NCBI RefSeq assembly: GCF_014207965.1
Contig: NZ_JACHLM010000002.1
Location: 124,001 to 188,000 of the forward strand
Direction: 5' to 3'
Source: Brevundimonas bullata
Lineage (GTDB): Bacteria > Pseudomonadota > Alphaproteobacteria > Caulobacterales > Caulobacteraceae
Length of the DNA: 64,000 nt
Of the stretch, positions 1 to 64,000 are shown piece by piece. Within the stretch, counting starts at the first letter, position 1, and the number at the start of each line of letters is the position of its first letter. Made by a program: the position numbers and the translations under genes. The notes under the pieces are model-generated. The model did not search any database, was not told the DNA's origin, and worked only from the letters and a program-made list of their open reading frames with translations.

Positions 1-1409
1 AAATAGTGGTCCGTGAACTGCGGCTGCTCGGGATCACGCGGCCCCACGCCCAGGGCGTCGTACAGGCCGTCGATCGACAGGAAGCCCAGCGAGTCGACCT
101 CCAGGATGGCGCGCATCTCGTCCATCGTGTGGGTCGCGGCCATCAGCTGCGTCCGCTCGGGCATGTCGATGCCGTAGAAGTCGGGGAAGAGGATCTGCGG
201 GCTGGCCGAGCGCAGGTGAACCTCCTTGGCGCCCGCTGCGCGGACGGCGCGGACCAGCTTCAGCGAGGTGGTGCCGCGCACGATCGAATCGTCGATCAGG
301 ACGACGCGCTTGCCTTCCAGCGCAGAGCGGTTGGGGCTGTGCTTCATGCGCACGCCCTTCTGCCGGGCGCCCTGGCTGGGCTGGATGAAGGTGCGACCGA
401 GGTAGTGGCTGCGGATGATGCCCACTTCGTAGGGGATGCCGCTTTCCTGAGCATAGCCCAGGGCTGCAGGCACGCCGGAGTCCGGCACCGGCACGACGAT
501 GTCAGCCTCGACCTGGAACTCGCGCGCCAGACGGCGGCCCATTTCCTTGCGGACATTATAGACCGAGTGGCCGTTCACGACGCTGTCGGGGCGGGCGAAA
601 TAGACATACTCGAACAGGCAGGGACGGGCGGCGCGGGCCGGGAAGGGCTTGATCGAGGTCAGGCCTTCTTCGTCGATCACGACGACTTCGCCATGTTCGA
701 TATCGCGGATGAAGGTGGCGCCGATGGTGTCCAGAGCGCAGGTCTCGGACGCCAGAACCCAGGCCTCTCCGACCTTGCCCAGCACCAGAGGCCGGATGCC
801 CAGGGGGTCGCGGGCGCCGATCATCTTGTAGCGGGTCTGGGCGACCAGGGCGTAGCCGCCTTCGATGCGGCCCAGGGCGTCGATGAAGCGCTCGACGATC
901 TTGGCCTTACGGCTGCGGGCGATCAGGTGGAGGATGGCCTCGGAGTCCGAGGTGGACTGGAAGATCGCGCCTTCCGACACCAACTGGCCGTGCAGGTGCT
1001 TGAAATTCGTCAGGTTGCCATTGTGGGCGATGGCGATGCCGCCCTGGTCCAGATCGGCGAACATCGGCTGGATGTTGCGCAGGAAGCTGCCGCCGGCGGT
1101 GGAATAGCGGGTGTGGCCGACCGCGGCGCCGCCGGGCAGGCGGGTGGTCAGTTCGGCGTTGCCGAAGGCCTCGCCGACGAGGCCCTGATGGCGCTCGGTG
1201 TAGAAGCGTTCGTCATGGACGCTGGCGATGCCGCAGGCTTCCTGTCCACGATGCTGCAGGGCGTGCAGGCCCAGGGCGACGATGGAGGAGGCTTCGTTGT
1301 CGGGTGCGCCCCAGACGCCGCAGACGCCGCATTCCAGCCGTAGCTGGTCGTCCTCCGGCTCGCGCCAGTGTTCGCGGTGAACGATGGGATCGGCGATATG
1401 GTGGCGCAT
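1..1409 (-). CDS. purF: Amidophosphoribosyltransferase (partial, C-terminus off window)
   Basis: PurF makes 5-phosphoribosylamine from PRPP and glutamine, the first committed step of purine synthesis. Reading the minus strand from the ATG at 1409 gives MRHHIADPIV, then a short propeptide and CGVCGVWG, with Cys27 as the expected N-terminal nucleophile after cleavage. Family features follow in order: the LQHRGQEACGIAS motif, HNGNLTNF, CLFEYVYFARPDS (a candidate Fe-S ligand Cys) and the PRPP loop VVLIDDSIVRGTTS. About 469 codons are visible and the frame is still open at base 1, so roughly the last 30 residues are missing. A GGAG sits about 8 bases before the start. The gene lies 82 bases after cvpA, the usual cvpA-purF pair. 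Confidence 0.96.
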   Translation of the reverse strand, partial: MRHHIADPIVHREHWREPEDDQLRLECGVCGVWGAPDNEASSIVALGLHALQHRGQEACGIASVHDERFYTERHQGLVGEAFGNAELTTRLPGGAAVGHTRYSTAGGSFLRNIQPMFADLDQGGIAIAHNGNLTNFKHLHGQLVSEGAIFQSTSDSEAILHLIARSRKAKIVERFIDALGRIEGGYALVAQTRYKMIGARDPLGIRPLVLGKVGEAWVLASETCALDTIGATFIRDIEHGEVVVIDEEGLTSIKPFPARAARPCLFEYVYFARPDSVVNGHSVYNVRKEMGRRLAREFQVEADIVVPVPDSGVPAALGYAQESGIPYEVGIIRSHYLGRTFIQPSQGARQKGVRMKHSPNRSALEGKRVVLIDDSIVRGTTSLKLVRAVRAAGAKEVHLRSASPQILFPDFYGIDMPERTQLMAATHTMDEMRAILEVDSLGFLSIDGLYDALGVGPRDPEQPQFTDHY

Positions 1410-1491
1410 CGTCAGGCTCCGATGACCGGGAACAGGGTAACTCAGGCGGTGGCGCCGCGCACGTAGTCCGCCATTGCGTCGAGGGCAAGGC

Positions 1492-2028
1492 TCATTGATC
1501 CGAAAACCCTTCGCGGACGGACGAACCGACGACCGGCGTCAGGGCGTCAGCGCCCTTTCCGAGGGTCGGCAGCACCATCTGGATGGTCTCCGCAGCCTTG
1601 GCGCTGACCGGGGCCAGGGCGGCTTGGGTCAGCCAGTGCGGAGGATTGTCGGTCATGACGCCCATGATGGTCAGATGCGCCGCGCCGATCAGGGCCAGGG
1701 CCCGCACCAGCCCGAGCGCCAGACCGAAGGTCTGGTCAAAGGCGCCCAGCGCATTCCCGCGCGCGCCCTTGGAAATAGCCGACCCCAGGAAGCGCAGGCC
1801 GAAATAGAGAATCAGAAATGTCAGCCCCACGGCCAGCACCGAGCCGGCCCAGTCGGGATCGACCAGCGACCGCCCGAACGGCGCGGTCCAGGGCAGGGTG
1901 ATCAGGGCCAGAAGCCCGGCCAGGAAGAAGCTGAACAGGGCCGTCAGCTCGCGCACGCCGCCCCGGAACCAGCCGGCGGCGCCGGAAGCTAGAAGCACAA
2001 GGATGACGAAGACGTCGTAACCGGTCAC
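1492..2028 (-). CDS. cvpA: CvpA family inner-membrane protein
   Basis: This 178-residue protein has the CvpA layout: an N-terminal hydrophobic segment starting MTGYDVFVILVLLASG, a GWFRGGVRELTAL motif and about four membrane spans. CvpA proteins were first linked to colicin V export and sit upstream of purF in many bacteria; their biochemical role is unsettled. The gene lies 34 bases after radA and 82 bases before purF on the same strand, so radA-cvpA-purF is probably one transcript. The C-terminal tail after the last span is polar and not recognisable. Confidence 0.9.
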   Translation of the reverse strand: MTGYDVFVILVLLASGAAGWFRGGVRELTALFSFFLAGLLALITLPWTAPFGRSLVDPDWAGSVLAVGLTFLILYFGLRFLGSAISKGARGNALGAFDQTFGLALGLVRALALIGAAHLTIMGVMTDNPPHWLTQAALAPVSAKAAETIQMVLPTLGKGADALTPVVGSSVREGFSDQ

Positions 2029-2062
2029 ACGCGCTGCAATCGCTGGAGGAAGAGAGGTGGCC

Positions 2063-3436
2063 TCAATAGCGGTTTTGGGAGATTCGCTCGACCACCTCGG
2101 TCAGCAGGCCGGCGGCGGTGACGACGACGTCACCCTTCTTGACCTTGCCCTTGGCCTGGGCCGGGGCCAGGGCGCGGTCGAAGCCCAGCTTCTGCGCCTC
2201 TCTCAGCCGGGCCTCGGCGCGATTGACGGCGCGGACCTCGCCCGACAGGCCGATCTCGCCGAAGACGACGCAGCCCTGGGGCAGGGGCATATCCAGCGCC
2301 GAGGAAATCAGGGCGGCGGCGGCGGCCAGGTCGGCGGCGGGCTCGCTGATCCGCAGGCCACCGGCGATATTCAGATAGACGTCCTTGTCTCCAAAGCCGA
2401 GACCGCAGCGCGCCTCCAGCACGGCCAGCAGCATGGCGAGGCGACCATTGTCCCAACCCACGACCGCGCGTCTTGGCGTGCCGTATGCCGAAGGGGCCAC
2501 AAGCGCCTGTATTTCCACCAGAACAGGTCGAGACCCTTCAATGCCCGCAAAGACCGCGGCGCCGGGCGCCCGCTCCTTGCCTTCGCCGAGGAAGAGGGCG
2601 GACGGGTTGGTGACTTCGCGCAGGCCGACGTCGCTCATTTCGAAGACGCCGATTTCGTCGGTGGCCCCGAAACGGTTCTTGCCGGCGCGCAGGATGCGGA
2701 AGGGATAGCCGCGCTCGCCCTCAAAGCTGAGGACCGCGTCGACCATGTGCTCGACCACGCGCGGCCCGGCGATCTGGCCGTCCTTGGTGACGTGGCCGAC
2801 CAGAACGATGGCCGGGCCGCCGTCCTTGGCCAGCCGCACCAGTTCGGCGGCGCAGGCGCGGACCTGGGTGACCGAGCCGGGTCCGGCCTCGTGGGCGTCG
2901 GACCACAGGGTCTGGATGGAATCGATGATGACGATGTCGAACTTGTCGCGCTTCAGCGTCGTCAGGATTTCGCGAAGCGCCGTGGCCGAGGCCAGCGACA
3001 CGGCGGCGTCGGCCACGCCCATGCGCTTGGCGCGGGCGCGGATCTGCTCGATGGCCTCTTCGCCCGAGATATAGGCCACCCGCGCGCCGTTGCGCGCCGC
3101 CTTGGCCGTGACTTCCAGCAGCAGGGTGGACTTGCCCACGCCAGGGTCGCCGCCCAGCAGGATGGCCGAGCCGGGCACCACGCCGCCGCCGCAGACGCGG
3201 TCGAACTCGGTCACGCCGGTGACGATTCGCGGCGGCTCGGGCGTGTCGGATTGCAGGGTCTCGAACTGCAGCCCGCGTCCGCGCGCGGTCGAGGTCGGCT
3301 TCATCGCCCCTGGCGGGGCCGACTTGGACTCCTCGGACAGGCAATTCCACTCGCCGCAGCCGGAGCATTGCCCCGCCCACTTGTTGTGAACCGCCCCGCA
3401 GGACTGACAGACATAGAGAAGGGTATCGCGCGCCAT
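2063..3436 (-). CDS. radA: DNA repair protein RadA
   Basis: RadA (Sms) is a RecA-like ATPase that promotes branch migration in recombinational repair. The 457-residue protein has a C4 zinc finger (Cys10, 13, 24, 27), a Walker A motif GGDPGVGKS near 95-103, a Walker B-like IVIIDSIQTL near 168-177, the RadA signature KNRFG at 253-257 and a C-terminal Lon-like domain ending about residue 450. Length and domain order are normal for the family. It is the first gene of a probable radA-cvpA-purF transcript. A plus-strand membrane gene separates it from alr. Confidence 0.97.
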   Translation of the reverse strand: MARDTLLYVCQSCGAVHNKWAGQCSGCGEWNCLSEESKSAPPGAMKPTSTARGRGLQFETLQSDTPEPPRIVTGVTEFDRVCGGGVVPGSAILLGGDPGVGKSTLLLEVTAKAARNGARVAYISGEEAIEQIRARAKRMGVADAAVSLASATALREILTTLKRDKFDIVIIDSIQTLWSDAHEAGPGSVTQVRACAAELVRLAKDGGPAIVLVGHVTKDGQIAGPRVVEHMVDAVLSFEGERGYPFRILRAGKNRFGATDEIGVFEMSDVGLREVTNPSALFLGEGKERAPGAAVFAGIEGSRPVLVEIQALVAPSAYGTPRRAVVGWDNGRLAMLLAVLEARCGLGFGDKDVYLNIAGGLRISEPAADLAAAAALISSALDMPLPQGCVVFGEIGLSGEVRAVNRAEARLREAQKLGFDRALAPAQAKGKVKKGDVVVTAAGLLTEVVERISQNRY

Positions 3437-3596
3437 GACCCTGACCTAGCAGGAATCGCGGCGCGGGCGAGTGGGGATCCTATGGCCTGCGACCGGACCT
3501 GACGCAGGGTCGCGCGCGGGTTGCATTGAACCTCATATCCCCGTCATCCTGCCAAGCTATAGCGCCGATACGACTCAACCCCCGCCGAGGCCGCCC

Positions 3597-4238
3597 ATGA
3601 CCGCTCCCAACCCGCCCGCCATCGATCCGGGCCTCGTCGCCCGGGTGCAGAACATCCTGATGCGGCCCAAGCTGGAATGGCCGGTCATTGCGGCCGAATA
3701 CGCCACGCCGCGCAGCCTGTTCGCACGCTACGCCATGATCCTGGCGGCGATCGGCCCGGTCGCGGGCTTGATCGGCGGCCAGTTGTTCCCGATTCACATC
3801 TTCGGTTCAGTAATGCGAACCCCGGCGGTTGGCGGACTTCTGGGCGCCATCGTCTCCTGGGGCTTGTCGCTGCTCTCGGTCTTCGTGCTGGCCCTGATCA
3901 TCGACGCCCTGGCCCCGACCTTCAACGGGACCAAGGACAAGGTCCAGTCGATGAAGGTGGCCGTCTATTCGATGACGGCGGCCTGGGTCGCGTCGATCTT
4001 CAACCTGTTCCCCGCGCTGGCCTGGCTGGGCGGCCTGCTGGGCCTGTACGGCTTCTACCTGCTCTACCTTGGCCTGCCGACGCTGATGAAAACGCCTCAG
4101 GACAAGGCCCTGGGCTACACCGTCGTCGTGGTTATCGCCGCCATTGTGCTGGCCATGGTGGTCAGTGCTATCGCCGCTGGCGTGGTCGCCAGCTTCGTGA
4201 TCGGAACGGTCGGCCTGGGCGCGCTGGCGCTGAGCTAA
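3597..4238 (+). CDS. Yip1-family integral membrane protein
   Basis: A 213-residue protein with about five hydrophobic segments, opening MTAPNPPAIDPGLVARVQNIL and continuing with the LMRPKLEWPVIAAE segment typical of bacterial Yip1-domain proteins, in which a conserved tryptophan and Pro-Lys precede the first span. Bacterial members have no firmly known function. The frame is open upstream to 3471, but the ATG at 3597 gives a family-like N-terminus, so it is preferred. The gene runs against its neighbours and ends 3 bases from the alr stop, so the two converge with almost no spacer. Confidence 0.75.
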   Translation: MTAPNPPAIDPGLVARVQNILMRPKLEWPVIAAEYATPRSLFARYAMILAAIGPVAGLIGGQLFPIHIFGSVMRTPAVGGLLGAIVSWGLSLLSVFVLALIIDALAPTFNGTKDKVQSMKVAVYSMTAAWVASIFNLFPALAWLGGLLGLYGFYLLYLGLPTLMKTPQDKALGYTVVVVIAAIVLAMVVSAIAAGVVASFVIGTVGLGALALS

Positions 4239-4241
4239 GGC

Positions 4242-5279
4242 CTAGCCCACGTAGAGGCGCGGCACGCGCGGCGTGATCGAGGTCAGCATCTCATAGCTGA
4301 TGGTTCCCGCCGCCGTCGCCGCGTCGTCCACCAGACGATGGGCGCCGAAGATCTCGACCGTGTCGCCGGCCGCCACGTCCAGGCCGGTGACGTCCACCGC
4401 CAGCACGTCCATCGACACCCGGCCGATGATGGGGCGAAGTTCGCCAGCGACCCAGACCTGACCGCGCGGGCTGTTGCTGCGCATGACCCCGTCAGCATAG
4501 CCGGTCCCGCAGGTCGCCACGCGCATGGGCGACTCGGCGCGATAGCCCTGCGAATAACCGACCGTCTCGCCCGCCGGCACGTCGCGCACCTGCATGATCT
4601 GGGCGTTCAGCGTGGCCACCGGGGCGATGCGGCTGTCGGGCTTGCCCTCAGGCCCGCCGCCGAACAGGCAGATGCCGGGGCGCGCGGCGTCAAAGGCGAA
4701 GTCCGGTCCCAGGAAACAGCCGCCCGAGTTGGCGAAGGACCGCGTCACCCCCGGATAGCGCGTGACTGCGGCGGCATAGGCGTCGCGCTGGGCCCGGTTC
4801 AGCGGATGGGCCGGTTCGTCGGCGCAGGCCAGATGCGTCATGATCAGCTCCAGCCCTTCGAACGGCTCGGGTGCGTCCTCGACGCGGAAACCCAACCGGT
4901 TCATGCCGGTATCCAGTTGCAGACCGCAGGCGCCGCCGCCCGCCGCCGTCCAGGCCGAGATCTGGCCGGGTTGGTTCAGCACGGGCCGCAGGTTGGCCGC
5001 CTTGATCATGGCCGCAGACGATCCGTGGCAGCCGTCCAGCACATAGATGACCGGCTCGGGTCCGATGGCCTCGCGCAGCAGCACGCCCTCGGCCGCCCGC
5101 GCCACGAAGAAGGTCCGCGCCCCCTCGGTCATCAGCCGCTTGGCCACTGCGGCGGCGCCCAGGCCGTAGCCGTCGGCCTTGACGACCGGATTGACCGGCA
5201 CGCCGATCAGGCCCTGCAGGGTGTGGAAATTGCGCGCCAGGGCGCCGAGGTCGACGGTGAGGGAGGCGGGGAGGGACAT
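4242..5279 (-). CDS. alr: Alanine racemase
   Basis: Alr is a PLP enzyme that interconverts L- and D-alanine for peptidoglycan. The N-terminal barrel carries VVKADGYGLGA, with Lys34 as the expected Schiff-base lysine when counted from the ATG at 5279. The C-terminal half has the VGYSQGY segment and the GRVSMD and DVT motifs of fold-type III racemases. An in-frame ATG at 5315 would add twelve residues that do not look like the family, so 5279 (MSLPASLTVDLG) is chosen, giving 345 residues. It lies 51 bases after dnaB on the same strand. Confidence 0.95.
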   Translation of the reverse strand: MSLPASLTVDLGALARNFHTLQGLIGVPVNPVVKADGYGLGAAAVAKRLMTEGARTFFVARAAEGVLLREAIGPEPVIYVLDGCHGSSAAMIKAANLRPVLNQPGQISAWTAAGGGACGLQLDTGMNRLGFRVEDAPEPFEGLELIMTHLACADEPAHPLNRAQRDAYAAAVTRYPGVTRSFANSGGCFLGPDFAFDAARPGICLFGGGPEGKPDSRIAPVATLNAQIMQVRDVPAGETVGYSQGYRAESPMRVATCGTGYADGVMRSNSPRGQVWVAGELRPIIGRVSMDVLAVDVTGLDVAAGDTVEIFGAHRLVDDAATAAGTISYEMLTSITPRVPRLYVG

Positions 5280-5330
5280 AGACGCCCTTATGCCGCAAGA
5301 TTCATGCGGCGCCACGACCCTTGGGCCGAA

Positions 5331-6839
5331 TTACTCGGGAATATCGGCGAAGGCGCCGCCGTAGCGATCGTCGTGGGCCAGGTTGCCGAAGCGGACGGTG
5401 TCCGCGTCGAAGGCCAGCTTGACGATGCCGATGGGGCCGTGACGCTGCTTGCCGATGACGACCTCGGCCTGACCCTGCAGCCGGTCCATGTCCTGCTGCC
5501 ATTGAAGGTGCTCCTCGGACCCCTCGCGTGGTTCGGCGCGGCCCAGATAGTAGCTCTCGCGATAGACGAACATGACGCAGTCGGCGTCCTGCTCGATCGA
5601 GCCGGATTCACGCAGGTCGGACAGTTGCGGGCGCTTGTCTTCACGCTGTTCGACCTGACGCGACAGCTGCGACAGGGCGATGATCGGCACGCCCAGTTCC
5701 TTGGCCAGGGCCTTCAGGCCGCCGGTGATCTCGGACACTTCCTGCACCCGGTTCTTCTGACCGCCGCCTTCGCCGGTCGTCACCAGTTGCAGGTAGTCGA
5801 CGATGATCAGGTCCAGGCCATGCTCCATCCGCTTCAGGCGTCGCGCGCGCGCCGCCAGCTTGGAGATGGAGATGCCGCCGGTGGCGTCGATATAGAGGGG
5901 GCTCTCGCCGATCTCGACCGCCGCGTCGCGCAGCTTGCCGAAGTCCGAGGCGTCGATCTCGCCCTTGCGCAGCTTGTCCGAGGACACGCCCGACGCATCG
6001 GCCAGAATACGCATGGCCAGCTGTTCGGCGCTCATTTCCAGAGAGTAGAAGGCCACGACGCCGCCGTTGACGGTCTTGCGGCCCTCGGGCGTCGGTTCCC
6101 ACTGATAGGCGCGGGCCACGTTGAAGGCCATGTTGGTGGCGAGCGCCGTCTTACCCATCGACGGACGACCCGCGAGGATCAGAAGGTCGGACGGGTGCAG
6201 GCCGCCCAGCTTGCGGTCCAGGTCGTTCAGGCCGGTGGCCAGACCGGCCAGCTTGCCCTCGCGCTGATAGGCCTCGCCCGCCATTTCGACGGCGCCGGCC
6301 AGGGCGGTCGAGAAGCTGACGAAGCCCGACGACGGCTTGCCCGTCTCGGCCAGCGAATAGAGGGTCTGTTCCGCCTGTTCGATCTGTTCGTCGGCGGGCG
6401 TCTCGGGGTTGGGCGCCTGCTTGATCATCTCGCCGCCGATACGGATCAGGTCGCGGCGCAGGGCCAGGTCATAGATGACGCGGGCGTAGTCGGGGGCGTT
6501 GGCCGCCGGCGGGGCGCGGTCGACGAGGTCGGCGAGGTAGCGCAGACCGCCGAACTCATGGAAAGCCGGGTCCTGCTTGAACCGCTCCATCAGGATGGTC
6601 GGCTCGGCCAGCATCCCTTGGCGGATGTGATCCTCGATCGCCTCGAACAGCCGCTGGTGGAAGGGCTCGTACATATGCGAGCCACGCAGCCGGTCGCTCA
6701 GCCGCTCGAACACGGCGTTGTCGAACATCAACGAGCCCAGCAGCGCCTGCTCCGCCTCCAGGTTGTGGGGCATGGACGAGACGGTGACCTGATCGGTTCC
6801 GTAGGGCATGGGGGCGAAGGCGTTCATGGGACTAGGCAT
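5331..6839 (-). CDS. dnaB: Replicative DNA helicase DnaB
   Basis: DnaB is the hexameric 5'-3' helicase of the replisome. The 502-residue protein has the N-terminal DnaB domain (SSMPHNLEAEQALLGS near 21-36), a linker, and the RecA-like helicase domain with Walker A GRPSMGKT at 224-231, Walker B-like LDLIIVDYLQL, and the later LSQLSRQVEQR motif. An in-frame ATG four codons downstream (MNAFAP) is an equally good start. There is no sign of an intein. It is probably co-transcribed with alr, a pairing seen in other Caulobacterales. Confidence 0.97.
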   Translation of the reverse strand: MPSPMNAFAPMPYGTDQVTVSSMPHNLEAEQALLGSLMFDNAVFERLSDRLRGSHMYEPFHQRLFEAIEDHIRQGMLAEPTILMERFKQDPAFHEFGGLRYLADLVDRAPPAANAPDYARVIYDLALRRDLIRIGGEMIKQAPNPETPADEQIEQAEQTLYSLAETGKPSSGFVSFSTALAGAVEMAGEAYQREGKLAGLATGLNDLDRKLGGLHPSDLLILAGRPSMGKTALATNMAFNVARAYQWEPTPEGRKTVNGGVVAFYSLEMSAEQLAMRILADASGVSSDKLRKGEIDASDFGKLRDAAVEIGESPLYIDATGGISISKLAARARRLKRMEHGLDLIIVDYLQLVTTGEGGGQKNRVQEVSEITGGLKALAKELGVPIIALSQLSRQVEQREDKRPQLSDLRESGSIEQDADCVMFVYRESYYLGRAEPREGSEEHLQWQQDMDRLQGQAEVVIGKQRHGPIGIVKLAFDADTVRFGNLAHDDRYGGAFADIPE

Positions 6840-6951
6840 AGCCCTAAGCGACGCCTGCGTCAGACGCGGGCGCCGCCTTGGTCGTGGACATCCGACGGCG
6901 CCTGTGGACGGTCCCGAAAATCCCCGTCGGATCAGCGGCGCGGCCGTGACT

Positions 6952-7317
6952 TCAGGCGGGGCAGGGATGCTCCGCCGCCATCCATTCCCGCACGGCCTGG
7001 GTCACGCTGATGTTGCGCCGCGCCGCCGGGATGGCGTTGAAGCGCGCCAGCAGGGCATCAGCGGAAACACCGACCTTTTCGGGCATACAGGTGGCTGGGC
7101 GGCGGCCTGCTGCCTGCGCCGCGGTCTGCTCGCTGCGGACGGCGGCGAAGGCCTGCTTGGTCTCGTTCATCAGCCGCCGCGTGTCCGACCGCAGCAGGGC
7201 GGTCGGATTGCGCGGGATGCGATTGGCCGAGGTCAGGAATTCCTGAACCGTCATGGCGCTGGCGCTGCCCGCCCAAAGGCTGGCGGCGACGGCGAGGATA
7301 AGCGTGGCTTTTTTCAT
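6952..7317 (-). CDS. Small secreted protein resembling the Rap1a/Tai family
   Basis: A 121-residue protein with a clear Sec signal peptide (MKKATLILAVAASLWAGSASA, likely cut after residue 21). The mature part has two cysteines, Cys77 in a CMPEKV segment and Cys119 in a terminal EHPCP. Spacing and context (C-P-E, a helix, R-x-x-I-x-x-x-x-A-V-x-x-W, then PC) resemble Rap1a/Tai-type periplasmic proteins, some of which neutralise peptidoglycan amidase effectors. No effector gene or secretion cluster is nearby, so an immunity role is not supported here. The family call is tentative; the secreted, disulfide-bonded nature is more secure. Confidence 0.6.
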   Translation of the reverse strand: MKKATLILAVAASLWAGSASAMTVQEFLTSANRIPRNPTALLRSDTRRLMNETKQAFAAVRSEQTAAQAAGRRPATCMPEKVGVSADALLARFNAIPAARRNISVTQAVREWMAAEHPCPA

Positions 7318-7442
7318 ACGGACCCCTCCGATTGGAATGGCCCAGCTTGGTTCGATGTCTGTGGCGGAACAATGGCTGCCGAGGCGGCCATGGCGGCGGC
7401 CCGCCGTAGCCGCGACGTCGTTCCCTCAGCAGCAGCGTCCGG

Positions 7443-7471
7443 CGCGAGGAGGAAGAAGGCCCCTCCTCGCG
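7443..7471 (-). terminator. Hairpin downstream of the TonB-dependent receptor
   Basis: A perfect 10-bp inverted repeat (arms 7443-7452 and 7462-7471) with a 9-base loop lies just past the receptor stop codon in its direction of transcription. There is no good T-run after it, so it may be a weak terminator or an mRNA 3'-end stabiliser. Confidence 0.4.
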
Positions 7472-7499
7472 GGGACTGCCGCCTAGGCAGAGGTTTCGA

Positions 7500-9944
7500 T
7501 CACCACTTCACCGCGATGCGGCCATAGACGAAGCGCCCGTTGAAGCCGTAGGGCGAGAAGTTCGAGAAGGGGAAGGCGCCGGTCGTGTTGTTGGCGCGCA
7601 GGCTCTGGCGCGGATACTGGTCCAGGATGTTGTCAGCACCCACCGAGAGGATGACCTTGTCGGTGATGCGGTAGCGCGCCTCAATGTCTGTCACCAGGGC
7701 GGCGCCCAACTTCAGGTCTGTGGCTTCGGTCGCGCCGGCCGCCAGCACGTCGCCATAGCCGGTCAGGCGCACCGTGCCGCCCAGGCGCTGGGCTTCCCAA
7801 TCGGTCTGGAACACGACCTTCCACGGCGGCGAGCCTTCTTCAAAGCGAGCTACGGCCTGGCGCCCGAACAGGCTGGTCGGCGTGGGCAGGACGCCGGTCT
7901 CGGTCACCGGCGTCTTGGTGACTTTGAAGTCGTTGACGTTGCCCGCCAGGGTGAAGTCCAGGCGGTGGCCGACAGCGGTCTCGGCGCGATACCGGGCGAC
8001 GACGTCCAGTCCCGTGGTTTCGGTGTCCACGCCGTTGATGAAGAAACGCGCGGCCGATGCGCCATAGGGCGCCAGCAGGTCGAAGATGGTGCGGGCGTTC
8101 GTGCCCACGGCGGCCGTGGCGCTGCCCGTCAGGGTTTCCGACAGGATGATGCGGTCCTTGATGTCGATGCGATAGGCGTCAGCCGTCAGCTCGAACGGGC
8201 CGTTGCGGGCCACGAAGCCCAGCGAGTAGTTGACCGAGGTTTCGGCATCGAGCGGCGTGCCGCCCAGCGCCAGGCCGACCTCGCTGATCGACGGATAGGT
8301 GCCGGTCTCATAGGCGACGTTGTTGATGTAGAGGATCGACGTCTGGGTATAGTACTGCTGTTGCAGACTGGGGGCTCGGAACCCGGTCGAGACCGCGCCG
8401 CGTACGGCGAAGTGAGGGTTGAAGTCGTAGCGGCCCGCGAGCTTGCCCGAGACATTGTCGCCGAAATCCGAGTAGTTCTCGTAACGGAGCGCTCCCGACA
8501 GGGTCAGGCCGTCGATGACTTCGCCTTCCAGGTCCAGATAGACGCCGACGTTGCTGCGATCTTCGTCCACCTCGTTGCCGGGGGTGAAGCCGGTGAAGCC
8601 GCGGGAACCGAAGGCGAGGGTGGCGCCGCCGGCGGCCAGGACCGGCCCGCGGGCGTAGGAGGCCTCTTCCCCCGCGCCGATCTGATAGTTTTCGCGGCGG
8701 GCCTCAAGGCCCACGGCGACGTTCAGAGGACCAGCCCAACCCAGGTCGTATTCTCGGCTGGCGTCTGTGCTGAAGACGAGCTGGTCGTATTGCAGCGAGC
8801 CCGCGTAGAACTCGGTCGGGCCGTTGATGCCATAGGTCGGGTTCATGGTGTTCTCGGCGCCGAACTCGATCTTGTTCGAGCCGTAGCCGAGGTTGATGTC
8901 GATGCCCCATTCGCCCAGCGAACCGCGCACGCCGCCCGCGGCGGTCCAGTCTGTCGTGTCGGTCAGGATCTCGGGCAGGTAGCCGTCCGGATACTTGCGA
9001 CCCGCACCGTAGTCCGGGTTCTGGGTGGCGTCGGTCGGGGTGCGATAGAAGGCGGCGGCCGAGGCGTCGCGCTTCTGATAGCCGGCCCAGCCATAGGCTT
9101 CCCAGCCGGCGGCCAGCGGGACGCCGGCGTTGAGATAGACCGACAGGTCCTCGGCCTGGGCGTCGCCCTGACCGCCGGTGATACGACCCAGGGTCGGGTT
9201 GATGTCCGAGCGGTTGGTGCGGTCGCGGTCACGATACTCGACCGAGGCGGTCAGGAAGCCTTCCTCGCCCAGAGCGAAGCCCTGCCATCCCGATACCGTC
9301 AGGGTGTCGCCGTCGCGGATGTCACCCTTGCGGCCATAGAAGCCGGTATAGTCGGTGACGTATTGGCCGTAGGTGACGGTCGCGCCGCCGCCTTCCCGGG
9401 CTTCGCGCAGACGCAGGTTCAGGACGCCCGCGATGGCGTCTGAGCCGTACTGGGCCGCTGCGCCGTCGCGCAGCACTTCGATGCGCTCGACCGCCGAGGA
9501 CGGGATGGCGTTCAAATCCACCGCGGAGGAGCCGCGTCCGACCGAACCGTTGAGGTTGACCAGGGCCGTCTGATGTCGACGCACGCCGTTGACCAGCACC
9601 AGGGTCTGGTCCGGGCCCTGTCCGCGCAACGTCGCGGGGCGGATGGAGTCCGTGCCGTCCGTCGCCGAGGGGCGCGGGAAGTTCAGGGCGGGGACCGAGG
9701 CCGCAAGTTGAGCCGCCAACTCGGTCGTGCCGCGTTGCTCCAGGGTTTCGGCTGTGACCACGTCCACGGGCGCGACGGTGTCGAGGCGCGAGCGGTTGGC
9801 GACGCGCGTTCCCGTCACGACGATGTCGTCGACGACCGTCGATTGAGGCGCAGCCTCCTGGGCGGAGGCGGCGCCGGCGATCAACAGGGCGGCGTTGGAG
9901 GCGGCCAGGAAGAGGGCGGAACGGGAGGCTGGGGTACGGGTCAT
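7500..9944 (-). CDS. TonB-dependent outer-membrane receptor
   Basis: An 814-residue outer-membrane importer. A signal peptide (about residues 1-28, ending AGAASAQ) precedes a plug domain with a TonB-box-like DDIVVTGTRV and the plug motifs LVNGVRRHQ and IEVLRDGAAAQYGSDAIAGV. The C-terminal barrel ends RFVYGRIAVKW, a terminal aromatic as expected for BAM substrates. The plug resembles the iron/vitamin receptor group common in Caulobacterales and sphingomonads. No sigma/anti-sigma pair, transporter or enzyme gene is adjacent to indicate the substrate. The next gene upstream belongs to the ribosomal operon, so it looks like a single-gene unit. Confidence 0.93.
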   Translation of the reverse strand: MTRTPASRSALFLAASNAALLIAGAASAQEAAPQSTVVDDIVVTGTRVANRSRLDTVAPVDVVTAETLEQRGTTELAAQLAASVPALNFPRPSATDGTDSIRPATLRGQGPDQTLVLVNGVRRHQTALVNLNGSVGRGSSAVDLNAIPSSAVERIEVLRDGAAAQYGSDAIAGVLNLRLREAREGGGATVTYGQYVTDYTGFYGRKGDIRDGDTLTVSGWQGFALGEEGFLTASVEYRDRDRTNRSDINPTLGRITGGQGDAQAEDLSVYLNAGVPLAAGWEAYGWAGYQKRDASAAAFYRTPTDATQNPDYGAGRKYPDGYLPEILTDTTDWTAAGGVRGSLGEWGIDINLGYGSNKIEFGAENTMNPTYGINGPTEFYAGSLQYDQLVFSTDASREYDLGWAGPLNVAVGLEARRENYQIGAGEEASYARGPVLAAGGATLAFGSRGFTGFTPGNEVDEDRSNVGVYLDLEGEVIDGLTLSGALRYENYSDFGDNVSGKLAGRYDFNPHFAVRGAVSTGFRAPSLQQQYYTQTSILYINNVAYETGTYPSISEVGLALGGTPLDAETSVNYSLGFVARNGPFELTADAYRIDIKDRIILSETLTGSATAAVGTNARTIFDLLAPYGASAARFFINGVDTETTGLDVVARYRAETAVGHRLDFTLAGNVNDFKVTKTPVTETGVLPTPTSLFGRQAVARFEEGSPPWKVVFQTDWEAQRLGGTVRLTGYGDVLAAGATEATDLKLGAALVTDIEARYRITDKVILSVGADNILDQYPRQSLRANNTTGAFPFSNFSPYGFNGRFVYGRIAVKW

Positions 9945-10253
9945 CTCGAGAGGTCTGCTTTTCTGATTGGACGCAAGGAATCGCGCCGCGCCGTTGAGCA
10001 GCGACGATGGAAGAGTGCGTCAGTAACAATGGTCGTCAAGGCCGGCGGGGGATCGACCTTGGTAGGGTCAGCCGCGGGCTGGACATCGCGCTGGCCGAAC
10101 GACCGGGCGGTGTATGTCGGCATAAAAGCGCATTCGCATCATCGTCTCCCCGCTCATCAGCGAGGATGAGGCATGGCGATATTGCGGTGCGAAAGCGGCG
10201 CGGGATATCGAGATTATCGCGCGGACCATGCAGAAAATCTAAACCATTCGACC
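9945..10253. other. Intergenic region upstream of the TonB-dependent receptor
   Basis: About 310 bases between the receptor start and the ribosomal-operon terminator with no convincing gene. It should hold the receptor promoter, but I see no confident -35/-10 pair and no Fur-box-like repeat. One short palindrome, CTCATC-N6-GATGAG at 10153-10170, could be an operator or chance. Confidence 0.5.
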
Positions 10254-10290
10254 AAGAAAAAGGGGCGCGTCCCGAAGGACGCGCCCCTTG
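10254..10290 (-). terminator. Rho-independent terminator of the rpsF-rpsR-rplI operon
   Basis: A perfect 13-bp stem (10260-10272 with 10277-10289) closes on a four-base loop that reads TTCG on the minus strand, a C(UUCG)G stable tetraloop. It is followed on that strand by a run of T. It lies 22 bases past the rplI stop codon. Confidence 0.95.
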
Positions 10291-10311
10291 ATCGATACGT
10301 CAGTCGACAGA

Positions 10312-10896
10312 TCAGGCTTCGTCGCCGAAGCCTTCTTGCTGACCAGCGCCGCCTTCGATCAGTTCCTTGGCGGACTGCTCGGCTGCGTTACGCTCGTCGT
10401 CGAACTGGGCGCGGATGACATCCTCGCCCTTGGCTTGACGCTCGGCTTCTTCGGCCGAACGAGCGATGTTGATCTTGACCGTGGCGCGGACCTCGGGGTG
10501 CAGGCGAACCGGCACTTCGTGGACGCCCAGGGCCTTGATTGCGACGTTCAGCACGACTTGCGAACGCTCAATCTTGCCGCCTTCGGACTGAACGACTTCA
10601 GCCACGTCGCGGGCAGCGACCGAACCGTACAGGTGACCGGTTTCACCGGCCTGACGGATCATGACGTAGGTCTGACCGTCGATCTTGTCGGCGATCTTCT
10701 GTGCGTCAGCCTTGTTCTTCTCGTTGCGTTGCTCGATGGCGACGCGGTCGAGTTCGAACGCTTTCAGGTTGGCCGAGGTCGCGCGACGAGCCTTGTCGCG
10801 CGGCAGCAGGTAGTTACGAGCGAAGCCGTCCTTGACGGTGACGACGTCGCCGATGGCGCCGAGGTTCTCGACGCGTTCCAGCAGAACGACCTTCAT
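10312..10896 (-). CDS. rplI: 50S ribosomal protein L9
   Basis: The 194-residue protein starts with the conserved L9 N-terminal domain (MKVVLLERVENLG and the GFARNYLLPRDKA motif), followed by a long connecting helix and the C-terminal rRNA-binding domain (LYGSVAARDV). An acidic and glutamine-rich tail of about 40 residues beyond the bacterial core is usual for alphaproteobacterial L9. It is the last gene of the rpsF-rpsR-rplI operon, 1 base after rpsR, and is followed by a strong terminator. Confidence 0.98.
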   Translation of the reverse strand: MKVVLLERVENLGAIGDVVTVKDGFARNYLLPRDKARRATSANLKAFELDRVAIEQRNEKNKADAQKIADKIDGQTYVMIRQAGETGHLYGSVAARDVAEVVQSEGGKIERSQVVLNVAIKALGVHEVPVRLHPEVRATVKINIARSAEEAERQAKGEDVIRAQFDDERNAAEQSAKELIEGGAGQQEGFGDEA

Positions 10897-10897
10897 C

Positions 10898-11176
10898 TTA
10901 CTTCACCACGTACGGCAGGAGGGCCAGGTAGCGGGCGCGCTTGATGGCCTTGGCCAGTTCGCGTTGCTTCTTGGCGGAAACGGCGGTGATGCGCGAGGGC
11001 ACGATCTTGCCGCGTTCGGAAACGTAACGCTGCAGCAGCTTCACGTCCTTGTAGTCGATCTTCGGCGCGTTGGCGCCCGAGAACGGGCAGACCTTGCGGC
11101 GGCGATAGAAGGGACGACGTCCGGCGGCGCCGGAGCCGGCCGGGGCGCCCGGGGAGGGTGCGGTGGTGTCGGTCAT
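10898..11176 (-). CDS. rpsR: 30S ribosomal protein S18
   Basis: A 92-residue S18. The core [15 protein letters not shown] is followed by the [19 protein letters not shown] motif and the basic [19 protein letters not shown] helix. A short Ala/Gly/Pro-rich N-terminal extension (about 18 residues) precedes the core, as in related alphaproteobacteria. S18 binds with S6 to the 16S rRNA platform. It lies between rpsF and rplI and shares their promoter. Confidence 0.98.
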
Positions 11177-11187
11177 GATCCGGTTCC

Positions 11188-11568
11188 TTATTCCGAAGCC
11201 GCAGCTTCGTCAGTGCGCGCGGGGCGATCACGATCGCGCTCACGTTCACGACGGGCCAGCAGGGGCGACAGTTCCAGGTCGAGTTCCTCGACGCGGACGG
11301 TCAACCAACGCAGAACGTCTTCGTTCAGCGACAGCTGACGCTCGACTTCGGCCACGGCGGCAGCCGGGGCGTCGATGGCGAGCAGGGAATAATGAGCCTT
11401 GCGGTTCTTCTTGACCCGGTAGGTCAGGTTGCGCAGACCCCAGTACTCGATCTTGGCGACGGCGCCGCCGCCTTCTTCGATCAGAGCCTTGATGGTGTCG
11501 TTCAGCGCTTCGGCCTGTTGCGCCGAGATATCCTGGCGCGTCATGACCGTGTGCTCGTAAAGAGCCAT
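11188..11568 (-). CDS. rpsF: 30S ribosomal protein S6
   Basis: A 126-residue S6: the [15 protein letters not shown] start, the [17 protein letters not shown] strand region and the [18 protein letters not shown] region are conserved. The C-terminal tail is rich in Arg, Asp and Glu, as in other alphaproteobacterial S6 proteins. It is the first gene of the operon, with a good sigma-70-type promoter about 140 bases upstream. The intervening leader of about 130 bases is long enough to hold an autoregulatory structure. Confidence 0.98.
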
Positions 11569-11707
11569 GCGGTAGTCTCCCTTGTGGGCATCGGCGTGAA
11601 ACGGACCGGGTAAGTCCTATCCACGATGGCTCCTGAAGCGGCGGCCGGAATGACTTCCCGAACCCTTTGGCGTTCCGCATCAGGACCGAAGCCCTGGAAA
11701 GGCGGCG

Positions 11708-11736
11708 CGTATAGGGGAAAAAGGCCGACAGGGCAA
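11708..11736 (-). promoter_or_regulatory. Probable sigma-70-type promoter for rpsF-rpsR-rplI
   Basis: On the minus strand a -35-like TTGCCC (11731-11736) and a -10-like TATACG (11708-11713) are separated by exactly 17 bases. Transcription would start near 11700, leaving a leader of about 130 bases before the rpsF start codon. Confidence 0.6.
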
Positions 11737-11816
11737 GGATGGCGCGGCGCGCGCGGGTCTGCATTGCCAAGCGGGGCCGAAGCAGGGGAGGGTTTTCGCC
11801 TGACTGGAGACGCTGC

Positions 11817-13100
11817 ATGACCACGTCCGAGCCGAACGCTGTCCTGAAAAGACGCTGGTCCCTGATCGGGCCGGGCATCGTCGTGGCGGCGACGGGCGTG
11901 GGGGCGGGGGATCTGGTGGCGACCCTGATCGCCGGCTCGCGCTTCGGCTACGCTCTATTGTGGGCGGCCATCATCGGCACGGTGCTGAAGATCGCCCTGG
12001 CCGAGGCGGTGGGGCGCTGGACCCTGGCCAGCGAGCGGACGATCTTTGACGGCTGGTCCAGTCTGGGGCGGGGGCTGCTGCCGGGCGCCATTGGCGGGCG
12101 GCTGAACTGGGCCGGCCTCTATTTCGGCCTCTATGTCGTCATCTGGGGCTTTGTGTACGGGGCGGCGGCCATGACGGCCACGGCCCTTCCGCTGGCCGCC
12201 CTGTTCCCGGTGCTGGACCTGAAGGTCTGGGGGATGCTGAGCGGGATCGCGGGGCTGAGCTTCGTCTGGTTCGGCGGATACGGCGTGTTCGAGAAGGTGA
12301 TGACGGCCTGCGTCGGGGTGATGTTCGTCACCGTGGTGGGGCTGGCCGTGATCGTGACGCCGGACCTTCCGGCCATGATGACTGGACTGTGGCCCAGCCT
12401 GCCGCAGGGGTCGGTCTTCTATACCCTGGGCCTGATCGGCGGGGTGGGCGGGACCATCACCATGGCGGCCTATGGCTATTGGCTGAACGCCAAGGGCTGG
12501 AAGGGGCCGGGCTGGATGTCGGTGATGCGGCTGGACAACCGGGTCGCCTATGTCGTCACCGGGGTCTTTGTCGTGGCCATGCTGATCGTCGGGGCCGAAC
12601 TGCTGCACGCGGCGGGCATAGCCTTGCAGGGCGGCGAGCGGGGGCTGCTGGACCTGGATCAGGTGCTGCGAGAGCGGTTCGGGCGGCCGATCTCGATTCT
12701 GTTCCTGGTCGGCTTCTGGGCGACCAGCTTCTCAAGCCTACTGGGCGTCTGGCAGGGCGTCAGCCTGATGTTCGCCGACTTCACCGCCCATGTGCGGGGC
12801 AGGGCGGGCGAGGAGGCTGTGTGCGGCGACCGCAGCCGGGCGTTCAGAGGGTTCGCCCTGTGGCTGACCTTCCCGCCCATGGCTCTGCTGTTCATGGATC
12901 GACCGTTCGGCCTGATCGTCGCCTATGGGGTGCTGGGCAGCCTGTTCATGCCCTTCCTGGCGGGGACGCTGCTGTGGCTATTGAACAGCGACCGAGTGCC
13001 GAGGGAATGGCGCAGTCATGGGCTGTCGAACACGCTGCTGGCGGCCGGTGGCCTGCTGTTCGCCGTGCTGGCCGGCAAGGAGCTGGCGGGGCTGTTCTGA
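11817..13100 (+). CDS. Divergent Nramp-family transporter
   Basis: A 427-residue protein with about eleven hydrophobic segments and the Nramp fold pattern. The first helix region reads GPGIVVAATGVGAGDLVATL and continues with SRFGYALLW, which aligns with the Nramp DPGN helix. The metal-binding motifs are changed: DPGN is GAGD at 29-32, and the TM6 MPH motif is replaced by MAAYG near 216-220. Classical Mn/Fe Nramp proteins need those residues, so the substrate here is uncertain. The ATG at 11817 gives a family-like start; the frame is open further upstream but is not protein-like there. It appears monocistronic. Confidence 0.85.
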   Translation: MTTSEPNAVLKRRWSLIGPGIVVAATGVGAGDLVATLIAGSRFGYALLWAAIIGTVLKIALAEAVGRWTLASERTIFDGWSSLGRGLLPGAIGGRLNWAGLYFGLYVVIWGFVYGAAAMTATALPLAALFPVLDLKVWGMLSGIAGLSFVWFGGYGVFEKVMTACVGVMFVTVVGLAVIVTPDLPAMMTGLWPSLPQGSVFYTLGLIGGVGGTITMAAYGYWLNAKGWKGPGWMSVMRLDNRVAYVVTGVFVVAMLIVGAELLHAAGIALQGGERGLLDLDQVLRERFGRPISILFLVGFWATSFSSLLGVWQGVSLMFADFTAHVRGRAGEEAVCGDRSRAFRGFALWLTFPPMALLFMDRPFGLIVAYGVLGSLFMPFLAGTLLWLLNSDRVPREWRSHGLSNTLLAAGGLLFAVLAGKELAGLF

Positions 13101-13438
13101 AGGGCGGCGATTGCACTGCACGACGAAAAAACAGTGCAATTGGCGGAGGCGTCCGCATCGCTTTTCCCGGGGTGCGCCGAGGCGGGAAGGTGATCCTCCT
13201 TGCGCAGCGGGGGAGGCTTTTGAATGAGCGGCGGTGCGACGGGTCACGAGGCCATTGTGGCTGGGGTTTCGGTGGGGTGCGTTGATCGACGCCAGAGCCG
13301 TTCAATCCCGGCAATTCATTGGGACCGGCGCGTTCGATCATGCGCAAGGTGCCGGTTCGAGAGGGCCACTTCTTGCCGTAGGGGCGGGTTTCGCCTACGC
13401 CTCGGCGCCTTGAATCAACGGACCACGGATCGTTTCGC
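13101..13438. other. Intergenic region between the Nramp-like gene and fabD
   Basis: This 338-base stretch shows no convincing gene. It starts with a 9-bp inverted repeat, ATTGCACTG (13110-13118) with CAGTGCAAT (13132-13140), around a 13-base loop and without a T-run. The rest presumably holds the fabD promoter, but I cannot identify it. A GTAGG...CCTAC fold at about 13378-13398 is weak. Confidence 0.5.
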
Positions 13439-14383
13439 ATGACCCTCGCGCTTCTCTTTCCCGGCCAGGGCAGCCAGAGCGTCGGCATGGGCGCTGCATT
13501 GGCGGACGCCTTCGCCAGCGCTCGCGAGGTCTTCGCCGAGGTCGACGACGCGCTGAACCAGAAGCTGTTCGATCTGATGCGCGAAGGCCCGGAAGACCAG
13601 CTGACCCTGACCGAGAACGCCCAGCCGGCCCTGATGGCGGTATCCGCCGCAGCGGCGCGGGTGCTGAAGGTCGAGTTCGGCGTGGACGTGACCAAGGCCG
13701 GCTTCGTCGCCGGGCACTCGCTGGGCGAATATTCGGCTCTGGCCGCTGTCGGCGCGATCAGCCTGTCGGACACGGCGCGTCTGCTGAAGCTGCGCGGTCA
13801 GGCCATGCAGCGCGCCGTGCCGGTGGGCAAGGGGGCGATGGCCTCGCTGATCGGCCCCAAGACGGACCTGGCCTTGGCCGAAGCCGCTGCTGCGGCGGGT
13901 TCGGAAGTCGGCGTCTGCGTCGTCGCCAACGACAACAACAATGGCAACGTCGTCATCTCGGGCGACAAGGCCGCCGTGGACCGCGCCATCGAGAAGGCCA
14001 AGGAACTGGGCGCGCGGGCGATCCCGCTGAACGTCTCGGCGCCCTTCCACTGCCCGCTGATGCAGCCCGCCGCCGATGAAATGGCTGATGCCCTGGGGGA
14101 GGCGAAGATCGTTGCGCCCTCGGTCGCCGTGGTGGCCAACGTCACCGCCCGCCCGGAAACGGACCCTGAGGTCCTGCGCCGTCTGCTGGTCGAGCAGGTC
14201 ACGGGCCGCGTGCGCTGGCGCGAGAGCATGGAGTGGATGGCCACGGAAGGCGGCGTGACCCGCTTCGCCGAGATCGGCTCGGGCAAGGTCCTGACCGGCA
14301 TGGCCAAGCGTATCGCGCCCGACGCCGAGAGCCTGGCGCTGAACACGCCGGAAGACCTGGAAGCGTTCGCGAAGTCCATCTGA
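13439..14383 (+). CDS. fabD: Malonyl-CoA:ACP transacylase
   Basis: FabD moves malonyl groups from CoA to acyl carrier protein for fatty acid elongation. The 314-residue protein has the N-terminal FPGQGSQ motif (7-13), the nucleophile elbow GHSLGE with Ser94, and the catalytic-histidine segment SAPFHCPLM with His204. Length is typical. It starts a plus-strand fab cluster (fabD, fabG, acpP, fabF). A class A inverted repeat lies between its stop codon and fabG. Confidence 0.97.
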   Translation: MTLALLFPGQGSQSVGMGAALADAFASAREVFAEVDDALNQKLFDLMREGPEDQLTLTENAQPALMAVSAAAARVLKVEFGVDVTKAGFVAGHSLGEYSALAAVGAISLSDTARLLKLRGQAMQRAVPVGKGAMASLIGPKTDLALAEAAAAAGSEVGVCVVANDNNNGNVVISGDKAAVDRAIEKAKELGARAIPLNVSAPFHCPLMQPAADEMADALGEAKIVAPSVAVVANVTARPETDPEVLRRLLVEQVTGRVRWRESMEWMATEGGVTRFAEIGSGKVLTGMAKRIAPDAESLALNTPEDLEAFAKSI

Positions 14384-14385
14384 AG

Positions 14386-14482
14386 CCGCTCATCCCCGCG
14401 GAGGCGGGGACCCAGTTCTTTGGGAACGAGATGCGGCGTTTGAAGCTAAAGCCTAGGTCCCCGCCTCCGCGGGGATGAGCGG
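14386..14482. repeat. Class A intergenic inverted repeat, copy 1 (fabD-fabG)
   Basis: Two perfect 27-bp complementary arms (14386-14412 and 14456-14482) flank a 43-base spacer. Each arm also contains an internal CCCCGC/GCGGGG palindrome. Related copies lie at 23419-23550, 41520-41617 and 59389-59498. The last two bases of the right arm are part of the likely fabG ribosome-binding site. Confidence 0.95.
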
Positions 14483-14490
14483 AGATTTCA

Positions 14491-15231
14491 ATGTTCAACC
14501 TTTCGGGAAAGATCGCCCTGGTGACCGGCGCGACCGGCGGCATAGGCGGGGCCATTGCGCGCTCGCTGCACGCTCAGGGCGCGACCGTCGTGCTGTCGGG
14601 CACGCGGGAAGCGGTGCTGGCTGATTTGGCCAAGGAACTGGGTGAGCGCGCATTCTTCGCCGCCGCCAACCTGTCGGACCCGGAATCGGTCGATGGGCTG
14701 GTGGCGCGGGCTGAAGAAGCCGCCGGCGGCCCGCTGGACATCCTGGTCGCCAACGCCGGCATCACCAAGGACGGTCTGCTGATGCGGATGAAGGACGAGG
14801 ACTTCCAGTCCGTCATCCAAATCAATCTGGAGAGCTATTTCCGCCTGACCCGCGCGGCGGTGAAGGGGATGATGAAGCGCCGTTCGGGCCGCATCATCGG
14901 CGTGACCTCGGTGGTCGGCGTGACCGGCAACCCGGGCCAGACCAACTACTCGGCGTCCAAGGCCGGCATGATCGGCTTCTCCAAATCCCTGGCCCAGGAA
15001 GTCGGTTCGCGCGGGATCACGGTGAATTGCATCGCGCCCGGTTTCATCGCCTCGCCGATGACCGACGTGCTGAACGATCAGCAGCGCGAGGCCATTCTGA
15101 CCAAGATTCCGTCAGGCCGACTGGGCACGGGCGAGGAAATCGCCGCCGCCGCCGTCTATCTGTCGTCCAACGAAGCCGCCTATGTCACGGGCCAAACCCT
15201 GCACGTGAACGGCGGCATGGCGATGATTTAA
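14491..15231 (+). CDS. fabG: 3-oxoacyl-ACP reductase
   Basis: FabG is the NADPH-dependent short-chain dehydrogenase that reduces beta-ketoacyl-ACP. The 246-residue protein has the nucleotide motif TGATGGIGG (12-20), NAG (88-90) and the catalytic triad Ser140, Tyr153, Lys157 in the S-x(12)-YSASK context. The C-terminus reads GQTLHVNGGMAMI, as in FabG. The ribosome-binding site GGAGA (14481-14485) touches the end of the upstream inverted repeat. A hairpin terminator candidate follows the stop. Confidence 0.97.
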   Translation: MFNLSGKIALVTGATGGIGGAIARSLHAQGATVVLSGTREAVLADLAKELGERAFFAAANLSDPESVDGLVARAEEAAGGPLDILVANAGITKDGLLMRMKDEDFQSVIQINLESYFRLTRAAVKGMMKRRSGRIIGVTSVVGVTGNPGQTNYSASKAGMIGFSKSLAQEVGSRGITVNCIAPGFIASPMTDVLNDQQREAILTKIPSGRLGTGEEIAAAAVYLSSNEAAYVTGQTLHVNGGMAMI

Positions 15232-15234
15232 AGC

Positions 15235-15262
15235 GTTGCGCGTCACGATCACGACGCGCAAC
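15235..15262 (+). terminator. Probable fabG terminator
   Basis: A perfect 10-bp stem (15235-15244 with 15253-15262) with an 8-base loop starts 4 bases after the fabG stop and is followed by AATCTATTT, a modest T-rich tail. It may give partial termination before acpP. Confidence 0.6.
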
Positions 15263-15412
15263 AATCTATTTCCCGCCCCGATGGCTGTGCTAAAGGGCGG
15301 GAATGCTTCGCGGCGGTGAGTCCCTCGGGTCTTGCTTCCCACAGGCTGCCGTGACACGGCGAACACTGAGACCCCGCCTTCACGGCGATAAACAACTGGC
15401 AGAGAGACACTC

Positions 15413-15652
15413 ATGTCCGACACCCTCGAACGCGTCCGCAAGATCGTTATCGACCACCTGGACGCCGATCCGGACAAGGTCACGGAAAAAGCCTCCTTCA
15501 TCGACGACCTGGGCGCTGACTCGCTCGACAACGTCGAGCTGGTCATGGCCTTCGAAGAAGAATTCGACGTCGAAATCCCGGATGACGCCGCTGAGCACAT
15601 CCAGACCGTCGGCGACGCTGTGAAGTTCATCGACGAGAAGCTGGCTGGTTAA
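15413..15652 (+). CDS. acpP: Acyl carrier protein
   Basis: A 79-residue, strongly acidic acyl carrier protein. Ser37 in the [16 protein letters not shown] motif is the site for the 4'-phosphopantetheine arm. Length and the terminal helix ([11 protein letters not shown]) are standard. It sits between fabG and fabF, the usual order, with about 180 bases upstream that could hold its own promoter, as expected for this highly expressed gene. A strong hairpin follows. Confidence 0.98.
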
Positions 15653-15682
15653 TCCAGCTGCGATCCGTCGCACTTCCAAATG

Positions 15683-15730
15683 ATGGCCGCCGTGACGGGA
15701 CCCTAGCGGGACCGTCCGGCGGCCATTATT
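15683..15730 (+). terminator. Probable acpP terminator
   Basis: A 9-bp stem ATGGCCGCC (15683-15691) with GGCGGCCAT (15718-15726) encloses a GC-rich loop that can pair further. TATTGTTTT follows. It lies about 30 bases after the acpP stop and 45 bases before the fabF start. Confidence 0.7.
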
Positions 15731-15770
15731 GTTTTCGGTCACGATTCTTATAGTCCAAGGAGCGCGAACC

Positions 15771-17051
15771 ATGCGCCGCGTCGTCATCACGGGCCTCGGC
15801 CTTGTCACCCCGCTCGGTTCGGGCGTGGAGCATGTCTGGAAGGGCATCGTCGAGGGCCGCTCGGGCATTGGTCCGATCACCTGCTTCGACACCGAGGGCT
15901 ATGGCTGCACCATCGCGGGTGAAGTGCCGTCCGTGGACGGTCGTGGACGCGGCGCGCCGGATCAGCCGGGCGTCTTCGATCCCGATCAGGTGATGTCGGC
16001 CAAGGACAGGAAGCGCGTCGACGACTTCATCCTGTACGCCATCGCCGCCGCCGACGAGGCTCTGGCCGATGCGAACTGGAAGCCCGAGAGCGAGGACGAC
16101 AAGGAAGCGACCGGCGTCATGGTCGGCTCCGGCATCGGCGGCCTGGGCCCCATCGCCGAGACGGCCATCGTGCTGAAGGAACAGGGCGTCCGTCGCGTCA
16201 GCCCCTTCTTCATTCCCTCGGCCCTGATCAACCTGGCCTCGGGTCAGATCTCGATCCGCCACGGGCTGAAGGGACCGAATCACTCGGTCGTCACCGCCTG
16301 CGCCACCGGCGCCCACGCCATCGGCGACGCGGCCCGCATGATCGCTCTGGGCGACGCGGACGTCATGGTGGCGGGCGGCGCTGAAAGCTCGGTCGTGCCG
16401 ATCGGCATCGCCGGCTTCCTGGCCTGCAAGGCCCTGTGCACAGCCTACAACGATACGCCCGAGAAGGCCTCGCGTCCCTATGACCGCGGCCACGCCGGCT
16501 TCATCATGGGCGAGGGCGCCGGCATCATGGTGCTGGAGGAATACGAACACGCCAAGGCGCGCGGCGCCAAGATCTACGCCGAGGTCGTCGGCTATGGCAT
16601 GAGCGGCGACGCCTATCACATCACCGCCCCGTCCGAGGACGGCGACGGCGGTCTGCGGGCCATGAAGATGGCGCTGAAGCGCGCGGGCATGGAGCCGTCG
16701 GATCTTGACTACGTCAACGCCCACGGCACCTCGACCATGGCCGACTGGATCGAACTGCGGGCCATTGAGCGTCTGGTCGGCGATCACGCCAAGGATGTGG
16801 CGGTGTCCTCGACCAAGTCGATGACGGGGCACCTGCTGGGCGCCGCCGGGGCGATCGAGAGCATCTTCTCGGTCCTGGCCATCCGCGACCAGATCGCGCC
16901 GCCGACCATCAACCTGGACGACCCCGAGCACGAGACGGCCATCGACCTGGTGCCGCACAAGGGCAAGCCGATGAAGATCGATGTCGCCATGTCCAACAGC
17001 TTCGGCTTCGGCGGCACCAATGCCGCCGTGATCTTCAAGAAGGTCGACTGA
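15771..17051 (+). CDS. fabF: 3-oxoacyl-ACP synthase II
   Basis: FabF condenses malonyl-ACP with acyl-ACP. With the start at 15771 (MRRVVITGLGLVTPLG, preceded by AAGGAG) the protein has 426 residues. The active-site Cys177 lies in VTACATGAH, and the catalytic histidines are His318 in NAHGTST and His354 in MTGHLLGAAG. The tail NSFGFGGTNAAVIF is diagnostic. The open frame extends 14 codons upstream, but those residues are not family-like. mltG follows after a single base. Confidence 0.97.
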   Translation: MRRVVITGLGLVTPLGSGVEHVWKGIVEGRSGIGPITCFDTEGYGCTIAGEVPSVDGRGRGAPDQPGVFDPDQVMSAKDRKRVDDFILYAIAAADEALADANWKPESEDDKEATGVMVGSGIGGLGPIAETAIVLKEQGVRRVSPFFIPSALINLASGQISIRHGLKGPNHSVVTACATGAHAIGDAARMIALGDADVMVAGGAESSVVPIGIAGFLACKALCTAYNDTPEKASRPYDRGHAGFIMGEGAGIMVLEEYEHAKARGAKIYAEVVGYGMSGDAYHITAPSEDGDGGLRAMKMALKRAGMEPSDLDYVNAHGTSTMADWIELRAIERLVGDHAKDVAVSSTKSMTGHLLGAAGAIESIFSVLAIRDQIAPPTINLDDPEHETAIDLVPHKGKPMKIDVAMSNSFGFGGTNAAVIFKKVD

Positions 17052-17052
17052 T

Positions 17053-18246
17053 TTGGCCAAGGCTCCGTCGCGTCGTCCCACGCCCAAGGTTCGCATCCCC
17101 AAGTCGCGCGTACCGAAGCGGGGCGGCGGCGGCGGGGCTAAATCCAGCCTCGGCGTCGGCCTGATCACCGCCGCCGGGACGCTGGGCGTCTTCGTGGCGG
17201 CGGCCCTGATCGGCCTGTGGGTGGTCTATTGGGGACCTGGACCGTCAGCCAGGGAAGGCGAGGCGACCATCGTCACCCTGCCGTCGGGTGCGGGTGTCTC
17301 GGCCATCGCCGCCAATCTGAAATCGGCGGGCGTGATCCGCTCGACCGACCTGTTCCGCGCCGCCGTCAGCCTGAGCGGCGCCGACCGCAAGATCCGCGCG
17401 GGCGAGTATGAGGTGCCGTCGGGCGCGTCGCTGGCCACCGTGGTCGGCCTGCTGGTCGACGGCAAGGCGGTGCGCCATTACGTGACCCTGCCGGAGGGTT
17501 GGTCCTCCGCCCAGGCGGTCGATATCCTGATGAAGCAGCCGGTCCTGACCGGCGAGGTCGAGGTTCCGCCTGAGGGCAGCCTGTGGCCCGACACCTATGA
17601 GGTGTCGCGCGGCGAAACCCGCGCCTCGGTCGTCGCCCGGATGCAGCGCGCCGCCACGAGCAAGCTGGCCGCCCTGTGGGCGCAGCGCTCGCCCAACACC
17701 ATCGTCACGACGCCGGAGGAGGCCATGGTGCTGGCCTCCATCGTCGAAAAGGAAACCGGCCTGGCCGCGGAACGGCCCCAGGTGGCGGCGGTCTTCACCA
17801 ACCGTCTGCGGCTGGGAATGCGGCTGGAGAGCGATCCGACCATCGTCTACGGCGTGACCAAGGGGCGGCCGCTGGGACGCGGCATCCGCGCCTCGGAACT
17901 GCGGGCCCAGACGCCGTGGAACACCTATCTGATCGACGGCCTGCCGCCGACGCCCATCGCCAATCCCGGCGAGGAGGCGCTGAAGGCGGTGCTGAACCCG
18001 CCGCGTTCGGAATACGTCTTCTTCGTCGCGGACGGCACAGGCGGTCACGTCTTCGCGCGGACCTATCCCGAGCACCTGCTGAACGTGGCGCGCTGGCGCG
18101 AGATCGAGCGCCGCAAGGCGGGCCTGCCGCCCGGCCAGACAGCCTCTGTTGCGGGCGCTGCGACGACGCCGATGGGCGAGGGGGCTGTGGTCGAGACGCC
18201 TGCGGGCGCCGCCGTCATCACCATGAATCCGGCGGCAGCGCGATGA
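17053..18246 (+). CDS. mltG: Endolytic murein transglycosylase MltG
   Basis: MltG cleaves nascent glycan strands and helps set their length. It starts at a TTG one base after the fabF stop, which suggests translational coupling. The 397-residue protein has a basic N-terminus, one membrane span near 34-60, a LysM-like region and the YceG domain with the conserved VEKETG (231-236) and a following NRLRLGMRLESDPT motif. A Pro/Ala-rich tail of about 40 residues ends the protein. The fabF-mltG order is common in alphaproteobacteria. Its stop overlaps the yicC start (ATGA). Confidence 0.95.
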   Translation: MAKAPSRRPTPKVRIPKSRVPKRGGGGGAKSSLGVGLITAAGTLGVFVAAALIGLWVVYWGPGPSAREGEATIVTLPSGAGVSAIAANLKSAGVIRSTDLFRAAVSLSGADRKIRAGEYEVPSGASLATVVGLLVDGKAVRHYVTLPEGWSSAQAVDILMKQPVLTGEVEVPPEGSLWPDTYEVSRGETRASVVARMQRAATSKLAALWAQRSPNTIVTTPEEAMVLASIVEKETGLAAERPQVAAVFTNRLRLGMRLESDPTIVYGVTKGRPLGRGIRASELRAQTPWNTYLIDGLPPTPIANPGEEALKAVLNPPRSEYVFFVADGTGGHVFARTYPEHLLNVARWREIERRKAGLPPGQTASVAGAATTPMGEGAVVETPAGAAVITMNPAAAR

Positions 18247-19127
18247 GCCCCATCTCAGGCATGACCGGCTTCGGTCGGGCCGACGGGGCGCTGGACGGCT
18301 GGACCTGGACGGTCGAGGCGCGTTCGGTCAACGGGCGGTCGCTGGAGGTGCGCTATCGCGGACCCGGCGGCTTCGACAATCTGGAGCGGCTGACCAAGGC
18401 GGCGGCGCAAGGACGGCTGAACCGGGGCCAGGTGACGCTGGGCGTTCAGGCCAAGCGGGCTGAGGGCAGTGAGCCCGCCCCGCGCGTCAACGAGGCGGTG
18501 CTGGCCAACTATCTGAAACTGGCGAACCAGTTGGCGGAAGAAGGGGCGGTTCCGCCCTCGGCTGACGGTCTGTTGGCCCTGCGCGGGGTCATCGAGGTCG
18601 CCGAGGAGGTCGAGGACCTGGAGGCTCACGCCGCCGTCGAGGCGGCCATCGCCGCCACCATCGAACAGGCGCTGGACGCCCTGAAGCTGTCGCGTCAGCG
18701 CGAGGGCGAGCAACTGACGCCGGTGATCCGCGACTTTGTCGGGACCATCGAGGCCCTGGTCGCGCGGGCGGAACTGGAAGCTTCGAGCCAAACCGAGGCG
18801 ATCCGCGAACGTTTCACCCGCCGGATCAGCGAACTGGCCCCCGATGCGCCGGGTCTGGAGGAGCGAATTTTCCTTGAAGCGGCGGCCCTGGCGACCAAGG
18901 CAGACGTGCGCGAGGAACTGGATCGCCTGACCGCCCACGTCGATTCCGCCCGGACACTGTTGCAGCAACCCCCCGCCGGACGAAAACTCGACTTCCTGAT
19001 GCAGGAATTCATGCGGGAAGCGAACACGCTCTGCTCGAAATCCGCTACCACGCCGCTCACCGGAATCGGCCTCGAACTGAAGGCCGTCATCGAGCAGCTT
19101 CGAGAACAAGTTCAGAATGTCGAATAA
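18243..19127 (+). CDS. yicC: YicC/YloC family endoribonuclease
   Basis: A 294-residue member of the YicC/YloC family; E. coli YicC has been linked to RNA decay. The start MSPISGMTGFGRADG at 18243 fits the family and overlaps the mltG stop by four bases. The conserved N-terminal MTGFG, EARSVNGRSLEVRYR and the C-terminal GRKLDFLMQEFMREANTLCSK signature are present. The frame is open far upstream, but that part is a shadow of mltG. It overlaps gmk by 11 bases, the usual yicC-gmk pairing. Confidence 0.93.
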   Translation: MSPISGMTGFGRADGALDGWTWTVEARSVNGRSLEVRYRGPGGFDNLERLTKAAAQGRLNRGQVTLGVQAKRAEGSEPAPRVNEAVLANYLKLANQLAEEGAVPPSADGLLALRGVIEVAEEVEDLEAHAAVEAAIAATIEQALDALKLSRQREGEQLTPVIRDFVGTIEALVARAELEASSQTEAIRERFTRRISELAPDAPGLEERIFLEAAALATKADVREELDRLTAHVDSARTLLQQPPAGRKLDFLMQEFMREANTLCSKSATTPLTGIGLELKAVIEQLREQVQNVE

Positions 19128-19758
19128 CCGCACCCCCCGCCGTGGCGTCCTGCTGATAGTCGCCAGTCCGTCGGGGGCCGGGAAGACGTCTCTGTGCCGC
19201 CGCCTGATGGCCGATCACAAGGGGCTGGAACTGTCGGTCTCCATGACGACGCGGGGCATTCGTCCGGGCGAGGTCGACGGCCGTGACTACAACTTCGTCA
19301 GCCAGGAGGAATTCCAGCGTCTGATCGACGCGGACGCCTTCCTGGAATGGGCCGACGTGCACGGCAACCGCTACGGCTCGCCCGCTGCGCCGGTGAACCG
19401 CGCCCTGGCCGAAGGCCGCGACGTCCTGTTCGACATCGACTGGCAGGGCGCCCGCGACGTGGCCGAGAAATGCCCCGGCGACGCCGTGCGCGTCTTCGTC
19501 CTGCCGCCTAGCCTGGAAGAACTGCGCCGCCGCCTGGTGACGCGCTCGCAGGACGCCGACGACGTGATCGAACGCCGCGTCGCCAACGCCAAGGGCGAGA
19601 TCGAACATTGCGACGAGTTCGACTACGTCCTGGTCAACGAGGATTTTGACAGCAGCTATGCGGAGCTGGCGCACATCTATCACGCCGAGCGCAGTTGCCG
19701 GACGCGCAACCTCTGGGTTGAGGGTTACAAGGACGCCTTGCTGAAGGAAGTGGTCTGA
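19117..19758 (+). CDS. gmk: Guanylate kinase
   Basis: Gmk phosphorylates GMP to GDP with ATP. The 213-residue protein has the P-loop SPSGAGKT (17-24), the GMP-binding SVSMTTRGIRPGEVDGRDYNFV region, and the later lid arginines in LEELRRRLVTRSQ. Length is normal. It overlaps the end of yicC, so the two are probably translationally coupled. The nucleoside deaminase gene follows after 5 bases. Confidence 0.97.
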   Translation: MSNNRTPRRGVLLIVASPSGAGKTSLCRRLMADHKGLELSVSMTTRGIRPGEVDGRDYNFVSQEEFQRLIDADAFLEWADVHGNRYGSPAAPVNRALAEGRDVLFDIDWQGARDVAEKCPGDAVRVFVLPPSLEELRRRLVTRSQDADDVIERRVANAKGEIEHCDEFDYVLVNEDFDSSYAELAHIYHAERSCRTRNLWVEGYKDALLKEVV

Positions 19759-19763
19759 GGTCC

Positions 19764-20216
19764 ATGAGCGACGCCGACCATAGGCGCTGGCTGGCTCAGG
19801 CGGTGGATCTGGCGCTGGAGAACCTCCGCGCCGGCGGGCGTCCCTTCGGCGCGGTTCTGGTCAAGGACGGCGTCGTCGTGGCCACCGGCGTCAACCGGAT
19901 GCTGGCCACCTGCGATCCCAGTTCCCATGCCGAGATGGAGGCCCTGCGTCAGGCCGGGCCGGCGCTGGGGACGGTCGATCTGTCGGGCAGCGTCCTCTAC
20001 GCCAGCGGTCATCCTTGCCCCATGTGTCTGGCGGCGGCGGTGATGACGCGGGTGGCGGCGGTCTACTACGCTTTCACCAACTCTGACGCCGAGCCCTACG
20101 GTTTCTCCAGCGCGGCCGCCTATGCCGCACTGGGCGTCCGTACCGACCCGGCGCCCCTGCCGTTGAAGCAGTTGGACGTGCCGGGCCGCACGGCGGCTGA
20201 CCTTTACGGGGGCTGA
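19764..20216 (+). CDS. Cytidine/guanine deaminase-family nucleobase deaminase
   Basis: A 150-residue zinc deaminase with the motif pair HAE (His55, Glu57) and PCPMC (Cys85, Cys88) that binds zinc and activates water. The following stretch, with YYAFTNSDAEPYGF, resembles GuaD-type guanine deaminases more than tRNA adenosine deaminase TadA. The exact substrate cannot be read from sequence. It lies 5 bases after gmk, so a purine-salvage role would fit, but that is inference from position. Confidence 0.85.
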   Translation: MSDADHRRWLAQAVDLALENLRAGGRPFGAVLVKDGVVVATGVNRMLATCDPSSHAEMEALRQAGPALGTVDLSGSVLYASGHPCPMCLAAAVMTRVAAVYYAFTNSDAEPYGFSSAAAYAALGVRTDPAPLPLKQLDVPGRTAADLYGG

Positions 20217-20222
20217 CCTCAT

Positions 20223-20337
20223 CGTCATCCCGGACGAAGGCTCGCTTGCGAGCCGGAGATCCGGGACCGCCCAAGACCCTGACCATTATGCTCTCTGCGG
20301 TCCCGGATAGCGGCTACGCCGCTTCCGGGATGACGGG
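20223..20337. repeat. Class B intergenic inverted repeat, copy 1
   Basis: Two long imperfectly complementary arms, about 20223-20270 and 20297-20337, share the GTCATCCCGGA end and an ATCCGGGACCGC inner block. Each arm has its own internal palindrome (for example AGCGGC-TAC-GCCGCT). It fills the gap between the convergent deaminase and L,D-transpeptidase genes. A second copy lies at 33806-33906. Confidence 0.9.
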
Positions 20338-20348
20338 GCGGGGCGTCT

Positions 20349-21392
20349 CTAGCGGAACACCACGCGCACGCCCGGTTTGACTTTGGACGCCAGCTGTTCG
20401 GCGTCCCAGTTGGTCAAGCGCACGCAGCCGCTGGAAAAGGTCTTGCCGACCTTGGACGGGTCAGGCGTGCCGTGGATGCCATAGGTGTCGCGCGACAGGT
20501 CGATCCATACCGAACCGACCGGATTGTTCGGCCCTGCCGGCACGATGACCTTGCGATCGCCCCGGTCATAGCTGACCCGGTCGGGATCGTAGGTGTAGTT
20601 GGGCTCGGGCGCGACGCCCACGACGCTCAGATCGCCCGATGGCGCGGGACGCGCTGAACTGCCGATGGTGGCGGGATAGAAGGCCAGCAGCCGGTCATTG
20701 GCGTCATAGGCGCGAACCGAGCGTTCGGTCTTGTCCACCACGATGCGGGCCACGTCGCCGGCCAGTTCGGTCTGGGCGACAGCGGCGACGATGATGCTCT
20801 GGCCTGCCTTGCCGAAATCGACGCCGGGGTTGAGAGCCCGCAGCAGGCCCTCCGTCATGTGGAACTTCTCGGCGAAGGCTTCCAGCGGCGTGGCGTAGCC
20901 GACGGTCGGCAACTTCGACATGGCCTGAAGGTCGGACGGGACCTGACCGATGAAGGGGCCTGCCAGATCGGCGGCGGTGATCGTGTAGTCGGCCAGCACC
21001 TTGCCCGCGTCGCCCGCCGTCAGGCGACCGAAAACCTCGGCGTCCAGCACGCCATCCTCGGGCAAGCCGGCGGCCTTCTCGAAGGCGGCGATGGCCTGAC
21101 GCGTGTTGTCGCCGCCCAGGCCGTCGATGACGCCGGGCGAGAAGTTGGCGCGGTCCAGCAGGATCTGCGCGCGGGCTATGGCGGGATCAGGTGCGACGGG
21201 CGCCGTCTGGCCGTTGGCGGACGGTGCGGCCTCGAACACCGCCGCTTCAATCGCCTCTCGCGTGAGCGCAGGCGCGGGTGAGGCGGCGGATGGCTGTTCG
21301 GGCTTTGGCGTCTCGGCGGGTGATCCGCAGGCGGTCAGAAAGACCAAGGCGAAGGGCAGGGCGGCGGAAGCAACGAGACGCGATTTCGACAT
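20349..21392 (-). CDS. L,D-transpeptidase (YkuD) lipoprotein
   Basis: A 347-residue secreted lipoprotein with lipobox LTAC (Cys22). A Pro/Ala-rich stretch is followed by a peptidoglycan-binding repeat (about 70-130, IDGLGGDNTRQAIAAFEKAAGLPEDG region), a LysM-like segment and a C-terminal YkuD catalytic domain with HGTPDP and SSGCVRL, catalytic Cys323. Such enzymes form 3-3 peptidoglycan cross-links or attach proteins to peptidoglycan. It is the last of a minus-strand series and is 36 bases from the aminotransferase stop, so co-transcription is possible. Confidence 0.93.
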   Translation of the reverse strand: MSKSRLVASAALPFALVFLTACGSPAETPKPEQPSAASPAPALTREAIEAAVFEAAPSANGQTAPVAPDPAIARAQILLDRANFSPGVIDGLGGDNTRQAIAAFEKAAGLPEDGVLDAEVFGRLTAGDAGKVLADYTITAADLAGPFIGQVPSDLQAMSKLPTVGYATPLEAFAEKFHMTEGLLRALNPGVDFGKAGQSIIVAAVAQTELAGDVARIVVDKTERSVRAYDANDRLLAFYPATIGSSARPAPSGDLSVVGVAPEPNYTYDPDRVSYDRGDRKVIVPAGPNNPVGSVWIDLSRDTYGIHGTPDPSKVGKTFSSGCVRLTNWDAEQLASKVKPGVRVVFR

Positions 21393-21428
21393 GAAGGCTC
21401 CGAAGGTTTCGGGACCTGTCGAACGCCC

Positions 21429-22586
21429 CTAGGCGCTGAGACGTTCCTCGGCAGCCGCCGTTCGTGCCGCGAAGAAGGGCTTGATGCGGGCCAAGGCGTC
21501 CTCGACCTGCGCCGTTGAGACGGCGAAGCTGAAGCGGATGAAGCGGTGGCCGTTGACCGGGTCGAAGTCGACGCCGGGCGCCGTCGCCACGCCGGTTTCG
21601 CGCAACAGGGCCTCGCAGAAACCGATGCTGTCGTCGGTCAGGTGACCGATGTCGGCGTAGATGTAGAAGGCGCCGTCGGGCGGGGCGATGGAGCGCAGGC
21701 CCATGGCCGGCAGGGCGTCCAGCATCAGGGCGCGGTTGGCGCGATAGACGTCGATGTTGGCCTCCAGCTCGACCTCGCAGTCCATGGCGATCAGGCCGGC
21801 GTGCTGGCTGAGGGTGGCGGGGGTCAGGAACATGTTGCCGACGCGGGCGCGGGCCTGCGGCACCTCAGCCTCGGGCAGCAGCAGCCAGCCCAGACGCCAG
21901 CCGGCCATGCTCCAGTATTTGGAGAAGCTGTTGACGATCAATGCGTTCGGCTCGAACTGCAGCATCGACGGCGTCGGGCCGGTGTAGGACAGGCCGTGGT
22001 AGATCTCGTCCGAGATGACCGAGATGTTTCGCTCTCGGCAGACCTCGGCGATGGCCTTCAGCTCGGCCTCGGGGATGATGGTGCCGGTCGGGTTGGCGGG
22101 GCTGGCGATGATGACGCCAGCGGGCGCGGGATCGAGGGCGCGCAGGGCCTCGGCGGTCAGCTGGAAGCGCACCTCGGGGCCGCAGTCGATCTCGACCGGC
22201 TCCATGTGCAGGGCCTTCAGGGTGTTGCGGTAGGCGACATAGCCGGGGCGGGCGATGGCCACGCGGTCGCCGGGCTGGAACCGCATCATTAAGGCCAGCA
22301 CCAGGGCGGGCGAGGCGCCGGCGGTCATGACGATCCGCTCGGGATCGACGGTCACGCCGTAGCGGCCGTCGTAAAGCTTGGCGATGCGAGCGCGCAGGGC
22401 CGGGCTTTCCCAGTAGCCGCCGGGCTCTGAGTCCAGAATGCGGTGCGCCTCGGCGATGGCGGCGTCGGGCGCGCCGGTCGAGGGCTGGCCGAACTCCATG
22501 TGGATGATGGAGCGGCCCTGCGCCTTCAGTTCATGGGCCAGTCGGCTGACGCTGATGGCGCGGAAGGGTTCGATTTCAACGGTCAT
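21429..22586 (-). CDS. Class I/II PLP-dependent aminotransferase
   Basis: A 385-residue fold-type I aminotransferase. It shows the small-domain segment MEFGQPSTGAPD, the ASPANPTGTIIP substrate loop, the ISDEIYHGLSY aspartate that contacts the PLP ring nitrogen, and the Schiff-base Lys223 in NSFSKYWSMAGWRLGW. It is close to aspartate/aromatic aminotransferases, but the substrate cannot be fixed. It starts 7 bases after the rsmA stop, so it probably belongs to the lpt-surA-pdxA-rsmA transcript. Confidence 0.93.
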   Translation of the reverse strand: MTVEIEPFRAISVSRLAHELKAQGRSIIHMEFGQPSTGAPDAAIAEAHRILDSEPGGYWESPALRARIAKLYDGRYGVTVDPERIVMTAGASPALVLALMMRFQPGDRVAIARPGYVAYRNTLKALHMEPVEIDCGPEVRFQLTAEALRALDPAPAGVIIASPANPTGTIIPEAELKAIAEVCRERNISVISDEIYHGLSYTGPTPSMLQFEPNALIVNSFSKYWSMAGWRLGWLLLPEAEVPQARARVGNMFLTPATLSQHAGLIAMDCEVELEANIDVYRANRALMLDALPAMGLRSIAPPDGAFYIYADIGHLTDDSIGFCEALLRETGVATAPGVDFDPVNGHRFIRFSFAVSTAQVEDALARIKPFFAARTAAAEERLSA

Positions 22587-22593
22587 GGCAAGC

Positions 22594-23406
22594 TTACTTC
22601 AGGGCGTCGGCCAGGCGGAGGAAGCCGGCGATGTCGATGACTTCGGCGCGGGCGTCGGGTTCGATGCCGGCGGCTTCGCACAGATCGCCGCCGCCGAGCT
22701 GTTTCAGGCTGGAGCGCAGCATCTTGCGGCGCTGGCCGAAGGCGGCGGCGGTGACGCGTTCCAGCTTTTTCAGCCGTTCGGGCGACGGACGATCGGCCAG
22801 AGGCACCACATGGACGACCGCCGAGGCCACCTTGGGCGGCGGGGTGAAGGCGGCGGCGGGCAGGTGCATGACGATGCGGGCCTCGGCCACGGCCTGGGTG
22901 ATGACGGCCAGGCGGCCGTAGGCGTCGTCGCCGGGGGCGGCCACGATGCGCTCGGCCACCTCCTTCTGGAACATCAGGGTCAGGGCGCAGGGGGTCCACG
23001 GGCCGGTCAGCCACTTGATCAACAGCGGCGTGCCAACGTTGTAGGGCAGGTTCGACACCAGATGGGCCGGCCCCTCGACCAGTTGCGCCTCCCGAACGTT
23101 CAGGGCGTCGCCCTCGACGATGGTCAGGCGGCCCGAACCGTCGTCCAGTTCGGACAGAAGGGGGATGAAGCGGGGGTCCTTCTCGACCAGCACCACCTTG
23201 CCTGCGTCGCTTTCCAGGATGGCGCGGGTCAGGCCGCCGGGGCCGGGGCCGACCTCGATCACGGCGCGGCCCTCGAAAGGACCGGCGTAGCGGACGATCT
23301 TGCGCGTCACATTGAGGTCCAGCAGGAAGTGCTGGCCGAAGCTCTTCTTGGCCAGCAGGCCGTGGGCGTCGAGCGTTTCGCGTAAACTCGGCAGGGCGTC
23401 AGCCAC
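22594..23406 (-). CDS. rsmA: 16S rRNA dimethyladenosine transferase
   Basis: RsmA (KsgA) dimethylates two adjacent adenines near the 3' end of 16S rRNA. The 270-residue protein has the family start KKSFGQHFLLD, SAM motif I VIEVGPGPGGLT, and the NLPY catalytic motif in SNLPYNVGTPLL. The C-terminal domain includes the RRKMLRSSLK motif. The usual pdxA-rsmA pair is separated here by a class A inverted repeat of about 130 bases. Confidence 0.97.
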   Translation of the reverse strand: MADALPSLRETLDAHGLLAKKSFGQHFLLDLNVTRKIVRYAGPFEGRAVIEVGPGPGGLTRAILESDAGKVVLVEKDPRFIPLLSELDDGSGRLTIVEGDALNVREAQLVEGPAHLVSNLPYNVGTPLLIKWLTGPWTPCALTLMFQKEVAERIVAAPGDDAYGRLAVITQAVAEARIVMHLPAAAFTPPPKVASAVVHVVPLADRPSPERLKKLERVTAAAFGQRRKMLRSSLKQLGGGDLCEAAGIEPDARAEVIDIAGFLRLADALK

Positions 23407-23418
23407 TGAAACTCCAAT

Positions 23419-23550
23419 CCGCTCATCCCCGCGGAGGCGGGGACCCAGTGCTTGGGCTTCATACTCAAACGTTGAGTGTTTGTCCGCTGGAATGGCAGGA
23501 CGGAGCGAATGAGGCTCTCACTGGGTCCCCGCCTCCGCGGGGATGAGCGG
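23419..23550. repeat. Class A intergenic inverted repeat, copy 2 (pdxA-rsmA)
   Basis: Two perfect 32-bp arms (23419-23450 and 23519-23550) flank a 68-base spacer that itself contains ACTCAA-ACG-TTGAGT. It sits between the co-directional pdxA and rsmA genes, so it is inside an apparent operon. Confidence 0.95.
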
Positions 23551-23553
23551 AGA

Positions 23554-24573
23554 TCAACGCGTGGCGCGCGCCGCCGCCATCTCTGAAGCCAGGCGCACGG
23601 CGGCGATGAAGCTGTCGGCGCGGGCGACGCCCTTGCCGGCGATGTCGAAGCCGGTGCCGTGGTCGGGCGAGGTGCGGACGATGGGCAGACCGAGGGTGGC
23701 GTTGACCCCGCCCCAGAAGTCCAGGGTCTTGACCGGGATCAGGGCCTGATCGTGATAGAGACAGACGACGGCGTCGTAGCGGGCCCGGGCCTCGTCGTGG
23801 AACAGGGTGTCGGCGGGCAGGGGGTCGGTGATGTTCAGCCCCTCGGCGCGCAGGGAGGCGGCGGCGGGGCGCAGGATCTCGATTTCCTGCAGGCCAATCG
23901 ATCCGCCTTCGCCCGCGTGGGGGTTGAGGGCGGCCATGGCCAGACGCGGGGCCTGGATGCCGAAATCGCGCTTCATCGATTCGTGGACGACGCGGGCGAC
24001 GCGCATGACGCGCTCGGCGGTCACAAGCTCGGGCAGTTGGTCGATGGCGACGTGGATGGTCACCAGACAGGCGCGCAGGTCCTTGGCCGTCAGCATCATG
24101 ACCGGGCCGCGCGTGCCGGAAAACGGCATGTCGGCGGTCAGTTCGGCGATGAACTCGGTGTGGCCGGGGAAGCGGAAGCCCGAGGCGTACATGGGCGCCT
24201 TGGCGATGGGGGCGGTGACGACGCCGGAGCCTTCGCCCGAGATGACCAGATCGACGGTGCGCTCGATCCAGTCGGCCACGGCGACGGCGTTGCGGGGGTC
24301 GGGCTGGCCCGGCGTCACCGGCGCGGGGGCCGGGTGGTGCAGGACGGGGATGGCGCGGCTGAAGACAGCGGCGGCCTCGGACGGGCTGAAGATTTGCTGC
24401 ACCGGCGCGCCGAGCGCCGCTAGCACATCGCCGTCGCCGATGACGGCGAAGGAGGTGACGGGGGCGAGCGGGCCGGGGGGCGTGGCCAGAATAGGCCACG
24501 CCTTGGCGATGATCTCCGGCCCCACGCCGGCGGGGTCGCCCATCGTGACGATGAGCGGCCGCCCGCTCATCAC
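23554..24573 (-). CDS. pdxA: 4-hydroxythreonine-4-phosphate dehydrogenase
   Basis: PdxA oxidises 4-phosphohydroxy-L-threonine in pyridoxal phosphate synthesis. The 339-residue protein starts with the conserved GRPLIVTMGDPAGVGPE motif and has the metal-binding histidines in GHTEF, NPHAGEGG and the HDEARARYDAVVCLYHDQ region. A second ATG one codon in (24570) is an equally good start. Its start overlaps the surA stop, which supports coupling, an arrangement known from other Gram-negative bacteria. Confidence 0.96.
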   Translation of the reverse strand: MMSGRPLIVTMGDPAGVGPEIIAKAWPILATPPGPLAPVTSFAVIGDGDVLAALGAPVQQIFSPSEAAAVFSRAIPVLHHPAPAPVTPGQPDPRNAVAVADWIERTVDLVISGEGSGVVTAPIAKAPMYASGFRFPGHTEFIAELTADMPFSGTRGPVMMLTAKDLRACLVTIHVAIDQLPELVTAERVMRVARVVHESMKRDFGIQAPRLAMAALNPHAGEGGSIGLQEIEILRPAAASLRAEGLNITDPLPADTLFHDEARARYDAVVCLYHDQALIPVKTLDFWGGVNATLGLPIVRTSPDHGTGFDIAGKGVARADSFIAAVRLASEMAAARATR

Positions 24574-25922
24574 TGCTTGATTTCGATCAGGGCGTCGGCC
24601 CGCAGGTCGCGCAGATAGCGGCGGCCCAGCATGGCGTAGTTCTGATTCTGCAAACGCGCTTCGACCTGTTGCGCTGAGGGCGCCTCGGGTCCGCCGAGGC
24701 GGCGACCGCAGACGGCCAGGATGTGCACGCCCAGCGGGGTGCGAACGACGCTGCTGACCGTGCCGACGTCAGCCGAACGGGCCACTTGCTGGAACTGCGG
24801 CAGCAGGTTGGCCACATCGCTTTCGCCCAGATCGGCGCCCTGCATGCCTTGCTCGGCGCGGGCGCGTTGCAGGATGTTGTCGCAGGTCGTGCCGTTGCGC
24901 AGGGCTTCGAGGCGCTGGGTCGCGGCGGCGACGTCTGCTTCGCTGGCCGTTTCCGGCAGCTCGATCATGACCTGCTTCATCTGAACCAGGCTGGTGGCCG
25001 CGCCGGAGCGCTTGTCGCGCATGTAAAGGATATAGACCCCGCCCTCGACCGGGATCGGGTTGGACAACTGGCCGACGGCCAAGGCTTCCATAGCCTGCTC
25101 CAGTGCGGGCTGGACCGTCCCCTGCACCACCCAGCCGGCGTCGCCGCCGCGCGCTGCCGAAGGCGCGGCCGAGAACTGGCGGGCGACGGCCATGAAGGGC
25201 GCGCCCTGAACCATCTGCTGCACCAGTTGGCGGGCGCCGTTCATGGCTTCCTGCATGCCGCCGACGCGGCTGGCCTCAAGGTAGATTTCACCGACCAGAT
25301 ACTGGGGCTTGGTGGCCGATTCCGTCAGCTGGCGCATGGCCTGTTCGACCTGGGTGCGGCTGACCTTGGCGCGATCGCGGAAGCGTCCGCCAACCAGTTC
25401 ACGCCAGCCGATTTCGGTCCGAATCTGTTCCCGGAACGGCTGAGGACGGATGCCGCCCTGTTCCAGGAAGGCCATGTAGTTCGCGGCGGTCGTACCGGCT
25501 TCACGGGCCATGCCGGCGATCTCTTCGTCGACTTCCTGATCGCTGATTCTGAGCGTTTCGAACTTGGCGATCTCGGCGTCTTGCAGGTGCTTTTCGATGA
25601 GATCGTTCAGCGCCTGCTGCTGGATGCCGGCGATGTTTTCTTCGGTGGGCTGGACCTGGGCCATGGCCATGATGACCAGCATCCGCTGACGCAGGTCATA
25701 GCCGGTGATGATCCGATCGTTGACCGTGGCGATAATGCCGTCAGCCAGTCGAAACTGCGGGGTGGCGGCTGCGCGCTGCGGCGCCTCTTCGGCGGCGGGG
25801 TTCAGTGTCCCGGCAGCCGGAGCCGGTTGAGCGGGCGCCGTCTGGGCCACGGACTGACCGACAGCCGTGCCGGCCATGAGGGCGGCCATGGCCACGCCCG
25901 TCGTATAACGCATCAAACGCAT
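24570..25922 (-). CDS. surA: Periplasmic chaperone/peptidyl-prolyl isomerase SurA
   Basis: SurA escorts outer-membrane proteins, including LptD, to the BAM complex. With the start at 25922 (MRLMRYTTGVAMAALMAG) it is a 450-residue secreted protein with a signal peptide, an Ala/Pro/Gln-rich linker, the SurA N-domain (IIATVNDRIITGYDL...) and one clear parvulin domain (QYLVGEIYLEA ... GGDAGWV ... VYILYMRDKR). The second parvulin region is degraded. The open frame continues upstream to 26015, but those residues do not look like a signal peptide. Confidence 0.93.
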   Translation of the reverse strand: MRLMRYTTGVAMAALMAGTAVGQSVAQTAPAQPAPAAGTLNPAAEEAPQRAAATPQFRLADGIIATVNDRIITGYDLRQRMLVIMAMAQVQPTEENIAGIQQQALNDLIEKHLQDAEIAKFETLRISDQEVDEEIAGMAREAGTTAANYMAFLEQGGIRPQPFREQIRTEIGWRELVGGRFRDRAKVSRTQVEQAMRQLTESATKPQYLVGEIYLEASRVGGMQEAMNGARQLVQQMVQGAPFMAVARQFSAAPSAARGGDAGWVVQGTVQPALEQAMEALAVGQLSNPIPVEGGVYILYMRDKRSGAATSLVQMKQVMIELPETASEADVAAATQRLEALRNGTTCDNILQRARAEQGMQGADLGESDVANLLPQFQQVARSADVGTVSSVVRTPLGVHILAVCGRRLGGPEAPSAQQVEARLQNQNYAMLGRRYLRDLRADALIEIKQ

Positions 25923-26017
25923 CGTCAGTCCTGATTCCCTAAAGCCGTCTCGTCCCGGTCCAGCAGCGTCATCGACGATCCTGAGCCATGGAGGGCGCAC
26001 GCCCCTGCACGCCATGC

Positions 26018-28474
26018 TTAGCGCATATCATTACGATCATAGCCTGAACCTCCAAACGTGGCGAGGTTAAGACGAATATAGACCCCTTCTGAGGGTCCGG
26101 TAGGGCGGACGCGCGTGTTGTCGCGACGCCATCCCAACTCGATTCGGAAGCAATCGTCGTCGAACAGCAGGCCGACTTCCGAGCGCGTGATGATGTCGCG
26201 CTCCAGATCGGCGATGCCGCTCACCGCCACGCCCCAGTTGCCATAGACGAACTGGTGACCGGACAGCTGGACGAATTCATAGTTGCGGTTCATCGGGCCG
26301 GGGAGAGGATTGGAGCGGTCGATGATGTAGCTCAGGCTGGCCAGGTTGCGGCGGCCCCAGCGTCCGTCGACCGTGGTCTCGCCGCGACGAACGTCGCCGT
26401 TGCCGTCAATGGTGGCGTGGGCCCAGCCGCGAATACGGTCGGAGGGCGAAAAGGTCGCCTGAACCACCCAGTCGGATGGGCGATCGGCCAGGCCGGAGGG
26501 GTCGTACAGTCGCGTGGGATCATCCGGGATCGGCGTCAGGAACTCACGCTGGTCCTCGGCGCGCATGCTGCGGCCGATGAACAGGCTGGCCGAACGCTTG
26601 TCATCCCAACGGAAGGTAGCGCGCGCGCCCGCGGTAAACCGCAGTCCGCCTTCCATCAGATCGTAGCCAGGGAAGCGGTCCATGCGGAACAGGGAGCTGT
26701 GATCCAGCTCCATCGTCTGGCTGTCTTCGTTGGGAATGCGTGGGTCCAGATCGGCGTCGGTCGAGGCCGACAACTGGGCCATCGGCTCCAGGATCAGGTC
26801 GGAACTGGCGCTGAGGCGGCGGTAGAGCGGATAGCTGACATCCACCCCGGCGCTGGCGCGGCCGCGGGTAAAGACATTCGAATCAACGCCCATCATCGGC
26901 GGCAGATCGTCAACCGAATAGACGTCGAGGCGGGCGTCGACGAAGGGCTCCCAACGCAGGCCTAGCGGAGAAATGATGGTGCGGCGCCAGTCGACCTGGC
27001 CCGTGAGGCGACGGCTGTCGACGCCCGGGAGGCCTTCAGTCGGCCCGGACGGGATCAGGTCAGGAGACAGGGTCGGGAAGCCGACATAGGCGTCCCGCGT
27101 CAGCGCCACAGCGGAGCCGCGCAGACGCAGGCGTCCGCCGAACACGGGGCCTTCCGGTTCCCAGCGCGCGTCGATCAGGGGCGCCACCAAGGGCAGGGTC
27201 TTGTCGTCTTCAAAGATGTTCAGAGCCGGGGTCACCGGATTGAACTGGGCCACTCTCAGGCTCTGGATCGAGAAGGCGGCGACTGAAAGGTAGGACCTCT
27301 CTGTCTGACGCTCGGCGTAGATCTGGCTGATCAGGCGACGGCTATCGCCGTAGTAGAGGCCGTTGTCCTGATAGGCGTCACGCACATTGTAGCGGTCGAA
27401 CAGGGTCTTGTCCGAGGTGCGTTCCGCCGTGAAGCCCCAGCGCCAGGGGCCTTCAAGGTCGAACTTGCCGTGCGCCAGCAGATAGCTGCGGCTGGTGCGG
27501 TCGCCAAATCGGACATTGCTCTCTGCGTCGCCATCGCCGTCCTGGTCGAAGTCGCCGAAATTGCGCTCATAGGTGTAGCCGCCGCGCACGACGAGCGAGC
27601 CGCTGTCGAACCGCCGCCGCCATTGCAGGTTCACGAAGGGCGCGACCCTGGTGTTGATCTGCGGACTGATCAACCAGTCTTCCGAAGGGGAGACGACGCG
27701 AAGATAGGGGACCTCAACCGAGACCCCGCGCCCCTCGTCATAGTCGAGGAAGGGGGTAAGGACGCCGGACGCCCGGTCGACGCTGGCGTCGGGGTGGGCG
27801 AAGGCGGGCAGGTAGAAGACAGGCACGCCACCGACGCGGAAGACAACGTTGCGATACAGGATGGCGCGCAGGTCCTGGTCCTGAACCGCCTTGTCGGCCT
27901 GAATGGAAATGCTGGGTTGCTTGGGGCCGTTCACGTCGCAGATCGGGCAGGGCGTGAAGATGACGCGGTTCAGCTCGCTGACGTTTTCCGAGCGGCGCAC
28001 GGCAGTGGCGGCCATCAGGCTGGCGCCGTTGGCGAGGCGCAGGGCCAGATCTGTGGCGACGCCTGCCTTGAAGTCGGCATCGAGCTCGATTCGGCTGGCA
28101 TGGGCGACCGTGCCGTCAGGGGCGACCAGTTCGGCATGGCCGACGGCGGTGGCGACGCCGCTTTTCAGGTCGTAGGTCACCTCTTCGGCGCGAATGCTGT
28201 GGTCGCGAGTCCGGGCGAAGACGCGATCTTCCGCCGTGCCGCTGGCCGTCACCACGTCGCCCTGGCGCTGGGCCGCATCGGCGTTGACGTAAAGGCTGCC
28301 GGGCGTCAGGCCGTCTGAGGCGGGGGGCGTGGCGGTTTGCGCCGGCGCGGGCGCGACCTGCGCCAACGCGGGCAAAGCCGGCATGCAGGCGATCATGGCC
28401 GCTCCGGCCAGGAGCCGGACGCGCAGGGCTCCCTCTCGGGGAATGCGGCGATCACTCATGCGGAATCCACTCAT
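26018..28474 (-). CDS. lptD: LPS assembly protein LptD
   Basis: LptD is the outer-membrane barrel that inserts lipopolysaccharide. The 818-residue protein has a signal peptide (about residues 18-39, ending PALAQ), an OstA/LptA-like beta-jellyroll domain (about 55-190) and a long C-terminal barrel. Cysteines in FTPCPICDVNG and in DDDCFRIELGW probably form the structural disulfides known from E. coli LptD. An ATG five codons in (28459) is an alternative start. It lies between lptG and surA in one minus-strand series, which links LPS transport with its chaperone. Confidence 0.95.
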   Translation of the reverse strand: MSGFRMSDRRIPREGALRVRLLAGAAMIACMPALPALAQVAPAPAQTATPPASDGLTPGSLYVNADAAQRQGDVVTASGTAEDRVFARTRDHSIRAEEVTYDLKSGVATAVGHAELVAPDGTVAHASRIELDADFKAGVATDLALRLANGASLMAATAVRRSENVSELNRVIFTPCPICDVNGPKQPSISIQADKAVQDQDLRAILYRNVVFRVGGVPVFYLPAFAHPDASVDRASGVLTPFLDYDEGRGVSVEVPYLRVVSPSEDWLISPQINTRVAPFVNLQWRRRFDSGSLVVRGGYTYERNFGDFDQDGDGDAESNVRFGDRTSRSYLLAHGKFDLEGPWRWGFTAERTSDKTLFDRYNVRDAYQDNGLYYGDSRRLISQIYAERQTERSYLSVAAFSIQSLRVAQFNPVTPALNIFEDDKTLPLVAPLIDARWEPEGPVFGGRLRLRGSAVALTRDAYVGFPTLSPDLIPSGPTEGLPGVDSRRLTGQVDWRRTIISPLGLRWEPFVDARLDVYSVDDLPPMMGVDSNVFTRGRASAGVDVSYPLYRRLSASSDLILEPMAQLSASTDADLDPRIPNEDSQTMELDHSSLFRMDRFPGYDLMEGGLRFTAGARATFRWDDKRSASLFIGRSMRAEDQREFLTPIPDDPTRLYDPSGLADRPSDWVVQATFSPSDRIRGWAHATIDGNGDVRRGETTVDGRWGRRNLASLSYIIDRSNPLPGPMNRNYEFVQLSGHQFVYGNWGVAVSGIADLERDIITRSEVGLLFDDDCFRIELGWRRDNTRVRPTGPSEGVYIRLNLATFGGSGYDRNDMR

Positions 28475-28499
28475 TGCCGGGCGACCGGAAACCGTCCGA

Positions 28500-29603
28500 T
28501 TAGCCGTCTTCGGTATAGAACAGCAAGGTAAAGGCGGCGAGCGCCGTTAGCACAGGCGGCAACCAGGCCGCCAGGAAGGGCGGCACGACCTCGGCCGAGC
28601 CCATGGCCGACGAGAACTGGTTCACGAAGAAGAAGGCGAAGCCCAGCACCACGGCCGCCACCGCCATCCGCGCCAGATCACCGAGACGCATGAGGCGCAG
28701 CGAAAAGGCGGCGGCCAAAATCGACATGGCGGCGAACATCAGCGGCGTGGCCAGCAGCTGCTGCAGGCGCAGACGATAGGCGGTCGAGGCGAAACCGGCG
28801 TCCTCAATGCGCTGGATCTGATTCGGCAGCGACCAGAAGGGCGTCGACTGCGGTCGGGCGAAACGCTGGAAGGCTTCTTCGTCGGCCAGGTTCGAGGGCA
28901 GATCGAGCGTGGCGTAGCGCACCGCCCGCTGGCCCGTCTGGGCGCCTGTGGCGTCTGTCAGGCGCCAGCGTCCTGCGGTCAGGGAGGCGGTGGCCGCGTC
29001 GATCCGTTCGGTGAAGGTCCGCCGCCCTTCCGGCGTGGTCGTATAGATGAAGAAGCTGGCGTCCAGCAGGCGCCCGCTGGCCGGGTCCTGGCGTTCGCCG
29101 CGAATAATCATCTGCCGGGAGGCGTCGCCCTCGCGCAGCCAGACAGCGTCCTGGGCGCCGGCGCCGGGGGTCGAGCCGGAAATCCGACCGCGTTCCAGCT
29201 GCCACAGCCCGTCGCCAGCGGCGGCCATGGGGCCGAAGACGGTGACGGTCAACACGCCCAGCACCAGGGCGGCTGCAGCTGCGGGCAGGACGAAGCGCCA
29301 AGCCGACACGCCCGCCGCGCGCATGGCGATGAGCTCGCTGCGCCGGTTCAGCCCGACAAAGGCCGCCAGGGTTCCGAACAGGAAGACGAAGGGCAGTAAC
29401 TGGACGATGACGCTGGGTGATTTCAGGAGCACCAGGCCGAAGATACGCGCGCTGGACAACTCGCCGGACGAGTTCAGCCCCCGCGACACCTCGACAAAGT
29501 CGATCAGCATCACCAGGGCCGAGATGACAGCCAGAGCCACGGCCAGGGCGCGGGCCTGCTGGACCAGAACATAGCGTTGAATGCGGCCGAGACGGAGCCT
29601 CAT
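28500..29603 (-). CDS. lptG: LPS export ABC transporter permease LptG
   Basis: One of the two permeases of the LptB2FG complex that extracts LPS from the inner membrane. The 367-residue protein has the family pattern of three membrane spans, a periplasmic beta-jellyroll and three more spans. The N-terminal RIQRYVLVQQ and the RRSELIAMRAAGVSAWRF coupling-helix motif are characteristic. Its start overlaps the lptF stop (ATGA), indicating coupling. Confidence 0.95.
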   Translation of the reverse strand: MRLRLGRIQRYVLVQQARALAVALAVISALVMLIDFVEVSRGLNSSGELSSARIFGLVLLKSPSVIVQLLPFVFLFGTLAAFVGLNRRSELIAMRAAGVSAWRFVLPAAAAALVLGVLTVTVFGPMAAAGDGLWQLERGRISGSTPGAGAQDAVWLREGDASRQMIIRGERQDPASGRLLDASFFIYTTTPEGRRTFTERIDAATASLTAGRWRLTDATGAQTGQRAVRYATLDLPSNLADEEAFQRFARPQSTPFWSLPNQIQRIEDAGFASTAYRLRLQQLLATPLMFAAMSILAAAFSLRLMRLGDLARMAVAAVVLGFAFFFVNQFSSAMGSAEVVPPFLAAWLPPVLTALAAFTLLFYTEDG

Positions 29604-30733
29604 GCGAACCTCGCCTTGAAACGCTCATAGGGCGCCCAGACGCGCCGTCGATGCGGCTTGAGGGCGCGGAACAGCAGGCGCAAGGCCACGAAGCTGACGC
29701 CGAGCGGCAACAGATACTGAAGCAGGTTCATGGCGCCGTTCCAGGCGCTGGCGGCGACCAGGCCGTAGCCGATCACGCGCACGACCAGAAACACGCCCGC
29801 CGCCTTGGCGATGCGGCCGCTGTAGCCGGTGCGGCTGAAGGAGCCGCCGAGGATGGCCGTCAGGGCCAGGGTCATGGCCGCCAGCGCATAGAGGGGCGAG
29901 GCCAGCCGCGAATGGGCCTCGGCCAGGAGTTCGCCGCGCGTCCCGGCGCTTTCCAACAGGGCGGGCGTGGGGTTGAACAGTTCAGTCAGCCACAGGTCCG
30001 ACGGCTTGAAGCGGATGCGTTCGGTCGTCTTGGTATAGGGGGACAGGTCGAACACCTGCTGGTCGAACGACAGCTGGTTCAGCACGTCGCGTGACGAATA
30101 GCGCTGCATCGAGCCGTTCTGCATGGTCAGGACCGGCACGCCATCGATACGGCCGAACCGGGCGGTGTCAGCGTCCCAGGTCGTCACCGTCTTGCCGTTG
30201 TCCAGATAGACGAAAAGGTTCTTCAGCAGGCCGTTCTGCTCGATCTGCTGGACATAGACGGTCAGGCCGCCCGGGCCTTGAACGAAGCGGCCTTCCTCGA
30301 CCAGCAGGGCGGCGAGGTCGGTGCGGATGGCGAAGGCCTGACGGCGCGCCTCGCGTTGCGCCCAGGGCTGAACGAAGACGTTGGTGATCAGGGCGACCAC
30401 GGCGACGATGACGGCGATCTGGATCGCAGGTCGGATCAGCGACCAGCGGCTGACGCCCGCAGCATAGGCAGCGGTCAGTTCCTGTTCGCGCTGCAGCCGC
30501 GTCAGGGCGATCAATGCCCCGACGAACAGGCCGATGGGCAGGATGACGGCGACCAGTTGCGGCAGGGCCAGCAGCGTCAGCTTGGCCATCACCCAGACGC
30601 TTTGCCCGCGCTCGACGATGACCTCGAGCTGATCGAGGCTCTGGCTCAGCAGGCCGATTCCGGCCAGGGCCGCGCACGCCGCCACGACGGGCAGGCCGAT
30701 CTGGCGGAAAAGATAGCCCTGAATCAGCGTCAT
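29600..30733 (-). CDS. lptF: LPS export ABC transporter permease LptF
   Basis: Partner permease of LptG. With the start at 30733 (MTLIQGYLFRQIGLPVV) the protein has 377 residues, six membrane spans and a periplasmic domain. The coupling-helix segment LQREQELTAAYAAGVSRWSL is present. The frame stays open to 31549, but that part is an antisense shadow of pepA and is rejected. It is the first gene of the lptF-lptG-lptD-surA-pdxA-rsmA series and is divergent from pepA. Confidence 0.95.
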   Translation of the reverse strand: MTLIQGYLFRQIGLPVVAACAALAGIGLLSQSLDQLEVIVERGQSVWVMAKLTLLALPQLVAVILPIGLFVGALIALTRLQREQELTAAYAAGVSRWSLIRPAIQIAVIVAVVALITNVFVQPWAQREARRQAFAIRTDLAALLVEEGRFVQGPGGLTVYVQQIEQNGLLKNLFVYLDNGKTVTTWDADTARFGRIDGVPVLTMQNGSMQRYSSRDVLNQLSFDQQVFDLSPYTKTTERIRFKPSDLWLTELFNPTPALLESAGTRGELLAEAHSRLASPLYALAAMTLALTAILGGSFSRTGYSGRIAKAAGVFLVVRVIGYGLVAASAWNGAMNLLQYLLPLGVSFVALRLLFRALKPHRRRVWAPYERFKARFA

Positions 30734-30889
30734 GGTCTGGAAAGAAAGGGTTTCGGGGGCGAGCGAGTTGCAGCCGCGAGCGATGCGGGCCATGTAATAC
30801 ACATCCGAGCGCAACGGCGAAACAGCCGGTGCGCCCATGTCTGATTCAAGCACGACCGGGGCATAGAACCTCGGCCTGGAGTAGGTTTC
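30734..30889. promoter_or_regulatory. Divergent promoter region between lptF and pepA
   Basis: These 156 bases separate the divergent lptF and pepA start codons and must serve both transcripts. I see no clear paired -35/-10 elements in either direction, so no single site is assigned. Confidence 0.45.
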
Positions 30890-32365
30890 ATGAAAATCGA
30901 GTTCGTCGCTTCCCCCAGCGCCGCTCAAATCCTTGCCGTCCTGGTCCATGACGGCCGGGCGCTGGCGGGCACGGGCTCGGCCCTGGACGCCGCCGCCTCG
31001 GGCGCTTTGACAAAGGCCATGGCCAATAGCCGCTTCACCGGCGCCGCCAACAGCCACCTGACGGTTGCGGCCCCGGCAGGCGTCGACGCCAATTCGGTGC
31101 TGCTGGTCGGCGCGGGCGCGGCGGACAAGTTCGACGATCTGGCGGTCGAGACCGCCGGCGCCGCCGCCTATCACGCCGCCAAGCTGTCGGGCGCGGAAGT
31201 CCTGACCATCGACGCCGCCCACCTGTCGGCTGAACAGGCTGCCCGCGTCGGTTTCGCCGTGCGCCTGGCCGCCTATCGTTTCGCCAAATACCTGACGAAG
31301 CAGAAGGCCGACAAGATTCCGTCGGTAACGACCGTCCGCGTCGTGACGTCTGACGTGGCTGCGGCTGAGGCCGCCTTTGGTCCGCTTTCGGCTGTGGCCG
31401 ACGCGGTTCTGTTCTCGCGCGATCTGGTCGCCGAGCCCGCCAACGTCCTTTACCCGGCCGAGTTTGCGCGCCGCGTGAAGGAACTGGAAGCCCTGGGCGC
31501 CAAGGTCGAGATCCTGGGCGAAGCCGAGATGGAAAAGCTGGGCATGCACACCCTGCTGGGCGTCGGCATGGGCTCAGAGCGTGAAAGCCAGCTGGCCGTC
31601 ATCCAGTGGAACGGCGGCAAGGAAGGCGAGGCCCCCATCGCCTTCGTCGGCAAGGGCGTCTGCTTCGACACCGGCGGCATTTCGCTGAAGCCGGCTGACG
31701 GCATGGAAGAGATGAAGTGGGACATGGGCGGCGCCGCCGCCGTGGCCGGTCTGATGCACGCCCTGGCGGGCCGCAAGGCCAAGGTCAACGTGGTCGGCGT
31801 CCTCGGCCTGGTCGAGAACATGCCTGACGGCAAGGCCCAGCGTCCGGGCGACGTGGTCACCTCGATGTCGGGCCAGACGGTCGAGATCCTCAACACCGAC
31901 GCCGAAGGCCGCCTCGTTCTGGCCGACGCGCTCTGGTACACGCAGGAGCGCTTCAAGCCGAAATTCATGATCGACCTGGCCACCCTGACGGGCGCCATCA
32001 TCATCTCGCTGGGTCTGGAATACGCCGGCGTCTTCTCGAACGACGACGACCTGGCCAACGGCATCCTGGCGGCTGGTCCCAAGGTCGGCGAGAACGTCTG
32101 GCGCCTGCCGATCCCGGCCGCCTACGAGCGTCACATCGACAGCCCGATCGCCGATGTGAAGAACACCGGAAACGGTCGCGCCGGGGGCTCGATCACCGCC
32201 GCCCTGTTCCTGCAACGCTTCACCAACGGCGTGCCGTGGGCGCACATCGACATCGCCTCGACCGCCTGGGTCAAGGACAGCAAGAACCCGACGGTGCCGG
32301 ACGGCGCCGTGGGCTATGGCGTGCGTCTGCTCGACCGCATGGTCGCCGACAAATACGAAGCCTGA
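30890..32365 (+). CDS. pepA: Leucyl aminopeptidase (M17)
   Basis: A 491-residue M17 aminopeptidase that removes N-terminal residues from peptides in the cytoplasm. The two-zinc catalytic C-domain has GKGVCFDTGGISLKPADGM, the KWDMGGAAAV stretch and the diagnostic NTDAEGRL signature. The N-terminal domain is shorter and more variable, as usual. It is followed by holC after 27 bases, a pair conserved in many Proteobacteria. Confidence 0.96.
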   Translation: MKIEFVASPSAAQILAVLVHDGRALAGTGSALDAAASGALTKAMANSRFTGAANSHLTVAAPAGVDANSVLLVGAGAADKFDDLAVETAGAAAYHAAKLSGAEVLTIDAAHLSAEQAARVGFAVRLAAYRFAKYLTKQKADKIPSVTTVRVVTSDVAAAEAAFGPLSAVADAVLFSRDLVAEPANVLYPAEFARRVKELEALGAKVEILGEAEMEKLGMHTLLGVGMGSERESQLAVIQWNGGKEGEAPIAFVGKGVCFDTGGISLKPADGMEEMKWDMGGAAAVAGLMHALAGRKAKVNVVGVLGLVENMPDGKAQRPGDVVTSMSGQTVEILNTDAEGRLVLADALWYTQERFKPKFMIDLATLTGAIIISLGLEYAGVFSNDDDLANGILAAGPKVGENVWRLPIPAAYERHIDSPIADVKNTGNGRAGGSITAALFLQRFTNGVPWAHIDIASTAWVKDSKNPTVPDGAVGYGVRLLDRMVADKYEA

Positions 32366-32392
32366 TCCAACGCATTCAGAGGGTAGGACCCG

Positions 32393-32854
32393 GTGTCTGA
32401 CGCAAAGCCGGAAATCTGGTTCTACCACCTGGAGCGATCGACGCTGGATCAGGTGCTGCCGGGCCTGCTGGAGAAAACTCTCCAGCGGGGCTGGCGCGCC
32501 CTGGTGCGTGGGGCGGCGTCCCACCGCCTCGATGATATCGATGAACACCTGTGGACCTATCGCGCCGACAGCTTCCTGCCGCACGGTCTGGCGTCGGGGG
32601 CTCACGCGGTTCGGCAACCGATCCTCCTGTCCGAATCGGGCGAGAACCTGAATGGTGCTCAGGCGCTGTTCATCGTGGATGAGTCAGAGCTGGGGGCCAC
32701 GGAAGGGTACGAGCGGTGCTTCATAATTTTCGACGGTCGCAACGAACAGGCGCTGCAACAGGCGCGCGAGCGCTGGCGCACGCTGAAGGCGTCCAACGCC
32801 AATTTGGCTTACTGGAAACAGACGGACGAAGGACGCTGGGAAAAGGCGGCCTGA
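32393..32854 (+). CDS. holC: DNA polymerase III chi subunit
   Basis: A 153-residue chi subunit of the clamp-loader complex, which links it to single-strand-binding protein. It starts at a GTG (32393). Family features are the IWFYHLERSTLDQVLPGLLEK start, the conserved W-x-Y in DEHLWTYRADSFLPHG and the ERCFIIFDG strand. The last 19 bases overlap the likely start of the first small lipoprotein gene. Confidence 0.9.
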   Translation: MSDAKPEIWFYHLERSTLDQVLPGLLEKTLQRGWRALVRGAASHRLDDIDEHLWTYRADSFLPHGLASGAHAVRQPILLSESGENLNGAQALFIVDESELGATEGYERCFIIFDGRNEQALQQARERWRTLKASNANLAYWKQTDEGRWEKAA

Positions 32855-33177
32855 TCGTCCTGGGGCTGCTGGCCATCGCCGGCTGCTCGTCCTCGTCGCC
32901 GTCCACGCGCCCCTCGGCGCCGGCCGTGGTGGAACAGGCGCGCCAGAGCCAACCGGTCGGCACGCGCATGCCGCAGAATGACGCTGACGTCTGCAAGGCG
33001 GGCGAGCTTCAGTGGCTGGTCGGGAAACCTAGAAGCGAGATCCCCGTTCCGGTGGATGTGGTGAACCGTCGCGTAGTGTGCAGCACCTGTCCTGTCACCG
33101 AAGATTATTCGCCTTACCGACTGAATATTTTCTATAATCAGCAGACCGGCATCGTCGAGCGTGTGAGCTGCGGCTAG
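32836..33177 (+). CDS. I78-like inhibitor lipoprotein, copy 1 (CxxC variant)
   Basis: The frame encodes a lipoprotein with lipobox AIAGC and a C-terminal domain that resembles I78-family peptidase inhibitors: LVGKPRSEIP, RRVVCSTCPVTEDY, YRLNIFY and a terminal SCG. The start is unclear. The only in-frame ATG (32716) would give a 45-residue leader inside holC. A CTG at 32836 gives MGKGGLIVLGLLAIAGC, an ideal lipoprotein signal; a CTG at 32851 overlaps the holC stop. From 32836 it has 113 residues with Cys17 (lipidation), Cys53, Cys82, Cys85 and Cys112. Homologous copies follow directly. Confidence 0.65.
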   Translation: MGKGGLIVLGLLAIAGCSSSSPSTRPSAPAVVEQARQSQPVGTRMPQNDADVCKAGELQWLVGKPRSEIPVPVDVVNRRVVCSTCPVTEDYSPYRLNIFYNQQTGIVERVSCG

Positions 33178-33196
33178 GCCGAAACGGAGAGACGCC

Positions 33197-33484
33197 ATGA
33201 AGACGATTCTGATGCTGACGGCATTTGCCGGCGCCGTGGCGCTCTCGGCCTGTGCGCCGAGCATGACCGCGCCTGGCGGCGAGCCTACGCCGGTCATGTG
33301 CAAGGCCGGCGACTATCAGGAATATGTCGGTCGCAATCGCTCGACGATCCCGGCGGCCCCGGCGGGCCGGATCTTCCGCGTCCTGTGCAGCAGCTGCGCC
33401 GCGACGATGGACTATCGCGATAACCGCGTGACCTTCACCTACGACGACAAGACCAATGTCGTGACGCGCGTTTCGTGCGGATAA
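33197..33484 (+). CDS. I78-like inhibitor lipoprotein, copy 2 (CxxC variant)
   Basis: A 95-residue lipoprotein: signal peptide MKTILMLTAFAGAVALSAC with Cys19 as the lipidation site, Cys35 in VMCKAGDYQEYVG, Cys64 and Cys67 in RVLCSSCAATMDY, and Cys94 in the terminal VSCG. The G-x(n)-R-V-x-x...T-x-D-Y-R-x-x-R layout is that of I78 inhibitors (AFUEI-like), but the loop that is normally Pro/Gly-containing is CSSC here. A good GGAGAG ribosome-binding site precedes the ATG. Function is inferred only from family similarity. Confidence 0.8.
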   Translation: MKTILMLTAFAGAVALSACAPSMTAPGGEPTPVMCKAGDYQEYVGRNRSTIPAAPAGRIFRVLCSSCAATMDYRDNRVTFTYDDKTNVVTRVSCG

Positions 33485-33753
33485 GGTTCTTCCCGATCCT
33501 GGGGGCGGCGTTCGTCACCCTTGGGGCTTGCGCTCCAAAGACAGTCGAGCCGGGTGATCTGGCCCAGCGTTGCGATCCAACGGCAGGCCAGTCGCTGATC
33601 GGCAGTCATGTGGGGGCGGTGGATTTCGCTTCCAACGCCAATGTTCGGATCATTTGCACGACCTGCCCGGCGACGACGGACTATCGGGCCGAGCGAACCA
33701 ACATCCGCTTCAGCGAGAAGACCGGGATCATCGAAAAGGTCGATTGCGGCTAA
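33475..33753 (+). CDS. I78-like inhibitor lipoprotein, copy 3 (CxxC variant)
   Basis: A 92-residue third copy. It begins at a GTG (33475) inside the last codons of copy 2, a 10-base overlap. The signal peptide has lipobox TLGAC (Cys19), then Cys33 in QRCDPTAGQSLIG, Cys61 and Cys64 in RIICTTCPATTDY, and Cys91 in the terminal VDCG. The four non-lipid cysteines match those of copies 1 and 2, so the three are a tandem family. Only the terminal two-thirds align well. Confidence 0.78.
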   Translation: MRIRFFPILGAAFVTLGACAPKTVEPGDLAQRCDPTAGQSLIGSHVGAVDFASNANVRIICTTCPATTDYRAERTNIRFSEKTGIIEKVDCG

Positions 33754-33805
33754 GCTGTCTGCGACGGTCCGACGACGCGGGTTCAGGGAGCGGGGCTGAA
33801 CGGAT

Positions 33806-33906
33806 CGTCATCCCGGAAGCGGCGAAGCCGCTATCCGGTCTGACGTCTGCGTCCTGGGCGGTCCCGGCTCTACGCCTCGCGCCGCGAGGCTTCGGCCGGG
33901 ATGACG
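33806..33906. repeat. Class B intergenic inverted repeat, copy 2
   Basis: Arms at about 33806-33840 and 33858-33906 share the CGTCATCCCGG end and a GGTC/GACC-type inner block with the copy at 20223-20337. Like that copy it lies between convergent genes (the third lipoprotein and the DUF2164 gene). Confidence 0.88.
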
Positions 33907-33913
33907 TCCTTCG

Positions 33914-34162
33914 TTAGCGTTCAAGGCCGTAGAGGGTGTCGGCGATGTCCTCGACCTTCTGGCGCACCACGGTCTCGGCGTCACGAAGACCCCGATTGTA
34001 GAACAGCCTGCCTATGTCGCGTTCGATGAACTCGACCAGCATTTCCGTGGGCAGTTGGCCCGCCTCGATGTCCATTTCCTCGCGCAAGTAGGTCCGTAGG
34101 CGGCTGGCGGCCTCCTGCATTTCGTCGCGGGTCAGGGCCGAGGGCTGGGCCTTCTTGCTCAT
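33914..34162 (-). CDS. DUF2164 family protein
   Basis: An 82-residue acidic, helical protein with the DUF2164 pattern: LRTYLREEMDIEAGQL, then LVEFIERDIGRLFYNRGLRDAE. The function of the family is unknown. Its start overlaps the stop of the ABC-F gene (TGATG), so it is probably translated from the same mRNA. No membrane segment or metal motif is visible. Confidence 0.85.
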   Translation of the reverse strand: MSKKAQPSALTRDEMQEAASRLRTYLREEMDIEAGQLPTEMLVEFIERDIGRLFYNRGLRDAETVVRQKVEDIADTLYGLER

Positions 34163-36045
34163 CAGGACACGGCGGCCAGGGCTTCTTCGGCCTCGACCCA
34201 GGCAGCCTCGGCGGCTTCCAGATCGGTCTGGGTCTTGGCGCGGGCGCGCGTCAGGCCTTCCAGCGCCTTGGGGTTTGAGACGGCGGCGTTGGCCAGATCG
34301 TCGTCGATGCGGGCGACCTCGGCGGCCAGAGCGGCCATCCGCTCTTCGGCCTTCTTCACCGCGTGACGCAGGGTTGAGGGGGAGGGGCCGGACTTCTTGT
34401 CGTTCTTCTTCTTGCCGCCTGGAGCGGGGGCGGCGGCTGCGGCCTCCTGCTTGATCTGGCTGGGTTTGACGGCGGCGGCCTTGGCGCGGTCGAGGACGAA
34501 CTTCTGATAGTCGTCCATGTCGCCGTCATAGGGCTTCACCGTGCCGTCGGCGGCCAGCCACAGGCGGTCGGCGACCATCTCCATCAGCGAGCGGTCGTGG
34601 GTGATCAGGATGACTGCGCCGTTGTAGTCGTTCAGCGCGTCCAGCAGGGCGCGGCGGCTGTCGATGTCCAGGTGGTTGGTCGGTTCGTCGAGGATCAGGA
34701 CGTGGGGCGCATCCATCGCCACCATGTTGAGCAGCAGGCGCGCGCGTTCGCCGCCCGACAGGCTGTCGACCGTGGTTTCCTGTTTTTCATAGCCTAGGCC
34801 GAACTGGGCCAGCTTGGAACGGCGGCTGCTCTCGTTGGCGTCCGGCATGGCCCGGCGGATGATCTCCAGGGGCGTGTCGGTGGGGTCCATGGCCTCGATT
34901 TGATGCTGGTGGAACCAGCCCACGCGCATCTTCTTGTCGCGGTGCAGTTCACCCTCGGAGACGTTCAGGGCGCCGGCGATCATCTTGGCGAAGGTCGACT
35001 TGCCGGCGCCGTTGACGCCCAGCAGACCGATGCGGTCGTCCAGGTCCATGCGCAGGTTCAGATTCCGCAGGATGGGCTTGCCGGTCTCATAGCCGACGTT
35101 GGCGCGTTCCAGACGGATCAGCGGCGGCGCCAGCGGGCGCGGCGGCGAGGGCAGGGTGAAGGGGGCGACGCGTTCCTCGATGGTGGTCGAGACCGGCTCC
35201 ATCTTGGCCAGGCGCTTCATCCGCGACTGGGCCTGGGCGGCCTTGGAGGCCTTGGCCTTGAAGCGGTCCACGAAGGCCTGAAGGTGGGCGCGCTCGGCGT
35301 CCTGCTTGGCCTTGGCCGACAGTTGCAGGCGGGCCTTCTCGGCGCGCGCCTTCTCGAACATGTCGTAGCCGCCGGTGTAGAGCTCCAGCTTGCGGTTCGC
35401 CAGGTGCAGGGTGTGGGTGCAGCTGTTGTTCAGCAGTTCGCGGTCGTGGCTGATGATCAGGGCCGTGTGCGGATATTTCTGCAGGCGGCTTTCCAGCCAG
35501 AGCGCGCCTTCAAGGTCGAGGTAGTTGGTCGGTTCGTCGAGCAGCAGCATGTCCGGCTCGGAGAACAGGGCGGCGGCCAGGGCCACGCGCATCCGCCAGC
35601 CGCCCGAGAACTCGGACATGGGGCGCTGCTGGTCCTCCTGGCTGAAGCCCAGACCGGCCAGGATTTCACCGGCGCGGGCGGGGGCCGAGTCGGCATCGAT
35701 GTCGATCAGGCGCGCCCAGATCTCGCCCATCTCCTCCGGCGGAGCGGTTTCCAGCCGGGTCAGCAGGGTATGACGCTCAGCATCCGCTTCCAGAATGGTG
35801 TCCAGCACGCTGTCGGGCGTGGCCGGGTGTTCCTGATCCACCGAGCCGACGCGGGCGGTCTTGGGCAGGCTGACCTCGTCGCCGTTGGCGGCCAGTTCGC
35901 CCAGAATCAGCTTGAACAGGGTCGATTTGCCGATGCCGTTGCGGCCGACCAGGCCCACTTTCGCACCGGGCGGCAGGCTGACGGAGGCGTCGTCGAGGAA
36001 CTGGCGGCCCCAGGCGTTGAACGTCAGGTTGGTGATCTGGAGCAT
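34162..36045 (-). CDS. ABC-F family ATPase
   Basis: A 627-residue soluble tandem ATPase without membrane spans. The first nucleotide-binding domain has GRNGIGKST and a [14 protein letters not shown] signature; the second has GVNGAGKST and [14 protein letters not shown] basic linker of about 80 residues separates them, and a C-terminal Lys/Ala/Glu-rich coiled coil (about 545-620) follows. ABC-F proteins act on ribosomes (EttA, Uup types). The C-terminal coiled coil suggests a Uup- or YheS-like member, but I cannot assign the subtype. Confidence 0.93.
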
Positions 36046-36072
36046 GTAAAACGACTGACGTTGAGGTGGCGG

Positions 36073-36101
36073 TTGGAAAGCGGGGAGGGCGCCGCTATAA
36101 G
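36073..36101 (+). promoter_or_regulatory. Probable ndk promoter
   Basis: TTGGAA (36073-36078) and TATAAG (36096-36101) are separated by exactly 17 bases, a good sigma-70-type spacing. The ndk start codon lies about 40 bases downstream. Confidence 0.5.
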
Positions 36102-36141
36102 CCCGCGACCCTCAAACTACCAAACCGCAAAGAGTCTTCCC

Positions 36142-36561
36142 ATGACCGAACGCACTTTCTCGATCATCAAACCCGACGCCACGCGCCGCAACCTGACCGG
36201 CGCAATCAACGCCGTCATCGAAGGCGCTGGCCTGCGCATCGTCGCTCAGCGCCGCATCAAGCTGACCGAAGAGCAAGCCAAGAAATTCTACGAAGTGCAC
36301 GCCGAGCGTCCCTTCTACGGCGAACTGGTTTCGCAGATGATCGCTGAGCCGGTCGTCGTGCAGGTGCTGGAAGGCGACAACGCTGTCGCCAAGTACCGCG
36401 AAGTCATGGGCGCCACCAACCCGAACGACGCCGCCGAAGGCACGATCCGCAAGCTGTTCGCCCTGTCGATCGGCGAGAACTCGGTCCACGGTTCGGACTC
36501 GCTGGAAAACGCGGGCATCGAAATCGCGCAGTTCTTCACGGACGCCGATATCGTTGGCTAA
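36142..36561 (+). CDS. ndk: Nucleoside diphosphate kinase
   Basis: Ndk balances nucleoside triphosphates through a phosphohistidine. The 139-residue protein starts [17 protein letters not shown], with the catalytic His116 in NSVHGSDS. Length is typical. An upstream in-frame extension in the same frame is an antisense shadow of the ABC-F gene and is rejected. It has its own promoter candidate and a strong terminator, so it is probably monocistronic. Confidence 0.98.
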
Positions 36562-36604
36562 ATGTTGAGCGGGCCGCCTGGCGCGGCCTAGCTCTGCAAT
36601 AAAG

Positions 36605-36643
36605 CGGCCCGCCTCCGGAACCGGAGGCGGGCCGTTTCGTTTT
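36605..36643 (+). terminator. Rho-independent terminator of ndk
   Basis: A perfect 14-bp stem (36605-36618 with 36621-36634) is followed by TTTCGTTTT. It lies about 44 bases after the ndk stop. Confidence 0.92.
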
Positions 36644-36683
36644 CACGGTCCTGTTACCTGTTCAGCCATCAAGGAAGACCGCC

Positions 36684-36893
36684 ATGAAGACGATCCTCAA
36701 ACTGGCTCCGGTTATCGGCCTCGTGGGCCTGCTGGCCGCTTGCGGCACGACCACGGAACAACGCGCCGCCACGGGCGCCATCGGCGGCGCGGTCGCCGGT
36801 CAGGCCATCGGCGGCAATACTGGCGCGACGGTCGCCGGCGCCGCCATCGGCGCGATCGGCGGTGCTGTGACCACGCCGAAGAAGCCGAACTGA
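36684..36893 (+). CDS. Small glycine-zipper lipoprotein
   Basis: A 69-residue lipoprotein: signal peptide with lipobox LAAC (Cys20), then a Gly/Ala-rich segment with repeated G-x-x-x-G spacing (TGAIGGAVAGQAIGGNTGATVAG region). Proteins of this kind (glycine-zipper, YMGG-like) are common in envelopes of Proteobacteria and often stress-induced; their role is not clear. It has a normal ribosome-binding site (AAGGAAG) and its own terminator. Confidence 0.8.
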   Translation: MKTILKLAPVIGLVGLLAACGTTTEQRAATGAIGGAVAGQAIGGNTGATVAGAAIGAIGGAVTTPKKPN

Positions 36894-36920
36894 CTTTATC
36901 CGGGCGTCCCCGGATACAAG

Positions 36921-36953
36921 AACGGCGTCAGCTGCGAAGCTGACGCCGTTTTC
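36921..36953 (+). terminator. Terminator of the glycine-zipper lipoprotein gene
   Basis: A perfect 13-bp stem (36921-36933 with 36938-36950) with a GCGA tetraloop is followed by TTCG after a stem that ends in TT. It lies between convergent genes and may also stop M13-peptidase transcripts from the other side. Confidence 0.75.
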
Positions 36954-36975
36954 GTGTCCGATAGGACCGAGCCGC

Positions 36976-39045
36976 TTACCAGATGCGGGCGCGGCTTTCC
37001 GGGGCGATGTACTGGGCTTGATCCGGCGTGACGCCGAAGGCGGCGTACCAGGCGTCGATGTTGCGCGGCGGGGTCGAGGCGCGGGCGGCGCCCGGCGAAT
37101 GCGGGTCGGTCGTCAGTTGCTCCTTCAGCGCCGCTTCACGCGACTTCTCGCGCCAGACCTGAGCCCAGCCGAGGAAGACGCGTTGTTCGCCCGTCAGGCC
37201 GTCGATGACCGGGGCCGGCTGGCCGTTCAGACTGCGGTGATAGGCATCCAGCGCCATCAGCAGACCGCCCAGGTCGGCGATGTTCTCGCCCATGGTCAGC
37301 TCGCCGTTGATGGGCGTGCCGGGAATAGGCTCCTGGGCGTCGTAGATGGCCCCCAGCACCTTGGCGCGGGCTTCGAAGCGGGCGGCGTCTTCAGGCGTCC
37401 ACCAGTCACGCAGGACGCCGTTGGCGTCCGACTTGCGGCCCTGATCGTCGAAGCCGTGGGTGATCTCGTGGCCGATGACGGCGCCGATGCCGCCGTAGTT
37501 GACCGCCGGGTCGGCCTTCGGGTCGAAGAAGGGCGGTTGCAGGATGGCGGCCGGGAAGACGATCTCGTTGCGCGGCGGGTTGTAGTAGGCGTTCACCGTC
37601 TGGGGCGTCATGCCCCATTCCAGCGGATCGACCGGCTGGCCGATCTTGCTGCGCTTCCAGGCCCAGTCGAAGGCCGAAGAGCGTTCGACGTTGCCGTAGA
37701 GGTCGCCAGCCGACAGCTCCAGGCCGTCATAGCTGCGCCATTTCTCAGGATAGCCGATCTTGACGCCGAACTTGGACATCTTGAGCAGGGCCTGCTCGCG
37801 CGTCGGCTCGCTCATCCAGTCCAGCTTCTTCAGGCGCTCGGTCATGGCGGCGCTGAGGTTGGCGACCAGAGCCTCCATCTGGGTCTTGGACGAGGCTGGG
37901 AAGTGCAGGCGCACGTATTCCTGGCCCAGAACCTCGCCCAGCTGGCCGTCGACGAGGGCCACGCCGCGGTTCCAGCGCGGACGGTTTTCGGGCTGACCGC
38001 GCAGGGTCTTGCCGCGGAACTCGAAGCGCGAGTCGATGAAGGCGTCGGACAGATAGGGTCCGGCCTGATCGACGATCTGGAAGGCTTCCCACGCTTTCAG
38101 CGTGTCCAGCGAGGTGTCGGCAAAGACCTGGGCTATGCCGGGGAAGGCGGTGTTTTCCATCAGGACGATGGCTTTCACGTCACCGATCTGGGCGCCTTGC
38201 AGGAAGGCGGTCCAGTCAAAGCCGGGGGCCAGACGGGCCAGGTCGGCGGTCGGGGCCGGGTTGTAGATCTTGTCGATCTGGCGACGCTCGACCGTGGTCC
38301 AGTGCTTTTCGGCCACCTTGGTCTCGAAGGCCAGGATGTCTGCGGCGGCCTGGGCCGGGTTGGACCACCCGGCGGCCGTCAGGGCGCGGGTGATGTAAGC
38401 GACATAGGCTTCACGCTGAGGCGCGAAGTCGGCCTTCAGGTAGTAGTCGCGGTCGGGCAGGCCGAGGCCGCCCTGACCCATATAGGCCGAGTTCAGGTTG
38501 GGGTTCTGCAGGTCCTCGAAGACATCGACGCCGAATAGCGAGCCGCCGAAACCGGCGTGGGTTTCGCCCATCAGGCGAGCCATGCCGCTGTGGTCGGCGA
38601 CGGCGCGGACGGCGGCCAGGTCAGCGGCCAGGGGCTGGGCGCCCAGCTGGTTGACGCGGGCCTCGTCCATGAAGCTGGCGTAGAGGGCGCCGACCTTTTG
38701 CGCATTGGCGTTGGTCGGGTTGGCGGTGCTGGTCTCGATGATGGACTTAAGCTGGCTCTGGGCGTTTTCGTACAGGACGTCGAACGGGCCGAAACGGGCC
38801 TTGTCCGAGGGGATCTCGGTATCCCGCAGATAGGTCCCGTTGGCGTATGCGTTGAAGTCGTCGCCCGGCTTCACGGTCAGGTCGCGACCGTTCAGGTCAA
38901 AGCCCCAGGGATGAATCTGCGGCGCGTCAGCGGCGGATGCCGGCGCTGCGTGGCCGGCGTGGGCGTCTTGGGCCGAGGCGGCTTGAGCGGAGAGCGCGAA
39001 GGCGAGCGCCAGGCCGGCGGCGCCCATCAGGCGGGTCTTGGACAT
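36976..39045 (-). CDS. M13 family metallopeptidase
   Basis: A 689-residue secreted neprilysin-like zinc peptidase. A signal peptide (about 1-25, ending QAASAQ) precedes a histidine-rich stretch and the large M13 domain. The zinc motif is HEITH at 526-530, followed by the third-ligand motif GENIADLGG and the C-terminal PESRARIW. The NAYYNPPRNEIVFPAAILQPP substrate-binding segment is typical. Bacterial members act in the periplasm on peptides; the substrate is unknown. It stands alone, convergent with the lipoprotein gene. Confidence 0.95.
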   Translation of the reverse strand: MSKTRLMGAAGLALAFALSAQAASAQDAHAGHAAPASAADAPQIHPWGFDLNGRDLTVKPGDDFNAYANGTYLRDTEIPSDKARFGPFDVLYENAQSQLKSIIETSTANPTNANAQKVGALYASFMDEARVNQLGAQPLAADLAAVRAVADHSGMARLMGETHAGFGGSLFGVDVFEDLQNPNLNSAYMGQGGLGLPDRDYYLKADFAPQREAYVAYITRALTAAGWSNPAQAAADILAFETKVAEKHWTTVERRQIDKIYNPAPTADLARLAPGFDWTAFLQGAQIGDVKAIVLMENTAFPGIAQVFADTSLDTLKAWEAFQIVDQAGPYLSDAFIDSRFEFRGKTLRGQPENRPRWNRGVALVDGQLGEVLGQEYVRLHFPASSKTQMEALVANLSAAMTERLKKLDWMSEPTREQALLKMSKFGVKIGYPEKWRSYDGLELSAGDLYGNVERSSAFDWAWKRSKIGQPVDPLEWGMTPQTVNAYYNPPRNEIVFPAAILQPPFFDPKADPAVNYGGIGAVIGHEITHGFDDQGRKSDANGVLRDWWTPEDAARFEARAKVLGAIYDAQEPIPGTPINGELTMGENIADLGGLLMALDAYHRSLNGQPAPVIDGLTGEQRVFLGWAQVWREKSREAALKEQLTTDPHSPGAARASTPPRNIDAWYAAFGVTPDQAQYIAPESRARIW

Positions 39046-39154
39046 CGGGTCTTCCCATATGGAAACAGGCGAGCAGCTCCGGGCGAGCCGGGCCGATCTT
39101 GGCGGGGAAACTGCTCCCGCCTGCGGCGGCCTGTCGCATTAAAAATCGTTAAGG

Positions 39155-39757
39155 TTAGGCTGCGCGTCGGTGCGTGACGAAGGCTGCCAGCGCCTGAGGA
39201 TACAGCGTGTGCTCCGCCGCCTTGACCCGTTCGGCAAGGGCGTCGGGCGTGTCCCCAGGCAGGATCGGCACGCGGGCCTGGCCCAGGACAGGACCTTCAT
39301 CGACGCCTTCAGTGACCACATGGACGGTGCAGCCCGCCTCGGCGTCGCCCGCCTCGATGGCGCGGGCGTGGGTGTTCAGGCCGGGATAGAGGGGCAGCAG
39401 CGACGGGTGGATGTTCAGCATCCGCCCCGCCCATTTCTGCACCAGCCAGGGCGTCAGCAGGCGCATATAGCCGGCCAGGGCGATGACCTCGACGTCCCGC
39501 TCGACCAGCAGGGCGTTGATCGCGCGCTCATGCGCCTCGCGGTCCTTGCCGAACGGCTTGTGCTCGACGGTCAGGGCCTCGACGCCTGCGGCGCGGGCCT
39601 TTTCCAGTCCCGCCACGTCGGCGACGTTGGAAATGACCACCACGACCTCATAGGGGGCGTCCGCCGCCTGACCCGCGGCGATCAGCGAGGCCATGTTGGT
39701 GCCGGAGCCTGAGATCAGCACGGCCACGCGCGTCTTGGGCTTGCAGGTATCAGTCAT
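39155..39757 (-). CDS. purN: Phosphoribosylglycinamide formyltransferase
   Basis: PurN transfers a formyl group from 10-formyl-THF to GAR in purine synthesis. The 200-residue protein has the N-terminal VLISGSGTNMASL, the catalytic region MLNIHPSLLPLYPGLNTH and the D-containing HVVTEGVDEGPVLGQ. In relatives purN usually lies right after purM; here a plus-strand S10-type peptidase gene and a repeat separate them. Confidence 0.97.
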   Translation of the reverse strand: MTDTCKPKTRVAVLISGSGTNMASLIAAGQAADAPYEVVVVISNVADVAGLEKARAAGVEALTVEHKPFGKDREAHERAINALLVERDVEVIALAGYMRLLTPWLVQKWAGRMLNIHPSLLPLYPGLNTHARAIEAGDAEAGCTVHVVTEGVDEGPVLGQARVPILPGDTPDALAERVKAAEHTLYPQALAAFVTHRRAA

Positions 39758-39925
39758 GGAGCGGCTCGGGCGATAGATCGAGGAGGAGGCGAGGGATGCG
39801 GCGACGGCAGCTCCTTGGCAAGCCCATGCTGCTGATCAGGGCGTTATAAAGTCCGTTGCCCGACGGCTCCGCTTGGCGTTAGCGTCCCGGCGCCGGGATG
39901 TCCGGCGCGTGAGGGGGAGTTCACA

Positions 39926-41512
39926 ATGCGTCATCTGCTTTCCGCTGCCTGTGCGGCTGCGATCTTGGCTGTGCCGATGGTTTCCATGGGTCAAGAAGCG
40001 TCCGGCGGCGGCCCGGTTCGCTCGGCTTCGGACCGTCTGCGTAACGTCACCGCCGAGCAGGTGGAGCGCAATTGGGCGCGCGCGACCCCGGAAGAGAAGG
40101 AGGTGACGACCAGCCATTCGATCACCGCCCACGGCCGGACCATGCGCTACAAGGCCACGGCCGGCACCCTGACTATTCGCGACGATGCGGGCATGCCGAC
40201 GGCCAGCCTGTTCTACGTCGCCTATACCCTGGACGGGCAGCCGGTCGGCCGCCGCCCGGTGACCTATCTCTACAATGGCGGGCCGGGCTCGCCGACGGTG
40301 TGGCTGCACATGGGCGCTTTCGGTCCGGTGCGGGTGCTGACGGATGATCCGGTGGTCGAGCGCCCCGCGCCGTTCAATGTCGGCCCCAACGACATGACCC
40401 TGCTGGACAAGAGCGATCTGGTCTTCATCGACATGGTCGGCGCCGGCTATTCGCGTCCGCTGGGCGAGACGCCGGGTTCGGCCTTCTGGGGCGTGGATCA
40501 GGACGCCGACGCCTTTACGCGCGCAATCATGCGCTACACCACCAAGTTCAATCGCTGGTCCAGCCCGAAATACGTGCTGGGCGAAAGCTACGGCACCCTG
40601 CGGACCGGCGCGGTGGCCCATCAGTTGGAAGACCGTGGGATGTCGCTGAACGGCGTCATCCTGCTGTCCTCGATCATGAACTACGGCGTGCGCCAGCCGG
40701 GTTATGCGCAGAACTTCCTCACCCTGCTGCCGACCTATGCCGCGACGGCCTGGTATCACAACAAGGTGCCCAATCGCACCGCCACGGTCGAGGAGCACGT
40801 CCAGCGGGCGCGCGATTTCGCCATGGGGCCCTATGCGGCGGCTCTGGCCAAGGGGCATATGATCCCGGACGCCGAGCGCGCCCAGATCGCCCGGCAGATG
40901 AGCGAACTGATCGGCGTTTCACCGACCTTCATCGACAACGCCAACCTGCGTGTCGAACTGTCGCCGTTCAGGAAGGAATTGCTGCGGGATCGTCGCGAGA
41001 CCATCGGGCGCCTGGACACCCGCTATCTGGGCATGGACGCCGACGCCGTGGGCGGATCGCCCGAGGAGGATCCGTCGAGCAGCGCCATCACCGGGGCCTA
41101 TTTCGGCGTCTTCCACGACTACATCGCCAATACGCTGAACTACCGGACGGACATGGATTATCGCCAGTCGGCGCGCGGCCTGCCGGGCTTTAACTGGAAC
41201 TGGAGCCACCGTCCCCCGGTCGGCGGTCCGCAGACCACGCCGAACACGGCGGTAGACCTGGCCACGACCATGCGGCGCAACCCGCATCTGAAGGTGCTGG
41301 CGCTGAACGGCTATTACGACGCCGCCACGCCCTTCTTCTCGACCGAGTTCGACCTGGCCCAGATGATGCTGGAGCCCAGGCTGCTTCAGAACCTGGAGTT
41401 CACCTACTATGAGGGCGGACACATGATGTACACGAGCCGCAAGGCGCTGGAGGAACTGCACGTCGATCTGGCCAAGTTCTACGAGGAGACCCAGAACGGC
41501 GGGGTTCGGTAA
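39926..41512 (+). CDS. S10-like serine carboxypeptidase, secreted
   Basis: A 528-residue exported alpha/beta-hydrolase with a signal peptide (about 1-22). The oxyanion segment YLYNGGPGSPT, the nucleophile elbow GESYG (Ser221), the aspartate in NGYYDAATP and the histidine in EGGHMMY match the S10 serine carboxypeptidase family. S10 enzymes remove C-terminal residues. A GGGGGAG ribosome-binding site precedes the ATG. It is oriented against purM and purN on both sides, which suggests insertion into a former purM-purN unit. Confidence 0.9.
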   Translation: MRHLLSAACAAAILAVPMVSMGQEASGGGPVRSASDRLRNVTAEQVERNWARATPEEKEVTTSHSITAHGRTMRYKATAGTLTIRDDAGMPTASLFYVAYTLDGQPVGRRPVTYLYNGGPGSPTVWLHMGAFGPVRVLTDDPVVERPAPFNVGPNDMTLLDKSDLVFIDMVGAGYSRPLGETPGSAFWGVDQDADAFTRAIMRYTTKFNRWSSPKYVLGESYGTLRTGAVAHQLEDRGMSLNGVILLSSIMNYGVRQPGYAQNFLTLLPTYAATAWYHNKVPNRTATVEEHVQRARDFAMGPYAAALAKGHMIPDAERAQIARQMSELIGVSPTFIDNANLRVELSPFRKELLRDRRETIGRLDTRYLGMDADAVGGSPEEDPSSSAITGAYFGVFHDYIANTLNYRTDMDYRQSARGLPGFNWNWSHRPPVGGPQTTPNTAVDLATTMRRNPHLKVLALNGYYDAATPFFSTEFDLAQMMLEPRLLQNLEFTYYEGGHMMYTSRKALEELHVDLAKFYEETQNGGVR

Positions 41513-41519
41513 CAACCCT

Positions 41520-41617
41520 CCCGCTCATCCCGGCGGACGCCGGGATCCAGTTCTTTGGCTTCAGGCTTCGGTGTCTGAGGTTCGCACTGGACCCCGGCGT
41601 CCGCCGGGGTGAGCGGG
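41520..41617. repeat. Class A intergenic inverted repeat, copy 3 (S10 peptidase-purM)
   Basis: Arms of 32 bp (41520-41551 and 41586-41617) differ at two positions and flank a 34-base spacer. This is the most diverged copy (CGGCGGACGCCGG core instead of CCGCGGAGGCGGG) and the only class A copy in a convergent gap. Confidence 0.92.
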
Positions 41618-41636
41618 ATTTTAGGGTGGCGCACCA

Positions 41637-41671
41637 AACAAAAAGGCCCCGGTCTCGCGACCGGGGCCTTT
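41637..41671 (-). terminator. Rho-independent terminator of purM
   Basis: A perfect 13-bp stem (41642-41654 with 41659-41671) with a 4-base loop is followed on the minus strand by TTTTTGTTTG. It lies about 20 bases past the purM stop. Confidence 0.92.
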
Positions 41672-41692
41672 GTCGTTTCAGACGTTGGACGC

Positions 41693-42730
41693 TCAGGCGG
41701 CTTCCAGCTGTCCGCAGATGAAGGCTTCCTCGCCAGCGTTCAGCAGGGCGGCCAGGACCGGCTCGGCGTTCTCGGGCGAAACGATCAGCATGAAGCCGAC
41801 GCCGCAGTTGAAGGTGCGGCGCAGTTCGTGGTCGGAGATGCCGCCCACCTGACCCAGCCATTCGAAGACGGGCGGCAGAGCCCAGGCGTTCCAGTCGAAC
41901 GCGGCCTGCAGGCCCTCGGCGATGCAGCGCGGCGGGTTTTCGATCAGGCCGCCGCCCGTGATGTGGGCCGCGCCCTTGACCAGACCGGCCTTCATCAGCG
42001 GCAGGACCGGCTTCACATAGATCCGGGTCGGCTCCATCAGGGCCTGGGCGAGGGTGCGGTCCTTGGCGAAGGGGGCGTCGTCGCCCCAGGCCAGGCCGGA
42101 CTTCTCGACCACCTTGCGGATCAGCGAATAGCCGTTCGAGTGCGGACCCGACGAGGCCAGGCCGATGATGATGTCGCCGGCCTTTTGCTGGTCCAGATAG
42201 GGCAGGACCTGACCACGCTCGACCGCGCCGACCGAGAAGCCGGCCAGATCATAGTCGCCGCCAGAATACATGCCCGGCATTTCGGCCGTCTCGCCGCCGA
42301 CCAGGGCGCTGCCCGACTGACGGCAGCCTTCGGCTATGCCGGCGACGACGCGACGCGCGGCGTCCACGTCCAGCTTGCCGGTGGCGTAGTAGTCCAGGAA
42401 CATCAGCGGCTCGGCGCCCTGCGCCAGCAGGTCGTTGACGCACATGGCGACCAGATCGACGCCCACGCCGTCATGACGGCCGGTCTCGATGGCGATTTTC
42501 AGCTTGGTGCCGACGCCGTCCGTGGTGGTGACGATCAGCGGATCGACAAAACCGGCGGCCTTCAGGTCGAACAGGGCGCCGAATCCGCCCAGCGAAGCCT
42601 CGGCGCCAGGGCGGCGAGTCGACTTGGCCAGGGGTTTGATCGCATCGACCAACATTTCTCCGACGTCGATATCCACGCCTGCATCGGCGTAGGTAAGGCC
42701 GTTTTTCAGGGTTTCAGGGGTGTCGCTCAT
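41693..42730 (-). CDS. purM: Phosphoribosylformylglycinamidine cyclo-ligase
   Basis: PurM (AIR synthetase) closes the imidazole ring in purine synthesis. The 345-residue protein shows [14 protein letters not shown], the ATP-binding [21 protein letters not shown] and the [13 protein letters not shown] motif. It is divergent from rnd and ends at a strong terminator. It is not adjacent to purN here. Confidence 0.97.
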
Positions 42731-42811
42731 CGGTCACGGCTCGAAATCGGGGGCGAAAATCTGTCGAAGCGCTCTTGCCACGACGGCGTCGCGCGGGGCT
42801 ATAGCATCGGA

Positions 42812-43963
42812 ATGACGCCAATCACCACCAATGACGCGCTGATCGAGTTCTGTGAACGTCTGGCCAAGGCCCCGTTTATCACGGTCGATACCGAATTCAT
42901 GCGCGAGACGACCTACTGGCCCAAGCTGTGCCTGATCCAGGCTGCTTCGCCCACGGACGCAGCGATCATCGACCCGCTGGCCGAGGATCTGGACCTTGAG
43001 CCCTTCCTCGATCTGTTGCGCGACGAATCGATCATCAAGGTTTTCCACGCCGCCCGTCAGGACGTGGAAATCTTCAACCGCCTGGGCGCCATGCCCAAGC
43101 CCATGTTCGACAGTCAGGTTGCAGCCATGGCCGCCGGCTTTGGCGATCAGGTCAGCTATGAGCAGCTGGTCCGCCAGATGCTGCGCCAGGAACTGGACAA
43201 GGGCAGCCGCTTCACCGACTGGGCGCGCCGTCCGCTGTCGGACGCGCAACTGGTCTATGCCTTGGGCGACGTGACCCATCTGGCCGCCCTCTATCCCAAG
43301 CTGCTGGATCGGCTGCAGAAGGAAGGTCGTCTTGACTGGGTGATGTCGGAAATGGCCGCCCTGACCGACCCGGCCCTGTACGACACCACGCCCGAGAATG
43401 CGTGGAAGCGTCTGAAGCCCAAGAAGTTCAGCGCCAAGTATCTGGCCGCCTTCGTCGCTACCGCCGTCTGGCGCGAGCGCGCGGCGCAGGAACGCGACCA
43501 GCCGCGCGGGCGCATTCTGAAGGACGAGGCCATCGATGAGGTCGCGACCCAGGCCCCGACCGACCCCGAGGCTTTCAACCGTCTGCGTTCGGTGCCCAAG
43601 GGCTTTGGCGGCTCGCGATTGGGTATTGAACTGGCCGCAGAGCTGAAGCGCGTCCTGGCCGATCCGGAAGCCCATGCGCCCAAGCTGGAACGTCCGGCCC
43701 ACAGTCAGCCGGCCCCGCCCTCGGTGGTCGAACTGCTGAAGGTGCTGCTGAAGGCCAAGAGCGACAACGCTGGCGTAGCCACCAAGCTGATCGCCAACGT
43801 CGCCGATCTGGAGAAGATCGCCAACGACGACAATGCGGACGTGGAGGCCATGAAGGGCTGGCGTCGCCAGCTGTTCGGCGAAGACGCGCTGAAGCTCAAG
43901 AAGGGCGAGATCGCCCTGGTGCTGAACGGCTCGCGGGTCGAAGTCGTCGAAATCGAAGGCTGA
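42812..43963 (+). CDS. rnd: Ribonuclease D
   Basis: RNase D is a 3'-5' exonuclease that trims tRNA precursors. With the ATG at 42812 it has 383 residues. The DEDD nuclease domain begins with VDTEFMRE (Asp26, Glu28) and includes VFHAARQDVEIF and the later YALGDVTHL. An HRDC-like helical region follows. No ribosome-binding site precedes the ATG, and a -10-like TATAGC lies only 7-12 bases upstream, so the mRNA may be leaderless. The frame continues far upstream only as a shadow of purM. Confidence 0.95.
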   Translation: MTPITTNDALIEFCERLAKAPFITVDTEFMRETTYWPKLCLIQAASPTDAAIIDPLAEDLDLEPFLDLLRDESIIKVFHAARQDVEIFNRLGAMPKPMFDSQVAAMAAGFGDQVSYEQLVRQMLRQELDKGSRFTDWARRPLSDAQLVYALGDVTHLAALYPKLLDRLQKEGRLDWVMSEMAALTDPALYDTTPENAWKRLKPKKFSAKYLAAFVATAVWRERAAQERDQPRGRILKDEAIDEVATQAPTDPEAFNRLRSVPKGFGGSRLGIELAAELKRVLADPEAHAPKLERPAHSQPAPPSVVELLKVLLKAKSDNAGVATKLIANVADLEKIANDDNADVEAMKGWRRQLFGEDALKLKKGEIALVLNGSRVEVVEIEG

Positions 43964-43982
43964 GTTTCATACCTGAGAAGAC

Positions 43983-44010
43983 AAGGCCGGCGGAAACGCC
44001 GGCCTTTTTT
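43983..44010 (+). terminator. Rho-independent terminator of rnd
   Basis: A perfect 10-bp stem (43983-43992 with 43997-44006) with a GAAA tetraloop runs into a T-run to 44010. It lies 20 bases past the rnd stop, in the gap to the convergent ppx gene. Confidence 0.95.
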
Positions 44011-44022
44011 CGTTTCGGACAT

Positions 44023-45561
44023 TCAGTGCGGCGTGGCTTCCTGCATTTTCAGACTCAGACTCAGACTCAGACTCAGACCCATGGCCTCAGCCAGAGCCTT
44101 GGCGCGGCGCCGCGTCTGTTCGCCCAGCAGCATGTCGGCGTAGCCCTCGGCCGCCGTGAGGCGCAGCGCGCCCTTTTCGACGGTGGCGGCGGCGTTGGCC
44201 AAGAGTTGCGGCGAGCGGCCCGAGAGGTCGCAGGCCAGGCGCATGGCCAGGCCCAGGGCGCGGGCGCGCTTCTGGCCGGTTTCCGACAACAGGCGATCCA
44301 CGGCGACGGGCGACGGCGTCTTGGCCTCGCCGCCGTAGCGGGCGTTCATGGCCACGGCCAGGAAGGCGCGCTCGGCGTGGGTCTGGCCCGGAATGGGCGA
44401 GCGTAGCACCTGATCAAAGACCAGATCGACCCGGTGGTCGGGGTGTAGGCGAGCACCGAGATCGGCCAGACGACAGACTGACGAGGTCAGAACGGCGTCG
44501 CGTTCTTCGCCGAAGGCCTCGGGCATGGCTGAAACAACGGGCTGTAGCCAGCCGTCCAGAGCGCGCGGCAGGGCCGGATCGACGCCCTGGCGTCCGCCCC
44601 AGGCGGAACAGCCGGCCAGCAAGGGATCGACCGCCGCCATTTCGGGCGACATACCGGCGTAGAGCAGACCCTCGCGCACGCCCCAGGCCGAGAAGGTCAC
44701 GGACTTCAGCCCGAGGGCCTCGATCAGGCCGTCCAGCACGAGGGCGGCGTAGGGCAGGGTCTCGGCCCGCCGCTTGGACACGCCCGGAAGCTTTTCCAGC
44801 GAGGCCTTGGACTGCCGCGCCACCAGGCGGGTCAGATCACGCACGTCGGCGGCGGTCATGGCGTATTCATGGACAATCCGCAGCGGATGGTCGGTCATGG
44901 CCATGTGCATCTGGGCCAGACTGCGCCACGCCCCGCCGACGGCGTGCAGGTCGGTCGTGGCATAGGCGTCGGCGACCGGGGCCAGGCGCTTGGCGATGCG
45001 GGCGCGCAGACGGTCGGCGTCAAACCCCTTGGGGTCGGTCAGGGCGAAGGGGCCCAGCGGCAGGGTCACGCCCTTGTCGAGCGGTCGGTTGCGACCCCCG
45101 TTGCCGATACGGGTCAGTTCCAGGCTGGCGCCGCCCATGTCGGCGGCCACGCCCTGCGATCCGGGGGCGCCGGCCAGGACGCCGAGCGCGGAATAGCGGG
45201 CCTCTTCCTCGCCGCTGAGGACGCGGACCTGCAGGCCTGTTTCGGCGGCTACGCGGGCGCAGAACTCGGGTCCGTCCTCGGCCTCGCGCACGGCGGCGGT
45301 GGCGGCGATGATGGTCTGGTCCGGCTGGACGCCCTCGATCACGGCGGCGAAGCGGCGCAGCGCCGTCATGGCCGAGGCGACGCCGGGGACGGACAGGCGC
45401 TTGGTCGCCGCCAGATCACGCCCGAGGCCCGCCAGAACCTTCTCGTTGAACATGGTCCATACGGCCCGACCTTCCAACCGGTAGAGCACCAGGCGCACCG
45501 AATTGGAGCCGATGTCGATGACGGCGATCTGACGCGACGGATACTCGGCCTCGACGCCCAT
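44023..45561 (-). CDS. ppx: Exopolyphosphatase (Ppx/GppA family)
   Basis: A 512-residue member of the Ppx/GppA phosphatase family, which removes terminal phosphate from polyphosphate or acts on pppGpp. The N-terminal AVIDIGSNSVRLVLY and ADMGGASLELTRIGNG motifs form the ATPase-like active site. The C-terminal half is an HD-like helical region. Its start overlaps the ppk stop (TGATG), so ppk-ppx is coupled. The C-terminus carries a (Ser-Leu) repeat encoded by a hexanucleotide tandem repeat. Confidence 0.93.
   Translation of the reverse strand: MGVEAEYPSRQIAVIDIGSNSVRLVLYRLEGRAVWTMFNEKVLAGLGRDLAATKRLSVPGVASAMTALRRFAAVIEGVQPDQTIIAATAAVREAEDGPEFCARVAAETGLQVRVLSGEEEARYSALGVLAGAPGSQGVAADMGGASLELTRIGNGGRNRPLDKGVTLPLGPFALTDPKGFDADRLRARIAKRLAPVADAYATTDLHAVGGAWRSLAQMHMAMTDHPLRIVHEYAMTAADVRDLTRLVARQSKASLEKLPGVSKRRAETLPYAALVLDGLIEALGLKSVTFSAWGVREGLLYAGMSPEMAAVDPLLAGCSAWGGRQGVDPALPRALDGWLQPVVSAMPEAFGEERDAVLTSSVCRLADLGARLHPDHRVDLVFDQVLRSPIPGQTHAERAFLAVAMNARYGGEAKTPSPVAVDRLLSETGQKRARALGLAMRLACDLSGRSPQLLANAAATVEKGALRLTAAEGYADMLLGEQTRRRAKALAEAMGLSLSLSLSLKMQEATPH
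44050..44079. repeat. Hexanucleotide tandem repeat inside ppx
   Basis: The unit CAGACT is present four times perfectly from 44050 to 44073, then once more with one change (CAGACC). On the coding strand it encodes alternating Leu and Ser close to the ppx C-terminus. The unit length is a multiple of three, so copy-number change would not shift the frame. Confidence 0.9.
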
Positions 45562-47792
45562 CAGCGGCGCTTCCGGGGCTTGAGGCCCGAATAGGACAGG
45601 GCGCCGGGCAGGGTCTTCACCTTGCGGCCGCGGCCCGACAGGCTGGGGTTGGTCATGAAATACTTGTGCGCCGAGAAGGGACGGTCAGAACCGGAGGGCG
45701 TGACGCGACGATAGGTTCCGTCGGCTTCCAGCACCCAGCTCTGGGCGTCGTCCTTCAGGTTGGCGACCATGATCTGATCCAGAACCTGATCGTGGACGGT
45801 GGCGTTCAGGATCGGCGTCATCAGTTCGACACGACGGTCCAGATTGCGCGGCATCCAGTCGGCGGACGAGATGTAGAGCTTGGCCTTGTTGCTGGGCAGG
45901 TCGTGACCGTTGGCGAAGGCGATGATTCGGCTGTGCTCCAGGAAGCGGCCGACGATCGACTTGACCCGGATGTTCTCGGACAGGCCCTGCACGCCGGGGC
46001 GCAGGCAGCAGATGCCGCGGATGACCAATTCGATCCGTACGCCCTGCTGGCTGGCGCGATACAAGGCGTCGATGATCTCGGGATCGACCAGGGCGTTCAT
46101 CTTGGCCCAGATGGCGGCGGGCTTGCCCTTGGCGGCGGCCGACATCTCCTTGCCGATCATCTCGATCAGGCTGGTCTTCATGTTCAGCGGCGAGACCACC
46201 AGGGCCTCAAGCTCGTCCGGGGCGGCATAGCCGGTGATGTAGTTGAACACCCGCGTCGCATCGCGGCCCAGCACCGGCTCGCAGGTGAACAGGCTGAGGT
46301 CGGTGTAAATCTTGGCCGTCGTGGGGTGATAGTTGCCGGTGCCGAAATGGCAGTAGGTGCGCAGGGCCTCGCCTTCGCGGCGCACGACCACGCTCAGCTT
46401 GGCGTGGGTCTTGTATTCCACGAAGCCGAAGACGACGTGGACGCCGGCCCGTTCCATCTGCCGCGCCCAGCGCAGGTTGGCCTCTTCGTCAAAGCGCGCC
46501 TTCAGCTCGATCAGGGCGGTGACGTTCTTGCCGTTCTCGGCCGCCTCGATCAGGGCGGCGACGATGGGGCTGTCCTTGGAGGTCCGGTACAGGGTCTGCT
46601 TGATGGCGATGACGTGCGGGTCGCGCGCCGCCTGACGCAGGAACTGCACCACCACGTCGAAGCTCTCGAACGGGTGATGGATCAGCATGTCCTTTTCGCG
46701 CACCGCCGCGAAGATGTCGCCGCCGTTGTCACGGACGCGTTCAGGGTAGCGGGGTTCATAGCCCTTGAATTTCAGATCCGGGTGACCGCCGGGGATCAGT
46801 TCGGCCAGTTGCGCCAGTCCCAGCATGCCCTCGACCAGAACCACGTCCTGCGGCTGGGCGTGCAACTCGGCGATGATGAAGTTGCGGAGGTCCTCGGGCA
46901 TGGAGGCCTGAATCTTGATGCGGACGACCGAACCCATGCGGCGCTGTTTCAACGCCTCCTCGAACTCCATGACCAGGTCTTCGGCCTCTTCCTCGATCTC
47001 GATGTCCGAGTCGCGGATCAGGCGGAACAGGCCCTTCTCCAGAATTTCGCAGCCTGGGAAGAGGTGGTCGATGAAAAGAAGCAGCAGGTTTTCCAGCGAG
47101 ACGAACCGCTTGCGGCCCGGCGCCGAACGCCCGTCGGTCGCCAGCGCCCAGAAGCGCCGCACCTGGGTCGGCACGGGCACCAGGGCGTAGAGGATGCGAT
47201 GGTCGCTGTTGCGACGCAGCTTCAGCGCCAGCGAGAAGCCGAGGTTGGGCAGGAAGGGGAAGGGGTGGGCCGGGTCGATCGCCATAGGAGTCAGCACGGC
47301 GAAAAGTTGGTTGAGGAACTCCGGCTCCAGCCGCTCGCGCTCGGTGCGGGTGATCTTGGAGCCTTCGACGACTTCGATCCCCGCGGCCGCCATCTCCTTG
47401 CGCAGGACGCGCCAGCGGCGCTGCTGCTCGGCCATCAGGCCCCCAGCGGCGGCGTTGACCTGTTCCAGCTGTTCGGCAGGCGTCAGGCCGTCGGGGGAGA
47501 CGACGCGGACCCGCTCGCGCACCTGACCCTTCAGCCCCGCCACGCGGGTCATGAAGAACTCATCCAGATTGTTGGCCGAGATGGACAGGAAGCGAACCCG
47601 CTCCAGCAGCGGATGGCCCTCGTTGGCGGCTTCCTCCAGCACGCGCCCGTTGAAGGCCAGCCACGACAGCTCGCGGTTGATAAAGCGGTCGGGCGAGGTC
47701 ATCAGCGCCTCGGACAGCTCTAGCTGGGGCGCTCGCGAGGAGGGGACTTCCTCGCCGGTGGTGTCGACGGCGATGGGCGCGATTTCAGTCAT
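45561..47792 (-). CDS. ppk: Polyphosphate kinase 1
   Basis: Ppk1 makes inorganic polyphosphate from ATP through a phosphohistidine. The 743-residue protein has the N-terminal [19 protein letters not shown], the phospholipase-D-like core with [16 protein letters not shown] and the active-site histidine region [12 protein letters not shown], and the C-terminal [16 protein letters not shown] basic tail follows. It is coupled with ppx at its end and starts about 50 bases from the hdaA stop. Confidence 0.97.
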
Positions 47793-47843
47793 TTGACTGT
47801 TGTCGCGCGGGCCTGTGACGGCTGCAACCGCGATCTGGCCTGA

Positions 47844-48518
47844 TCAGTCAGACAGTTCGTCGCTGTCGCCGAGAACCTGACGCGCCAGAACCCGTGTGAC
47901 GGGACGATGATAGGCGTCCAGTTGATCGACGATGCGCTCGACGGCGGCGGCCGAGCGGTCGATTCGGCGGGCCAGATAGTCGATGACCTCGTCGCCCGGG
48001 GTGATGTTGCGCGTGGCGAAGGCGCGTTTCAGCATGGCGCCCAGCACAGCGTCGTCGGGCGCGTCTATGCCCACGGTGCGGATGGCGTTCAGGCGCGAGC
48101 GCAGGTCGGGCAGGTCGCAGGCCCAAGCCGCCGGCGGATCGCGCGACACCAGCAGCAGAGCGCCGCCGCCCGACTGGGTCAGGTTGATCAGGTGGAACAG
48201 ACTCTCGTCGTCTGCGTCCTGGGCGCGGTCCAGAAGGACGAACTGACCCTCGAGCTCCAGCGGATCGACCAGGGCGGCCTCGGCGCCGTGCAGGGCGACG
48301 GCGCCGGTGCGTTCGACCCAGGCGGCGGCCAGATGGCTCTTGCCGCTGCCGGGCGGGCCGAAGATCGACAGGATTGAGCCGGCCATCTCGGGCCAGGTCG
48401 CCAGCACTGAGGTGGCCCTCGAATTGGATTCGGACACCACAAAATCCGTCGCGCGTTGCGACGCCTCCTGCCGCAGGGGCAGGCGCAGTTGATGGATGTC
48501 GGTCCCGAGGGCGGTCAT
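47844..48518 (-). CDS. hdaA: DnaA regulatory inactivator HdaA
   Basis: HdaA is the DnaA-like AAA+ protein that, with the sliding clamp, promotes ATP hydrolysis by DnaA. Starting at 48518 (MTALGTDIHQ) it has 224 residues with a clamp-binding motif QLRLPL at 10-15, a Walker A GPPGSGKS at 54-61 and a sensor/arginine region in SRDPPAAWACDLPDLRSRL. The frame is open to 48581 with two further ATGs (48581, 48530); 48518 best fits HdaA proteins, where the clamp motif lies near the N-terminus. It is divergent from aspS. Confidence 0.88.
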   Translation of the reverse strand: MTALGTDIHQLRLPLRQEASQRATDFVVSESNSRATSVLATWPEMAGSILSIFGPPGSGKSHLAAAWVERTGAVALHGAEAALVDPLELEGQFVLLDRAQDADDESLFHLINLTQSGGGALLLVSRDPPAAWACDLPDLRSRLNAIRTVGIDAPDDAVLGAMLKRAFATRNITPGDEVIDYLARRIDRSAAAVERIVDQLDAYHRPVTRVLARQVLGDSDELSD

Positions 48519-48693
48519 GACCTGAACCATAGCAGAGGCCGTCAGAAGCGCTGTGGGCAGGTTCTCTGGGGCGGTGGACAACCGCGAGACGCTGTGGATT
48601 TAGCCGCCAGCCTTGACTTTCCGGGGCGATGATGGGCCTTTCGCTCCTCCTAATTCACGCTGTTCTACAGCCGTTTTCAGACGATATCCGATC

Positions 48694-50523
48694 ATGCACG
48701 CCTATCGCACCCATACCTGCGGCGCCCTCCGTTCGACGGATGCGGGCTCGAATGTTCGTCTGTCCGGCTGGGTTCACCGCAAGCGCGACCACGGCGGCCT
48801 GCTGTTCATCGACCTGCGTGACCACTACGGCCTGACCCAACTGGTGCTGCACCCCGAGACGCCGGGCTTTGAAGCCGTTGAGCGTCTGCGCGCCGAAAGC
48901 GTCATCAAGATCGACGGCGAAGTCGTGGCCCGCTCGGCCGAAACCACCAACGCCAACCTGCCGACCGGCGAGATCGAAGTGCGCGTCCTGTCGGTCGAGG
49001 TCCTGTCGGAAGCCGCCGAGCTGCCGTTGCCGGTCTTTGGCGAGCCGGAATATCCTGAGGAAATCCGCCTCAAGAACCGCTTCCTCGACCTGCGTCGCGA
49101 GACCCTGCACAAGAACATCGTCCTGCGCTCCAAGGTGATCCACTCGATCCGCCAGCGCATGGTCGAGCAGGGCTTCCTTGAGTACCAAACCCCGATCCTG
49201 ACGGCCTCCTCGCCGGAAGGCGCACGCGACTTCCTGGTGCCGTCGCGCATGCACCCGGGCAAGTTCTACGCCCTGCCGCAAGCCCCGCAGCAGTTCAAGC
49301 AACTGCTGATGGTCTCGGGCTTCGATCGCTACTTCCAGATCGCGCCCTGTTTCCGCGACGAAGACCTGCGCGCCGACCGTTCGCTGGAATTCTACCAGCT
49401 CGACGTCGAGATGAGCTTCGTCACCCAGGAAGACGTCTTCGCCGCGATCGAGCCGCTGATGAACGGCGTCTTCAACGAGTTCGGCGACGGCAAGCCAGTG
49501 TCGCCGATCGACGGCGTCCACACCTTCACCAACGATTTCGGCGACACGTTCGAGCACAAGGGCTTTGAGCGTCTGACCTACGCCCAGTCGATGAAGTGGT
49601 ATGGCTCCGACAAGCCGGACCTGCGCAACCCGATCAAGATGCAGGACGTGTCGGACCACTTCCGCGACGGCGGCTTCGGCCTGTTCGCCAAGATCCTGGG
49701 CGCTGACGCCAAGAACGCCGTCTGGGCCGTTCCGGCGCCGACCGGTGGTTCGCGCGCCTTCTGCGACCGCATGAACTCGTGGGCGCAGGGCGAGGGCCAG
49801 CCGGGCCTCGGCTACATCTTCTGGTCGGACGATCAGCAGGCCTGGGGCGGCCCCATCGCCAAGAACCTGGGCCAGGAGCCGACCGAGGCCCTGATGGCCT
49901 CGCTGGGCCTCGGCAAGGGCGACGCCGCCTTCTTCACCGCCGGCGACCCCGCCGTCTTCGCCAAGTTCGCCGGTCTGGCCCGCACCCGCGTCGGCACGGA
50001 GCTGAAGCTGGTGGACGAGGAGCAGTTCAAGTTCTGCTGGATCGTCGACTTCCCGATGTTCGAATGGTCGGAAGAAGAGAAAAAGGTCGACTTCTCGCAC
50101 AACCCGTTCTCGATGCCACAGGGCGGTATGGAAGCGCTGGAGACCCAGGACCCGCTGACCATCCGCGCCTATCAGTACGACATCGTCTGCAACGGCTATG
50201 AGCTGTGCTCGGGCGCGATCCGGAACCACAAGGCCGAGATCATGCTGAAGGCCTTCGAGATCGCCGGCTACGACGCCTCGGTGGTCGAGGAGCAGTTCGG
50301 CGGCATGCTGAACGCCTTCCGCTTTGGCGCCCCGCCGCACGGCGGTCTGGCCCCGGGCATCGACCGCATCGTCATGCTGCTGGCCAACCAGACGGCCATC
50401 CGCGAGGTCATCGCCTTCCCGCTGAACCAGCAGGGTCAGGACCTGCTGATGAGCGCGCCCGCCGAGGTCGCCGAGCGGCAGCTGAAGGAACTGTCGATCC
50501 GTACGGCCCTGCCGCTCAAGTAG
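48694..50523 (+). CDS. aspS: Aspartyl-tRNA synthetase
   Basis: A 609-residue class IIb synthetase. The start [18 protein letters not shown] at 48694 fits the family. The N-terminal OB fold includes [20 protein letters not shown], motif 2 is [12 protein letters not shown], the GAD domain lies in the middle and motif 3 is [13 protein letters not shown]. The specificity type (Asp only or Asp/Asn) cannot be settled by eye. The frame is open 27 codons upstream but is not protein-like there. A strong terminator follows. Confidence 0.97.
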
Positions 50524-50547
50524 GCGGCGACAGTCAGTTGAATTGGA

Positions 50548-50577
50548 AAAGGGCGGCCTTCGCGGGCCGCCCTTTTT
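50548..50577 (+). terminator. Rho-independent terminator of aspS
   Basis: An 8-bp GC stem GGGCGGCC (50551-50558) with GGCCGCCC (50565-50572) is extended by A-T pairs and followed by a T-run to 50577. The loop is 6 bases. It lies about 25 bases after the aspS stop. Confidence 0.92.
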
Positions 50578-50597
50578 GTCTGGATGATCCTGGAGCC

Positions 50598-51515
50598 TTA
50601 GTGGCCCGAGGCGACGACCAGGTTGCGCTGGCGCGGCGGGATAGGCGGCACAGGCGGAGCCGGGGGCGTGCGGATGACGCGGATGCTGGCGCCGCCGCAC
50701 GAACGCACGGTCAGGCCGCTGGGCAGACGGGTCGCGCCGTCACCACAGGCGTCATGCACCTGATCCTGGGTCAGGCCGCGCGCACCCGACAGATCGGCGC
50801 CGCGAATGTCGGTCCGGTTCATTGAGGCGCCCGAGAAGTTGGCGCGGTCAAAACTGGCGCCGGTCAGGCGGGCGCTGTCCAGCGAGGCGTTGTTGAACTT
50901 GGCGCTGTCGAACACGCCGTTGGTCAGGTTGGAGGCGTTGATCTCGGCGTTGGAGAAATCGGCGCCGACAGCGCGGACATTGGCCAGGGTAGAGCCGAAC
51001 ATCTCGCTGCTGTTGAACCGGGTGCGGGTCAGGACGGCGCGGTTGAAGTTGGCCCCATTCAGCTCTGCCGAGGACAGATTGGCGTCCTGAAAATTCGTGC
51101 CAATCAGATTGGCGCCGGTGGCCTCGGCGCCGGTCAGATTGGCGCTGGCGAAGACGGCGTTGGTGAAGTTGGCGCCCATCATCTCGACGCCGCGCATGTC
51201 GGCGCGGCTGAAGTCGCTGCCGGCGAAGTTCGAGCCGAGCAACTCTGCCCCGCGCAAGGTGGCGCCGACCAGGGTGGCGTTGGTGAAGCTGGCGCCGGTG
51301 AAGGTGGCGCCCGACAGGTCGCGGCCGGACAGTTCGCAGCGATTGCAGCTGCCGCCCAGCGACACCATGCGCGCAACGTCGCGATCCTGCATCTGCGAGA
51401 GGTTCACCACCCCTGCGAAGGCGGGGGCGGCGACCAGCACGCCGGCGAGTCCGCCGGTAAGGGCGGCGGCGGCGGGGGCCAGGCGGCGGAGGAGGGCGAG
51501 CGGGCGTTTCATCAC
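50598..51515 (-). CDS. Secreted pentapeptide-repeat protein with CxxC, large copy
   Basis: A 305-residue exported protein. A signal peptide (about 1-34, ending APAFA) is followed by a CNRC motif (Cys57, Cys60) and about 35 A(D/N)LxX-type pentapeptide repeats to about residue 245, expected to fold as a right-handed quadrilateral helix. Next comes a conserved tail GLTQDQVHDACGDGATRLP with one or two cysteines, then a Pro-rich end. Function is unknown; the fold is shared with DNA-mimic and structural proteins. A smaller paralogue lies 62 bases upstream on the same strand. Confidence 0.88.
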   Translation of the reverse strand: MMKRPLALLRRLAPAAAALTGGLAGVLVAAPAFAGVVNLSQMQDRDVARMVSLGGSCNRCELSGRDLSGATFTGASFTNATLVGATLRGAELLGSNFAGSDFSRADMRGVEMMGANFTNAVFASANLTGAEATGANLIGTNFQDANLSSAELNGANFNRAVLTRTRFNSSEMFGSTLANVRAVGADFSNAEINASNLTNGVFDSAKFNNASLDSARLTGASFDRANFSGASMNRTDIRGADLSGARGLTQDQVHDACGDGATRLPSGLTVRSCGGASIRVIRTPPAPPVPPIPPRQRNLVVASGH

Positions 51516-51577
51516 GCTGTCTAGATGCGCCTGTCGCCTGAAAAACCCTACTTAAATCGTGGTAACGATGGCGACCT

Positions 51578-52069
51578 TCAGCAGGCCGGAATGCGCAGGC
51601 CTGACGGCAGGACGGTGGCGTCGTCGCCGCAGGCCTGATTGAGTTGGCTCTGGGTCAGGCCGACCGCGCGCGCCAGTCGGGCGCCCGACAGATTGGTCCC
51701 GTTGAGCTTGGCGCCGGACATGATCGATCCGTCCAGATAGGCGCCGACGAAGCTGGCGTTGGTCAGATCGGCGCCGGCGAAGTTCGAGCTGGAGAAGACG
51801 CCGCCGTAGGCCTCGACGTCGCGCATGTCGGCGCGCGAGAAGCGGGTGCGGTTCATGACGGCCAGGCTGAGGTCGGCCTGACGCAGGCGGGCGCCGGCCA
51901 GGTTGAGGCCGCGCACCTCCATGCCCGAGAAATCCCCCTGGAACAGGTTGCAGCCGGGGCAACTGGCGCCGCCGCGCACCCGGCTGATCTGCGAGGCGTT
52001 CTGGGCGACAGCCGGCAGGGCCGTAGCCGCGATCAGCGAGGCGACAAGTGCGATTGCGAGACGGTTCAT
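51578..52069 (-). CDS. Secreted pentapeptide-repeat protein with CxxC, small copy
   Basis: A 163-residue paralogue of the neighbouring protein. Signal peptide (1-22, ending PAVAQ), CPGC motif (Cys37, Cys40), about 15 pentapeptide repeats and the same tail pattern GLTQSQLNQACGDDATVLP ending in Cys163. The tail and CxxC are conserved between the copies while the repeat number differs, as expected after duplication and repeat-length change. Function is unknown. Confidence 0.88.
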   Translation of the reverse strand: MNRLAIALVASLIAATALPAVAQNASQISRVRGGASCPGCNLFQGDFSGMEVRGLNLAGARLRQADLSLAVMNRTRFSRADMRDVEAYGGVFSSSNFAGADLTNASFVGAYLDGSIMSGAKLNGTNLSGARLARAVGLTQSQLNQACGDDATVLPSGLRIPAC

Positions 52070-52126
52070 GCGAAGGCTCCGGGATTTGACGCCATCTCAG
52101 CAAGAAGCGGGCCGCAGACGCCTTGT

Positions 52127-54769
52127 CTAGCCCTGCATCTGAGGCGCCGCACCGCAGGTGTCGCAAATCCAGCCGCCGCCGCGGTTTTGCAGGCTGAGAT
52201 CGCCACAGGCCGGACAGGCGACGGCTTCGGTCGGGGCGGCGTCGCGCGGCGTATCGGCCTTGCGCCCAAATGGGACGACGACGAGGTTGTCGGGGGCGGC
52301 CCCGCGCGCAAAGCCCTTGGAGATGAAGCGGGCGGCGGGCACCGGCTCGGCGTCATTGGTCGCTGTGCCCAGACCGTCGGGATTTCCCTCGGGCTCGGCG
52401 TTGGCCAACTCCTGACGCTCCAGATAGGAGACGCCCAGTTCGCGGAAGATATAGTCGAGGATCGAGGTCGCGGAGCGGATCGAATCATTGCCGGTGACGC
52501 GACCGGCGGGTTCAAATCGGGTGAAGACGAAGGCGTCGACGAACTCGTCCAGCGGCACGCCGTATTGCAGGCCGATCGAGATGGCGATGGCGAAGTTGTT
52601 CATCAGGCTGCGGAAGGCGGCGCCTTCCTTGTGCATGTCGATGAATATCTCGCCCAGCTCGCCGTCTTCGTATTCGCCGGTGTGGATATAGACCTTGTGG
52701 CCGCCGACGGCCGCCTTCTGGATATAGCCCTTGCGGCGGTCGGGCAGCTTGCGACGGGTGCGGTCGCGCTCGACGACCTTCTCGACCACCCGTTCGACCG
52801 GTCTGGTCTCGGGCTCCATGCGGCGCTGTACGGGGGCTTCGGTTTCGGTCAGGTCCAGCTGAAAGTCGGCTGGCGGCGCTGCGCGGTGCAGGACGACGGC
52901 GCGGCGACCATCGCGAGCGGCCTGGCCCAGGGCGCGGGCGCCCTGAAGCGAACCCGCGCGCCAGTCGATCACGTCCGGCGAGATGTCGGGCACATCGCTG
53001 AAGGGCTCGATGGCGCGGCGCAGGCCAGCCTCGAACGCAGCCGGGGGGCTGGACAGCAGGTGGTTCAGAGCCTCGGGCGCGGCGTTCCAGTCGGACAGGT
53101 CAGGATGGCCGAAGGCGACGGCGCGCGCGGCTTCGATAGCGGCGGCGTCGAAGCTCAGGCGGGGCAGCAGGTCCGCCCCGTTTTCGACCGTCAGACCCAG
53201 AACGTCGCCGACGAAGCCCGCGTCCAGCACGGGCGGCGCGAAGACGGCCGACAACCGGTCGGTCTGGCTCAGGGCGTCCTCGACGGCCTCAAGCTCGACA
53301 TCGGTGAAGCCCAGCTCGCGCAGGGCCGAATGGTTGACGCCCGGCGCGCCTATCAGGGTCCGGCGACCGAACAGGCGGCGCTCGGCGTCCTCGACGTCGC
53401 CCCCGGCGCGGGCGATGGCGCGGGCCAGGGCGGGGCGCAGTCGACGCTGCGTCTCGCCGTCCTCGGTCTGGAACAGGTCGGTGGCGGCGAAGGGGGAGGC
53501 GCCGAGGCGGAGTTCAAGCTCTGCATCGCGCACGAACAGGTTGATGGCGGCGTGACGGCGACCGTGGCGGGTCAAGGCCTCGGTGTCCTGACCGCGCTGG
53601 GCGGCAAGATCGGCGGCTTCATCCTTGACCACGTCCCATTCTGCGCAGGGGCCGAGGCGGGCGGCGAGCTCGCTGGACGTGGCGCTGGCGGCGACGGAGA
53701 CGCGGGCGCCGGCCGTCGCGGCGAGGGCGGTCGCCTTCCCGGCGTCCGTCGCCACGGTCCAGTCCGCCAGGCCGGACAGGCCCAGTGCGATTGGGCGAGC
53801 GGCGTCGCGACGGGGCGATGCGGGGGCGCTGGCGATTTCGATCTCCAGGGCGATGACCCAAAGCCGGGTCAGGTCGTCCAGGGCCTCATCGAAGCGGTCG
53901 CCGGTTAGGGCGGCGAGGGAAGGCAGGTGAAGCGCGGCGCGCGCTTCCAGCCCGGCGTCGGCCAGGGTTTCGGCGTCGTGCGGGGTGAAGATCAGCGCGA
54001 GATCGCCTTCCAGCGCGGCCTCGGCCACGGCCTGAGCTTCGGGACCACCCGAGGCGACGGCGTCGCGCTGGGCCAAGATGGGCTGAACCGAGCGCGTCGC
54101 CAGGCCAGGCAGTGCGATGGCCGGGCTTTCGCCCTCGGCGGCGTGTATGATGTCGGCGTCGGTCGCGCCGCAGCGGCGGGCGGTTAGGGCGGCGCGGGCC
54201 AAGGCCGGGTTGCGAGCAGGATCGGCGCAGGTCTCGCGCGGGCCTTCGCAGCGATCCACAGCGTCGGCGACGGCGCGAAGGGCGTCGGACAGGGCCTCGG
54301 CGGCGCGTTCAGCCAATCGTTCGCCGCGACGGGCGGCGGTCAGATCGGCCAGACGCCGCGCGGCGCCGGGCTCGCTGAGCGAAATGACGGGGGCAGACAG
54401 TCCGTGCTCGCTGGTAACGCTTGGCGCGGCGACGCCCAGCAGCAGCGAGGCCGACAGTTCGTCAGCGAAGGCGGCGGCGTCTTCGTCGGTTGTGAACAGA
54501 CCCTGCGCGCGGCCCCAGGCGGCGAGACGATGCGCCCAACGATCAGGGGCGCCGCCAAGCCAGGCACCGTGGTCTTCGTCCGGGGCGGCGGCGCCGTGCG
54601 GCAGGTCAGTCGGCAGGTCTTCGGCCCAGTCGAGCCAGGCCTCGACGCGGACGTCCGTCCAGTCGGCGGGGGCCAGGGTCGACGTCACTACGCCGGGGCG
54701 CTCGACCGCGCGAGGGTCGAGCACGACGAAGGCGGCGAGGTCGGCAAATCGGGGCTTGATGCGCATCAC
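52127..54769 (-). CDS. NrdJ-like protein with degenerate reductase core, TSCPD and zinc ribbon
   Basis: An 880-residue protein whose last 207 residues match vitamin B12-dependent ribonucleotide reductase Nrd[14 protein letters not shown] from 674, [58 protein letters not shown], then a zinc ribbon (Cys852, 855, 869, 872). Upstream, remnants of the barrel are visible ([11 protein letters not shown] at 300-310, [11 protein letters not shown] at 365-375, [10 protein letters not shown] at 471-480). Compared with remembered NrdJ sequences, the NPCSE catalytic-cysteine loop and its partner are missing and other parts are shortened. Internal cysteines are only at 174, 181, 200 and 375. It is probably not an active reductase. 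M2 (54766) is an alternative start. Confidence 0.8.
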
Positions 54770-54985
54770 AACGTCTCCGCGCGTGTCCTGATCCTGACAC
54801 TAACGACGGCGCGCGAGGCGTTTCAATAAATCTTGCGGTTAGAGTTGGGGTTACCCCCAAGATGTTGATGGTGGGCCGAGGCGCTCGATGGTCGTCTCGG
54901 GCTGGACGCGGGCGGCTGCGGTTTCTATGATCGTGCTGCGCCGCCGGACCTCCCTGGGCGGTGGAATTCAAGTGAGTACGAAGAC

Positions 54986-55378
54986 GTGCTGAACAAGATT
55001 TTCGCTTGGTGGAACGGCGCCACGATCGGCACCCTGTTCACCGTGGCCCGCCGCGGCCAACTGGTCGGCACGGACGAGTTCGGCAACCGCTATTATCAGT
55101 CGCGCGACCACGTCAGCTATGACGGTCGTCAGCGCCGCTGGGTCATCTATGACGGCTATGCCGACGCCTCCAAGGTGCCGCCGGAATGGCAGGGCTGGAT
55201 GCGCTACACCTATGATGAAACGCCCGTCGAGAAGCCGCTGCCGCGGCGCTCGTGGGAGAAGGATCATTTGCCGAACCTGACCGGCACGCCGATGGCCTGG
55301 CGTCCGCAGGGCTCGCTGCTGAACGAGGGCAAGCGCCCGGCCGCCACTGGCGACTACCAGGCCTGGAGCCCGGAATGA
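54986..55378 (+). CDS. NADH:ubiquinone oxidoreductase NDUFA12-family subunit
   Basis: A 130-residue protein starting at a GTG (54986). It is the alphaproteobacterial counterpart of mitochondrial complex I subunit NDUFA12: the GTLFTVARRGQLVGTDEFGN and the NRYYQSRDH motifs, and the conserved WVIYDG and PPEWQGWMRYTYDETP segment, are present. The rest of complex I is not in the window. The stop overlaps the next start (ATGA), so it is coupled with the DUF2155 gene. Confidence 0.93.
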   Translation: MLNKIFAWWNGATIGTLFTVARRGQLVGTDEFGNRYYQSRDHVSYDGRQRRWVIYDGYADASKVPPEWQGWMRYTYDETPVEKPLPRRSWEKDHLPNLTGTPMAWRPQGSLLNEGKRPAATGDYQAWSPE

Positions 55379-56070
55379 CGCGACGTGTCCTGCTGATCGG
55401 CGTGGCCGTAGCGGGACTGACGGTCGCTGGCGCCGGCATGACCAGCGCCCTTATGGACCTGCCGCAGGACGCGGTCCCGGCCCGGGACCCGGTAGGCGAC
55501 CTTTTGCGCGACACCAATCGCGCGCCGTTGCAGACGACGCCGGCGGCGTCGCCCCCGGCCAGTACGCCGCCGACCGCTCAACCCGTGCCTACCGCGACGA
55601 CGCCTGAAGGCGTTCCGGCGCCGGTTCCAGGCGCGCCCGTCATTGTGCCCGGAACCGAAGTCGCCGCCATTCAGGAAGAAGCGCCGGCCGAGGCCGAGGT
55701 CGCACCGACCAAGGTTGAAGCTGCGCCAGTGGCCACGCCCGGCCGCCGTCAGCGTCGTCCGATCGCCATCGTGCACGCCATCGACAAGGTCACGGCTGAA
55801 TCCATGCTATTCGAGGTCGAGGTCGGCGGTCGTCCGGTGCGCTTCAACAAGACCCTGATCTTCAGCGCCCGCGCCTGCGAGGTCTCGGCCTCGGACGAAC
55901 AGACTGAAGACGCTATCGCCTATCTGGATGTCGGGGTTCAGCCGCGCGGGATCGCCGTGCCGACCGAGGCCCGCCAGATCTTCAAGGGCTGGATGTTCGC
56001 CTCATCGCCCGCCGTCAGCGGTCTGCAGCACCCGATCTACGACGCCTGGGTGGTCGGCTGTAAGGCATAG
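55375..56070 (+). CDS. DUF2155 domain protein, exported
   Basis: A 231-residue protein with a signal-anchor at the N-terminus ([21 protein letters not shown]), a long Pro/Ala/Thr-rich linker (about 50-120) and a C-terminal DUF2155 domain with [17 protein letters not shown], a two-cysteine pattern and the [24 protein letters not shown] motif. DUF2155 genes commonly follow NDUFA12 genes in alphaproteobacteria. Function is unknown. The last 34 bases overlap the convergent aat gene. Confidence 0.88.
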
Positions 56071-56732
56071 GTCACGGCCTCCGCGCCCGTCAGAGGCGCG
56101 GACAGAACCGACTTGTCGGGGGTCAGACGCAACGCGGGCTTGAGCAGCCGCAGATAGGCCGCCTGCGGCGTCTCCACCGCCCCGAACTGGCTGAGATGCT
56201 CCGTCAGGAACTGGGCGTCCAGCAGGCCCCAGCCCCCCAGTCGCAGCCGCGCCACCAGATGCACCAGGGCGACCTTTGACGCATCGCGCGCCCGGCTGAA
56301 CATGCTCTCGCCGAAGAAGGCGCCGCCCAGCGTCACCCCATAGAGCCCGCCGACCAGAACCTCGTCCTGCCAACATTCGATGCTGTGGGCGTGGCCGCGC
56401 GCGTGCAGTTCCAGATACAGGCGGCGGATCGGATCGTTGATCCAGGTGTCCTCGCGCCCCGGCATCGAGGCCGCGCAGGCGTCCAGCACGGCGGCGAAAG
56501 CCGTATCCACGCGCACCTGAAACGGTTCGCCGCGTACGGTGCGGCGCAGACGCGTGGGAATATGGAATCGGTTGAGCGGGATGACGCCCCGCTGGTCCGG
56601 CTCGACCAGGAAGACGCGCGGATCGTCGCGCGCTTCCGCCATGGGAAATACGCCCTGAGCATAGCAGGCCAGCAGCTCCTCGGGTCCGAAGACGCCGGAG
56701 AGGCTGCTGGCGCTGAACTCGGGTTCGTCCAA
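56037..56732 (-). CDS. aat: Leucyl/phenylalanyl-tRNA--protein transferase
   Basis: Aat adds Leu or Phe to N-terminal Lys/Arg, marking proteins for ClpAP by the N-end rule. The 231-residue protein shows [14 protein letters not shown], the [23 protein letters not shown] region, [19 protein letters not shown] and [11 protein letters not shown]. It starts 6 bases after the accC stop. Its 3' end overlaps the convergent DUF2155 gene by 34 bases. Confidence 0.96.
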
Positions 56733-56738
56733 GAGGGG

Positions 56739-58091
56739 TTAGGCCTTGGCCTTCTGGGCGGCGGCCCACTTCTCCAGCCAGTGGATGTCATAGTCGCCCG
56801 ATAGAATATCGGGCTCCTGCAACAGCTTCTGGAACAGGGGGATGGTGGTGTCGACGCCGCCGATGACGATCTCGCCCAGCGAACGCTTGAGGCGCGCCAG
56901 GCACTCCTCGCGGTCGCGACCGTGGACGATCAGCTTGCCGATCAGGCTGTCGTAGTAGGGCGGGATCGAATAGCCGGCGTAGATGGCGCTATCCAGACGC
57001 ACGCCCAGACCGCCCGGAGCGTGGAAGTCCGTGATGGTGCCGGGCGACGGTGTGAAGGTCTCGGCGTTTTCAGCGTTGATCCGCACCTCGATGGCGTGGC
57101 CTTCGAAATGGATGTCCTCTTGTGTGAAGGACAGGGGCAGACCGGCGGCGATTCGGATCTGCTCGCGGACCAGATCGACGCCCGTGATCATTTCCGTGAC
57201 CGGGTGTTCGACCTGCAGGCGCGTGTTCATCTCGATGAAGAAGAACTCGCCGTCTTCCCACAGGAACTCGATGGTGCCGACGCCCAGATAGCCGATAGCG
57301 GCGATGGCCTTGTTGACCGTCTCGCCGATGGCCTTGCGGCCTTCAGCGGAAAGCGCGGGCGAGGGGGCCTCTTCCAGCACCTTCTGGTGGCGGCGCTGCA
57401 GCGAGCAGTCGCGTTCGCCCAGATGGACAACGTTGCCGTGGCTGTCGGCGATGACCTGAATCTCGATGTGGCGCGGCTTCTGGAGGTAGCGCTCCATATA
57501 GACGGCGCCGTTGCCGAAGGCGGCCTTGGCCTCGGTCTGGGCCGTTTGCACGGCCTCGACCAGATCATCGGCGGTCAGGGCGACCTTCATGCCGCGTCCG
57601 CCGCCGCCGGCGGCCGCCTTGACGATCAGCGGGAAGCCGATGGTCTTGGACGCCTCGATGGCGGCCTCGACGGTTTCGACCTCGCCCGCCGACCCCGGAA
57701 CGACCGGAATGCCGGCGTCCATGACGGTCTGCTTGGCGCTGATCTTGTCGCCCATGACCCGGATGTGGTCAGGCTTGGGGCCGATGAAGGTCAGGCCATG
57801 GGCCTCGACGATCTCGGCGAAGCGGGCGTTCTCGGACAGGAAGCCATAGCCCGGGTGGATCGCCTGGGCGCCGGTGATTTCGGCCGCCGCGATGATCGAC
57901 GGGATGTTCAGATAGGACTTGGCCGCCGGCGCGGGGCCGATGCAGACGCTTTCGTCGGCCAGGCGCACCCACATGGCGCCGCGGTCGGCTTCGGAGTGCA
58001 CGGCGACGGTGGAGATACCCATTTCCTTGCACGCCCGGTGGATGCGCAGGGCGATTTCGCCGCGGTTAGCGATCAGGACCTTGGTGAACAT
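56739..58091 (-). CDS. accC: Acetyl-CoA carboxylase, biotin carboxylase subunit
   Basis: AccC carboxylates biotin on AccB with ATP and bicarbonate, the first step of fatty acid synthesis. The 450-residue protein has the conserved [13 protein letters not shown] start, the ATP-grasp loop [30 protein letters not shown] and the RINAE motif. It lies 8 bases after accB in the aroQ-accB-accC-aat series. Confidence 0.98.
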
Positions 58092-58099
58092 GTCGGGTC

Positions 58100-58585
58100 T
58101 CAGACTTCCAGCATAACCAGAGCTTCGCCGTATTCGACGGGCTGGGCGTCGCCGACCAGGATTTCCGACACAACGCCGTCGCGCGGAGCCTGGATCGGGT
58201 TCATGGTCTTCATGGCTTCGACGATCAGCAGGGTCTGGCCCTTCTTGACCTTGTCGCCCGGCTTCACGAACTGCGGCGCTTCCGGCGAGGGCTGCAGATA
58301 GACGGTGCCGACCATCGGCGACTTCACCTCTTCACCCTTGCGCGACACGATGGTGGCCGGATCCGACGGCATCGAGGCTGGGGCGGCGGGTGCAGCCTGC
58401 GCGACCGGGGCGGCGGCGTACTGGACCGGCGCAGCGGCGGTCATGGTGATCTCGCGGGCGACGCGGATGCGCAGTTCGCCCTGTTCGACTTCGATCTCGG
58501 TCAGATCGGTTTCGTTCAGGATGTCAGCCAGGCTGCGGATCAGGCCGGCGTCGATGCCTTGGTTCTTGTGCTTGTCGTCGGACAT
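58100..58585 (-). CDS. accB: Biotin carboxyl carrier protein
   Basis: A 161-residue carrier for the acetyl-CoA carboxylase complex. The start [19 protein letters not shown] at 58585 fits the family; the open frame further up is an overlap with aroQ sequence. An N-terminal helix, an Ala/Pro linker (about 52-75) and a C-terminal biotinyl domain with the acceptor lysine in VEAMKTMNP are present. It is followed by accC and preceded by aroQ after 13 bases. Confidence 0.97.
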
Positions 58586-58598
58586 GGTGTGTCTCTCT

Positions 58599-59072
58599 TC
58601 AGGTCTTGGGCGAACGAGCCCCGGCCACAGCGCGTTCCCGCGCCAGCCGAAGGGCGGCCGTGACGGCCAGTTCGTAGCTGTGGGGGCCGAAGCCCGAAAT
58701 GACGCCGGTCGCGACCAGCGAAACATAGGAATGACGCCGGAAGTCCTCGCGCGCAGCGGGGTTCGACAAGTGACACTCGACGACCGGCACGCTGAGCGTC
58801 TTCAACGCGTCCAGCAGGGCGACCGAGGTATGGGTGAAGGCGGCGGGATTGATCACCAGGGCGCAGGCCTCGTTGCGCGCCTCATGAATCCAGTCGACCA
58901 ACTGGCCTTCGTGATTCGATTGGCGGAATACGACGCGGGTGTCGCCGGCTGCAACCTCGCACAGGGCCTGGACGTCGGCCATGGTCTCGTGGCCATAGAT
59001 GTCCGGTTCCCGAACCCCCAAGAGGTTGAGATTAGGGCCGTTCAGGACGTAGAGGACAGGGGCTTCGGGCAT
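58599..59072 (-). CDS. aroQ: Type II 3-dehydroquinate dehydratase
   Basis: AroQ dehydrates 3-dehydroquinate in the shikimate pathway. The 157-residue protein has the start motif [17 protein letters not shown], the flexible-loop region [32 protein letters not shown] and the ECHLSNP substrate loop. It is the first gene of the aroQ-accB-accC-aat series. Confidence 0.97.
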
Positions 59073-59176
59073 TCGCTCGGAAAATTGGCGCTCACGACCG
59101 CGCGGATTCGGTCGGGCGTTGTAGCTCAGGTAAGGCGCGGCGCAAAGTGCGTCGATGAAGAGGTTGACCTAACGTC

Positions 59177-59374
59177 ATGCGTATCGAAGTCAACGGCGAG
59201 GTGCGGGACACCGCCGCCACGACCATTCTGGGTCTGGTTCAGGAGCTGTCGCTGGACCCCAAGAAGGTGGCGGTCGAGCGCAATCTGGAGATCGTGCCGC
59301 GCTCGCTGCATGGCGAAACGGTGCTGGCCGAGGGCGACAGGATCGAGCTGGTGCAGTTCGTCGGGGGCGGCTGA
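59177..59374 (+). CDS. thiS: Sulfur carrier protein ThiS
   Basis: A 65-residue ubiquitin-like carrier that delivers sulfur as a thiocarboxylate for the thiazole of thiamine. The start is MRIEVNGEVRDTAA, with the KVAVERNLEIVPR strand and the C-terminal FVGGG. The terminal Gly-Gly is required for activation by ThiF. It is followed by thiG after a 196-base gap that contains a class A inverted repeat. Confidence 0.95.
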   Translation: MRIEVNGEVRDTAATTILGLVQELSLDPKKVAVERNLEIVPRSLHGETVLAEGDRIELVQFVGGG

Positions 59375-59388
59375 CGTTTCCCTAAAGC

Positions 59389-59498
59389 CCGCTCATCCCC
59401 GAGGAGGCGGGGACCCAGCAAGAACCCCATCCTCCCCCCGTGGACCCGTCAGGCTTGTCGCCAAAGAACTGGGTCCCCGCCTCCGCGGGGATGAGCGG
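59389..59498. repeat. Class A intergenic inverted repeat, copy 4 (thiS-thiG)
   Basis: Arms of 30 bp (59389-59418 and 59469-59498) with one mismatch flank a 50-base spacer. It separates the co-directional thiS and thiG genes. Confidence 0.94.
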
Positions 59499-59570
59499 AA
59501 GGGTATGGCGCGGTTATCAAATCCGGCAACGGCGCTTCCCCCCGGCGCAGCGTGGCGCTAGGTCAGGAGC

Positions 59571-60359
59571 ATGACCGATACAGCCCCCCGCACCGACAGC
59601 TGGACCGTCGCCGGCCGCACCTTCAACTCGCGCCTGATCGTGGGCACCGGCAAGTACCGCGACTACGCCCAGAATGCGGCCGCCGCCGAGGCCTCGGGCG
59701 CCGAGATCGTCACCGTGGCCGTGCGCCGGGTAAACCTGACCGATCCCAGCCAGCCGGTGCTGACCGACTTCCTGGACCCCAAGAAGTACACCTATCTGCC
59801 CAATACGGCGGGCTGCTTCACCGGCGAGGACGCGGTGCGGACCCTGCGTCTGGCGCGCGAGGCGGGCGGTTGGACTCTGGTGAAGCTGGAGGTTCTGGCG
59901 GACCAGCGCACCCTGTTCCCCGACATGGAAGAGACCCTGCGGTCGCTCAAGCTGCTGACCGCCGAGGGCTTCGAGGTCATGGTCTATTGCACCGACGACC
60001 CCGTCTATGCGCGCAAGCTGGAGGACGCCGGTGCGGTGGCCATCATGCCGCTGGGCGCGCCGATCGGCTCGGGCCTGGGCGTGCAGAACCCCATCAACAT
60101 CCGCCTGATCGTCGAGCAGTCTAAGGTGCCGGTCCTGGTCGACGCGGGCGTCGGCACGGCCTCGGACGCCGCCATCGCCATGGAACTGGGCTGCGACGGC
60201 GTGCTGATGAACACCGCCATCGCCGAGGCGCGCGACCCGATCCTGATGGCCAGCGCCATGAAGCATGCGGTGATCGCCGGGCGGGAATCCTATCTGGCCG
60301 GGCGCATGAAGAAGCGCCTCTATGCTGATCCGTCCTCGCCGCTGGCGGGCCTGATCTAG
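59571..60359 (+). CDS. thiG: Thiazole synthase ThiG
   Basis: ThiG builds the thiazole phosphate from deoxyxylulose phosphate, dehydroglycine and ThiS thiocarboxylate. The 262-residue barrel has the start [19 protein letters not shown], the active-site lysine in [15 protein letters not shown], the [13 protein letters not shown] loop and [28 protein letters not shown] segment precedes the ATG. Confidence 0.96.
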
Positions 60360-60432
60360 GCGCCGCGACGTCACGGCGGCTTGCCCGGCCGCCGTTGACC
60401 GCGCACTCTCGCCCCAGCTCTGGGAGGGGACG

Positions 60433-62127
60433 ATGCGTTTCGGATGGATGGCCTGTACGGCTGTGGCGGCCTGTATGTTCGGCCCGATGGCGGTGGCGGA
60501 CGCGACGGCGGACAAGGCCGTGCGCGACCTGCTGGATCAGCCGCAGGTCTGCGGCCCCGGCGGCTCGGCCATCGAAGCCATCCCGACCAACGACATCGTC
60601 ATGGTCGAGGGCTTTGGAACCGGCGGCTTCAAGATCGACACGGCCAACCCCGAGGCCCAGGCCTGGTTCGACCACGGCGTGCGGCTGCGCTGGGCGTTCG
60701 AGCATACCGAATCGGTGCGCGCCTTCCGCAAGGCGCGGGCGCTGGATCCGACCTGCGGCATGTGCGCCTGGGGCGAGGCCTGGGCCATCGGCCCCAATCT
60801 GAACGGCGGGGGACAGGACAAGGCCTCGATCGAAGCAGCCCTAAAAGCCGCCCGCGACGCCCGCCGTCTGGCCCGCGACGCCACACCGGTGCAGCGCCAG
60901 ATGATCGACGCCCTGATCCAGCGTTATTCCGGTTCGGAAAAGAGCCGCGCGGACCGCTTCGCCCAGCGCATGGACCGGATCGCGCGTCAGAACCCCGACG
61001 ACGGCGCCATCGCCAACATCACCGCTGACGCCTGGCTGTTGGCCGCCGACGAATGGTGGGACGACGACGGGAAGGCGGCTGATCCGGCCATCCCCCGCGC
61101 CATGGGCCTGTTGGAACAAGCGCTGGCCAAGGACCCCAACGATCCGGGGGCGATCCACCTCTATATCCACCTGACCGAGTGGTCGGACGACCCGCACAAG
61201 GCCATTCCCTACGGCGAGAAGCTGGCCCTGCTGGCCCCGGCGGCCAGCCATCTGGTGCATATGCCGTCGCATACCTACTACCGCGTCGGCCGCTATCGGG
61301 ACGCGATGCAGAGCAACGTCAACGCCGTGGCGCTGGACCGGCGCTATGACGCCCTGGCCAAGCCCCCGGGCGGCGTGCCGGCGATGCGGTTGCACGCGCA
61401 CAACATCCACTTCGGCATGGGCGGCGCCCTGATGGCCGGGGGCGACGAGGAGGGGCTGAAACTGGCCGATTGGTTCCTGGCCACCTATCCGAACATCGGC
61501 GCCCAGGAATACTGGCGTCAGATCGTCGCCAACAACGCCTATGCTCTCTATGGCCGGTTCGGCACGCCGGAGCAGGTGGCGGCGCTCAAGGAACCGCCCG
61601 CGAGCCATCCCTTGCTGCGCATCAGTTGGCGCTATGCCCGCGGTGAAGCAGCGGCGAGGGCCGGCGACGCTGTGGCTGTCCGGGCCGAAGCGAACGCCAT
61701 CAAGACCCTGCGCGAGGCGACGACCTTCGCCGGACCGATGGCCGAGCAGCGCGCCGTTTTCACCGAACTGTCCCAGCGCATTCTGGAGGGCCGGGCGGCC
61801 ATGATCGAGGGGAATGCGACTGCCGCCGTCGCCGCCTTCACTCGCGCCGCGCAGATCCAGGCCATGGACGACGAGGGCGGTGATCCGCCGATCATCTGGT
61901 ATCCGACGCGCCGCAGTCTGGCGGCGGCTCTGCTGGTCAGCGGCGACGCCGCCGGAGCCAAGGCCAAGATCGAGGAGCTGCTGAAGGACTGGCCCGGCGA
62001 TCCCTACAGCTACTTTGTTCTGGCCGAGGCCGAGCGGAAGCTGGGCAACGCCGAAGCCGCCGCCGAAGCGACCCGACGTTCGAACGTCGAGTGGATCGGC
62101 GGCGAACGGAGCTTGGCTGCGGCTTAA
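60433..62127 (+). CDS. Exported tetratricopeptide-repeat protein
   Basis: A 564-residue protein with a signal peptide (about 1-22, ending MAVA). Conserved blocks are WFDHGVRLRWAFEHTESVRAF, LDPTCGMCAWGEAWAIGPNLN, the LYIHLTEW and HMPSHTYYRVGRY segments, and several TPR-like helical pairs to the C-terminus. This combination belongs to a common but uncharacterised TPR protein group. The conserved His residues (HMPSH, HAHNIHFG) suggest a binding site, but no function can be assigned. It follows thiG by 73 bases but is probably separate. Confidence 0.82.
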   Translation: MRFGWMACTAVAACMFGPMAVADATADKAVRDLLDQPQVCGPGGSAIEAIPTNDIVMVEGFGTGGFKIDTANPEAQAWFDHGVRLRWAFEHTESVRAFRKARALDPTCGMCAWGEAWAIGPNLNGGGQDKASIEAALKAARDARRLARDATPVQRQMIDALIQRYSGSEKSRADRFAQRMDRIARQNPDDGAIANITADAWLLAADEWWDDDGKAADPAIPRAMGLLEQALAKDPNDPGAIHLYIHLTEWSDDPHKAIPYGEKLALLAPAASHLVHMPSHTYYRVGRYRDAMQSNVNAVALDRRYDALAKPPGGVPAMRLHAHNIHFGMGGALMAGGDEEGLKLADWFLATYPNIGAQEYWRQIVANNAYALYGRFGTPEQVAALKEPPASHPLLRISWRYARGEAAARAGDAVAVRAEANAIKTLREATTFAGPMAEQRAVFTELSQRILEGRAAMIEGNATAAVAAFTRAAQIQAMDDEGGDPPIIWYPTRRSLAAALLVSGDAAGAKAKIEELLKDWPGDPYSYFVLAEAERKLGNAEAAAEATRRSNVEWIGGERSLAAA

Positions 62128-62187
62128 AGCCCTATCGCTCTCCGAACGGCGTCACCTTGGGGACAAGCCGGAGGGTGATGAAGGCGT

Positions 62188-62997
62188 TTAGCGCTTGGCC
62201 TCTTCGATCAGCTTGGCGACGGCTGCGGGCTCGATGCTGGCGCTGGCCTTGCCGTTGATGAAGAAGGTCGGGGTGCCCTGCAGGCCCAGGGTCGCCGCCG
62301 TGGTGTGGATATCGGTGACGTGGCGGGTCATCTCGGGCGAGGCGATGGCCGCCTGGGCCTTGGCCATGTCCACGCCGTGGGCGACCAGGATGCCGTCGAT
62401 GGCGGCGCGGTCCAGGGCACGCTCGGTCATCAGCGCATCATAGACCTCCAGATACTTGCCCTGCTGATGCGCGGCGAGCGCAGCGCGAGCCGCGTATTGT
62501 GAGGTGACGTCGTCGCCACGGTCCAGGATGGGCCAGTCCTTGAAGACGAAGCGGACTTCCGGGTGGGCGGCCATCAGGGCGCGGTAGTCGTGGGCCACGG
62601 CCTTGCAGCCCGGGCAGCGGAAATCGAAGAACTCGATCACCGTCACCTTGGCGTCGGCGGGGCCGAAGCTGGGATCGCGCGCGTCGGGCGCCAGCAGGGC
62701 GGGATTGGCCTTGGCGGCGGCATTGATGGTCTGGACGCGGGACTGCTCTTCGTGCGCCTGACGCGCGGCCAGCAACTCGTCCAGCACCTGAGGGTTCTCG
62801 ATCAGATAGGCGCGGACCCGTCCGCCGAAATCACCGCCGTTCAGATAGGGGACGGCGGACAGGCCCAGCGCCAGGACCGAAACCGCTAGAGCCGCGCCGC
62901 CCAGCGTCTTGCCGGACAGACGCGACAGGGCGCTGCCTTTCGGAGCAGGCGAGGCCGGCGTCGGGTTCTCGGGAGCGGGGCGTGCGGCGTCGGTCAT
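62188..62997 (-). CDS. DsbA-family thioredoxin-like protein, membrane-anchored
   Basis: A 269-residue protein with a Pro/Ala-rich cytoplasmic start, one membrane segment (about 30-50) and a periplasmic DsbA-like domain. The redox motif is CPGC (Cys128, Cys131) and the cis-proline lies in GTPTFFING. The helical insert between them is as in DsbA/ScsC/BdbD-type proteins. It may form, shuffle or reduce disulfides; the direction cannot be read. It ends 29 bases downstream of the M48 peptidase start region only in the sense that both are on the minus strand; that gene lies upstream of it. Confidence 0.9.
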   Translation of the reverse strand: MTDAARPAPENPTPASPAPKGSALSRLSGKTLGGAALAVSVLALGLSAVPYLNGGDFGGRVRAYLIENPQVLDELLAARQAHEEQSRVQTINAAAKANPALLAPDARDPSFGPADAKVTVIEFFDFRCPGCKAVAHDYRALMAAHPEVRFVFKDWPILDRGDDVTSQYAARAALAAHQQGKYLEVYDALMTERALDRAAIDGILVAHGVDMAKAQAAIASPEMTRHVTDIHTTAATLGLQGTPTFFINGKASASIEPAAVAKLIEEAKR

Positions 62998-63026
62998 GCG
63001 GGTCTCGGTATCAGTATATCGGGGCG

Positions 63027-64000
63027 TCAGGTATTGGGCAGGATGACGCCGCGGCTGTTGCGCTGCTCGTTGCGGCGCTCGGCGTCAGTGATGTCTTTTT
63101 CCGAGGCGCCTGAAGACAGGACGATGTCGGTGGCGCGGCGCCATTCGATGGAGTTGCGGTCCAGCATGTCGCGGGCGCGCATGGCGAACTGGTTGGCCTG
63201 TTCTGTGCGGCCCAGAGCGAACCAGTATTCCGCCGAGGCCAGACGCGCCTCGCCCTCCTTGCCTTGGCTGGCGTAGGCCTGTCCTAGCAGGCGCCAGGCC
63301 AGGGTATTGTCCTTCTCCAGCGCGATGGCGCGCTTCAACTGATCGACGGCGGCGTCCAGATTGGCGGCGTCGCTGGTCTCGATCAGGGCGTGGGCCAGGT
63401 TGATGCGCAGCAGGGGGGCGGCGGGCTTCAGTTCGACCGCCTTCTGGTGGGCGCCGATGGCTTCGGCCGGGCGGCCTTCCTCGAACAGGATCTGACCCTT
63501 CAACTCCCAGAAGTAGGGATTCTCGGGTTGATCGGTCAGCAGATCGTCGACGGCGCTCAAGGCCTTTTCCGTCTGACCGTCGCGATACCAGGCGATGGCG
63601 CGGGCATAGCGGGCGGGCAGGGAGGTGTTCGATGACGGATAGTCGCGCAGCGTCGCGTTCGGCGACTCCATGAAGGAGCGGATCTTGGCGACCACCAGCG
63701 CGTGCTGAGCCATTCGTTCCGAGCTGTCTCGATGACTGAAGTGGGCGGCGCTCTCGACCGGTCCGCGCAGGGCTTCGATCCGCTGCGACGACAGTGGGTG
63801 GCTGCGGAAGTAGGGATAGCGGCGCTGATCCGAGAAGATTTCCTGCGAGCGGAAATTCTCGAAGAACTCGATCATGCCCTTGCCGGATTCACCGGCGCGT
63901 TCCAGGGCGCGGGCCCCCGTGATGTCGGCCTCGCCTTCCTGGCTCTGCATATAGCGCAGGGCGCCCAGGGTGCCGAAATACTGGCTGGAGGCCAGCAGGG
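63027..64000 (-). CDS. M48 family metallopeptidase with TPR tail (partial)
   Basis: The frame is open to the right edge, so the N-terminal part with the HExxH site is outside the window. What is visible starts with ASSQYFGTLGALRYMQSQ and EGEADITGARALERAG, which holds the third zinc-ligand glutamate region of M48 peptidases (BepA/LoiP-like). It is followed by a TPR-like region: the RAGESGKGMIEFFENFR and RSHPLSSQRIEALRG segments, then repeats up to the end. This layout is that of BepA (YfgC), which works in outer-membrane protein quality control. It is probably co-transcribed with the DsbA-family gene. Confidence 0.88.
   Translation of the reverse strand, partial: LLASSQYFGTLGALRYMQSQEGEADITGARALERAGESGKGMIEFFENFRSQEIFSDQRRYPYFRSHPLSSQRIEALRGPVESAAHFSHRDSSERMAQHALVVAKIRSFMESPNATLRDYPSSNTSLPARYARAIAWYRDGQTEKALSAVDDLLTDQPENPYFWELKGQILFEEGRPAEAIGAHQKAVELKPAAPLLRINLAHALIETSDAANLDAAVDQLKRAIALEKDNTLAWRLLGQAYASQGKEGEARLASAEYWFALGRTEQANQFAMRARDMLDRNSIEWRRATDIVLSSGASEKDITDAERRNEQRNSRGVILPNT

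Follow-up and report, generated by a model that had tools for sequence, protein, structure and literature searches.

What is a ribonucleotide reductase (RNR) gene kept for once the residues needed for catalysis have gone from it? This question is raised by a reading frame of 880 aa in Brevundimonas bullata, located at 52127..54769 on the minus strand of the 64,000-nucleotide stretch that we analysed (contig NZ_JACHLM010000002.1; hereafter the window). An initial annotation, made from the sequence alone, had described the product as a probable pseudo-enzyme derived from the class II reductase NrdJ and kept by selection for a non-catalytic function, with regulation of a true reductase, DNA-related binding or scaffolding as candidate roles. 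Here we compare the gene with full-length NrdJ and with its relatives in the same order and class.

Identity and domain organization of the reading frame

The frame starts with GTG, has ATG as its second codon, and was assigned with Pfam and NCBIfam profiles. The profile of alphaproteobacterial NrdJ (PRK07562/NF005736) matched in five stretches with 329.2 bits, below its cut-off of 1737. A score of 329 bits spread over five stretches indicates that the kinship with NrdJ is real. Among Pfam models, the RNR barrel scored 15.4 bits, short of its cut-off of 23.9, the class II N-terminal domain left only a sub-threshold trace, and the TSCPD domain (PF12637) was found at residues 687–778 with 42.2 bits, above its gathering cut-off of 22.8. 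A sequence search of the PDB returned 7b9p and 7b9q, the RNR of Rhodobacter sphaeroides, whose chains of 925 residues aligned here as far as residue 920 and do not include TSCPD. Given the sub-threshold barrel, the PRK07562 score below cut-off and the matches to 7b9p/7b9q, the protein is derived from NrdJ but far from a normal member.

The degenerate RNR core spans residues 2–634 (52868..54766, minus strand; model residues 1–633); an RNR fold is predicted for it and the catalytic residues are absent. Inside the core, a segment at residues 443–553 (53111..53443, minus strand) matched residues 711–825 of 7b9p (phmmer against the PDB), which we take to be the domain named 'HUG' in a 2022 structure paper. 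The most conserved module of the frame is a basic linker followed by the TSCPD domain (residues 662–786; 52412..52786, minus strand), with 13 K/R against 9 D/E in residues 656–705. The protein ends in a zinc ribbon with Cys852, Cys855, Cys869 and Cys872 (52154..52216, minus strand), from which both redox-shuttle cysteines are missing. The C-terminus had been called nearly textbook NrdJ, a description that needs one correction: its zinc ribbon carries four cysteines instead of six.

The expected contrast in length, 880 aa against about 1200, was borne out: 19 of 20 full-length members of the order had 1188–1256 aa, and the remaining one was a broken frame. In the window protein, 119 residues are missing from one barrel segment.

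Loss of catalytic residues and retention of the zinc site

Residues were tabulated in a MAFFT alignment of 119 rows, consisting of 39 full-length rows with the NPCSE motif and 80 short rows without it, numbered after the full-length row L188; the block identities given below rest on this same alignment. The short rows comprised the query, 72 loci from genome handles and seven named loci, and they are not all independent, since some named loci may share an organism with a genome handle.

Cys202, Cys479 (in NPCSE) and Cys490 were present in 39/39 full-length rows and in 0/80 short rows. After the enzymes of L. leichmannii and T. maritima, we take Cys479 to be the thiyl-radical cysteine and Cys202 and Cys490 to be the active-site redox cysteines. 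In the NPCSE loop, the Asn, Cys and Glu, each found in 39/39 full-length rows, occurred in 1, 0 and 7 of the 80 short rows, respectively. The loop is thus absent, as had been proposed. The redox-shuttle cysteine pair of the C-terminus was found in 37/39 full-length rows and at neither position in any short row, while the four zinc cysteines were present in all 80 short rows and in 37/39 full-length rows. That the six C-terminal cysteines were seen in 37 and not 39 full-length rows is due to two rows with a broken or truncated C-terminus. The loss was therefore selective: the redox cysteines have gone from the short rows and the structural zinc site has stayed.

A similar division of roles has been described for Stackebrandtia nassauensis NrdJd (PMC5704485). 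There, Cys920/923/936/939 were proposed as zinc ligands, with mutant data directly fitting three of the four, and Cys933/945 were proposed as electron carriers. The window protein shares with that domain the C-terminal position and the four zinc-binding cysteines, but the Cys933/945 pair, needed for electron transfer in NrdJd, has no counterpart in 80/80 short rows.

The second conserved cysteine of NrdJ had been placed opposite a Leu-His pair. AALHLPSL (residues 278–285; 53915..53938, minus strand) faces TACNLASL of true NrdJ, the preceding NPCSE loop being deleted, with a register that varies between alignments. In a 34-row alignment TACNLAS stood opposite AALHLPS, and in the 119-row alignment the query had Glu in that column; the exact register is uncertain, and neither alignment has a cysteine there. 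The absence of the cysteine thus stood, and its pairing with Leu-His did not become firm.

Could the protein still be a reductase, with its catalytic residues relocated? Two papers give the presumed Caulobacter homologue a matching name: C. crescentus CCNA_01966 is named NrdJ in a ribosome-profiling paper (PMC6538847), and a list of the RNAs that co-purify with GsrN enters it as a vitamin B12-dependent RNR (PMC5869019). Its label and the Caulobacter loci of this analysis are the grounds for presuming CCNA_01966 to be the orthologue of the window gene. No sequence support for relocation was seen, the known active-site and shuttle cysteines are gone from 80/80 rows, and the eight cysteines of the window protein are the four zinc ligands and those at 174, 181, 200 and 375. 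We regard a surviving reductase as scarcely credible. To judge by its sequence, the short form is almost certainly a pseudo-enzyme derived from a class II reductase.

Predicted structure

An AlphaFold2 model of the window protein (61 input rows, six of them full-length) had a mean pLDDT of 86.5, and the majority of its core blocks exceeded 90. It matched R. sphaeroides NrdJ with VIA Z 29.4 (7b9q; 571 aligned residues, rmsd 7.5) and 28.7 (612 aligned, rmsd 7.9), and T. maritima NrdJ with VIA Z 24.2 (417 aligned, rmsd 4.4). On these pLDDT values and VIA matches, the drifted core is still predicted to fold as an RNR. The model also matched the herpesvirus protein BORF2 in complex with APOBEC3B (7rw6; VIA Z 17.7, 361 aligned, rmsd 4.0), an example of an RNR large-subunit fold taking part in a complex that is not a reductase; besides 7rw6, the VIA matches include many working class I enzymes. 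The betaherpesvirus R1 protein is inactive. Herpesvirus R1 homologues are viral class I large subunits, whereas the gene studied here belongs to bacterial class II and was inherited in place.

Modelled alone, the TSCPD domain had pLDDT blocks of 91–97 and matched no solved structure in the PDB at E ≤ 0.001. Its best VIA match, at Z 6.3 (76 aligned, rmsd 2.8), involved the C-terminal part of a lipoyltransferase, and IscU/SufE-type and PURA chains gave VIA Z of about 4; all of these matches are too weak to use. A YebC/TACO1 N-terminal domain (PF20772) was considered in NrdJ and rejected, as the best score among the relatives scanned was 24.6 bits against a cut-off of 36, and the window protein had no Pfam match to it at E ≤ 1. 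The segment in question lies at residues 299–372 of L094, 302–375 of L077 and 221–264 of L218, and at about 164–218 of the window protein; it is kept in many short rows and shortened in the f2 rows shown.

Chromosomal position

Short and full-length genes share one chromosomal slot. The order is aspS, two pentapeptide-repeat-like ORFs, the gene itself, and then, divergently, NDUFA12-like, DUF2155-like, aat, accC, accB and aroQ, all of these neighbour names being putative. In the window, the downstream pentapeptide-repeat-like ORF lies at 51578..52069 and the second one at 50598..51515, both on the minus strand and both conserved neighbours named by reading the sequence. The divergent neighbour that marks the slot in the gene-neighbourhood comparison, presumably NDUFA12-like, lies at 54986..55378 on the plus strand. 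It was found at 68/72 short-form and 14/20 full-length loci, and two of the loci without it (L158, L172) are at a contig end. At most loci of the order, the pentapeptide-repeat-like pair (window 50598–52069) adjoins nrdJ, whether full-length or dead, and one of the two ORFs has an apparent signal peptide and Cys pairs. No NrdR box was matched in the window or at the nrdA locus of the same genome, a search that had no positive control, and an Rfam scan of window positions 48–60 kb gave no riboswitch and one chance-level match.

By predicted fold and orthologous chromosomal position, the gene is a class II RNR by descent. With NrdJd (PRK07562; 7b9p, 7b9q), the window protein shares the slot, the predicted fold, the HUG-like segment, the linker, the TSCPD domain and the four zinc cysteines; it differs in lacking NPCSE, the active-site redox cysteines, the redox-shuttle cysteines and the 119 barrel residues.

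Distribution in the order and the class I reductase

We surveyed 150 genomes of the order that were at least 95% complete, counting among the matches listed (at least about 109 bits). On this count, 106 genomes had the short form, 35 had full-length NrdJ, nine had neither and none had both. Seventy-three of the 106 short-form genomes were read (72 fetched and the window's own), and the other 33 were called short from the match alone. The control genome, Caulobacter vibrioides, matched the NrdJ search below the cut-off. The short form was spread over four of the order's family codes. Of the 61 nearest genomes, 52 matched the window protein. In eight genomes without the gene (seven of the nine and G015), no query match lay beside the NDUFA12-like gene (8/8), and a pentapeptide ORF was found next to that gene, within about 0.3 kb in seven and at 1.2 kb in the eighth.

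Several frames were broken. In three drafts of one genus, 82–90% complete, the short form was split between frames on one contig (L005 in G022, L031 in G029 and L030 in G034), by assembly error or decay. A full-length NrdJ, L187 in G106, had its C-terminal part in another frame (matches 1–1044 and 1043–1222, frames of 1117 and 194 aa), by frameshift or assembly error. The match in G126 counted one stop, and the frame read for this genome (L181) has an intact zinc ribbon at its end.

The genome of the window encodes a class I reductase, with NrdA (a 657-aa frame, PRK09102 1012 bits, with a terminal CxxC pair) and NrdB. This answered the check for a separate reductase that had been suggested at the outset. 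NrdB was matched in 149/150 genomes of the order; the exception has full-length NrdJ, and two matches (G044, G173) were weak or partial. The only ATP-cone of the window's genome lies in a 163-aa frame, outside NrdA and NrdB. A single ATP-cone match was found in 148/150 genomes, and a second one only in G178 (C17:161392-161658) and G165 (C91:28823-29086), in frames of 685 and 748 aa. In the nine genomes without the gene, ATP-cone matches were found only in frames of 155–193 aa, and a dATP sensor acting in trans is therefore not indispensable.

Number of losses in the order

A gene tree of the HUG and TSCPD parts (a quick tree, no bootstrap) placed all 80 short rows in one clade with SH-aLRT 100. 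A quick tree of the flanking genes accC, aspS and aat, covering 75/92 loci and 8/20 full-length ones with g4 missing, grouped g26, a full-length form, with f2 (98) and g30, likewise full-length, with the short forms of f4 (99), and with these two groupings it needs three changes. AU tests on HUG and TSCPD rejected neither g26 with f2 (p = 0.162) nor g30 with f4 (p = 0.065). With TSCPD alone, the best tree itself joined g30 to f4 (support 64), the grouping of g26 and f2 had AU p = 0.194, and a single clade of all short rows had AU p = 0.848. The deletion edges differ by family. These data are compatible with a single loss of catalysis, before the carrier families diversified, or with as many as three losses among these families.

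Selection on the core and the tail

Identity was calculated in 40-residue core blocks for 16 short and 16 full-length rows of the order, each set drawn at random. Among the short forms, the core blocks had identities of 0.17–0.42, and the linker/TSCPD blocks had identities of 0.73, 0.94 and 0.83, compared with 0.84, 0.93 and 0.80 in the full-length sample. We estimated dN/dS by the Nei–Gojobori method in 28 short-form pairs, some of which share sequences, and found values below 1 in 28/28. The TSCPD domain had dN/dS of 0–0.18 (at most 0.09 in 26/28 pairs), the HUG-like segment 0.04–0.32 and the core 0.07–0.44. The highest core value, from the pair of the query and L005, is unreliable, as L005 is a frame broken part-way. 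The zinc ribbon ranged over 0–0.64, with few sites and 0.64 in one pair (L114/L024). Five full-length pairs gave 0.03–0.08 for TSCPD, 0.05–0.16 for the HUG-like segment, 0.07–0.18 for the core and 0.08–0.11 for the zinc ribbon. Set against these pairs, relaxation in the short forms affects the core and not the TSCPD domain. The linker and TSCPD module is very probably the main selected part of the protein in the window's order. Low dS in several Caulobacteraceae pairs raised the idea of unusual synonymous constraint in TSCPD, which we rejected: codon identity at conserved residues in f1 was 0.650, similar to the values for two neighbouring genes, accC (0.692) and aspS (0.688).

A pseudogene on its way out would account for the 119 missing barrel residues, for a core that has drifted to 17–42% identity per block and for the relatives without the gene. 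The gene split between frames in G022, G029 and G034 points the same way and made us raise our estimate for decay slightly. This explanation is largely contradicted by the dN/dS values below 1 in all 28 pairs, and the confident predicted fold and the zinc cysteines in 80/80 rows also speak against it; we consider it very improbable. With its catalytic residues lost, and purifying selection and a predicted fold kept, the protein is, if the model holds, a conserved pseudo-enzyme. The initial proposal of a pseudo-enzyme under selection was thus supported by all three checks it had suggested: the catalytic residues are gone from the aligned short rows, a separate reductase is present, and the clade is conserved across four family codes under purifying selection.

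Dead forms outside the order

Matches over the NrdJ cut-off were found in 115 of 193 genomes drawn from the whole class (three from the window's order among them), and no match was found in 19. In this draw, the match in G248 had no tail and that in G341 was split between contigs. Thirteen genomes outside the order, chosen for having only partial or weak matches, were fetched and their frames read. None of these frames had NPCSE. NrdB was found in 11 of the 13 genomes and not found in G335 and G344. As full-length NrdJ is common in the class, losses of catalysis across it probably happened independently.

TSCPD was kept in eight of the 13 genomes, from six family codes (L206–L212 and L214). 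L209 and L210 are frames of 565 and 530 aa with TSCPD. Three of the TSCPD-keeping forms (f76, f11) are stop-to-stop frames of 278–301 aa in the nrdJ slot, from which the core has gone: L206 (301 aa) keeps the four zinc cysteines, and L207 and L208 (280 and 278 aa) have no zinc ribbon. L207 and L208 come from two genera, and their identity was 87% in TSCPD and 64% overall; each occupies the interval from the NDUFA12-like gene to aspS, an nrdJ slot reduced to the tail. In the other five genomes (L215–L219; f80, f90, f95), the opposite of the window's pattern was found, with a dead core kept and TSCPD lost or eroded, which means that TSCPD is not always the retained part.

These last forms bear on whether the dead barrel, rather than the tail, could be the selected part, as a structural scaffold or cofactor binder. 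The predicted RNR fold, the f80, f90 and f95 cores without an intact TSCPD, and core dN/dS values that are also below 1 fit that idea. In the window's order, however, the core evolves much faster than TSCPD, and f76 and f11 keep the tail with the core gone. We judge selection on the barrel to be improbable.

Possible functions of the retained tail

The protein is probably kept for a second job, since its catalytic residues have been lost while one end has hardly changed. Besides shuttling electrons, the C-terminal module would have served a second function, and this module would be what selection mainly preserves. S. nassauensis NrdJd is reported to need its C-terminal region both to form tetramers and hexamers in response to dATP/dGTP and to bind effectors tightly (PMC5704485). 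Freed of catalysis, the tail may act in trans as a nucleotide-responsive oligomerizing partner, most plausibly of the class I NrdAB, which has no ATP-cone in the window's genome. Such a partner of NrdAB is the leading mechanism because the NrdJd tail is needed for both oligomers and effector affinity. By this analogy, an action of the protein on RNR or on dNTP supply is conceivable, and we put it forward tentatively.

A job outside RNR and dNTP control, in which the basic linker and TSCPD would bind nucleic acid, the ribosome or another protein, is an equal rival of the NrdAB partner and just as tentative. The TSCPD-only genes of f76 (278–280 aa) lack the zinc ribbon and any RNR core that they could regulate in cis, the linker is basic, and several NrdJ contain the sub-threshold YebC/TACO1-N-like segment. 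Yet no specific fold match was found for TSCPD, and the YebC-like segment scored at most 24.6 bits against the cut-off of 36 and is shortened in the f2 rows shown. The C-terminal domain of NrdJd, moreover, is known for oligomerization and electron transfer (PMC5704485).

A bolder version of the NrdAB-partner mechanism would make the TSCPD/zinc tail of alphaproteobacterial NrdJ an autonomous dNTP-responsive regulator, acting in trans on a cone-less class I enzyme. Once NrdAB supplied the dNTPs, evolution would repeatedly remove the catalytic part and keep the sensor, at the extreme leaving the old slot with a single gene of about 270 aa. We regard this as unlikely; the dead forms without TSCPD, and the lineages without both the gene and a cone, count against the tail mechanism. 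A parallel is the split NrdJa/NrdJb of Pseudomonas (PMC5704485), where the C-terminal domain also has its own gene, as in the TSCPD-only L206–L208. Pseudomonas also encodes the catalytic NrdJa, but no full-length NrdJ was found in G186, G332 and G251.

On balance, the best explanation as a whole is that the gene is the lineage's nrdJ in its original place, dead in catalysis, with the C-terminal module kept for a second function. We found no report of a bacterial pseudo-RNR in the open-access literature, a scope beyond which most subscription papers lie, and the available part of PMC8365446 held nothing on dead NrdJ forms. The presumed Caulobacter homologue is labelled a reductase, yet the sequences of this clade indicate that it cannot be one by the known mechanism. 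A tail kept without catalysis opens a direct test of what the C-terminal domain of class II enzymes does besides passing electrons, and Caulobacter crescentus offers a genetic system for this question.
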